Below, in pieces: positions 1 to 32,896 of a stretch of DNA of 32,896 nt (within the stretch, counting starts at the first letter, position 1; every line of letters begins with the position of its first letter). The notes below the pieces were generated by a model. That model had not been told where the DNA came from. It did no database searches and worked only from the letters and a program-made list of their open reading frames with translations. The DNA is taken from the IMG/VR virus record IMGVR_UViG_3300026209_000620, positions 1 to 32,896 of that record. One strand, 5' to 3'. The DNA comes from a virus. The translations under genes and the position numbers were made by a program.

Positions 1-1
1 T

Positions 2-676
2 AATGATACAGCAGATGCATCACCACTTGGTAGATTTGCCGCTAACTTATTGGTAAGTGATAATGTATTAGATACTGGTAAAAAAACCAAGTCAAGTGGT
101 GGTCGTTCATATCAAAATACAAATGATATGTATAGTGGTGGTTGGTCAAGTGATGACTTAGGAACAAATGAAAATCCAGGTAAAGGAGATGAGGGAGATT
201 TTAGTAGATATTATAGTTTAGATGAGTGGTGGAATAGTAGAATGCATAAGTTACCAAAAGAAATTAGAGACACTTTTCCATTTCTTCCAGTTCCAAAACC
301 AAGTAAATCTGAAAAGAATATAGGATTGGATAAGTTTGATAAACAACAAAAAATATTTAATGGTCAAAGTCCAGAATCAAGTAAAGATATGAAAGGTGTA
401 GAGAAGAAATTTACTACACAACCAACACAAAATATTCATCCTACAGTAAAACCAATGACTTTAATGAATTACTTGGTTATACTTGGTAGTCGTAAGGGTG
501 ATGTTGTGTTAGACCCATTTCTAGGAAGTGGAACTACTGTATTGTCGTGTGTTACTACAGAGAGAAATTACATAGGAATTGAAAGAGAAAAAGATTATTT
601 TGTCATAGCAGAATCCCGTGTAGAAAAATTAGTAGGACCTATTAGAAGAGCTTCAAAATTTTTTGATTTTGGGTAG
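2..676 (+). CDS. DNA methyltransferase, C-terminal part (5' end outside window)
   Basis: This is the C-terminal part of a site-specific DNA methyltransferase of the N4-cytosine/N6-adenine type. The frame is open from base 2, and the residues encoded before the TTG at 50 (including GRFAANLL) fit the family, so that TTG is internal and the gene begins upstream of the window. Visible landmarks are an HPTVKPMTLMNYLV segment, the SAM-binding motif I LDPFLGSGTT, and a following NYIGIEREKDYF segment. Motif I lies near the C-terminus, so the catalytic (D/S)PPY motif should lie upstream, as in the beta class. The protein ends in ASKFFDFG, which resembles the clamp-binding tails of T4-type polymerases and is echoed by the second methyltransferase at 10310. 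It sits directly before the helicase. Target sequence and base specificity cannot be read from this part. No restriction partner is seen. Confidence 0.88.
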   Translation, partial: NDTADASPLGRFAANLLVSDNVLDTGKKTKSSGGRSYQNTNDMYSGGWSSDDLGTNENPGKGDEGDFSRYYSLDEWWNSRMHKLPKEIRDTFPFLPVPKPSKSEKNIGLDKFDKQQKIFNGQSPESSKDMKGVEKKFTTQPTQNIHPTVKPMTLMNYLVILGSRKGDVVLDPFLGSGTTVLSCVTTERNYIGIEREKDYFVIAESRVEKLVGPIRRASKFFDFG

Positions 677-684
677 TTGAGAGG

Positions 685-694
685 ATATTTATTA
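685..694. promoter_or_regulatory. ATATTTATTA junction motif, copy 1
   Basis: The ten-base string ATATTTATTA lies in the 22-base gap between the methyltransferase stop and the helicase start. The same string occurs at 18040 and 25724, also at gene junctions. Its reverse complement, TAATAAATA(T), resembles the T4-type late promoter core TATAAATA, but on the strand opposite to the genes. It may be chance in AT-rich DNA. Confidence 0.2.
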
Positions 695-698
695 CACC

Positions 699-2093
699 AT
701 GAGTGAATCATTAATTCAATTCGGACATTCTTTTCAGAAGAAAATCATTATTCTTTTGGTATTTGATACTCCGTTTTTACAAACTATTAATGATATAATA
801 GAACCAGATTATTTTGATTCTGATGCAGATAAATGGTTGGTTAAAAAAATAAATTCTTATTTTTTAAAATACAAAGTAGCACCTACAATGGAAGCGTTAT
901 CTCTTGAAATAAAAAAAATAAAATCTGATATATTGAGGAAGTCTGTAGTAGAAAATTTAAAGGAAGCTTACAACCATAGAGAAGCTACAGATTTTGATTA
1001 TGTAAAAGAACATACATTAAATTTTTGTAAAAATCAAACTTTAAAGAACGCTATAATGGATAGTGTTGACTTGTTAGAAAGACAAGATTATGATGGTATC
1101 AAGTCAAGAATAGATGACGCTATGAAGGCTGGTACGAGTAAGGATTTAGGTCATGATTATATTACAGGTTTAGAAGAACGAATGACACAAACTACTCGTA
1201 AGACTGTTCCTACTGGTTGGGATATTATAGATGAAATTATGGGTAGTGGATTAGGTGGTGGTGAATTGGGTGTTATAGTAGCTCCAGCTGGAGTTGGTAA
1301 GAGTTGGTGTTTACAAAAATTATCACAAAACGCGATAGGGATTGGAAAAACTGTAGTACATTATACATTAGAGTTAAATGCAAGTTATGTTGGGTTAAGG
1401 TATGATACAATTTTTTCAGGTGTACCAACTGGTGATTTAAAATTTAGAAGAAAAGAAGTAGAGAAATCTTTAGAAAAAGTAAAAGGTAAATTACTTATAA
1501 AGTATTATCCAACACGTTCAGCTACAGTTCAAACTTTAAATGCTCATTTAAAACAATGTGAGATGAGAGGATTTAAACCTCATATGGTAATGGTTGATTA
1601 TGCTGATATTCTTAGAGATGTAGGACATTCAAGGGAAGTAAGACATCAATTGGGTAATATATATGAAGATTTAAGAGGATTAGCAGGAGAATATGATATA
1701 CCAATATGGACTGCTTCTCAAGCTAATCGGTCAGCGTTAGAAGAAGATGTCATTGGAGCTGAGAAAATCGCTGAAGCTTATAGTAAAATAATGACTGCTG
1801 ATTTTGTAATGAGTATATCACGAAAAATAGAGGATAAAGCGTCTAATACAGCGAGAGCTCACGTGATAAAGAATAGATTTGGAGTTGATGGTATTACGTA
1901 TCCAGTTGAAATGAATACCACAATTGGTAGAATAAATGTACATAGACCATCTTCTAAAATGGGTTCTCATGTTCAACGGAAGATGAAAAGTTCAGATGAT
2001 TATTTTAGACAGACTGCTAAGAATGTTTACTCAGCTTACAAAAATTCAGATGAGAAAAAAACTTCTGAGAAAAAGATAGATGGGTTTGAATAA
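699..2093 (+). CDS. 41: DnaB-type replicative helicase, T4 gp41-like
   Basis: This is a hexameric SF4 helicase that should unwind DNA at the phage fork and work with a primase. At 464 residues it is close to T4 gp41 (about 475). An N-terminal helical region of about 150 residues precedes the RecA-like core. The core has Walker A APAGVGKS (residues 195-202), a Walker B-like segment MVMVDYADIL, and a later ASQANRSA segment typical of DnaB-family motif H3. The C-terminus (RPSSKMGSHVQRK onward) is basic and low complexity. The ATG at 699 follows a GAGAGG Shine-Dalgarno-like run. It lies between the methyltransferase and the ribonucleotide reductase, and no primase (gp61) is in the window. It could be a general DnaB rather than gp41 proper, but T4-type neighbours favour gp41. 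Confidence 0.9.
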   Translation: MSESLIQFGHSFQKKIIILLVFDTPFLQTINDIIEPDYFDSDADKWLVKKINSYFLKYKVAPTMEALSLEIKKIKSDILRKSVVENLKEAYNHREATDFDYVKEHTLNFCKNQTLKNAIMDSVDLLERQDYDGIKSRIDDAMKAGTSKDLGHDYITGLEERMTQTTRKTVPTGWDIIDEIMGSGLGGGELGVIVAPAGVGKSWCLQKLSQNAIGIGKTVVHYTLELNASYVGLRYDTIFSGVPTGDLKFRRKEVEKSLEKVKGKLLIKYYPTRSATVQTLNAHLKQCEMRGFKPHMVMVDYADILRDVGHSREVRHQLGNIYEDLRGLAGEYDIPIWTASQANRSALEEDVIGAEKIAEAYSKIMTADFVMSISRKIEDKASNTARAHVIKNRFGVDGITYPVEMNTTIGRINVHRPSSKMGSHVQRKMKSSDDYFRQTAKNVYSAYKNSDEKKTSEKKIDGFE

Positions 2094-2106
2094 ATCTTGA
2101 ATATAA

Positions 2107-2130
2107 TACAATATATATTGTACTTATAAT
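2107..2130 (+). promoter_or_regulatory. 16-bp perfect palindrome abutting a TATAAT box
   Basis: TACAATATATATTGTA (2107-2122) is a perfect 16-base palindrome. Two bases later comes TATAAT (2125-2130), a consensus sigma70 -10 hexamer. TTGAAT at 2097-2102 is 22 bases upstream, too far for a standard -35. The arrangement suggests a promoter with an operator or activator site in its spacer, serving the small basic gene and the reductase. Chance is possible in AT-rich DNA. Confidence 0.35.
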
Positions 2131-2151
2131 AGTGAAGAAGAATAAATAAAA

Positions 2152-2177
2152 TTCATAAAAAATTATGAAAAGTTTTT
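2152..2177 (+). terminator. Weak AT-rich hairpin with T-run
   Basis: TTCATAA (2152-2158) and TTATGAA (2163-2169) form a 7-base-pair stem with an AAAA loop. AAAG and five Ts (2173-2177) follow. The stem is almost entirely A-T, so any terminator would be weak. It may instead be leader structure for the gene at 2205. Confidence 0.25.
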
Positions 2178-2204
2178 CTCTCTACTTTTATTTTGGAGAA
2201 TTTA

Positions 2205-2351
2205 ATGGGACGAAATGTAAAATATCAAAATGAAGAAGAGCGAATAAAAGCTCGTCGCAAACGACAAAAAAAATATTACTGGAAACATCGAGAGAAAATT
2301 CTCGATAACAAAAAAATAAAATATTGGTCTAAAAAGGTCATAGGAGATTAG
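2205..2351 (+). CDS. Small basic protein (48 aa), function unknown
   Basis: This short gene fills most of the gap between helicase and reductase. The ATG at 2205 is preceded by TTGGAGAA (2193-2200), a good Shine-Dalgarno site. The frame runs 48 codons to TAG. The product is extremely rich in Lys and Arg (NEEERIKARRKRQKKYYW, then KHREKILDNKKIKYW) and looks like one or two amphipathic basic helices. Similar short segments with the pattern ...YY..HREKI... recur in small phage proteins of unknown function, sometimes near HNH or DNA-binding domains. A role in binding nucleic acid is only a guess. Its stop lies six bases before the reductase start, so the two are probably co-transcribed. Confidence 0.6.
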   Translation: MGRNVKYQNEEERIKARRKRQKKYYWKHREKILDNKKIKYWSKKVIGD

Positions 2352-2357
2352 GTAGGT

Positions 2358-4373
2358 ATGGAGAAGTTTACGCTTTCGGAAAAGTTTCTTAACAAGTATA
2401 AAAGAAAAAAACCACCTTTCGGTTTTAACGGATTAGGTGAGTTGGTATATATGAGAACATATTCTCGTATTAAAGAAGATGGTAAGAATGAGAAATGGTG
2501 GGAAACAGTTAAGAGGGTTGTAGAAGGAACTTACTCTATGCAGATGAATCATATAGAATCTTATTTATTGGGTTGGAATCCTTGGCAAGCACAAAAGAGT
2601 GCACAAGATATGTATGAGAGAATCTTCAACATGAAGTTCTTACCACCAGGTCGTGGTTTGTGGGCAATGGGTACACCAATCACAGAAGAAAAAGGTTTAT
2701 ATGCAGCACTAAACAATTGTGCATTCGTATCTACAAAAACACTAAAGGAAGATTATTCTAAACCATTCTGTTTCCTTATGGATGCAAGTATGTTAGGTGT
2801 TGGTGTAGGATTTGATACAAAAGGTGCTGGAGAGATTTTAATAAAAGCACCTAATTCAAATCGTGAAGTAGAAATATTTCAGATACCAGATACAAGAGAG
2901 GGTTGGGTAGAATCTCTCAGACTATTATTAGAAAGTTATTTTCACGGAACAGCAGAAATTCAATTTGATTACACAAAGATTAGGTTAGCAGGAGAACCAA
3001 TTAAAGGATTCGGTGGTGTTTCAAGTGGTCCTGAACCATTAAAAGAAGTACACGAAGATATCAGAAAAGTATTAGATACTAATTCAGGAGAACCAATATC
3101 AATCACTACAATTGTTGATATTATGAATCTTATAGGAAAATGTGTAGTTGCTGGAAATGTAAGAAGAACAGCAGAGATTGTATTCGGTGACCCTAATTCA
3201 GAAGAATATTTAGATTTAAAGAATTATCAAGTTAATCCACATAGAGACCAATATGGTTGGACTTCCAACAATAGTATATTTGCAGAACTTGGTATGGATT
3301 ATACAGAGGTATCAAAAAGAATAACTGATAATGGAGAACCAGGACTTGCTTGGTTAGAGAATATGAGACATTATTCTCGTATGAAAAATGGTGGTGATGA
3401 CAAAGACCATAGAGCTATGGGTGGTAATCCTTGCCTTGAACAAACACTTGAATCATATGAGTTATGTTGTTTAGTAGAAACATTTCCAAACAATCATGAT
3501 TCATTTGAGGACTATGCTCGTACATTAAAATATGCTTATTTGTACGCAAAAACCGTAACACTTGGTAATACACATTGGAGTGATACCAATAGAGTTATGT
3601 TGAGAAATAGAAGAATTGGATGTAGTGTTAGTGGAGTCGCACAATTTATTACTAAAAATGGGATTCACGAGTTTAAAAATTGGTTAGAAGATGGATATGA
3701 TGTCATACAAGATTGGGATAAAGTATATAGTGATTGGTTTTCAATTCCACGTTCCATCAAAACTACCTCAGTTAAACCAAGTGGTACAGTTTCATTGTTA
3801 GCTGGTGCTACTCCAGGTTTACATTACCCTGAAAGTAGATTTTATATAAGAAGAATAAGAATATCTGTTAATTCAGATTTAATAGAACCATTAAAGAAAG
3901 CAAATTATAAATTAGAACCAGCATTTGGTTCAGAAGATTCAACATTAGTGGTAGAGATACCAGTAGATGTTGGGGAAAGTATTAGAACGGCAAGTGAATT
4001 GACAATATGGGAACAATTTAACTTAGCAGCATTTATGCAAAGACATTGGGCTGATAATCAAGTGAGTTGTACGGTAACCTTTGACCCAGAAACAGAGGGA
4101 GAACAAATTGTAAATGTGTTAAATTATTATCAATATCACTTAAAAGGTATTTCATTATTACCAAGACACGATTATGGTGCTTACAAACAGATGCCGTATG
4201 AAGCGATTGATGAAAAAGAGTATAATAAACAAGTTAAGAAGTTAGGTAAACTTAACTTTGGAGTAATCAAAGCAGAAGAAGCAAATGTAGAAAAGTTTTG
4301 TGATGGTGATTTTTGTGATGTAGAAATAACGCCTACGACAGGTGATAATGATGACCAAGATTATGCCAATTAA
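2358..4373 (+). CDS. nrdJ: Adenosylcobalamin-dependent (class II, monomeric) ribonucleotide reductase
   Basis: The enzyme reduces ribonucleotides to deoxyribonucleotides with a radical from coenzyme B12, supplying dNTPs for phage replication. The N-terminus (FTLSEKFLNKYK, KPPFGFNGLGELVYMRTYSRI) is that of the Lactobacillus leichmannii RTPR type, which acts on triphosphates as a monomer. Active-site residues are visible: the first redox cysteine in LNNCAFVST (C121), Asn357, the radical cysteine C359 and Glu361 in GGNPCLE, and the partner cysteine C370 in ELCC. The C-terminal pair C648 and C653 (CDGDFC) has the spacing used for re-reduction in RTPR. At 671 residues it is somewhat shorter than RTPR (about 739). 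No iron-dependent NrdA/NrdB is in the window. The enzyme needs B12, and the next gene is a TonB-dependent receptor. Confidence 0.93.
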   Translation: MEKFTLSEKFLNKYKRKKPPFGFNGLGELVYMRTYSRIKEDGKNEKWWETVKRVVEGTYSMQMNHIESYLLGWNPWQAQKSAQDMYERIFNMKFLPPGRGLWAMGTPITEEKGLYAALNNCAFVSTKTLKEDYSKPFCFLMDASMLGVGVGFDTKGAGEILIKAPNSNREVEIFQIPDTREGWVESLRLLLESYFHGTAEIQFDYTKIRLAGEPIKGFGGVSSGPEPLKEVHEDIRKVLDTNSGEPISITTIVDIMNLIGKCVVAGNVRRTAEIVFGDPNSEEYLDLKNYQVNPHRDQYGWTSNNSIFAELGMDYTEVSKRITDNGEPGLAWLENMRHYSRMKNGGDDKDHRAMGGNPCLEQTLESYELCCLVETFPNNHDSFEDYARTLKYAYLYAKTVTLGNTHWSDTNRVMLRNRRIGCSVSGVAQFITKNGIHEFKNWLEDGYDVIQDWDKVYSDWFSIPRSIKTTSVKPSGTVSLLAGATPGLHYPESRFYIRRIRISVNSDLIEPLKKANYKLEPAFGSEDSTLVVEIPVDVGESIRTASELTIWEQFNLAAFMQRHWADNQVSCTVTFDPETEGEQIVNVLNYYQYHLKGISLLPRHDYGAYKQMPYEAIDEKEYNKQVKKLGKLNFGVIKAEEANVEKFCDGDFCDVEITPTTGDNDDQDYAN

Positions 4374-4403
4374 GATTTCACATATCAAAACCCGCGTGGG
4401 AAG

Positions 4404-4438
4404 GCAGGCATTTGACACACCTGCAGAAAAATGTGTCA
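4404..4438 (+). promoter_or_regulatory. Leader/operator element before the TonB receptor (overlapping inverted repeats)
   Basis: Two inverted repeats interlock here. GCAGG (4404-4408) can pair with CCTGC (4420-4424), and TGACACA (4413-4419) can pair with TGTGTCA (4432-4438). As RNA this gives an H-type pseudoknot with 5- and 7-base-pair stems, a 4-base first loop and an A-rich 7-base third loop (AGAAAAA). As DNA, the 7-base repeat looks like a 12-base-spaced operator dyad. The stretch is richer in G and C than its surroundings and also holds CCCGCGTGGG at 4391-4400. I recognise no known riboswitch consensus. Confidence 0.4.
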
Positions 4439-4442
4439 TAAC
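4412..4442 (+). promoter_or_regulatory. Candidate sigma70-like promoter of the TonB receptor
   Basis: TTGACA at 4412-4417 is a perfect -35. The best -10 is CATAAC at 4437-4442, after a 19-base spacer, which is suboptimal. The same perfect TTGACA occurs in the gap before the DNA polymerase gene. If this is the promoter, the dyad TGACACA/TGTGTCA lies across it like an operator, and the pseudoknot reading would not apply to its transcript. Confidence 0.35.
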
Positions 4443-4466
4443 TAAACAACAACGAGGAGACGTTTT

Positions 4467-7226
4467 ATGATTAGACGTAATCTTATAGTATCACTTATGA
4501 TGATGACTGGATTGTTTGCACAATCTATTGTCGGAAATGTAACTGATGCTAATTCAGATCCTTTGGTTGGAGCAAATGTAGTAGTAGAAGGTACAGATTT
4601 AGGTACAGTTTCGGGAGAAGCTGGAGCTTATTCGATAGATGTAAAATCTGGAACTTATACTATTACTGTTTCATTCATCGGATACTCATCTCTATCTCAA
4701 ACGGTAGATGTGGGTGAAGAAAATGTAAGTGTTAATTTTTCATTAGAAATTGATGCACTTACTTTGTCGGCACTTGAAGTTTTGGCTTCAAGAGCTGATG
4801 ATAAAACACCTGTTGCTTATACAACAGTTGGTAAGGAAGAGTTAGAGTTTCGTCTTGGTTCACAAGATGTACCAATGGCTCTAAATACTACACCAAGTGT
4901 TTATGCTACTCAACAAGGTGGCGGTGCAGGTGATGCACGAATAAATGTTCGTGGTTTCAATCAGAGAAATGTTGCGGTAATGATTAACGGAGTTCCCCAA
5001 AATGATATGGAGAACGGATGGGTTTATTGGAGTAATTGGGATGGAGTTGCAGATGCAGCACAATCTATTCAGTTACAAAGAGGACTATCAGCTGTTAATT
5101 TAGCTACACCATCAATTGGTGGAACTATGAACATCATAACAAACCCAGCTTCCGCTGAAAAAGGTGGTAAGTTCAAACAAGAAAGTGGTGCAGGTAGTTT
5201 TCTTAAAACTACTATGAATTACAATACTGGTTTGATGATGGGTGATAAGTTAGCATTAAGTGGAACTATTGTTCGTAAGACAGGTGATGGTATCATTGAT
5301 GCAACTTGGACAGATGCTTGGGCTTATTACTTAGGTGGTAGTTTTCAAGCTAATGAAAATAACCGATTTGAGCTATATGCAATCGGTGCTCCACAACGAC
5401 ATGGACAGAACTTATATAAACAGAATATCGCTACTTACTCACAAGAGTTAGCAGGTGATATTGATGGATATGACGAATCAGCATATGCTGATGGTGCTAA
5501 GTTCCAAACAGAAGGTGGTCGTACATTTAACCAAAACTGGGGTCCTGTTAGTTCAGACTATAAGGGCAAACAATATTGGTATATGTATGGTGTCGGTGGA
5601 TTATTTGGTGGTGGAAATCAAGATAGATATAATTCTGGTTTCTTAAATGAAAGAGAAAACTTCTTTCATAAACCATTAGTTAACCTTAACCATTTTATGA
5701 CTATTAACGACAAGACAAGACTAAGTTCAGTATTGTATTGGAGTGGTGGTTCAGGTGGTGGTACAGGAACTTATGGTTCATCATTTAGAAAACCTGCCGT
5801 AGATGGAGAAAAGTGGTACAAGAGTTCACCCTGGGGCTGGGATTGGAATGCAGCTATTGCAACCAACTCAGACAGAGTTGATACTGATTTTCACGCAACT
5901 GAAAATCGTTCAAAGGGTATTCTTCGTAACTCAATCAATCGTCAAGATACTTATGGTTTGATTTCAAAACTTAACTATGAAGTTAGTGATGAGTTAGAAC
6001 TACAAGTTGGTTTAGACTGGAGAACTGCTGGTATAGAACACGCTCGAGAAGTTCGTGATTTATTAGGTGGTGATTACTATGTAGACTATGCTGATGACAA
6101 TGCATCTGATGGTAAGATTGTGAAACTTGGTGATATAATTGCATATCATAATAGTACTACAGTTGATTGGTTAGGTGGATTTATTCAAGGTAATTACACT
6201 AAAGATAAACTTAATGTTTATGGTATGGGTGGATTATCAAGTATTAAATACTCTTATCAGGATCACTTTACAGTAGCTAACGAAGTAGTTAAAGCAGATG
6301 CTATTTCTACTTTCCAAATTAAGGGTGGAGCTATGTATGACGTAGACGATAATGTTAGTGTTTTCGCTAATACAGGATACGTTGAGAAACCACCTATTAT
6401 GGATAACGTAATCTACTTTGACGGAACAGTTGCATCAGACCCTGCTAATGAATCTTTCATTAGTTCAGAAGCTGGTGTTAACTTTAGTTCAGATAACTTC
6501 GCAGTTAAAGTAAGTGCTTATAATACTGATTGGAAAGATAGAAACCTAACTAAATCTGTAACAACAGGTCAAGGTGATTCAGGTGATACTGATGTTATAT
6601 TCCTAAGTGGAATAAATCAGAAACACCAAGGTCTTGAAATTGAAGGTTCAATGAAACTTAATGATATGATTCGTCTTAACGGAGCAGTATCATTTGGTAA
6701 TTGGAAGTTCGATGGTGATGCAGATGGTAACTATCAAGAGAATGAGTATAATGCAGAGGGTCAAGTTATTGGTTTAAAAACCACACCTTACTCTTATGCA
6801 CTTGATGGTTTAATGGTAGGTGATATGCCTCAGACAGCATATGTCGTGGGTGCAGAACTTACACCAATCAAAGGATTAAGATTATCAGGTATCTTTAAGA
6901 TGTATGATAACAATTATTCTGATTGGAGCCCTAACGCACGTGAGTATGATGGAAGTGACGCTAACGCTGATAGAGAACAAGTATGGATGGCGCCAGCATA
7001 CAATCGTTTAGACTTACATGGTTCATATAAACTACCTAAGATTGGTGGTTTAGATATGTCTTTAACAGGTCATGTATTTAACGCTCTTGATGCACTCTAT
7101 GTACAAGACGCGGTTGATAACTCACAATATAATGGTTTTGGTGATAAAATGCACCTACCACATAACGCTGAGGTATTCTTAGGAACACCACGTTATGCTA
7201 ATATTGGATTAGTTGTTAATTTCTAA
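4467..7226 (+). CDS. TonB-dependent outer-membrane receptor with CarboxypepD_reg-like N-terminus
   Basis: This encodes a complete 919-residue TonB-dependent receptor, a gated outer-membrane beta-barrel that imports a scarce ligand. A signal peptide (residues 1 to about 19, a basic start then LIVSLMMMTGLFAQ) precedes a carboxypeptidase-regulatory-like beta domain (about 20-95). The plug follows (about 110-225), with DARINVRGFNQRNVAVMING, NGWVYWSNWDG and the SIGGTMNII end. The rest is barrel, with repeated aromatic strands and a C-terminal Phe (RYANIGLVVNF) as the assembly signal. The style matches Bacteroidota/Marinimicrobia receptors. The ATG follows GAGGAG (4454-4459). A candidate promoter and leader precede it, and a strong terminator follows, so it is a self-contained unit between two phage replication genes. 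Arginine is often encoded by CGT here, whereas AGA dominates in the polymerase (by eye). The ligand is unknown; cobalamin is a context-based guess. Such a receptor is highly unusual in a phage. Confidence 0.92.
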   Translation: MIRRNLIVSLMMMTGLFAQSIVGNVTDANSDPLVGANVVVEGTDLGTVSGEAGAYSIDVKSGTYTITVSFIGYSSLSQTVDVGEENVSVNFSLEIDALTLSALEVLASRADDKTPVAYTTVGKEELEFRLGSQDVPMALNTTPSVYATQQGGGAGDARINVRGFNQRNVAVMINGVPQNDMENGWVYWSNWDGVADAAQSIQLQRGLSAVNLATPSIGGTMNIITNPASAEKGGKFKQESGAGSFLKTTMNYNTGLMMGDKLALSGTIVRKTGDGIIDATWTDAWAYYLGGSFQANENNRFELYAIGAPQRHGQNLYKQNIATYSQELAGDIDGYDESAYADGAKFQTEGGRTFNQNWGPVSSDYKGKQYWYMYGVGGLFGGGNQDRYNSGFLNERENFFHKPLVNLNHFMTINDKTRLSSVLYWSGGSGGGTGTYGSSFRKPAVDGEKWYKSSPWGWDWNAAIATNSDRVDTDFHATENRSKGILRNSINRQDTYGLISKLNYEVSDELELQVGLDWRTAGIEHAREVRDLLGGDYYVDYADDNASDGKIVKLGDIIAYHNSTTVDWLGGFIQGNYTKDKLNVYGMGGLSSIKYSYQDHFTVANEVVKADAISTFQIKGGAMYDVDDNVSVFANTGYVEKPPIMDNVIYFDGTVASDPANESFISSEAGVNFSSDNFAVKVSAYNTDWKDRNLTKSVTTGQGDSGDTDVIFLSGINQKHQGLEIEGSMKLNDMIRLNGAVSFGNWKFDGDADGNYQENEYNAEGQVIGLKTTPYSYALDGLMVGDMPQTAYVVGAELTPIKGLRLSGIFKMYDNNYSDWSPNAREYDGSDANADREQVWMAPAYNRLDLHGSYKLPKIGGLDMSLTGHVFNALDALYVQDAVDNSQYNGFGDKMHLPHNAEVFLGTPRYANIGLVVNF

Positions 7227-7239
7227 AATAGTATAAATT

Positions 7240-7268
7240 TGGGGGATTGAAATACATCCCCCATTTTT
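7240..7268 (+). terminator. Rho-independent terminator after the TonB receptor
   Basis: TGGGGGAT (7240-7247) and ATCCCCCA (7256-7263) form a perfect 8-base-pair stem around an 8-base loop, directly followed by five Ts (7264-7268). It lies 14 bases after the receptor stop codon. It is by far the strongest terminator seen in the window. Confidence 0.92.
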
Positions 7269-7282
7269 AACTAAAAAAATAC

Positions 7283-7312
7283 TTGACATGTATATGGTTT
7301 TATTCGTATATT
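7283..7312 (+). promoter_or_regulatory. Sigma70-like promoter of the DNA polymerase operon
   Basis: A perfect -35 TTGACA (7283-7288) is followed after 18 bases by TATATT (7307-7312), a five-of-six match to TATAAT. It lies 15 bases past the terminator and about 30 bases before the polymerase start. It probably restarts host-type, early transcription of the replication genes. Confidence 0.6.
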
Positions 7313-7341
7313 CTAATATAATAATTTGGAGAATTACATAA

Positions 7342-9915
7342 TTGTATCAAAATGCTTTTTTTGATGGTCGTTCAGTACACATTTGGGATGACAAACGAGG
7401 ATATTTTAGAGTTCCGTACAAAAAATATGCTTATACTTTAAATAAAAAAGGAAAATATATAACACTTGATGGTAGAAGGGTACAAAAAACTTTTAGATTT
7501 GATAAGGACGACCCTAATATTTATGAATCAGATGTTCAACCAATTATTCGTACTCTTGTAGACCAATACACTCAAAGTGATGAACCTTCAGTTGGTCATC
7601 GTCTTATGATATTTGATATTGAGGTAGAGGTTACAGAGGGATTTCCATCACCACAATTAGCTGAAAATAAAATTACTTCTATAGCGTTATGGGATGATTT
7701 AACAAAAGAATATTATGTTATGGTTTTAGATCCAGAAAATAAACTTGAGTTAAAACTTAACGATAGTGGTATAGGTCATAAGACACTTGAGGGTGGTAAA
7801 AAATATATAGAGAGTTATAAAACAGAAGAAGAATTATTAGGTAGATTTATAAACAAATATAGAGAGATTCGTCCTACAATTATTACAGGATGGAATATAG
7901 ATAACTTTGATATTCCATATATCTACAATAGAATGACTCTTTTATTAGGTTCTAATGTATCAAATTTGTTATCACCAATACAACGGGTAAAATATTCAGA
8001 ATTTAAAAATAGATTTGAGATTGCAGGAGTTTCTTGTATTGATTATTTACAGATTTATAGAAAGTTTACACCAAATGAAGTTAGTTCATATAGATTAGAT
8101 GATGTAGGGTTTAATGAAGTAGGTGAGAACAAAATTTCGTATGAAGGAACATTAAATGAATTATACGAGAATGACAGAAAGAAATTTGTAGATTATAACT
8201 TACATGATGTTAAGATTGTTGTGGAGATAGACAAGAAACTTGATTATATAAACATTGCTAAAGGTATATGTCATATTGGTCATGTACCATATGAGGATAT
8301 TTATTGGAGTTCTCGTTACTTAGAAGGAGCGTTATTAACTTATTGTAAAAAGAGAGATATTGTAGTTCCTAATAAAAACAGAGATGCTCGTAAATTGATG
8401 GGAAAAGATGATAAGTTTGTAGGAGCTTATGTACAAGACCCAATTAAAGGACGACATGAGTGGGTTTATGATTTAGATGTTACTTCAATGTATCCAAGTG
8501 TCATTCGTAGTTTAAATATTTCACCTGAAACTAAAATAGGTAAGGTTGATGGATGGAATGCTGAAGAATTTGTAAGGAATACAGTTAAAACTTATACACT
8601 CAGAGGTACAAGTGGTAAAGAGGCTGGTAAATTATCTGAAGAACAATTAAAATATTATCTTGATAACAACAAGGTTTCGATTGCATCTAATGGTGTGATA
8701 TATAGGACAGATAAACAAGGATTGATTCCAGCTATTTTAACTCAATGGTTTGATGACAGAGTTCAATTTAGAAAGTTGGCTAAGGAGTTCGCTGATTCAG
8801 GAGATATGAAACAGTATGAATATTATGATAGACGACAATACTTACAGAAGATTCTATTGAATTCATTATATGGTGTGTTGGGATTACCTATATTCAGATT
8901 TTATGACATTGATAACGCTGAGGCTACTACATTGGGTGGACAAGAACTGATTAGATTTAGTAAAAATATGGTTAATGTTTATTATAATAAAACTTTAAAA
9001 ACTAAAAATGATAATAATGTTATATACATAGACACAGATTCAATTTTTGCATCTGCTGTTCCTCTTGTAAGGGCACGACATCCTGAAGTTGATATAAATT
9101 CTACAGTTACTATGACACAATATATTTTAAATATTGCTTCTGAGATACAAGATTTTTTAAATTCTTCTTATGATATATATGCTACGAAGTTTCATAACAT
9201 AAAGGAACATTATTTTGATATTAAACAAGAATTGATAGCTAGAGCAGGTCTTTTTGTTACAAAAAAACGATATGGTATGAAGATTATTAATGATGGTGGT
9301 ATTAAGGTAGATAAGATGTTGGTTAGAGGATTGGATACAGTTCGTAGTAGTTTTGCACCAGCGTTAAAAGAATTACTTTCTTCAGTATTAGATGATATAT
9401 TACAGGATGTTCCTAAAGATAAAATAGATGAAAGAATTTTTAAATTTAAAAAATCTATGAAAGCTATGGATTACAGTCAAATAGCTTCACCAACTGGAGT
9501 GAAAAAAGTAGAGAAATTTATTGTTAAAACTAGTTCTAATTTACAAGATAGGGATTCAGGTAATATTGGTGGTAAGTTGATTTATACTCATTATAAGAAA
9601 GCTACTCCAGTTCATGTTAAAGCTGCTCTGAGTTATAATGATATGATGGATTATTATGGTTATAGAAAATATCCAAAGATTAGAAATGGTGATAAGATTA
9701 AGTGGGTATATTTAAAAAATAATCCATTAGGTTTAGCGAGTTGTGCTTATTTAGGACACGAAGATCCACCTAAAATATTGGAATTTATTAAACAATATAT
9801 TGATATAAATAAAATTTACACACAAGCGTTGAAGAAAAAACTAAATATGTTTTATGAAGCTCTTGGATGGGAAGAACCAGTTGATGTAAGATATACTTTA
9901 GATAGGTTCTTTTAA
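7342..9915 (+). CDS. 43: Family B DNA polymerase with 3'-5' exonuclease, T4 gp43-like
   Basis: This is the replicative phage DNA polymerase, 857 residues against about 898 for T4 gp43. Proofreading exonuclease motifs are present: Exo I IFDIEVE (D92, E94), Exo II GWNIDNFDIPYI, and Exo III YNLHD. Polymerase motifs follow: motif A DLDVTSMYPSVI (catalytic Asp near 379), motif B KILLNSLYG (K503 to G511), and motif C YIDTDSIF (near 564-566). The extreme C-terminus, YTLDRFF, is hydrophobic like the clamp-binding tail of RB69/T4 polymerase. The start is TTG at 7342, with GGAG (7328-7331) ten bases upstream. A TTGACA promoter lies just before it. It heads the block that continues to the clamp and clamp loader. 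Confidence 0.96.
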   Translation: MYQNAFFDGRSVHIWDDKRGYFRVPYKKYAYTLNKKGKYITLDGRRVQKTFRFDKDDPNIYESDVQPIIRTLVDQYTQSDEPSVGHRLMIFDIEVEVTEGFPSPQLAENKITSIALWDDLTKEYYVMVLDPENKLELKLNDSGIGHKTLEGGKKYIESYKTEEELLGRFINKYREIRPTIITGWNIDNFDIPYIYNRMTLLLGSNVSNLLSPIQRVKYSEFKNRFEIAGVSCIDYLQIYRKFTPNEVSSYRLDDVGFNEVGENKISYEGTLNELYENDRKKFVDYNLHDVKIVVEIDKKLDYINIAKGICHIGHVPYEDIYWSSRYLEGALLTYCKKRDIVVPNKNRDARKLMGKDDKFVGAYVQDPIKGRHEWVYDLDVTSMYPSVIRSLNISPETKIGKVDGWNAEEFVRNTVKTYTLRGTSGKEAGKLSEEQLKYYLDNNKVSIASNGVIYRTDKQGLIPAILTQWFDDRVQFRKLAKEFADSGDMKQYEYYDRRQYLQKILLNSLYGVLGLPIFRFYDIDNAEATTLGGQELIRFSKNMVNVYYNKTLKTKNDNNVIYIDTDSIFASAVPLVRARHPEVDINSTVTMTQYILNIASEIQDFLNSSYDIYATKFHNIKEHYFDIKQELIARAGLFVTKKRYGMKIINDGGIKVDKMLVRGLDTVRSSFAPALKELLSSVLDDILQDVPKDKIDERIFKFKKSMKAMDYSQIASPTGVKKVEKFIVKTSSNLQDRDSGNIGGKLIYTHYKKATPVHVKAALSYNDMMDYYGYRKYPKIRNGDKIKWVYLKNNPLGLASCAYLGHEDPPKILEFIKQYIDINKIYTQALKKKLNMFYEALGWEEPVDVRYTLDRFF

Positions 9916-9917
9916 GT

Positions 9918-10310
9918 ATGATAAAAGTTTGGACTAATGGGTGTTTTGATGTATTACATCGAGGTCATATAGAATTGTTTAAGTATGCTAAATCACTTGG
10001 TCATCATCTTGTAGTTGGTTTAGATAGTGATGATAAGATTAAAAGAGACAAAGGTAGTGGTAGACCTTTCAACACTTATGAAGATAGACGAGAAGTGTTG
10101 TTGTCTATAAAATATATTGATGAAGTTTGGTATTTTAATTCACGGAACGGATTAGTAGAATTAATTAAAAAATATCAACCAGATATATTAGTGATAGGTT
10201 CTGATTGGAAAGGTAGAGATGTGGTAGGAGATGATATAATAGATGATGTTAGATTTTTTGAAAGAGTTGGGGATTATTCTACAACAGAAATATTAAAAGG
10301 TGAATCTTAA
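9918..10310 (+). CDS. hldC: HldC/RfaE2-like sugar-phosphate nucleotidyltransferase
   Basis: This is a cytidylyltransferase-fold enzyme that probably transfers AMP to heptose-1-phosphate to give ADP-heptose, an LPS-core precursor. It has the start motif TNGCFDVLHRGHIE (nucleotide-binding HxGH), the loop VGLDSDDKIKRDKG with RPFNTYEDRREVL, and the C-terminal YSTTEIL that marks RfaE domain II (GYSTT-type ending). At 130 residues it is a normal single domain. It starts two bases after the polymerase stop, and its TAA overlaps the next ATG, so it sits within the replication operon. The matching kinase domain (HldA) is encoded separately at 13939. A glycerol-3-phosphate cytidylyltransferase (TagD) shares the fold and is the main alternative, but the STT ending and the HldA partner favour heptose. 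Confidence 0.78.
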   Translation: MIKVWTNGCFDVLHRGHIELFKYAKSLGHHLVVGLDSDDKIKRDKGSGRPFNTYEDRREVLLSIKYIDEVWYFNSRNGLVELIKKYQPDILVIGSDWKGRDVVGDDIIDDVRFFERVGDYSTTEILKGES

Positions 10311-11626
10311 TGGAAAGAAATAAAGTTTATGTAGGAAATAGTCTTGATGTTTTAAAAACATTTCCAGATGAAAGTATAGATATGTGTATTACTTCGCCGC
10401 CATATTGGGGCCTACGTGACTACGGAACAGAAGGACAAGTTTGGGGTGGTGATGAAAAATGTAAACATGAGTGGGATGGTGTTCAAAGATTTCACCCAAA
10501 GAATGGTAAAAGAGATGGAAAAGGAACTTATACAGATCCTAAATGGGAAGCAAAAGGAAGTCTTAAACCAAAAATAAGTTCAGATTTTTGTATTAAATGT
10601 AACGCTTGGAAGGGTGAGTTAGGATTAGAACCTACACCTGATATGTTTATAAGTAACTTATGTGATATATTTGATGAGGTAAAGAGAGTTTTAAAACCTT
10701 ACGGAACTTGTTGGGTAAATCTTGGGGATAGTTATTGTAGAACTCCAAATGACCAAGTGAGTCAAAAAAATGTTACAGCAAAATATAAATATGGTTTTTT
10801 ACATAACAAAAAATATGGAGAAGCTTACAAACCTAAATCATTGGTTCAAATTCCAAGTAGATTTGCTATAGAAATGACAAATCGTGGTTGGATTTTAAGA
10901 AATGAAATCATATGGCACAAACCAAGTTGTTTACCTGAATCTGTCAAGGATAGATTCACTAATGATTATGAGAAGTTATATTTCTTTTCAAAGAATAAAA
11001 ACTATTATTTCAAACAACAATTAGAACCAATAAAAATGTCCAGTATAGATAGAATGAAATATAAAATGGCACCAAAAACGGAACTTGGAATAAAAGGTAC
11101 AGGATTTAAGGACAATGCGGTTAAAGCTGAAGGTAGAAATAAGAGAGCTGTATGGAGTATAAGTCCTACTTCATTTAAGGGAGCTCATTTCGCTACTTAT
11201 CCACCTGAACTTATAGAGTCACCAATAGCAGCAGGTTGTCCAGAGTTTGTTGATAAAGTTACTGGAGAACCACGAATTAGTGAGGTAAAATCTACATCAG
11301 TAGAAAGATATAATTTACCAAAAGACCATCCAAGTTACCGACCTACAAGATATGAAGGTAAATATGAACAAGGACAACGATATTCAGAATATAAAGATAA
11401 AGGATATCAAGATGGTAGAAGTGAAGATGAATTCATATCTGGAGTGGTGTTAGACCCTTTCTTTGGTTCAGGTACTACAGGAGAAGTAGCTATGAGTCAA
11501 GATAAAGATTGGATTGGTATAGAATTAAATTCAGAATATGAAACTATTTCTGAAACAAGGTTAAAACCTAAAATAGTAGAGAAAAAGACTCGTGACAAAG
11601 CTAAAGATTTTTTTGAATTTGAGTAA
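10310..11626 (+). CDS. Site-specific DNA methyltransferase (beta class, SPPY)
   Basis: This is a complete 438-residue DNA methyltransferase. It begins with VGNSLDVLKTFPDESIDMCI and the catalytic motif IV TSPPYWGLRDYG, and the SAM-binding motif I LDPFFGSGTT lies near the end, followed by WIGIELNSEYE. This order is the beta class. SPPY occurs in N4-cytosine enzymes and some N6-adenine enzymes. An insert after motif IV holds cysteines and histidine (KCKHEW, then FCIKCNAW) that may form a zinc knuckle. The C-terminus AKDFFEFE resembles the tail of the first methyltransferase (SKFFDFG) and clamp-binding peptides. The ATG overlaps the preceding stop. No restriction endonuclease accompanies it, so it more likely protects phage DNA or has a regulatory role. 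Confidence 0.92.
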   Translation: MERNKVYVGNSLDVLKTFPDESIDMCITSPPYWGLRDYGTEGQVWGGDEKCKHEWDGVQRFHPKNGKRDGKGTYTDPKWEAKGSLKPKISSDFCIKCNAWKGELGLEPTPDMFISNLCDIFDEVKRVLKPYGTCWVNLGDSYCRTPNDQVSQKNVTAKYKYGFLHNKKYGEAYKPKSLVQIPSRFAIEMTNRGWILRNEIIWHKPSCLPESVKDRFTNDYEKLYFFSKNKNYYFKQQLEPIKMSSIDRMKYKMAPKTELGIKGTGFKDNAVKAEGRNKRAVWSISPTSFKGAHFATYPPELIESPIAAGCPEFVDKVTGEPRISEVKSTSVERYNLPKDHPSYRPTRYEGKYEQGQRYSEYKDKGYQDGRSEDEFISGVVLDPFFGSGTTGEVAMSQDKDWIGIELNSEYETISETRLKPKIVEKKTRDKAKDFFEFE

Positions 11627-11631
11627 TTAGT

Positions 11632-11655
11632 TTGATATATATGTATATATCAATA
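11632..11655 (+). promoter_or_regulatory. Dyad element before the clamp gene, shared with 22229
   Basis: TTGATATATA (11632-11641) and TATATATCAA (11644-11653) form a perfect 10-base inverted repeat around TG. The 23 bases at 11633-11655 match those at 22229-22251 at 21 positions. Both copies lie in short gaps 16-26 bases before a start codon. A shared phage promoter or operator is likely, but simple AT repeats are a caution. Confidence 0.45.
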
Positions 11656-11681
11656 ATAAATGTTAATTAGGAGATTAAAGT

Positions 11682-12407
11682 ATGCATAAAGCATTATTAG
11701 ATAGATTTATCAACAAATATTCTTTGGGTGATAATGTAACATCTGTAGTATGGGACGTGAAAGATGATGTTCTTTCTGTATCTTTTGTAACATCAGATAA
11801 AACTCTTTTGGGAAATGTTGTATTGGAGAATTTTCAACATGAAGATTCTACATTAGGTATTTATGATACCACACAACTTACTAAATTATTAGGAGTTTTA
11901 AGTGATGATATAGAATTTACAACAACCACCGCAGGTGATAAGGTTATAGCAGTTCAAGTAAAAGACGGAAACGCTTCCGTAAATTACATGTTAAGTGATT
12001 TAAGTGTTATTCCTACACCACCAAAGATGAAAGAACTACCAGACTTTGAATTAGAAGTAGAGTTGAATAAAACTTTTATGAGTAGATTCATTAATGGTAA
12101 AAACGCATTACCTGAAATTGAAACTTTTTCAGTAATAAGTGATGGTGTAGAACGTTGTAATTTTGTTATAAATTATTCATCAATAAATACCAATAGAGTA
12201 ACTCTACCAGTAGATGTTAAGAAAAGTACTTCCGATATGGATTTACTAAGTTTTAACGCTGATTTATTTTCTAAAGTACTAGGTGCTAATAGAGAATGTG
12301 AAAAAGGTGTTATGACTATTTCAAGTGCTGGATTGGCTAAGGTAGAATTTAAGGTTGATGATTATACTGCTGTTTATTATTTAGTTGCAGTACAAAGTGT
12401 TGATTGA
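11682..12407 (+). CDS. 45: Sliding clamp, T4 gp45-like
   Basis: This 241-residue protein resembles the T4 gp45 clamp (228 residues), the trimeric ring that tethers the polymerase and activates late transcription in T4. The start MHKALLDRFINKYSLG, the alternating beta/helix pattern, and a second-domain segment FMSRFINGKNALPEIETFSV fit a two-domain processivity fold. The identification leans strongly on position, because the next gene is the clamp loader ATPase. The ATG follows TTAGGAGAT, a clear Shine-Dalgarno site. The 55-base upstream gap holds the dyad element, so this gene may start its own transcript. Short C-terminal peptides of the polymerase and both methyltransferases may dock on this clamp. 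Confidence 0.82.
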   Translation: MHKALLDRFINKYSLGDNVTSVVWDVKDDVLSVSFVTSDKTLLGNVVLENFQHEDSTLGIYDTTQLTKLLGVLSDDIEFTTTTAGDKVIAVQVKDGNASVNYMLSDLSVIPTPPKMKELPDFELEVELNKTFMSRFINGKNALPEIETFSVISDGVERCNFVINYSSINTNRVTLPVDVKKSTSDMDLLSFNADLFSKVLGANRECEKGVMTISSAGLAKVEFKVDDYTAVYYLVAVQSVD

Positions 12408-12410
12408 TAA

Positions 12411-13343
12411 ATGGAAGTACAAGAAAATCACGGATTACTTGTAGAAAAATATAGACCGAAAACATTAGATACCTACATAGGTAATGAAAGTCTAAAATCT
12501 AAAGTAACTTCGTATTTGGAAAGTGGAGATGTTCCACATTTGTTACTATATGGAAAAGCTGGTACGGGTAAGACCACATTAGCAAAGATTATTGTTAATC
12601 ATATAGATTGTGATTATCTTTATATAAACGCATCAGATGAGAACTCTGTTGATGTGGTCAGGGAGAAGGTAAAGGGATTTGCTTCTACAATGGGTTTTAA
12701 GGATTATAAGATAATAATCTTAGATGAGTGTGATTATATTACACCTAATGCTCAAGCCGCACTTCGTAATTTGATGGAAACATTCTCAAAACATTGTAGG
12801 TTTATATTGACTTGTAATTTTGTTGAGAGAATCATAGACCCAATTCAATCAAGGTGTCAGTCATTTCAAATTATCCCTCCAGATAGAAAACAAATTGCGG
12901 TACATGTGATGAATATTTTAAAGAATGAAAATGTAAGTTGTAAATCGGAAGATATTGTTACATTAGTTAATGGTGGTTATCCTGATATTAGACGAGTAAT
13001 AAACGCAGCTCAACGACAAATAGTTGGTGATGAGCTCATCATTGATGAGAGCGAAGTAATATTAAATGATTACAAATTAAAAGTTCTTGAAATATTAAAA
13101 GATAAAACTATTAGTAAAAAAGATAGTTTTGTACAATTAAGAAAAGTTTTAGCAGACGCAAAGGTAACAGATTTTGCGGATTTGTTTAGACTTTTATTTG
13201 ACAGTTTAGATGATTTTGCAACTGGTAAGATGGCACAAATTATTCTTATTATTGCAAAATATGAATTAAGTGACGCGCAAGTGGTTGATAAAGAAATCAA
13301 CGCTATGGCTATGTTAATAGAAATACTACAGGAGTTAAAATGA
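12411..13343 (+). CDS. 44: Clamp loader ATPase subunit, T4 gp44-like
   Basis: This AAA+ ATPase loads the sliding clamp onto primed DNA. Length (310) matches T4 gp44 (319). It starts in the RFC style (LVEKYRPKTLDTYIGNE), with Walker A YGKAGTGKTTLAK (about residues 47-59), a DECD Walker B in IILDECDYIT, sensor 1 FILTCNF, and the SRC arginine-finger motif in IQSRCQSF. A C-terminal helical collar follows. It lies three bases after the clamp gene without an obvious Shine-Dalgarno site, which suggests translational coupling. The last codons overlap the ClpP start (ATGA). Its expected partner gp62 is not adjacent but is probably the gene at 19566. Confidence 0.93.
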   Translation: MEVQENHGLLVEKYRPKTLDTYIGNESLKSKVTSYLESGDVPHLLLYGKAGTGKTTLAKIIVNHIDCDYLYINASDENSVDVVREKVKGFASTMGFKDYKIIILDECDYITPNAQAALRNLMETFSKHCRFILTCNFVERIIDPIQSRCQSFQIIPPDRKQIAVHVMNILKNENVSCKSEDIVTLVNGGYPDIRRVINAAQRQIVGDELIIDESEVILNDYKLKVLEILKDKTISKKDSFVQLRKVLADAKVTDFADLFRLLFDSLDDFATGKMAQIILIIAKYELSDAQVVDKEINAMAMLIEILQELK

Positions 13344-13939
13344 TAGAAGTTTGGGGAGAAACCAAGAAAAAACCTATAAAAAAAGCAACAGCAGGTAAAG
13401 ATGATAAACATATTGTTACACATGATAATAAAATTTATTTTTATGCTGGTGTAAATAGGGAAAGTGCAGCGGAAGTTAACAAAAAAATAGATGAATTACA
13501 AGGAAAGAATTTAAATTTAGGACATACACTCGATATAGATTATCCACCAATTAATATATTCATTAATAGTGGTGGTGGAGGAGTTACATCAGGATTATCT
13601 ATAATGGATACTATATTGAGATGTAAAGTTCCAGTTCACACTTATGTAGATGGATTCTGTGCAAGTGCTGGTACATTTATTTCAGTAGTTGGAAGTAAAA
13701 GATATATGAGTAAAAATTCATATATGTTGATACATCAACTATCCTCTCAATTGTGGGGAAAGTATTCTGAAATTGAAGATGAGAAAAAGAATTTAGACTT
13801 GATGATGACAACAATTAAAAATGTATATAGAGATTATACAAAAGTTCCTACAGAAAAATTAGATGAAATATTAAAACACGATTTGATGTGGGATGCAAAG
13901 ACTTGTTTAAAATATGGAATGATTGATGAGATAGTGTAA
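13340..13939 (+). CDS. clpP: ClpP-like serine protease
   Basis: This is a 199-residue protease of the ClpP fold, which forms barrel-shaped proteolytic chambers fed by a Clp ATPase. Visible features are NIFINSGGGGVTSGLSIMD (oxyanion-hole region), the nucleophile Ser109 in GFCASAGTF, His132 in YMLIHQLSS, and the closing helix KYGMIDEIV. The catalytic Asp is less clear: by eye the usual position aligns with a hydrophobic residue, while D175 and D181 lie nearby. The N-terminus has about 25 extra basic residues (ETKKKPIKKATAGKDDK). It overlaps the clamp loader gene, and its stop overlaps the next ATG. It could act on phage or host proteins with a host Clp ATPase, or process head proteins. No ClpX/A partner is in the window. 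Confidence 0.88.
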   Translation: MIEVWGETKKKPIKKATAGKDDKHIVTHDNKIYFYAGVNRESAAEVNKKIDELQGKNLNLGHTLDIDYPPINIFINSGGGGVTSGLSIMDTILRCKVPVHTYVDGFCASAGTFISVVGSKRYMSKNSYMLIHQLSSQLWGKYSEIEDEKKNLDLMMTTIKNVYRDYTKVPTEKLDEILKHDLMWDAKTCLKYGMIDEIV

Positions 13940-14718
13940 TGAATGTATTAGTTATAGGAGATAGTTGTAAAGATATATTTGTTTATGGAGACATAGATAG
14001 AATTAGTCCAGAAGCACCAGTTCCAGTTTTTGTACCTACACGTGTAGAGTCCAATGGTGGAATGGCACAGAATACTGCTAAAAATGTTGAAGCACTTGAA
14101 ATGACTATCTATACATTAACAAATAAAGATAATATAACTAAGAGACGATATGTAGATAATCGTAGTGGTCAAATGGTTTTACGAGTTGATGAACACGATT
14201 ATTGTGAACGGATAGATACTGTCAATAGATACAATGTAAACAAGAATCAGTTTCATATGTTCCCTACAACTGTAGACCTTGACGCAATTATTATATCAGA
14301 TTATTGTAAAGGGTTTTTGGAAGAAAAAGATATTAAATATATTTGTGAAAATAATAATAATGTATTCGTGGATACTAAGAAAAAACTTGGTAAATGGATT
14401 GCTAAAGCTGATTTTATTAAAATAAATGAGTTAGAGTATAAGAAGAATCATGAATTATTATCAGATGAAGAATTTAAGGAAAAACTTATTGTCACTTTAG
14501 GTGGTAAAGGTTGTAGATACAATGGGAAGGATTTTCCAGTAGAAGAAGTTCCAGTAAAAGATGTAAGTGGAGCAGGTGATACATTTATTGCTGGATTGGT
14601 TAAAGGTTATTTACAAACAAATAACATAGAGAAAGCAATAACATTTGCACAAAAATGTACAACACAAGTTGTACAGAAACACGGTGTTGCCGTAGTCAAT
14701 TTAGGAGAATTAGAATGA
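13939..14718 (+). CDS. hldA: PfkB/HldA-like sugar kinase (compact)
   Basis: This is a ribokinase-family protein closest in motif to the kinase half of HldE (heptose-7-phosphate kinase). The start VLVIGDSCKDIFVYGDIDRI followed by SPEAPVPVF is the HldE signature, and VSGAGDTFIAGLVKGYL carries the GAGD anion hole and catalytic Asp. At 259 residues it is about 50 shorter than a normal HldA domain. The segment between NVEALEMTIYTL and ITKRRYV, which usually holds the first nucleotide/lid region (GxD...), is missing. It may therefore be a minimal or altered-specificity kinase. Together with the nucleotidyltransferase at 9918 it suggests an ADP-heptose route whose GmhA/GmhB steps would come from the host or elsewhere in the phage. 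It overlaps ClpP by one base. Confidence 0.8.
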   Translation: MNVLVIGDSCKDIFVYGDIDRISPEAPVPVFVPTRVESNGGMAQNTAKNVEALEMTIYTLTNKDNITKRRYVDNRSGQMVLRVDEHDYCERIDTVNRYNVNKNQFHMFPTTVDLDAIIISDYCKGFLEEKDIKYICENNNNVFVDTKKKLGKWIAKADFIKINELEYKKNHELLSDEEFKEKLIVTLGGKGCRYNGKDFPVEEVPVKDVSGAGDTFIAGLVKGYLQTNNIEKAITFAQKCTTQVVQKHGVAVVNLGELE

Positions 14719-14963
14719 GTTTTAAACCAATGAAACCACTACCTAAGAAAAAACAAGAGGTAGATTTATCAAAAGCAGACACAATCAAATGTAAAGAATG
14801 TGAGAATTATCTATTTATATCTTCATTTGTTATTAAAAGAATATCAGCATTAATGTCCCCTACGGGTCAAGAAGCACTTGTACCTATTCAGGTTTATAGT
14901 TGTGGTAATTGTGGTCAAGTTCCAACACAATTTTTGGAAGGTAGTGGGTTAGATACAAAATAA
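14715..14963 (+). CDS. Zinc-ribbon protein (82 aa)
   Basis: This is a small protein with two cysteine pairs, CKEC (in TIKCKECENY) and CGNCG (in YSCGNCGQV), separated by about 37 residues, a typical zinc ribbon. I chose the ATG at 14715 because it overlaps the kinase stop (ATGA), follows GGAGAAT, and leaves a natural N-terminus MSFKPMKPLPKK. A longer upstream reading is out of character. Proteins of this kind (N-terminal proline/lysine linker, CxxC, hydrophobic middle, CxxC) are frequent in marine T4-like phages, without known function. RNA polymerase or nucleic-acid binding is possible. Confidence 0.75.
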   Translation: MSFKPMKPLPKKKQEVDLSKADTIKCKECENYLFISSFVIKRISALMSPTGQEALVPIQVYSCGNCGQVPTQFLEGSGLDTK

Positions 14964-14964
14964 A

Positions 14965-15534
14965 ATGTCTAAAATATTAGCTTGTTTATCAGGTGGAGTA
15001 GAGAGTACTTATGGAGTTTATAGGTTATTAAAAGAAACTACTCATGATGTAACATTATTTCATTTATATTTTAGAAATCATCCAAGATATGAAGGTGAAA
15101 CTGAAGCGTGTGAACATATTACAAATTGGTTAGAGAAAAACACACGAAAATTTAAATGGATATCGGCGGATTTAAGTTATAATGGAGTGGATAAAATTAC
15201 ACAACCACCACATTCAGCGGATATATGTTACACTATAACTACCGCGGCAAATATTTGTATTGATGAAAAAGATTATGATGAAGTTAGATTTTTTATAAAT
15301 AAAGAAGAGTGGGATTCAGCTATAGAAGATAGTATTCCTACATTTGACTATCCATTTATGGTTTATTTATTTAATTCAATAGTGAGTAGATTTCCTACAA
15401 TTGATACTAAATTGGGTTTTGATAGAAAAGTAGGTAAGTTAAATAAAAAAGAAGTTTACGAAAAAATACCTGAAGATTTAAGAAAATTTATTCACAGTAA
15501 TGATAAGGAATACAATGTACAGGCAAGTAGGTAA
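14965..15534 (+). CDS. PP-loop ATP pyrophosphatase (QueC-like fold)
   Basis: This 189-residue protein opens with the PP-loop LACLSGGVESTYGVYRLL, the ATP-binding motif of N-type ATP pyrophosphatases that adenylate a substrate carbonyl or carboxylate. The usual Asp of SGGxDS is Glu here. The remaining pattern (TEACEHITNWL, then WISADLSY, then TITTAANICI and KLNKKEVYEKIP) is loosely like QueC, the preQ0 synthase. It lacks the C-terminal zinc-binding cysteine cluster of QueC, so that function is not assured. Other PP-loop enzymes (tRNA thiolation, amidotransferase-type, CysH-type) are alternatives. It overlaps the ligase gene by about 20 bases, which implies tight coupling with the amino-acid-activating enzyme. 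Confidence 0.7.
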   Translation: MSKILACLSGGVESTYGVYRLLKETTHDVTLFHLYFRNHPRYEGETEACEHITNWLEKNTRKFKWISADLSYNGVDKITQPPHSADICYTITTAANICIDEKDYDEVRFFINKEEWDSAIEDSIPTFDYPFMVYLFNSIVSRFPTIDTKLGFDRKVGKLNKKEVYEKIPEDLRKFIHSNDKEYNVQASR

Positions 15535-16924
15535 TGGATTATTTGTTTTAGGTGGGGAGTATGTTGATTTATATTATCAAATACAAGAAAAAACTAAATC
15601 TTTTATAAAAGATGTCTTTGATGGTGAAGAATTATTAACACCAACTATCTTATCACCTGAAAATACAATTCGAAGTAATTATACTAAGTCATTTTCTAAT
15701 CAGACCCAAATGGTACATAGACATTTAGATGGTTCTGAAATTGGAATGAATTCACCTACAGTATGTTATCATATGTATGCTTATTATGAAGATGATTTTG
15801 TTGATGGTAATAAGACTCATATTTTAACTGGTAAATGTAATAGGTTTGAAGAAGGAGAATTAAATGATTTGACAAGACTATTACAATTTACAGGTCAAGA
15901 AATTGTACACATAGGTAGTTATGATTATGTAGAGGATTGTTTTGCTAAATCAGTAGAATATGTAAGATCAATTTTTGAATACATGGATTTAGATTATAAA
16001 TTTGAAGGTGCTACAGACCCATTTTTTGGTAAAGATTCAAGAATTAAAAAGAGGTCACAGAGGATTCATGGTTCTAAGGTAGAATATAAATTATATTTTC
16101 CAAATGAAAAACAGTATTTACCTGTAGGTTCTTTTAATTTTGTTGGTACATCATACCATAAGAGATTTAATATAATAAACACTCAAACAGATGACCCTGC
16201 TTCTGGATGTTGGGGATGGGGATTAGAAAGACTTATGTATGCACTTGTAAGTCAAAAGGGTGAAGATGTTGTTTTTAATTATCCCGTTAAATTAGATGAT
16301 AAGAAAAGAAACGGATATAAAAATATTATAGAGAATGAGGAAGGTTGGTATAGATTGGGTAGTAGAAATTATTGGTTCGCTGAAAACAAAATGGAAAATT
16401 TTAAAGAGATTGATATAGACTTTAAAGATATAGAGTTTGAGGTTATTACTGATTTAGATTCTTTAGATAGACGTAAAGTTGAAATATTAAGGGGACTTGA
16501 GGAATTTGAAAAAGGAGTTGATTGGAATTATAATTGGACATGGAAAGACGCTGAGAGAAGAATAAAAGAAGGACATATTTTAAAAATTGCATTTCATAAT
16601 GGAATGGCAGTACAATGGGATTGGTATTTTACTAATAGTTTTATAATAAAAGACCACGATTCTTGGAGTGCCGTAGTTAATAAGTTACCTAAAGATTATC
16701 ATTATTCAGCACACTGGTATTGTCATCCAAAATATAGAAGTAGTAGAAAATATCCTACATTTATAAAAGATTTTATTTCAGCTTCATATAATTGGAGTTA
16801 TAATAATGGTTACACTACTGATGTAAATTATCAAGATGGTTGGAATTGGAAATCCATTAAGGTTGTTAAAAAAATTGGACACGTTGGTAGAAATTGGTTA
16901 GATGAGTTTGGAACTGTAAAATGA
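15515..16924 (+). CDS. Amino acid:[carrier protein] ligase-like (class II synthetase core) fused to a GNAT-like domain
   Basis: Residues 1 to about 260 resemble the atypical seryl-tRNA-synthetase relatives that charge amino acids onto carrier proteins instead of tRNA. The start GLFVLGGEYVDLYYQ, motif 2 NRFE (109-112) and motif 3 GWGLERL (234-240) are visible, and the tRNA-binding coiled coil is absent. Candidate zinc ligands are C84, E129 and C232; the spacings of 45 and 103 fit my recollection of the Bradyrhizobium enzyme. A typical NDPFFG-like segment occurs as TDPFFGKD. Residues about 300-469 look like a GNAT acyltransferase (KIAFHNGMAVQWDWY, HPKYRSSRKYPTFIK, then VKKIGHV). I preferred ATG 15515, which has AAGGA upstream, over ATG 15500. 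No carrier protein gene is in the window. The fusion suggests activation plus transfer of an amino acid. The substrate and target are unknown. Confidence 0.75.
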   Translation: MYRQVGNGLFVLGGEYVDLYYQIQEKTKSFIKDVFDGEELLTPTILSPENTIRSNYTKSFSNQTQMVHRHLDGSEIGMNSPTVCYHMYAYYEDDFVDGNKTHILTGKCNRFEEGELNDLTRLLQFTGQEIVHIGSYDYVEDCFAKSVEYVRSIFEYMDLDYKFEGATDPFFGKDSRIKKRSQRIHGSKVEYKLYFPNEKQYLPVGSFNFVGTSYHKRFNIINTQTDDPASGCWGWGLERLMYALVSQKGEDVVFNYPVKLDDKKRNGYKNIIENEEGWYRLGSRNYWFAENKMENFKEIDIDFKDIEFEVITDLDSLDRRKVEILRGLEEFEKGVDWNYNWTWKDAERRIKEGHILKIAFHNGMAVQWDWYFTNSFIIKDHDSWSAVVNKLPKDYHYSAHWYCHPKYRSSRKYPTFIKDFISASYNWSYNNGYTTDVNYQDGWNWKSIKVVKKIGHVGRNWLDEFGTVK

Positions 16925-17484
16925 AAATATTTGTATTAGGATATAATAAAACTGGTACTAAAAGTTTAGAAACGGCTATTAAGACACTTGGATATAGTGC
17001 GTTACATACTGGAGGTGGAAAATGTACTGAGGAAATTTATTATAATATGTACAATAATAGACCTATTTTACATGGTATAGATTATCAAAGTTATTTAGAT
17101 TATCCAATTTATGAACCAACTGTATTTAGTCATATTGTACACGAATATCCAGACGCAAAATATATTAGTTTAACTCGTGATTTGGATGGTTATGTAGATT
17201 CTGTTTTGAGAGATAAAGTAAAAAGATTAGAAGATGGAATTGTGGATTCTTGGAATTGGTTAGGTGTGGGAGATAAAGAAGTATTTGAAAATTATCCAGA
17301 TTATCAAAAAGAGTGGATTAAAGAACGGACATTATTTAAACATCATAGTAACATTAGTTTGTTAAAAAAGAATAATATAGAATATTTAAATATGAATATT
17401 ATTGATGATAGAGATGGTTGGGAGAAGTTATGTGGGTATTTAAGTCATTCAATACCTGAAGTTGACTTTCCAAGAGTTAAATGA
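16921..17484 (+). CDS. Sulfotransferase-family protein
   Basis: This 187-residue protein has the hallmark start FVLGYNKTGTKSLETAIKTL, the 5'-phosphosulfate loop of P-loop sulfotransferases (K10 in NKTGT). A later segment, KYISLTRDLDGYVDSVLRDK, fits the 3'-phosphate-binding strand and helix (Arg and Ser). The middle holds an HIVHEYPDAKY helix-strand pair usual for the family. It would transfer sulfate from PAPS to a hydroxyl or amine of an unknown acceptor. It overlaps the ligase gene by four bases and the oxygenase by four bases, so the three form one translation unit. No PAPS synthesis genes are seen, so PAPS would come from the host. Confidence 0.78.
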   Translation: MKIFVLGYNKTGTKSLETAIKTLGYSALHTGGGKCTEEIYYNMYNNRPILHGIDYQSYLDYPIYEPTVFSHIVHEYPDAKYISLTRDLDGYVDSVLRDKVKRLEDGIVDSWNWLGVGDKEVFENYPDYQKEWIKERTLFKHHSNISLLKKNNIEYLNMNIIDDRDGWEKLCGYLSHSIPEVDFPRVK

Positions 17485-18032
17485 TGGATAATATAGTACT
17501 TAACCAAGTTTTTTCTGAATCAGAGTGTAAGAAAATAATTGATTCTAAGGGTGAGTTTATAAAGTCACCTCAAGAAATGAATGATAAAAAATATAATATT
17601 ATACCTGATGAGTCTAATTATACTTTTGGACATACTAACTTTCCTTATTGGCATTTAGAAATTTCAGATGAAAATGAGTGGTTTTTTGAGAAGGTGAGAG
17701 AATGTATAGATATGGTAAATATGAAATTTTTTAAGTTTGAAAATCAAGGTTTATGGAATTCTGGAATAAAAGAATATTCTAATGGAAATGGTTGTTCTTG
17801 GCATTTTGATGATATGAGTCGAGGAAAAAGATTAGGAATTTCAATTTTATTAAATAAACCAGAGAAAGGTGGGGAATTTGAAATTTTTAATGGAGAGAAA
17901 ACAACTATAGATTTAAAGGTTGGTGAGGCAGTAATATTTCCAGCCTTCATTTTTCATAGAATTAAACCAGTATTTAAGGGAACACGTACTTCTTTAGTAA
18001 GTTGGACGTATAGTAATCCGATTAATTTTTAA
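17481..18032 (+). CDS. 2-oxoglutarate/Fe(II)-dependent oxygenase (prolyl-hydroxylase-like)
   Basis: This is a 183-residue double-stranded beta-helix oxygenase. The metal ligands are H108 and D110 in CSWHFDD and H159 in FIFHRIKP; R169 in KGTRTSLVSW is placed to bind 2-oxoglutarate. GGEFEIF and VGEAVIFPAF are the usual strands of the 2OG-FeII_Oxy (prolyl 4-hydroxylase-like) group. It probably hydroxylates a peptide, sugar or base that is also handled by the upstream sulfotransferase and ligase. The gene starts at ATG 17481, overlapping the preceding TGA. An in-frame ATG at 17484 is equally possible. It ends the accessory cluster before a probable virion gene. Confidence 0.85.
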   Translation: MMDNIVLNQVFSESECKKIIDSKGEFIKSPQEMNDKKYNIIPDESNYTFGHTNFPYWHLEISDENEWFFEKVRECIDMVNMKFFKFENQGLWNSGIKEYSNGNGCSWHFDDMSRGKRLGISILLNKPEKGGEFEIFNGEKTTIDLKVGEAVIFPAFIFHRIKPVFKGTRTSLVSWTYSNPINF

Positions 18033-18039
18033 GGGTATG

Positions 18040-18049
18040 ATATTTATTA
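18040..18049. promoter_or_regulatory. ATATTTATTA junction motif, copy 2
   Basis: ATATTTATTA occurs 7 bases after the oxygenase stop and 20 bases before the ATG of the probable virion protein. In T4-like phages such genes usually have a late promoter here. This is the best-placed of the three copies for such a role, but no TATAAATA is present on the plus strand. Confidence 0.25.
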
Positions 18050-18069
18050 AGGACAAGTAGGAATAAAAA

Positions 18070-19542
18070 ATGGCAATATTTGATTACAATACATATAGTT
18101 CTTCGTTGAAAACATCTTCACACGTCATAGGAGATGCTTTAGCTACTGGTTCTTATGGATATTATGGATCGGTGGACGGACAATCTCAGATAACCAATGT
18201 GGGTGAGATTGTTACTATGGATTTCACTCCATCTTCAGGTTCACTCTATTTAACTGAAATAAACGCAGATGTTGGATTATGGAATCAACAAGCAATAGCT
18301 CAAACAGGATTTGATTTTGATGCACTATCTTCATTTGTCTCTACATCTAAATATGAAAAGATTCATTATGTGTTTTCTTCTTACGATAGTGGTTCAGCAA
18401 CACCAGGAGATTATTGGATAACTTGTGCAAGTCAGAGTGCAGCTGACCATAATTTAGGATATGAATCAACTTGGGTACAACCAAAATCAACAAATTCTAC
18501 TATTTTACAGTTATCAATGCCATCTGGTAGTAATTCAGGGTCATTCTATGTAGTTAACTGTCCATTGAGGGATAGTGGTTTAATTGATATTACACGAAAC
18601 AAAATTAATTTTAGAAATTGGTTTACGAGTCAAAGTGTTAACATGACGAACAATGGTGTACAAATGCCAACTACAACTGGTTCTTATAATGTAAACGCAA
18701 ATGGGGATAATTGGCCTGATGTGGTTGTCAAAGACCCATCATTGGATGCTGGACATGGTTTAAGTTTTTATAATGTTACTAATTCTACTTTACCTACCAT
18801 AACTGGTAGTTCTTATCATGAATCATTTGTGACTCCAGATGTTGATTCTAATGGGTATCCATGTATTTTAAAAGGAAGTGTGTTGGTACATTGTAGTGGT
18901 TCTACTTGGTTAAGACCAACTGATAGTTTACCATATTGGTATTATAATGATAAATACACTACTTCAGGTTCAACTCAATGGGAATTCAAACCAACTCAGT
19001 TTGTTGGAAACTTTGGAGCTGGTACTAAAATAGCTATGAGTGATGGAAATTATACAAATATAGAAAGTGTAACTTCAGGTTCGTCAGTAAAATGTGGTAG
19101 AGTGAGTAATGAATTTTCAGGTAAAGTATATGTTACATTATCACAAGATGATAGACTTGATTCGGGACTTGATGAATCGTGGAGAAGTTGGGAATCTTCA
19201 AGTATTTCAGATTTAGATGTCACTACATCTAATGTAATAAGTACTCAAACTTTTGGATATACAAAATGGTGTAAGATTAATAATTCTTTAGAGGTTTCAT
19301 TATTTCAACATCTATTTATAAAAGATGATAACAATGTTTATCGTTTTTGTGAACCAAGACATATCAAAACTGGTTACAAATTAATTAATCCAGGTAAAGC
19401 AGAAGTAAATGTAGATTCTATTGTGATAGAAAGTGGTTCTGTTAAAGCTTTTTATGGATTAGATTTAGAAGAACAAAGTACATATTTTACTTCTGAAAGT
19501 TTAGCAGTAAACTTTTATACTAGTCCACCAACAATTGGATAG
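18070..19542 (+). CDS. Probable virion protein with degenerate Hint (intein-like) domain
   Basis: This is a 490-residue protein rich in Ser, Thr, Gly and Asn, like phage tail or fibre proteins. Residues 1 to about 310 are beta-rich and unrecognised. Residues about 314-481 have the layout of a Hint (hedgehog/intein) domain: NFGAGTKIAMSDGNYTNIES at the start (normally C-F-x-x-G-T-x-I...DG...I), then QHLFIKDDNNVYRF, HIKTGYKLI, and FYGLDLEEQSTYFTSES followed by LAVN. The first catalytic Cys is replaced by Asn314, and the usual His before the terminal Asn481 is Val480, so splicing or cleavage is probably lost. The ATG follows AGGACAAGTAGGA. A gp62-like gene comes next, so its placement among replication genes is odd. 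The structural role is inferred from composition. Confidence 0.6.
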   Translation: MAIFDYNTYSSSLKTSSHVIGDALATGSYGYYGSVDGQSQITNVGEIVTMDFTPSSGSLYLTEINADVGLWNQQAIAQTGFDFDALSSFVSTSKYEKIHYVFSSYDSGSATPGDYWITCASQSAADHNLGYESTWVQPKSTNSTILQLSMPSGSNSGSFYVVNCPLRDSGLIDITRNKINFRNWFTSQSVNMTNNGVQMPTTTGSYNVNANGDNWPDVVVKDPSLDAGHGLSFYNVTNSTLPTITGSSYHESFVTPDVDSNGYPCILKGSVLVHCSGSTWLRPTDSLPYWYYNDKYTTSGSTQWEFKPTQFVGNFGAGTKIAMSDGNYTNIESVTSGSSVKCGRVSNEFSGKVYVTLSQDDRLDSGLDESWRSWESSSISDLDVTTSNVISTQTFGYTKWCKINNSLEVSLFQHLFIKDDNNVYRFCEPRHIKTGYKLINPGKAEVNVDSIVIESGSVKAFYGLDLEEQSTYFTSESLAVNFYTSPPTIG

Positions 19543-19565
19543 TTGTAAAATTAATTGAGGTTTTT

Positions 19566-19991
19566 TTGAAAGTTAAATCACTATTTGATCATATAAGACA
19601 AACAACAGCAGTACAAAACCCAAAATATTGGGAAACCTTAACAGATTCAGATAAGAAAACTTGGTCTAATTATATGGTTAATCGTTTTCTATCTATGAAG
19701 ATGGAGTGGACTGATTTTGTTAATGAAATACAGAAATTAAAGCTTGACTCATATAGTCTTTATGTTGTATATTCTAATACATTACCGAAGGGTAAACAGT
19801 ATTTAAAATATATTAAGGGAAAAAAGGACAATATATATAACAAACAAGTCGTTCAGAAAATCGCTGAATATTTTAAATGTAGTGAAAAAGAATCAATAAC
19901 ATACATTTCTCTTTTACCTAAAAAGGAAATTAGAGAGATTATTTCAAAGTATGGTTATACTGACAAAGAATTAAAACAAATGGGAATATAA
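19566..19991 (+). CDS. 62: Clamp loader small subunit, T4 gp62-like
   Basis: This 141-residue protein resembles gp62, the non-ATPase subunit that completes the gp44/62 clamp loader. Matching features by eye are KKTWSNYMVNRFLSM near the start, the central LPKGKQYLKYIKGK (T4: VPRGKRYGKW-type), and the helical segment VVQKIAEYFKCSEKESITYI with a following LLPKKEI. T4 gp62 is longer (187), while marine relatives are nearer this size. The start is TTG at 19566 with GAGG upstream. It lies 6.2 kb from the gp44-like gene, separated by the accessory cluster, whereas in T4 the two are adjacent. The assignment is weaker than for the ATPase because the family diverges strongly. Confidence 0.68.
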   Translation: MKVKSLFDHIRQTTAVQNPKYWETLTDSDKKTWSNYMVNRFLSMKMEWTDFVNEIQKLKLDSYSLYVVYSNTLPKGKQYLKYIKGKKDNIYNKQVVQKIAEYFKCSEKESITYISLLPKKEIREIISKYGYTDKELKQMGI

Positions 19992-19992
19992 A

Positions 19993-20418
19993 ATGAAAGT
20001 TATAAAAGAATCTAAAAGACTCGAAGAATATGCTGAGGATATAGATGAACAAGCACACGCACAAGGTCGTGAGAGTAGTTATGATATTATAAAACAAATG
20101 GAAAAAGAATGGCCTAAAATGACTACTGAGTTCAAAAAGATACAACGAGAACAATATGAATTGTTCTTACACAAACAACACGACTATGGACCAGGTAATA
20201 TTAGTGTTGGAACACAATTACAAACACCAGAAGAAGTTCATCTATCTTTAACAGGATTATGGTTTAGGATGAATGATAAGATTCAGAGATTAAAGAATCT
20301 TTTAATGAGTGGTAAACAAAATGCAGTCGAAGGTGAAACTGTAGAAGATGCGTATCTTGATGTATCTAATTATGGAATTATGGCTACGATAGTCGGTAGA
20401 GGAAAATGGGGAAAATAA
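19993..20418 (+). CDS. DUF1599 / nucleotide-modification-associated (Nmad1-like) protein
   Basis: This 141-residue protein has the DUF1599 pattern: FLHKQHDYGPGNIS, then LWFRMNDKIQRLKNLL, GETVEDAYLDVSNYGIMATI at the end. The conserved Asp/Arg/Lys and the terminal helix with D..NY are characteristic of this all-helical, MazG-like family, which has been linked by comparative genomics to phage base-modification systems. It could bind or hydrolyse a modified nucleotide. The first 60 residues are charged and helical. It starts one base after the gp62-like stop, and its stop overlaps the next small gene, so it is part of the same operon. Confidence 0.8.
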   Translation: MKVIKESKRLEEYAEDIDEQAHAQGRESSYDIIKQMEKEWPKMTTEFKKIQREQYELFLHKQHDYGPGNISVGTQLQTPEEVHLSLTGLWFRMNDKIQRLKNLLMSGKQNAVEGETVEDAYLDVSNYGIMATIVGRGKWGK

Positions 20419-20537
20419 TGTATAGGTATGATTGTGACGTAGGATTCTATGAATCAGAATCTTATGTAGGATTGATGTGGGAAATATTGAAACATCGAAC
20501 TTGGCATTTATTTACACACGGAAAGTGGATGGATTAG
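20418..20537 (+). CDS. Small protein (39 aa), function unknown
   Basis: A short frame starts at an ATG that shares its A with the preceding TAA, and runs 39 codons to TAG, one base before the TTG start of the nuclease gene. It exactly fills what would otherwise be the only gap here. The product (MYRYDCDVGFYESESYVGLM, then WEILKHRTWHLFTHGKW) is rich in aromatic residues and has no signal peptide or motif I recognise. The tight overlaps on both sides are the main support that it is real. Confidence 0.5.
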   Translation: MYRYDCDVGFYESESYVGLMWEILKHRTWHLFTHGKWMD

Positions 20538-20538
20538 T

Positions 20539-21405
20539 TTGGAAAAACCTTTAAGGGTAAGTTACTCTCAATATTCTATGTGGTCACAATGTCCTCATAG
20601 ATGGAAATTAAATTATATAGATAGACTATCAACTTTTACAGATAGTATTCATACTTTATTTGGTACTGCGATGCATGAAGTTATTCAAACGTGGGTTGAA
20701 ACCATATATGAAAAAACTGCAAAGGCGGCTAATGAACTTGATTTAGATACTATGTTATTGACAAAGTTGAAGACTATTTATAGAGAGAAGATGAGTAGAG
20801 AAGGTGCAGAACATTTTACTACACCTGAACAACTTGCTGAGTTTTGGGAAGATGGAAAAGCTATATTAGATTTCTTAAAGAAACGGAGAGGTGAATATTT
20901 TTCTAAGAAGGGATATAAGTTATTAGGTATAGAGACAGAATTAAAATACCCTTTAACTGATGGTATTAATTTTATAGGTTTTATAGATTTGGTATTAGGT
21001 GATGAAATATCAGGTGAAATTAAAATTATAGATATCAAAACTTCTACTATGGGTTGGAATAAGTGGATGAAAGCTGATAAGAATAAAACAGACCAATTGT
21101 TATTGTATAAACAATTTTATTCAAAACAAATGGATGTACCGTTGGATAAAATTAAAGTAGAATATTTTATTGTAAAACGTAGATTGTATGAAAATTTAGA
21201 TTTTCCACAAAAGAGAGTACAGTCATTTATACCAGCAAATGGTACTCCGTCTATTAATAAAGTAGTTAAGAATTTATCCAATTTTTTAGAAGATGGATTT
21301 GAAAATAATGATTATAAACTTAAAGAATATTTTAAAAATAAAAGTCAAAAGACTTGTAAGTGGTGTGAATTTAAGAATACAGAACACTGTGATGCTTGGG
21401 GTTAA
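20539..21405 (+). CDS. PD-(D/E)XK nuclease, Cas4/RecB-like with Fe-S cysteines
   Basis: This is a 288-residue nuclease of the RecB/Cas4 type. It has SYSQYSMWSQCPHRWKL near the start (C18), H46 in FGTAMHEV, the metal-binding D150 in GFIDLVLGD, and D165/K167 in IIDIKTST. The C-terminal cysteines C273, C276 and C284 (CKWCEFKNTEHC) together with C18 make a four-cysteine Fe-S site as in Cas4 and AddB. In phages such proteins act as recombination or DNA-processing exonucleases. The start is TTG at 20539, right after the small gene. No CRISPR genes or repeats are nearby, so it is not part of a CRISPR locus. Confidence 0.9.
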   Translation: MEKPLRVSYSQYSMWSQCPHRWKLNYIDRLSTFTDSIHTLFGTAMHEVIQTWVETIYEKTAKAANELDLDTMLLTKLKTIYREKMSREGAEHFTTPEQLAEFWEDGKAILDFLKKRRGEYFSKKGYKLLGIETELKYPLTDGINFIGFIDLVLGDEISGEIKIIDIKTSTMGWNKWMKADKNKTDQLLLYKQFYSKQMDVPLDKIKVEYFIVKRRLYENLDFPQKRVQSFIPANGTPSINKVVKNLSNFLEDGFENNDYKLKEYFKNKSQKTCKWCEFKNTEHCDAWG

Positions 21406-21408
21406 AAC

Positions 21409-21825
21409 ATGAAAATAATTAATATAAGATTTTATTTACCAGATTTTTTAAAAGTACAAGAAAAAATAGAAATACCTCTTGATAACCTTTATCAAAATAG
21501 TAAACAACCAATGATTTTATATTTTTGGAAAGATGAAAAATTTACTGAAAGTGATTTAAAATCTTTGAGAGCATTTATGGATAAATGGGAACAGAAAAAA
21601 CATTTTAAAACAATTATAAAAAATTCGTGGTTTGACCATCCAAGAGAATTTATATGGTTTGATTTTTTCCCTACATTAAGTAAACATAAACCTAAGTGGT
21701 TTAGATTTGGTTACAATTATCATTCATCTGATAGTTTATTGAAAGGTATGACATTTCTTAGAGATATTTTAGATTTTACTACCAATTCTACTTTTGTGAA
21801 GAAACAAAAAAGGAATGATGGTTAA
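21409..21825 (+). CDS. Hypothetical protein (138 aa)
   Basis: I do not recognise this protein. It is 138 residues, rich in Lys, Phe and Trp, with a strand-like start (MKIINIRFYLPDFL), a central WKDEKFTESDLKSLRAFMDKW helix region, and an aromatic segment KWFRFGYNYHSSDSLL. It has no signal peptide or transmembrane helix. It starts three bases after the nuclease stop, and its last base overlaps the next ATG, so it belongs to the same operon as the nuclease and the SLOG protein. Confidence 0.65.
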   Translation: MKIINIRFYLPDFLKVQEKIEIPLDNLYQNSKQPMILYFWKDEKFTESDLKSLRAFMDKWEQKKHFKTIIKNSWFDHPREFIWFDFFPTLSKHKPKWFRFGYNYHSSDSLLKGMTFLRDILDFTTNSTFVKKQKRNDG

Positions 21826-22226
21826 TGAAAGTAGGTATTGTAGGTAGTAGGGAGTATGAGAATAAGTTAAAAATGAAAGAGTTTATCTTTAAATTAAAAG
21901 AAAAGTTTGGAGATGAATTAGAGATAGTGAGTGGTGGTCAAAAGAATGGAGCAGATGGTCACGCGAAGAAAATATCAAATGAATTAGAAATTCATTATGT
22001 AGAATTTCCACCAGCACATTATCCACATAATCAATATTGTAAGTTACCACCAAGTAGATATGGTAAACAGTATTATGTGGGAAATTTCTTTGCGAGAAAT
22101 ACTCAAATAGCGGAGTATAGTGATATGGTTGTAGGTTTTATTCCAGAGGGAGTTAAGTCAAATGGTACAAGACATACTTTAGGTGAGGCAGAAAAATTAA
22201 ATAAAAAAGTTTTGATAATAAATTAA
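21825..22226 (+). CDS. SLOG-domain protein (YspA/DUF2493-like)
   Basis: This 133-residue protein has a Rossmann-like SLOG fold: the start KVGIVGSREYENK, the nucleotide-binding loop IVSGGQKNGADGHAKKI, and the end VVGFIPEGVKSNGTRHTLGE with KKVLIIN. SLOG proteins bind or process nucleotides and nucleotide-derived ligands, and the YspA/DUF2493 branch is frequent in phages. The GSR...SGG...GAD signature is intact. It overlaps the preceding gene by one base. A role in sensing or cleaving a nucleotide signal is plausible, but the ligand is unknown. Confidence 0.82.
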   Translation: MKVGIVGSREYENKLKMKEFIFKLKEKFGDELEIVSGGQKNGADGHAKKISNELEIHYVEFPPAHYPHNQYCKLPPSRYGKQYYVGNFFARNTQIAEYSDMVVGFIPEGVKSNGTRHTLGEAEKLNKKVLIIN

Positions 22227-22228
22227 TA

Positions 22229-22251
22229 TGATATATATTTATATATGAATA
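22229..22251 (+). promoter_or_regulatory. Element matching 11633-11655, before the RHH/glycosyltransferase genes
   Basis: This 23-base AT-rich element differs from the one before the clamp gene at only two positions (11 and 19 of the alignment). It lies in the 41-base gap between the SLOG gene and the ribbon-helix-helix gene, 16 bases before the ATG. One of the two mismatches breaks the perfect dyad seen at 11632. Confidence 0.42.
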
Positions 22252-22267
22252 TATTAGAAGTTAGGTT

Positions 22268-22462
22268 ATGGATAAGTTAAAATTAACATCAGTAAAAATT
22301 CTTGAAAGTTTGTACTTACAATTCAAAAAGAGTTGTTTGGACGATGATTTTACATTACAAAAATTCGTCAATAGGTCGTTAGATTTGTATAGCAATGATG
22401 AAACTTTTAGGAAAAAAGTTTTAAAATATGATAAATTAGAACAATCTGGTTCTATGATATAA
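22268..22462 (+). CDS. Small ribbon-helix-helix-like protein (64 aa)
   Basis: This 64-residue protein begins KLTSVKILESLYLQFKKSCL, continues TLQKFVNRSLDLYSNDETF and ends SGSMI. The strand-helix-helix pattern and the TLQKFVNRSL helix resemble ribbon-helix-helix DNA-binding proteins, and near-identical small proteins are common in marine T4-like phages. The ATG follows a weak AGTTAGG. A shared promoter-like element lies just upstream, so it could regulate that site or head the glycosyltransferase operon. Function is not established. Confidence 0.65.
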   Translation: MDKLKLTSVKILESLYLQFKKSCLDDDFTLQKFVNRSLDLYSNDETFRKKVLKYDKLEQSGSMI

Positions 22463-22478
22463 TAACAAAGAGGGTTAA

Positions 22479-23870
22479 ATGGCAAAAAAGAAGAAGATAT
22501 TATTGTTATCCGATGATTTACGGATGTCAAGTGGAGTAGGAACAGTTTCAAAGGAATTTGTTTTAGGTACTATTGATAAGTACGATTGGGTACAGATAGG
22601 TGGTGCAATAAAACATCCTGATAAGGGTAAAGTTTTTGATATGAATGACGAGATTAAAACTTTAAAACCAGAAGTTGAAGATCCTTATTTAAAAGTCTAT
22701 CCAACAGATGGATATGGTGACCAAGAAATGGTTAGGGCATTGATGTCTATTGAGAAACCAGATGCGATAATGATTTATACAGACCCGAGATTTTGGGTTT
22801 GGTTATATCAAATGGAACATGAAATTAGGTCTCGTATCCCTATTTTTTATTATAATATATGGGATGATTTACCTTATCCTATGTGGAATGAACCATATTA
22901 TGAGAGTTGTGATTTGATTATGAACATATCTAAACAGACTGTAAATATTGTTAATAATGTATGGCATCAAAATCCACCTGAAGATTGGCAAGTAACATAT
23001 GTTCCACACGGAATCAATCAAGATGTGTTTAAACCTTTACCAATAGATGATAAAGGATTTTTACAGTTTAAAAAAGATTCTTCATATGATTTAAATAAAA
23101 TAGAATTTATTGTATTCTTTAACGCAAGAAACATTCGTCGCAAATTACCTGGTGATTTGATTCTCGCTTTTTCTACTTTTGTAGATAAGTTACCTGAAGA
23201 TAAAAGAGATAAAGTTATGTTATTGATGCATACAAATCCACGAGATGAAAATGGTACAGATTTAATAGCAGTAGCAGAAGCTATGGCTAAAGATAAAAAG
23301 GTTAAATTTTCTACAGCTAAACGTAGTCCTCAAGAATTAAATTATCTCTACAATTTAGCAGATGTTACTATTAATATAGCATCTAATGAGGGATTTGGAT
23401 TAGGAACTGCCGAATCAGTAATGGCTGGTACTCCAATGATTGTAAATGTTACAGGTGGTATGCAAGACCAATGTGGATTTAGACTTGATGGTAAATTATT
23501 GACAGCTAAAGATTATTCAGAAATACATTCTTTACATGATAGGAAGAAATGGAAAGATAATCCAAGACTTACTCACGGAAGTTGGGCAAAACCAGTTTGG
23601 CCAACCAATCGTTCTTTACAAGGTTCAGTACCGACACCATATATTTTTGATGATAGACCAAGTTGGGAAGAAACAGCAGAACAACTTTATGAATGGTATC
23701 AGACACCAAAAGAGGAAAGAGATAAAGCAGGTTTGGAAGGTAGAGACTGGATGTTGAGAGACGATACTTCTCTTTCATCTACAAGAATGTGTGAGAGATT
23801 TATAGAAGATATGGAAACTGCTTTTGAAAAGTGGACACCAAGAAAACAATTTGAAATTTATGAGGTATAA
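22479..23870 (+). CDS. GT-B glycosyltransferase (GT4-like), first of a pair
   Basis: This 463-residue GT-B enzyme has the N-terminal loop LSDDLRMSSGVGTVSKEF, YVPHGINQDVFKPLP at the inter-domain hinge, FFNARNIRRKLPGDLILAF in the second domain, and an EX7E donor-sugar motif in SNEGFGLGTAESVMAGTP (E304 and E312). It should transfer a sugar from a nucleotide donor. Acceptor and sugar are unknown: phage DNA, virion protein or host glycan are all possible. ATG 22479 follows AGAGGG. The gene ends exactly before the next glycosyltransferase, suggesting joint action. Confidence 0.88.
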   Translation: MAKKKKILLLSDDLRMSSGVGTVSKEFVLGTIDKYDWVQIGGAIKHPDKGKVFDMNDEIKTLKPEVEDPYLKVYPTDGYGDQEMVRALMSIEKPDAIMIYTDPRFWVWLYQMEHEIRSRIPIFYYNIWDDLPYPMWNEPYYESCDLIMNISKQTVNIVNNVWHQNPPEDWQVTYVPHGINQDVFKPLPIDDKGFLQFKKDSSYDLNKIEFIVFFNARNIRRKLPGDLILAFSTFVDKLPEDKRDKVMLLMHTNPRDENGTDLIAVAEAMAKDKKVKFSTAKRSPQELNYLYNLADVTINIASNEGFGLGTAESVMAGTPMIVNVTGGMQDQCGFRLDGKLLTAKDYSEIHSLHDRKKWKDNPRLTHGSWAKPVWPTNRSLQGSVPTPYIFDDRPSWEETAEQLYEWYQTPKEERDKAGLEGRDWMLRDDTSLSSTRMCERFIEDMETAFEKWTPRKQFEIYEV

Positions 23871-25244
23871 ATGAGTAAACCAGTATGTTTAGTAACAGCC
23901 CCCGTTGCAACGAGAAGTGGATATGGAGCTCACGCAAGAGATATCGTACATTCACTTATTGATTTAGATAGATATGATATAAAAATTCTACCAGTAAGAT
24001 GGGGAAATACTCCACAAAACGCACTTGATGCACAGACAGAGATGGATAAGAAAATATTAAAACGTATTTTACCTCAACCACACTTAGATAAACAACCAGA
24101 ACTACATATACATGTTGTGATTCCAAATGAATATCAGACACACGGTAAATATAATATTGGGATAACCGCAGGTGGTGAAATGACAGTTGTTAAACCTGAA
24201 TGGATTGAGGGAGTTAACAGAATGGATTTGAATATAGTTCCATCACAATTTTCAAAAGATGGATTTAAAAATACCAAGTGGGCTAGAGAACAAGAAAACA
24301 AACAAACAGGAGAAAAACAAGAGATGTCACCATTGCAAATGGAAAAACCAATGGAAGTTTTGTTTGAGGGTTATGATGAGAATATTTATGGAACTACAGA
24401 AAGAGATAAATATATTGATGAGGAATTAGGTAAGATAAAAGAAGATTTCTGTTTCTTATTTGTAGGTCATTGGTTACAAGGTGGTTTAGGTAATGATAGA
24501 AAAGATGTTGGAGCCTTGTTGAAAGTTTGGTATGAAACTTTTGGTAATAAACATAAGAGACCTGCTTTGATTTTAAAAACTCAAGGAGCAACTCCTTCAG
24601 TATTAGACAGATATGAGATTATTGGTAAGATGAAATCTATAAGAGATGGTATTAAAGATATGAAAAATCCACCAAAGATATATTTGTTACATGGAGATTT
24701 AACTGACAAACAAATGAACTCTTTATATCAACATCCAAAAGTTAAAGCAATGATTAATTGTACTCACGGAGAGGGATTTGGTAGACCTATTTTAGAATTT
24801 TCTACTACTGGTAAACCAGTAATTGTTTCTAATTGGAGTGGTCATTTGGATTTCTTAAAGAAAGATGCAGTAACTTTTTTACAAGGTAGATTAACTGATA
24901 CACCAAGAGATGCGTTTCCAGAAAATATTCATGTTGAATCAGCTAAGTGGTTTACTTGTGATTATTTTAATGTGAGGAAAGTTTTAATTGATGTTTTTAA
25001 AAATTATCGTAAGTATAATAAGAAAGCGTTACGACAAAAAGTATATGCAAAGAATTTTACCTTAAACAAAATGACAGAAGAATTAGGTAAAATATTAGAT
25101 AAGTATGTTCCAGAATTTCCAAAACAAGTTGATTTGAAGTTACCTACATTGAAAAAGATAGATGGTGGACAGACAGGTGCAATAAAACCACCACCAAATC
25201 AACAATCTACGGAAATAAAACTTCCAAAGTTAAAGAGGGTATAG
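23871..25244 (+). CDS. GT-B glycosyltransferase, second of a pair
   Basis: This 457-residue GT-B enzyme starts VTAPVATRSGYGAHARDIVH, has FLFVGHWLQGGLGNDRKDVG in the second domain, and ends the donor site with THGEGFGRPILEFSTTGKP (EX7E, E301 and E309) and VIVSNWSGHLDFL. It is distinct in sequence from its upstream neighbour but has the same fold and length, which suggests two steps of one glycan. The last 35 residues (KLPTLKKIDGGQTGAIKPPP onward, then EIKLPKLKRV) form a Lys/Pro-rich tail with two KLPxLKx repeats, possibly a docking peptide. ATG follows GAGGTATAA. Confidence 0.88.
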   Translation: MSKPVCLVTAPVATRSGYGAHARDIVHSLIDLDRYDIKILPVRWGNTPQNALDAQTEMDKKILKRILPQPHLDKQPELHIHVVIPNEYQTHGKYNIGITAGGEMTVVKPEWIEGVNRMDLNIVPSQFSKDGFKNTKWAREQENKQTGEKQEMSPLQMEKPMEVLFEGYDENIYGTTERDKYIDEELGKIKEDFCFLFVGHWLQGGLGNDRKDVGALLKVWYETFGNKHKRPALILKTQGATPSVLDRYEIIGKMKSIRDGIKDMKNPPKIYLLHGDLTDKQMNSLYQHPKVKAMINCTHGEGFGRPILEFSTTGKPVIVSNWSGHLDFLKKDAVTFLQGRLTDTPRDAFPENIHVESAKWFTCDYFNVRKVLIDVFKNYRKYNKKALRQKVYAKNFTLNKMTEELGKILDKYVPEFPKQVDLKLPTLKKIDGGQTGAIKPPPNQQSTEIKLPKLKRV

Positions 25245-25247
25245 ATA

Positions 25248-25724
25248 ATGGAAAGTGTAGTAGAGAGTAAAGTTACTTGTCCAGTATGTGAATCTAAGAA
25301 AATGTGTTTGAAAAGTAAAACAGAAACTTTTTCGTCTTATATGTGTTTCAGATGTGGATTTATGTCTAATTCTACATTCACAGAGAATGACGATAAATAT
25401 AAAGATTATTTAAACAGTTCTCCGAAGATAGTTGTAGATAGTTCGTTTCATGATACAGAACGTGACATTTATTGGTTACCAGTAATACTAAATGTTCCAG
25501 AAAAAGGTATAGTATATCCCAAGAATAATGAAGAAAATTCTTATGATTGGATAGCACAAACATATATACAATCAGATAGAGAAGGATTTGATATGGAATT
25601 ATCAGATGCATTTGAGACTTTTGATAAATATAATTTTTTTGAGGCGGCTAAGAGTATAGGAATACATTTAACTGAAGAAGAACCTGAGGTATCACCAAAA
25701 ACTGATGGTTTTTCACTAGCATAA
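25248..25724 (+). CDS. Zinc-ribbon protein (158 aa)
   Basis: The N-terminus has CPVC (in KVTCPVCESKKMC) and CFRCGF, a four-cysteine zinc ribbon (about residues 11-38). The remaining 120 residues are acidic and include YWLPVILNVPEKGIVYP and a helix FETFDKYNFFEAAKSIGIHL. Similar zinc-ribbon proteins occur in marine T4-like phages next to structural genes, without assigned function. It starts three bases after the second glycosyltransferase, with GAGGG upstream. Protein or nucleic-acid binding is likely; nothing more can be said. Confidence 0.72.
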   Translation: MESVVESKVTCPVCESKKMCLKSKTETFSSYMCFRCGFMSNSTFTENDDKYKDYLNSSPKIVVDSSFHDTERDIYWLPVILNVPEKGIVYPKNNEENSYDWIAQTYIQSDREGFDMELSDAFETFDKYNFFEAAKSIGIHLTEEEPEVSPKTDGFSLA

Positions 25725-25733
25725 TATTTATTA
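25724..25733. promoter_or_regulatory. ATATTTATTA junction motif, copy 3
   Basis: The string overlaps the last base of the zinc-ribbon stop and ends two bases before the ATG at 25736. It leaves no room for a Shine-Dalgarno site. A promoter this close would give an almost leaderless transcript. Its function is unproven. Confidence 0.2.
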
Positions 25734-25735
25734 AT

Positions 25736-26719
25736 ATGAAAGTATTACGACTTAAAGATTTATTGAGCGAATTTAATACTACTACCGTTGGTAATGGTGG
25801 TGGTATAGCACATGGTGATTCTTGGCCCGATGGTATTTTCACGAGATATGGTGAAAGACGAATTATTGGACCAGCCGCGATGCCTCGTGGTATGAAACAG
25901 ATAGTAGCTCCCGCATCAGATGCAGTATATGGTGGAGATGGTAGTAAAATACCTAAAACTGCGATGGAGAGAGATGGGGTTATGAAAAGAACAAAAATAA
26001 CTGCAGACTTAGTAAAAAGTGATGCGGTTTTAGACCCACATAAAGATCTTAGGTCAGATGAACCACCACTTACACCAAAACAAAGAGTTTATGGTAGACG
26101 TCCTTTTGGTAAAGGAAATGATTATACAATACCAGTTGAATCTGCCAATTTTATAACTTCAGGAGGACCAGATGGTGAAGATGTACTTAAAAAACCAACA
26201 ACTCCACCTGAAGGAAATCTTTCACATGGTAATGATATACCACCAACTCCAGAACCAGGTTCAAAAGCATTAGGAAGTCCAACTGGTTATAGACAAGTAC
26301 AAAAAGGTGGTATTGATGTTATTAAAACATTAGATAAAATGTATATTATGAAAATGTTAGGTCAGTATGACCCTAAAAAAGAAGGATTGAAGGAAGGAAT
26401 TACTAAATCTTCCCTCATAGAGTTAATTAAGGTTTTAAAGAAAGAAGGTTCTCTACCAATTAAATTAAAACAGATTGCAAAAATAAAGGGTGTTAAGACA
26501 GACCCTAACATCAAAAGAGCAGCTGATTTTATAGTACACCACACAGTTCATAGTGGTCCTCATATAACAGGACAACATTCAGAACCAGATACATATGATT
26601 TTGATGATGATGATGAGGAAGTAGAAGGTGGTATACAATACAAAAAAGATAAACAAAAACGTGGATATGAACCAGTTGAAAATTATTCTTTCGTAACATT
26701 AAAAAATATGGTTTTATAA
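25736..26719 (+). CDS. Hypothetical protein (327 aa), possibly virion-associated
   Basis: I do not recognise this protein. The start MKVLRLKDLLSEF is a style common in marine myovirus proteins. The first 190 residues are Gly/Pro-rich and probably extended (GGDGSKIP, PPLTPKQRVYGRRPFGKG, TTPPEGNL). The next 100 are helical (IDVIKTLDKMYIMKMLGQYD, SSLIELIKVLKKEGSLPIKL), then come an acidic run (DFDDDDEEVEGG) and a short tail. There is no signal peptide or membrane helix. No Shine-Dalgarno site precedes the ATG. It could be a structural, scaffold or assembly protein given the gene after it. Confidence 0.6.
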   Translation: MKVLRLKDLLSEFNTTTVGNGGGIAHGDSWPDGIFTRYGERRIIGPAAMPRGMKQIVAPASDAVYGGDGSKIPKTAMERDGVMKRTKITADLVKSDAVLDPHKDLRSDEPPLTPKQRVYGRRPFGKGNDYTIPVESANFITSGGPDGEDVLKKPTTPPEGNLSHGNDIPPTPEPGSKALGSPTGYRQVQKGGIDVIKTLDKMYIMKMLGQYDPKKEGLKEGITKSSLIELIKVLKKEGSLPIKLKQIAKIKGVKTDPNIKRAADFIVHHTVHSGPHITGQHSEPDTYDFDDDDEEVEGGIQYKKDKQKRGYEPVENYSFVTLKNMVL

Positions 26720-27340
26720 ATGGCTCAAGACGCAGAAGGTCGTCAAGTAAGAGGACTTGTTCACACATCTTCTATAAATTCAATTGTTCAACCAGTAACA
26801 ACAATTCATAAATGGGTAAAAGTACAAGCTGGTGATTTTATAAGATTTCAGTATCAAGGAGATAAACCAGGTTCAAAAAGATCATATCGTACAGTATTTG
26901 TTTTACAACCACGTTATACTTATGAAAGTCCTAAAACAGAAAAAACAACAATTATGGTAGCAGGTATAGAATTATTTAGTGGTATGACTGGTAGAATAAA
27001 AAGAGTTAGACAATGGATAAATTGGTTTAAAGGTATAGGTATATTTGAGGAACATCCAATAATAGATGGTATAGTCAGAATTAAAGTTAGAACACAATAT
27101 AGACAGTTAAAGAATCAAGGTGAAAATGAAGCTCTGTGGAAGTATGTAAAGTTAGGTGTGAATAAAGGATTTTTGAGAGGTGCTTATAAAACTTATAATT
27201 TTGATTACATAAAAGGAAATACTGTATATTGGGCACAAATACCATTTTGGGAAAATGTAGCTTTTAGAGCTAACAACGTAGCAATGTTAGGTGAAGAAAG
27301 TACTGGAGACCGAGGAGGTTATGGTGGTCGAGTGGTGTAA
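26720..27340 (+). CDS. Hypothetical protein (206 aa), possibly structural
   Basis: I do not recognise this protein. It starts one base after the previous stop, without a clear Shine-Dalgarno site, which suggests coupling. Beta-rich segments (IHKWVKVQAGDFIRFQYQG, YRTVFVLQPRYTYES, TTIMVAGIELFSG) resemble a small SH3- or OB-like barrel. A basic middle (MTGRIKRVRQWINWFKG) and a glycine-rich end (GDRGGYGGRVV) follow. The basic content would fit DNA or RNA contact or a virion role. Confidence that it is a real gene is high; function is open. Confidence 0.6.
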   Translation: MAQDAEGRQVRGLVHTSSINSIVQPVTTIHKWVKVQAGDFIRFQYQGDKPGSKRSYRTVFVLQPRYTYESPKTEKTTIMVAGIELFSGMTGRIKRVRQWINWFKGIGIFEEHPIIDGIVRIKVRTQYRQLKNQGENEALWKYVKLGVNKGFLRGAYKTYNFDYIKGNTVYWAQIPFWENVAFRANNVAMLGEESTGDRGGYGGRVV

Positions 27341-27355
27341 TAAAGTGAGGTTATA

Positions 27356-27988
27356 TTGAAAATAAGTTACGCAATAACCGTTTGTAATGAAGAAACGGAA
27401 TTACAAAAATTAGTTACAATACTTTTAAAGAATAAACAATTACAAGATGAGATAGTAATAACTTTTGACCATAAGAATGGTTCAAGAGGAGTTGAAGATT
27501 ATTTAAGAAGTCATTCAGTAAATGGTGAGTTTAGTTGGCATACAGCTTGGCCTCCATTTGATGGTGACTTTTCTGTATTAAAAAATTACACTAAATCAAT
27601 GTGTAGTGGAGATTATATATTTCATTTAGATGCTGATGAGTATCCTCATGAAATATTGATGGCACAAATACATACTATATTAGAAATCAATGAAACTGAC
27701 TTGATTTGGATACCCAGAGTGAATACAGTTGAAGGACTTACTGATGAATGGATAAATAAATGGGGATGGAAAGTAACAGAAAAAGGTTGGGTAAATTATC
27801 CAGATTACCAAGCGAGAGTGTTTAGAAATATAGATGAAATAAAATGGGTAGGTAAGGTACATGAACATATTACAGGTTGTAAAACATATTCACATTTACC
27901 ACCACACGAAGAATTGTCATTATATCATCCAAAGACAATTGATAAACAAGTAAAACAGAATGAGTTATATGGAGAGTTGATGAAATGA
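27356..27988 (+). CDS. Family 2-like glycosyltransferase (GT-A)
   Basis: This 210-residue glycosyltransferase starts ISYAITVCNEETELQKLVTI, the GT2 pattern, and has the metal-binding DxD-like FHLDADEYPHE. The segment NTVEGLTDEWINKWGWKV and RVFRNIDEIKWVGKVHEHIT fit the acceptor part of this group. The length is short but complete for a soluble GT2. The start is TTG at 27356 with GTGAGG upstream. Its stop overlaps the NeuB start (ATGA), so it opens the nonulosonic-acid operon. Acceptor and sugar are unknown. Confidence 0.85.
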   Translation: MKISYAITVCNEETELQKLVTILLKNKQLQDEIVITFDHKNGSRGVEDYLRSHSVNGEFSWHTAWPPFDGDFSVLKNYTKSMCSGDYIFHLDADEYPHEILMAQIHTILEINETDLIWIPRVNTVEGLTDEWINKWGWKVTEKGWVNYPDYQARVFRNIDEIKWVGKVHEHITGCKTYSHLPPHEELSLYHPKTIDKQVKQNELYGELMK

Positions 27989-28839
27989 AAACATATTTTA
28001 TAGCAGAAATTGGAATAAATCATAATGGAGATTTGGATATAGCAAAGAGGTTAATTGACATTGCATCCGCTGCAGGTTGTGATTCAGTTAAATTTCAAAA
28101 GAGAAATCCAGATGTTTGTGTTCCTGAACATGAAAAATCAAAAATGAGAAGTACACCTTGGGGAAGGATGACATATTTAGAATACAAATATAAAGTAGAA
28201 TTTGGTAAAGATGAATATGATGAGATAGATAGATATTGTGATGAGAGAAAGATAAAATGGTCAGCTTCACCTTGGGACATGGATAGTTTGGAATTTCTTA
28301 ATCAGTATGATATTCCTTATATAAAGATACCTTCTGCAATGTTAACTAATGATGAGTTGTTAATAGGTGCGAGGGATACTGATAAAAAAGTTATTTTAAG
28401 TACTGGAATGAGTACAGAGGAAGAAATAGACCACGCAGTTTCTCTACTTAAATCAAAGATTACTACAGAACCTTATTATGAGTTAGCAGGAGATATAGTT
28501 TTATTACATTGTAATTCTACTTATCCAGCACCGATAGATGAATTGAATTTAAGTGCAATTAAAACACTTAAAGATAGATATAATTGTGAAGTGGGATATA
28601 GTGGACATGAATTTAGATTATCTACTTCAGTAGCTGCAACTTATCTTGGGGCAACATATATTGAAAGACATATAACACTTGATAGATCAATGTGGGGGTC
28701 AGACCATTTATCTTCGGTAGAACCACAAGGATTATTTAAGTTAATGAGTGGAATTAGAGAATTAGAAAACGCTTTTGGAAATGGTAAGTTAGAGGTAACT
28801 GAATCAGAGAAAAAAGTTAGAGAACATCTAAGAGGATAA
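27985..28839 (+). CDS. neuB: N-acetylneuraminate-family synthase (NeuB-like)
   Basis: The enzyme condenses phosphoenolpyruvate with an N-acetyl sugar to form a nine-carbon nonulosonic acid (sialic, legionaminic or pseudaminic type). Landmarks are FIAEIGINHNGD, DSVKFQKRNPD, IPSAMLTNDELL, ILSTGMSTEEEID, LHCNSTYPAPIDELNL, VGYSGHEFRL and YIERHITLDRSMWGSDH. These cover the TIM barrel, including the metal-binding His residues. It ends at residue 284 and lacks the C-terminal SAF (antifreeze-like) domain of usual NeuB (about 345 residues), which normally closes over the neighbouring active site. It overlaps the GT2 gene, and the downstream genes include a NeuA-like synthetase. Which nonulosonic acid it makes cannot be read from the sequence. 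Confidence 0.92.
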   Translation: MKTYFIAEIGINHNGDLDIAKRLIDIASAAGCDSVKFQKRNPDVCVPEHEKSKMRSTPWGRMTYLEYKYKVEFGKDEYDEIDRYCDERKIKWSASPWDMDSLEFLNQYDIPYIKIPSAMLTNDELLIGARDTDKKVILSTGMSTEEEIDHAVSLLKSKITTEPYYELAGDIVLLHCNSTYPAPIDELNLSAIKTLKDRYNCEVGYSGHEFRLSTSVAATYLGATYIERHITLDRSMWGSDHLSSVEPQGLFKLMSGIRELENAFGNGKLEVTESEKKVREHLRG

Positions 28840-28840
28840 A

Positions 28841-29674
28841 GTGGGTATTTTTCGTGACTATAAATGGGATGAAAAACATAATGGTGTAGATAAATTTGAA
28901 TCATGGAACACTCGTGAGTTAAAAAGAGTATTTCCATTTTCAGATAATTTGATTTCTAATTCAGAATTGGTGTATCAACATTTAGATGAATTTGAAAAAT
29001 TTAAAGATAGTAAGATATTACTTGTTGGAGCAGGACCTTCTACAAATGAAGTTAAGTGGGAAAATTTAGATTATGATTATATATTTTCATTAAATCATTT
29101 TTATCTTAACCCTAGACTTAAAAATATGAATGTAGATCTTTGTATGATAGGAGCTGAAGTAGATTTACAAAGTGATTCTTTTTTAAATTATGTTAATCAA
29201 TTTAATCCTATATTTATGTTTGAAATACATTCAAGATGGTATAATGAGAGACAATATCTAAATTTATTATATGAAAATTATCCTAAAACAAGTTGTTTTA
29301 CAACTCGAATATATGGTAAATTGGGTGGTGTTCCAAGATTGTTGTTATATGCACTTGAGATGCAACCAAAAGAAATATATTTTGTCGGCATGGATGGTGG
29401 AGCAAGTTTATCAGCTCGTTCAAAAAAATTTACTGGAGAATTGAAACATTCTTTTGAAGAAGGTAAAAATAATTTACCACATCAAGTAAATGAAAAAAAT
29501 GCATATGATGTTTATTATGGAGAACATGAAGAATTGTGGAATTACCTCTTGAATGATTTAAATTATGATACTAAATTATATAATTTAGGAGAAGATTCAG
29601 AATATAATTTTAGTTCATTTTGGAGTAAAAAACATTTTCCATTAACTGAGGATGTTAAGAGAAAGATTAGTTAA
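28841..29674 (+). CDS. GT42/DUF115-like protein, possible sialyltransferase
   Basis: This 277-residue protein has a Rossmann-like start at about residue 57: KILLVGAGPSTNEVKWENLD, then IFSLNHFYLNPRLKN and VDLCMIGAEVDL. The GxGPS loop followed by a conserved NxFY segment is the pattern of GT42 sialyltransferases and the related DUF115/MAF proteins used in glycosylation. A later PKEIYFVGMDGGAS fits the family's second half. It starts with GTG at 28841 after GAGGATAAA. It follows the NeuB gene, which is where a nonulosonic-acid transferase would be expected. The assignment is by pattern and context; a non-transferase DUF115 is the alternative. Confidence 0.6.
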   Translation: MGIFRDYKWDEKHNGVDKFESWNTRELKRVFPFSDNLISNSELVYQHLDEFEKFKDSKILLVGAGPSTNEVKWENLDYDYIFSLNHFYLNPRLKNMNVDLCMIGAEVDLQSDSFLNYVNQFNPIFMFEIHSRWYNERQYLNLLYENYPKTSCFTTRIYGKLGGVPRLLLYALEMQPKEIYFVGMDGGASLSARSKKFTGELKHSFEEGKNNLPHQVNEKNAYDVYYGEHEELWNYLLNDLNYDTKLYNLGEDSEYNFSSFWSKKHFPLTEDVKRKIS

Positions 29675-30798
29675 TGTATGATGTAGATTTTTATATGAAG
29701 TCATATCCAATTAGAAAACGATTGGAAGCTGGAGAACAAATACCTAAACAACAAGTGTTGGAAAAGTTCGAAAGTTTTCGGTCAAAACATCCTATAATTT
29801 ATAATATAGAAACTACTAACGCGTGTAATATGAGATGTAAGATGTGTCCAAGAACGACAAAAATGGATAGAGAAATAACATTTCTTGAACAAGATTTTTA
29901 TGAGGACATAATCACACAAATAAAACCACATAGTAAAGAATTATGGACTGAATGGGAAAAGTTCTGTACTGAGACTTATGGAATTAGACCAGATGATAGA
30001 CCAAGTGAAAACCATTTCTTTCTCTACATAATACCAAAGGTAATTCAGTTACATGGATATGGTGACCCCTTACTTGATAAAAATTTAGGAAATGTAGTCA
30101 AGGTTTTAGAGGAATATGGATTTGAATCATACTTTAGTTGTAATCCAGCTAACATAGATGTCGAAAGAACTGAAGAGATGATGGAAGCAGGTTTAGATTA
30201 TTTAAAATATTCTTTTGAGAGTACTGATGATTTAAAGTTCAAAGATATTAGAGGTAATGCGGCCAACTTTACTGAAGCTTATGAGAAAACTTTGGAAGTT
30301 TTAAAAATAAAAGAAGAACGTGGATTCGACACAACGATTATCATAACCATGATTGATGTCGGTCATGATGAGGCTCAACAAGAAGAATTCAAAAGATTGT
30401 CTAGGGTTTTTGAAGAACAAAATGTTTATATCTATTTAAAAAGTGAAGACCAACAATGGTATAGAAAAGATGAAAGTTTAAAAGAATATTTGGAAGTACG
30501 AGGTAGAGACGTTCCATCTCAAGAACAAGAATTTTATGGAACAAATGCAATACATTGGTCAGAATTTTGTAAACACCCTTGGATGTCTATAAGTGTTAAA
30601 TCTGATGGTGAGATTCATATGTGTATGGAAGACTATAACAATGAAATATTTCTTGGGGATTCTTACAAAAAGAGTTTATATGATATTTGGAATGGAGAGT
30701 TGTATGATAAATTTAGGAGAGACCATTTTGAATTAACACCATGTATTAAATGTACAGAAGAATGTGATATGCCAAAAATAGGAAATTATTATCAATGA
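29674..30798 (+). CDS. Radical SAM enzyme with SPASM-like C-terminus
   Basis: This 374-residue radical SAM enzyme carries the 4Fe-4S motif CxxxCxxC in TTNACNMRCKMCPRT (C51, C55, C58). A TIM-barrel segment follows, with QLHGYGDPLLDKNLGN and YLKYSFESTDDL. The C-terminus has SEFCKHPWMSISVKSDGEIH followed by MCMED, and TPCIKCTEECDMP, a set of cysteines for an extra cluster as in SPASM proteins. An unusual insertion between residues 75 and 110 (PHSKELWTEWEKFCTETYGI and following) interrupts the barrel. Such enzymes occur in sugar and peptide modification gene clusters. It overlaps the previous stop (TAATG) and the SDR start (ATGA). The substrate is unknown. Confidence 0.88.
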   Translation: MYDVDFYMKSYPIRKRLEAGEQIPKQQVLEKFESFRSKHPIIYNIETTNACNMRCKMCPRTTKMDREITFLEQDFYEDIITQIKPHSKELWTEWEKFCTETYGIRPDDRPSENHFFLYIIPKVIQLHGYGDPLLDKNLGNVVKVLEEYGFESYFSCNPANIDVERTEEMMEAGLDYLKYSFESTDDLKFKDIRGNAANFTEAYEKTLEVLKIKEERGFDTTIIITMIDVGHDEAQQEEFKRLSRVFEEQNVYIYLKSEDQQWYRKDESLKEYLEVRGRDVPSQEQEFYGTNAIHWSEFCKHPWMSISVKSDGEIHMCMEDYNNEIFLGDSYKKSLYDIWNGELYDKFRRDHFELTPCIKCTEECDMPKIGNYYQ

Positions 30799-31502
30799 AA
30801 CGAGTTATTGTAACAGGAGCTACAGGTCTTATAGGTAAAGAGGTTAGTAGTTTTTTAGAAAAAAATAGTTATAAAGTTATAAGATGTTCAAAAAGTTTGG
30901 GTTATGATTTAACAGATGAATTGGTGGTTAAAAAGTTTTTTGATGAAAACCCAGCTGAGTATTTAGTAAATTTATATGCATTAAATCAACACGTAGAAGA
31001 AAATGCATTGAGTTCGGATGGTCATCAAATGAATCCAAAAGGAAATGATATATACGATATATCATTAGATTCGATAAATGAATATTTGAATATAAATGTA
31101 ACAAGTTTATTTTCAGTATGTAGAGAATTTGCTCGAGTAAATAAAGCAGGTGTTATTGTTAATTTTTCATCAATATATGGTATGGTTTCTCCAGACCCTT
31201 CAATGTATGGAAGTGATAATAAACATATTGGGTATCCAATTTCTAAGTGTGCAGTTCGTCAGTTATCTAAATATTTAGCAGTCAATTTATCACCAAATAT
31301 TAGAGTGAACTGTGTTATTCCTGGTGGAGTTAAAGATTCACAATCAGAAAGTTTTACTAAAAAATATAATGAAAGAGTTCCTATTGGGCGGATGATGAAT
31401 GTTAGTGAACTAAATGGGATAGTTAAATTTTTATGTTCAAGTGAGTCATCTTATTGTAATGGTGGAGAATTTTTAATAGATGGAGGCTATACATCGTGGT
31501 AA
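30795..31502 (+). CDS. Short-chain dehydrogenase/reductase
   Basis: This 235-residue SDR has the NAD(P)-binding TGATGLIG (residues 7-14), NVTSLFSVCREFARV, the catalytic Ser in VNFSSIYGMVSPDP, and YPISK (YxxxK) with the following CAVRQLSKYLAVNLS and IRVNCVIPGGV. It ends in the standard GGEFLIDGGYTSW. SDRs sit beside NeuB/NeuA-type genes in flagellin-glycosylation and legionaminic-acid loci (PtmA in Campylobacter), which fits here. It would oxidise or reduce a sugar intermediate. Overlaps on both ends imply translational coupling. A 21-base near-perfect inverted repeat lies inside the gene at 31044-31066. Confidence 0.9.
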   Translation: MKRVIVTGATGLIGKEVSSFLEKNSYKVIRCSKSLGYDLTDELVVKKFFDENPAEYLVNLYALNQHVEENALSSDGHQMNPKGNDIYDISLDSINEYLNINVTSLFSVCREFARVNKAGVIVNFSSIYGMVSPDPSMYGSDNKHIGYPISKCAVRQLSKYLAVNLSPNIRVNCVIPGGVKDSQSESFTKKYNERVPIGRMMNVSELNGIVKFLCSSESSYCNGGEFLIDGGYTSW

Positions 31503-32191
31503 ATAAATCTTTAAAGGATATATGTTTTATAATTTCAGCTAGGTTAAACTCAACAAGAGTACCACGTAAAATGATAAAACCATTTTCAGATACTACATTG
31601 ATGGATTTAGGGATAAATAAAATATTATCTTCTCAAATTATTCCTAGAGAAAACTTTTATTGTTCTGTATATGAAGATGAATTAGTAGAGTTGTGTAATA
31701 GGTATAATGTTAATATTTTCAATAGATCAAAAAAATCAGCGAATGGTGAAAATTCATTGACAAATATATATGAGTGGCATGATAAACTTCCCTACAAATA
31801 TGTTGTACTTATCAATGCGTGTACTCCATTGTTAAAGACGGAAACTATTGATAAGTTTGTAGAGAAGTATATGAATTTAGATTCAGATGGATTGTTTGGT
31901 GTTATAGGAAAGAAACAATATTATTGGAATAAAGAAGGTGATATGATTACTAATTGGCCTGATGGAATTTCTATTATGAATACTAAAGAAGTAGAGAAAA
32001 CTTATGAAGCGGCTCATTGTTTATATGCATCAAGAATGGATACTATAAAAGATGAGATTTGGATGGGAGATGCACCATTTACTAAAGGAAATCCAGAGTT
32101 ATTTGAAATGGATGAATTGGAAGTTTTTGATATTGATTATCCTTGGCAGTTTGAAGTAGGAGAAGTTTTATATGATAAGTTCAAGTTATAA
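31496..32191 (+). CDS. neuA: CMP-sugar (NeuA-like) cytidylyltransferase
   Basis: This 231-residue nucleotidyltransferase of the GT-A fold starts DICFIISARLNSTRVPRKMI, the NeuA/KdsB activation loop, though the usual ARxGS is ARLNS. It continues with LINACTPLLKTETIDKF and ends EVFDIDYPWQFEVGEVL, the acidic metal-binding and C-terminal helix pattern of CMP-sialic/legionaminic acid synthetases. It should activate the NeuB product with CTP. GTG at 31496 has GGAGG (31482-31486) upstream and overlaps the SDR stop. Other CMP- or dTDP-sugar synthetases share the fold; the NeuB context favours NeuA. Confidence 0.8.
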   Translation: MVNKSLKDICFIISARLNSTRVPRKMIKPFSDTTLMDLGINKILSSQIIPRENFYCSVYEDELVELCNRYNVNIFNRSKKSANGENSLTNIYEWHDKLPYKYVVLINACTPLLKTETIDKFVEKYMNLDSDGLFGVIGKKQYYWNKEGDMITNWPDGISIMNTKEVEKTYEAAHCLYASRMDTIKDEIWMGDAPFTKGNPELFEMDELEVFDIDYPWQFEVGEVLYDKFKL

Positions 32192-32896
32192 AGATCATTA
32201 TAAACTTTGTAGAGAAGTTAATCCAGTAGATCAGTATAAGAGTAGATATTCAAGTGTATATGATTTAACGGTAGATGATACTTTAATAACTATAGATGAA
32301 AATTTACTTGAAATTATAAGACAAAAAATTGATGATAAAATAAAGAGAATGGATGGTTGTTTTATAGATTCAACTGGACATGCAATTAGAGTGGATGAGT
32401 GGAGAGATATAAAGGAACTTTATACTTTAACTGAAAGTTTTATGCCAACTATTGAAAGAGAAATATTTGGATGTAGTGCTAAGGTAGAATTTTTACATCC
32501 CTACAGAAATATTCCAAGTGATAAAGAGGGAAGTGATGAAACAAATCCAAATTCAGTAGAATCATCTTGGAAATGGCATTATGATGATTGTCCAGCAGAA
32601 TTTGTAAAATTATTCATTTATTTAAATGATGTTACTAAAGATAATGGGTGTTTGAAATATGTACAGGATTTTGATGGTAATATACCAGTTATAGAATCAT
32701 ATAGAACAACACCATATGGAGACGCAGTTAGATCACAGGAATATAAAGCATCAAGAATACCACCTGAAGTGGTTAAGAAAAAATTAGAAGATGGTGGTAA
32801 GATTGTTAATGTAACGGGAACTAAAGGTAGTAGTGTTATATGTACACCAAATATAATACATAGAGCAAGTTGTCCAAAACCTGATACAGTACCAAG
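32172..32896 (+). CDS. PhyH-type 2-oxoglutarate/Fe(II) oxygenase, 3' end cut by the window
   Basis: The frame starts at ATG 32172, overlapping the NeuA-like gene by 20 bases, and is open to the end of the window (241 full codons). The protein has the iron ligands H136 and D138 in WKWHYDDCPAEF and a distal His in NIIHRASCPK (H230), with VKLFIYLNDVTKDNGCLKYV between them, the phytanoyl-CoA dioxygenase pattern. The 2-oxoglutarate-binding Arg would fall just beyond the window. It probably hydroxylates a sugar or lipid made by the upstream operon. It differs clearly from the prolyl-hydroxylase-like oxygenase at 17481. Confidence 0.82.
   Translation, partial: MISSSYKDHYKLCREVNPVDQYKSRYSSVYDLTVDDTLITIDENLLEIIRQKIDDKIKRMDGCFIDSTGHAIRVDEWRDIKELYTLTESFMPTIEREIFGCSAKVEFLHPYRNIPSDKEGSDETNPNSVESSWKWHYDDCPAEFVKLFIYLNDVTKDNGCLKYVQDFDGNIPVIESYRTTPYGDAVRSQEYKASRIPPEVVKKKLEDGGKIVNVTGTKGSSVICTPNIIHRASCPKPDTVP

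Follow-up and report, generated by a model that had tools for sequence, protein, structure and literature searches.

The DNA analysed here, called the window, is the whole of IMG/VR virus record IMGVR_UViG_3300026209_000620 (positions 1 to 32,896; 32,896 nt), and the feature of interest spans positions 14,965 to 18,032. Four consecutive open reading frames are found there (14965-15534, 15500-16924, 16921-17484 and 17481-18032), which overlap by 35, 4 and 4 nt, just as a sequence-only reading had described. The second encodes a single protein of 474 amino acids, whose N-terminal half is a synthetase-like ligase and whose C-terminal half is a GNAT domain (Table 1). Between a Zn-ribbon gene and the clamp-loader gene gp62, the locus forms an accessory cargo island of variable content. 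The fusion is carried by a set of uncultured marine bacteriophages that are T4-like.

Table 1. Features of the island and its left boundary (window coordinates)
Feature	Position	Strand	Basis
PfkB/HldE-type sugar kinase; conserved left boundary gene of cargo island	13939..14718	+	PF00294 7e-22, TIGR02198 6e-35; Zn-ribbon gene next in nearly all relatives
Zn-ribbon protein, 83 aa from internal start; last conserved gene before variable island	14712..14963	+	PF03604 0.0006, below cut-off
Small PP-loop (HUP) ATPase, SGGVES motif; optional ligase partner	14965..15534	+	Weak profile matches
Class II synthetase-like ligase domain, residues 1-262 (boundary approximate)	15500..16285	+	Profile and structure matches
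C89, predicted Zn ligand	15764..15766	+	Aligned with 3mey chain C151; invariant
R115, motif 2 arginine	15842..15844	+	Alignment; invariant
E134, predicted Zn ligand	15899..15901	+	Aligned with 3mey chain E196; invariant
Residues 173-191 (DPFFG and helix), candidate docking helix	16016..16072	+	Gap-free alignment with Bll0957 segment
C237, predicted Zn ligand	16208..16210	+	Aligned with 3mey chain C299; invariant
R244, motif 3 arginine (WGWGLER)	16229..16231	+	Alignment; invariant
Linker, residues 263-305	16286..16414	+	Model, low confidence around 265-279
GNAT-fold transferase domain, residues 306-474	16415..16921	+	Homologue L021 over PF00583 cut-off; pLDDT mostly 75-97
Degenerate GNAT pyrophosphate loop RSSRKY (R413-Y418), RxxGxG replaced	16736..16753	+	Comparison with relatives
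Sulfotransferase (Sulfotransfer_4), general island cargo	16921..17484	+	PF17784 2e-18
2OG-Fe(II) oxygenase, general island cargo	17481..18032	+	PF13640 1.7e-9; phrog_61 2.8e-21
'TEINTN' protein with intein-like (Hint/BIL) domain at C-terminus	18070..19542	+	Family in GNAT-bearing islands

The two halves of the fusion protein

The ligase half is nearest to the glycine:[carrier protein] ligase Bll0957 and to archaeal seryl-tRNA synthetase (SerRS). A PDB search ranks 3mey, an amino acid:[ACP] ligase, first (3.7e-12); archaeal SerRS 2cim (1.1e-8) is retrieved too. NCBIfam profiles for type-2 SerRS (6.7e-25) and the amino acid-[ACP] ligase (2.1e-23) match far under their equivalog cut-offs (82.7 bits against 357 bits for PRK07080.1). 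The ligase of a relative, L048, matches the amino acid-[ACP] profile (6e-29; 100.9 bits, below 357) better than SerRS (3e-17). A usable AlphaFold model (pLDDT 70.5) was obtained from an alignment that included divergent homologues and lone GNATs; Foldseek with the predicted model, a check proposed with the sequence-only reading, places Bll0957 entries at the top (4h2s, 5e-13).

The motif 2 arginine (R115..E117), the motif 3 arginine (GLER, R244) and the Cys/Glu/Cys set are invariant in a homologue at about 30% identity. The Cys/Glu/Cys set is also found in L048, such that the Zn triad is invariant across three lineages. About 24 residues precede the part that can be aligned with the ligase core, which fits the absence of a tRNA-binding arm. 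Thus the class II motifs, the zinc set and the missing arm, all claimed from the sequence alone, stand. The ligase is derived from a tRNA synthetase that lost its tRNA arm. Residues 173-191 align without gaps to the part of Bll0957 in which the native chain (4h2s) and the engineered one (4h2w) differ; in the predicted model a helix is seen at 181-190, with low confidence in the docking region.

The GNAT half of the window protein, searched with its own sequence alone, has no Pfam match. It aligns over its full length with a full-length divergent homologue (L021:2599-4041), for which the PF00583 score of 28.6-30.7 bits exceeds the cut-off of 20.7, and the C-terminal half is therefore a GNAT, as had been proposed. 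A GNAT-half profile retrieves GNAT structures as well (2jlm, 5e-8). The DSL triplet at residues 320-322 was considered as a built-in phosphopantetheine site, and rejected: there is no carrier-fold match, and the triplet sits at the first GNAT strand/helix.

The CoA-binding RxxGxG signature of the pyrophosphate loop is gone in every ligase-fused form, where RSSRKY, RLKRGL or RYVRNL is found. It is present in eight aligned lone or QueC-fused relatives, with loops such as RNTGYG, RNKGWG, RGNGIG, RDSGYG, RKKGYG, RDGGYG and RKKGLG, an exception being the QueC-fused GNAT of L032 (RGTPLF). Because the loop is lost in ligase-fused GNATs and retained in most others, we infer that the donor switched from CoA to an aminoacyl group delivered by the attached ligase.

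Relatives and the cargo island

The full ligase-GNAT fusion is kept in three divergent lineages, two of them at about 28-38% identity, and is thus not an artefact. The fusion first read from the sequence is real, and both of its halves are under purifying selection (dN/dS 0.15-0.23 for the ligase, 0.30-0.45 for the GNAT). In relatives the same position is occupied by a GNAT that either stands alone or is joined to a QueC-like PP-loop enzyme; the GNAT-fused PP-loop domains of L035 and L038 meet PF06508 (24.6 and 27.5 against 22 bits). This exchange of partners around one GNAT (lone, QueC-fused or ligase-fused), together with the loss of the CoA loop, did not figure in the earlier reading. No relative was found in the genome-contig collection scanned, and phage and plasmid records yield matches to the N-terminal half only, from unfused carrier-type ligases. 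One candidate, L025, came from a scan for a degenerate CWGWGxxER motif and turned out to match by chance, in a frame rich in GC.

The small PP-loop gene shows sub-threshold HUP/QueC-like matches (PF03054 0.0018, phrog_1550 1.9e-4) and an SGGVES motif; neither a QueC profile match nor the C-terminal QueC Zn motif/Cys cluster is found in it. Its assignment as a PP-loop ATPase draws on that motif together with the matches, which are weak. Relatives at 75-85% are present in L002, L005, L020 and L021, and no PP-loop gene lies beside the ligase in L003, L004 and L006. The gene weakly tracks the ligase, and is the sole neighbour to do so, being found in 3/6 ligase-bearing and 0/14 other related contigs (p=0.018, for few and partly related contigs).

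The sulfotransferase and 2OG oxygenase are correctly identified (Table 1), and both are general island cargo rather than specific partners: the former occurs in 3/6 ligase-bearing contigs versus 5/14 others and the latter in 4/6 versus 4/14, with no significant tie. These co-occurrence counts do not support the proposal that the two neighbours hydroxylate and sulfate the product, nor a four-gene functional unit. A search for the same gene set elsewhere recovers the fusion in other lineages; the exact four-gene order was seen nowhere outside the population to which the window belongs, in which L001 is identical and L007 truncated.

All GNAT-bearing islands with sufficient flanking sequence contain a TEINTN-family gene, often with a 4-nt overlap with the GNAT gene or within 20 nt of it. 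An ATP-grasp identity was considered for the TEINTN domain, which looks motif-like by eye, and was rejected, profile search giving no support; the N-terminal domain matches no solved fold.

Proposed mechanism and its alternatives

The protein probably attaches an amino acid to the amine of an acceptor, perhaps a surface sugar. In the mechanism proposed, the SerRS-derived domain would activate a small amino acid (Gly/Ala/Ser-like) to the aminoacyl-AMP, with the zinc holding the amino group. The aminoacyl group would pass to a phosphopantetheine thiol, most likely that of a host acyl carrier protein, as the phage itself seems to encode none, or directly to the next domain. The tethered GNAT, its CoA pyrophosphate loop lost, would then hand the group over to an amine, and an amino sugar in a glycan of the surface or virion would be the likeliest acceptor. 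Domain identities, conserved catalytic residues, the retained fusion and the lost CoA loop are what the analysis shows; amino acid, carrier, acceptor and biological role are what we infer, and we consider this two-step scheme about as apt to be right as wrong.

The carrier-thioester route is favoured because the segment corresponding to that altered in the engineered, carrier-binding Bll0957 aligns without gaps and because, in the divergent lineages L004 and L022, the very next gene after that for the ligase encodes a FabZ-type ACP-thioester dehydratase. Use of aminoacyl-carrier thioesters by a GNAT has a precedent in SbzC (PMC6331615). It counts against the scheme that the window contig has neither a FabZ nor a PIG-L gene, that the candidate docking helix is of low confidence in the model, and that the ligase-bearing contigs, all incomplete, yield no carrier protein. 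A different possibility, to which we attach a rather low probability, is that the ligase makes aminoacyl-AMP (or aminoacyl-CoA) which the fused GNAT uses immediately, the fusion replacing the carrier. The lost CoA loop agrees with this, as does the synthetase-like SbzA, which moves Ile straight onto a small molecule (PMC6331615). So does the outcome of the carrier search that had been suggested with the sequence-only reading: no PF00550 match is found in the window or in some 30 related contigs of as much as 216 kb (partial contigs, ligase-bearing ones included), and no ACP synthase in the ligase-bearing contigs tested. The same PF00550 search did detect a carrier gene beside a ligase homologue in MT835751. 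However, the docking-position segment is retained, two lineages have a FabZ-type gene after the ligase, a host ACP is always available and the contigs searched are incomplete. A broader version seems unlikely: with neither tRNA nor carrier, the class II core would feed its adenylate to the tethered GNAT, its CoA site abandoned, which would pair with either a class II or a QueC-like ligase and transfer different acyl groups to a common phage-made acceptor. MT835751, labelled a phage, resembles bacterial DNA and encodes ABC transporters besides its carrier.

With respect to the acceptor, DNA base, glycan and protein had all been put forward. Glycan genes are abundant in the window (NeuB, a PseF-like synthetase, HldE kinase and adenylyltransferase, glycosyltransferases), which supports a glycan acceptor, but they lie 4-14 kb from the fusion gene, and it counts against a glycan that such genes are common in marine T4-like phages. 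PIG-L deacetylase in the islands of L002-L005 also favours a glycan, but the gene occurs in relatives without the ligase as well. Modification of a protein, most likely the co-encoded TEINTN/Hint family, would make the island a protein-modification system (aminoacyl, sulfate, hydroxyl); we regard this as improbable. It draws on the constant presence and proximity of the TEINTN gene and on the fusion of the GNAT elsewhere to a QueC-like domain, since modification of protein N-termini has been reported or proposed for QueC-family enzymes in CBASS and Qat (PMC11996544, PMC13329287). TEINTN-family genes are also found without the GNAT (L059, L061), however, so that the gene may be structural cargo with no relation to it; two genes separate it from the ligase in the window, and the lack of a fold match for its N-domain does not help. 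Attachment of the amino acid to a modified base of phage DNA is very unlikely. DNA methylases and an NMAD1 (DUF1599) protein in the window, and QueC-like genes in relatives, would suit it, but it is not favoured because neither thymidylate-synthase family/hydroxymethylase nor QueD genes are found in 15 related contigs (partial genomes), and glycan genes abound. The least probable reading has a degenerate ligase, the protein being only an acyltransferase or binding protein. Although the N-terminal 85 residues match known ligases weakly, the invariant arginines and Zn ligands and a ligase dN/dS of about 0.2 speak against it.

Comparison with known systems

Bll0957 of Bradyrhizobium and its homologues share with the aminoacyl transferase proposed here the class II core without tRNA arm, the C/E/C positions, motifs 2 and 3 and the gap-free docking-position segment, and provide the best structure match. 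Known members differ in that they stand alone as proteins, and their genes often have a carrier gene as neighbour (this is so for the homologues in L009 and L011); here there is a GNAT fusion, no carrier was found, and identity is about 23-28%. ErdS is an AspRS fused to a transferase domain. LysX (LysRS-MprF) similarly joins a synthetase paralogue to an aminoacyl-transferase domain (PMC9437257), and MprF has a GNAT fold (PMC2922099). LysX and ErdS, however, route the amino acid via tRNA to lipid, whereas the present GNAT is of family Acetyltransf_1 and phage-borne; profile search finds neither a tRNA-binding (anticodon) domain nor an MprF-type transferase in the window protein.

Activation of an amino acid and its subsequent GNAT-type transfer onto a small molecule are also known from VlmL/VlmA (valanimycin) and from SbzB/SbzC and SbzA (SB-203208) (PMC6331615, PMC2922099). 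Those enzymes belong to Streptomyces secondary metabolism and, unlike the fusion, are separate proteins that depend on tRNA or ACP (SbzA is direct).

No description of a synthetase-derived activator fused to a transferase was found for viruses in the literature, and a 2022 review gives the role of synthetase-derived carrier-protein ligases as unknown (PMC9437257). If the proposed mechanism is right, the phage fusion offers a single-protein, easily assayed test of what such ligases serve. It would also show that a CoA-dependent acyltransferase can become an aminoacyltransferase once it is tethered to an activating enzyme of its own, and would add amino acids to the groups with which phages modify glycans or proteins.

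In mycothiol synthesis, a PIG-L deacetylase (MshB), a synthetase-like ligase (MshC) and a GNAT (MshD) work on an amino sugar. These are separate proteins, unlike the fusion, and MshC, which is discussed in PMC9437257, is class I and CysRS-derived. The window island has no PIG-L, but those of L002-L004 carry PIG-L together with the ligase-GNAT.

Structure and conservation of the fusion protein

The four overlapping ORFs proposed by the sequence-only reading (PP-loop ATPase, ligase-GNAT, sulfotransferase and 2OG oxygenase) are real, collinear and overlapping in the window, an IMG/VR contig of a marine T4-like phage with gp41 helicase, RNR, PolB, sliding clamp and clamp loader genes. As judged from residue conservation, the N-terminal half of the 474-aa fusion is a class II ligase whose set of catalytic and zinc residues is intact. 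R115 (motif 2), R244 (motif 3) and C89/E134/C237 are invariant in a homologue of ~30% identity, which bears out the class II motifs and Cys/Glu/Cys set initially suggested. The best PDB matches by phmmer are the amino acid:[acyl-carrier-protein] ligase Bll0957 (3mey, 3.7e-12) and the archaeal type-2 SerRS (2cim, 1.1e-8), with both alignments confined to residues ~85–267; a profile search raises the ligase-half PDB match to 1.7e-14. The phmmer alignment places C89, E134 and C237 with C151, E196 and C299 of the Bll0957 chain, which we take to be its zinc ligands. Residues 173–191 (DPFFG-helix) align ungapped to the stretch that differs between native and engineered Bll0957 chains, and thus a docking helix seems to be retained. 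In NCBIfam the window protein matches type-2 SerRS (6.7e-25), then the aa-[ACP] ligase (2.1e-23), and the divergent homologue L048 has the aa-[ACP] ligase (6.4e-29) ahead of SerRS (3.2e-17). With a second AlphaFold model of the fusion (mean pLDDT 70.5), Foldseek ranks Bll0957 entries at the top, including the carrier-protein complex 4h2s (5e-13).

The window GNAT domain alone has no Pfam match. The C-terminal half nonetheless proves to be GNAT-like, as first read: a full-length homologue in contig 3300048880_000277 (28% identity to the window fusion over 482 aa) exceeds the Pfam cut-off for PF00583, a family profile of GNAT halves and lone relatives retrieves GNAT structures (best 2jlm, 5e-8), and the predicted model has GNAT topology from residue 312 onward. 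By sequence comparison, the tethered GNAT is under selection and has lost its CoA loop. The RxxGxG pyrophosphate loop is present in the aligned lone and QueC-fused GNATs, whereas ligase-fused GNATs have RSSRKY, RSNRKY, RLKRGL or RYVRNL in its place. A QueC-fused GNAT outside the alignment, L032, is also without RxxGxG (RGTPLF); therefore the loss is not unique to ligase fusion, though universal among ligase-fused GNATs. We read this loss as a change of acyl donor. The dN/dS values (0.15–0.23 for the ligase half, 0.30–0.45 for the GNAT half) indicate that both halves are maintained by selection.

Full-length fusions were found in viral contigs only. Close fusions of 76–80% identity, some near duplicates, occur in further IMG/VR contigs, and two are divergent (L022, in 3300048880_000277, and L048). 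The patterns used on the genome collection gave no relative of the fusion, and phage and plasmid records yielded unfused N-half relatives and no full fusion. The fusion of related locus L004 is identical to the window protein at residues ~300–370 and more than 20% different in the flanks, a pattern that marks an intragenic recombinant mosaic.

An accessory-gene hotspot

The fusion site and its relatives constitute an accessory-gene hotspot of this phage group. With the sugar-kinase gene upstream as the query, 80 related loci were collected. The cargo island lies between a Zn-ribbon gene and gp62 and differs in gene content between relatives; the site is empty, with the Zn-ribbon gene directly followed by gp62, in L039, L053 and L062–L065. 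Where the fusion sits, L034, L040, L042, L051, L055, L056 and L060 have a lone GNAT of 142–151 aa, and in L032, L033, L035, L038, L043 and L057 the GNAT is joined to a QueC-like PP-loop domain, which passes the PF06508 cut-off in L035 and L038. The QueC-like domain has a CGKCxxC tail. The QueC-GNAT fusion has no match among 50,697 phage records, and a search of the QueC family paper for GNAT or acetyltransferase brought up no mention of it.

Co-occurrence was counted in 20 contigs with enough flank, six with the ligase and 14 without. The small PP-loop gene (3/6 vs 0/14, p=0.018) and a FabZ-type dehydratase (2/6 vs 0/14, p=0.08) are found on the ligase side, with p-values that are optimistic as the contigs are partly related. 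The sulfotransferase (3/6 vs 5/14) and 2OG oxygenase (4/6 vs 4/14) are not significantly associated with the ligase, and these genes look like common cargo rather than specific partners; the suggestion that they act with the ligase-GNAT is not borne out. A PIG-L deacetylase is present in the islands of L002–L005, and also elsewhere in relatives without the ligase.

All GNAT-bearing islands with sufficient flank also contain a member of the TEINTN family, frequently with a 4-nt overlap; the family has an N-terminal domain of the same name. Long members have a C-terminal intein-like Hint domain (BIL structures 6tmm/6y75, 7e-10), with Pfam matches in L040 and L051; it is also seen in L034, L056 and L059. 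Some members end in a pair of Hint domains or in a tail rich in repeats (L040, 924 aa), and short Hint-less copies of the N-domain exist. The N-domain resembles ATP-grasp motifs by eye only, and a search gave no match naming its fold.

Coordinates of features in the window and related loci
Locus	Position	Feature
Window	4467-7226	TonB-dependent receptor, 919 aa; CarboxypepD_reg and Plug domains
Window	9918-10310	Heptose-phosphate adenylyltransferase-like part of split HldE
Window	13939-14718	Heptose-kinase-like part of split HldE
Window	14963-18032	Accessory-gene site
Window	15500-16924	Ligase-GNAT fusion
Window	18070-19542	TEINTN member with C-terminal Hint domain
L004	4957-6378	Ligase-GNAT fusion, mosaic
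L022	10361-11410	PLP-dependent diaminopimelate/ornithine decarboxylase-like gene (TIGR01048, 9e-35), same island as ligase-GNAT
L035	2452-3624	QueC-GNAT fusion

Relation to known systems and possible acceptors

LysX and ErdS, the latter a further synthetase-transferase fusion, join a synthetase paralogue to a transferase, as does the window protein. Synthetase paralogues with GNAT-fold transferases are known from LysX, VlmL/VlmA and SbzB/SbzC (PMC9437257, PMC2922099, PMC6331615). The window fusion differs from all of these in what is new here, the combination in phages of a carrier-ligase-type class II core devoid of the tRNA domain with an ordinary (Acetyltransf_1) GNAT that has lost its CoA loop. 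Also new is a locus where the same GNAT elsewhere pairs with an unrelated activating enzyme. The literature searched, largely outside subscription journals, yielded no account of a ligase-GNAT fusion of this kind.

The sequence-only reading had suggested that the fusion could itself activate and transfer an amino acid, and PF00550 finds no carrier protein in the ligase-bearing contigs or in the other related contigs tested, up to 216 kb; as all are incomplete, this lowers the likelihood of a phage carrier, no more. PF01648 likewise has no match in the contigs tested. The PF00550 search did detect the carrier beside a homologue in MT835751. That record (MT835751.1), labelled ‘Bacteriophage sp.’, is probably bacterial DNA, as it includes, along with the carrier-type ligase and its carrier protein, ABC transporter and transposase-like genes.

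The ligase half would make aminoacyl-AMP from a small amino acid, and the aminoacyl group would pass to a phosphopantetheine thiol, most likely that of host ACP, or straight to the GNAT. Hand-over to host ACP is favoured by the kept docking segment and by the FabZ-type neighbour in L004 and L022. The GNAT may then move the group onto an amine. Our favoured guess for the acceptor is an amino sugar, given the window glycan genes (NeuB, a PseF-like synthetase, HldE kinase and adenylyltransferase, several glycosyltransferases), the PIG-L deacetylase of some islands, which would free an amine, and the like prediction of Iyer and colleagues for a bacterial SerRS-paralogue system (PMC2922099). The main rival is a protein, namely the TEINTN/Hint family; in its favour, modification of protein N-termini by QueC-family enzymes has been reported or suggested for CBASS and Qat (PMC11996544, PMC13329287). 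DNA, whose bases were among the acceptors originally put forward, is unlikely on the gene content of these partial contigs.

The heptose-kinase-like gene of the window is akin to cyanophage kinases, e.g. those of S-SM2 and S-CAM1. The TonB-dependent receptor gene lies between RNR and PolB, and its G+C of 0.37–0.38, above that of its surroundings, makes it look host-derived.
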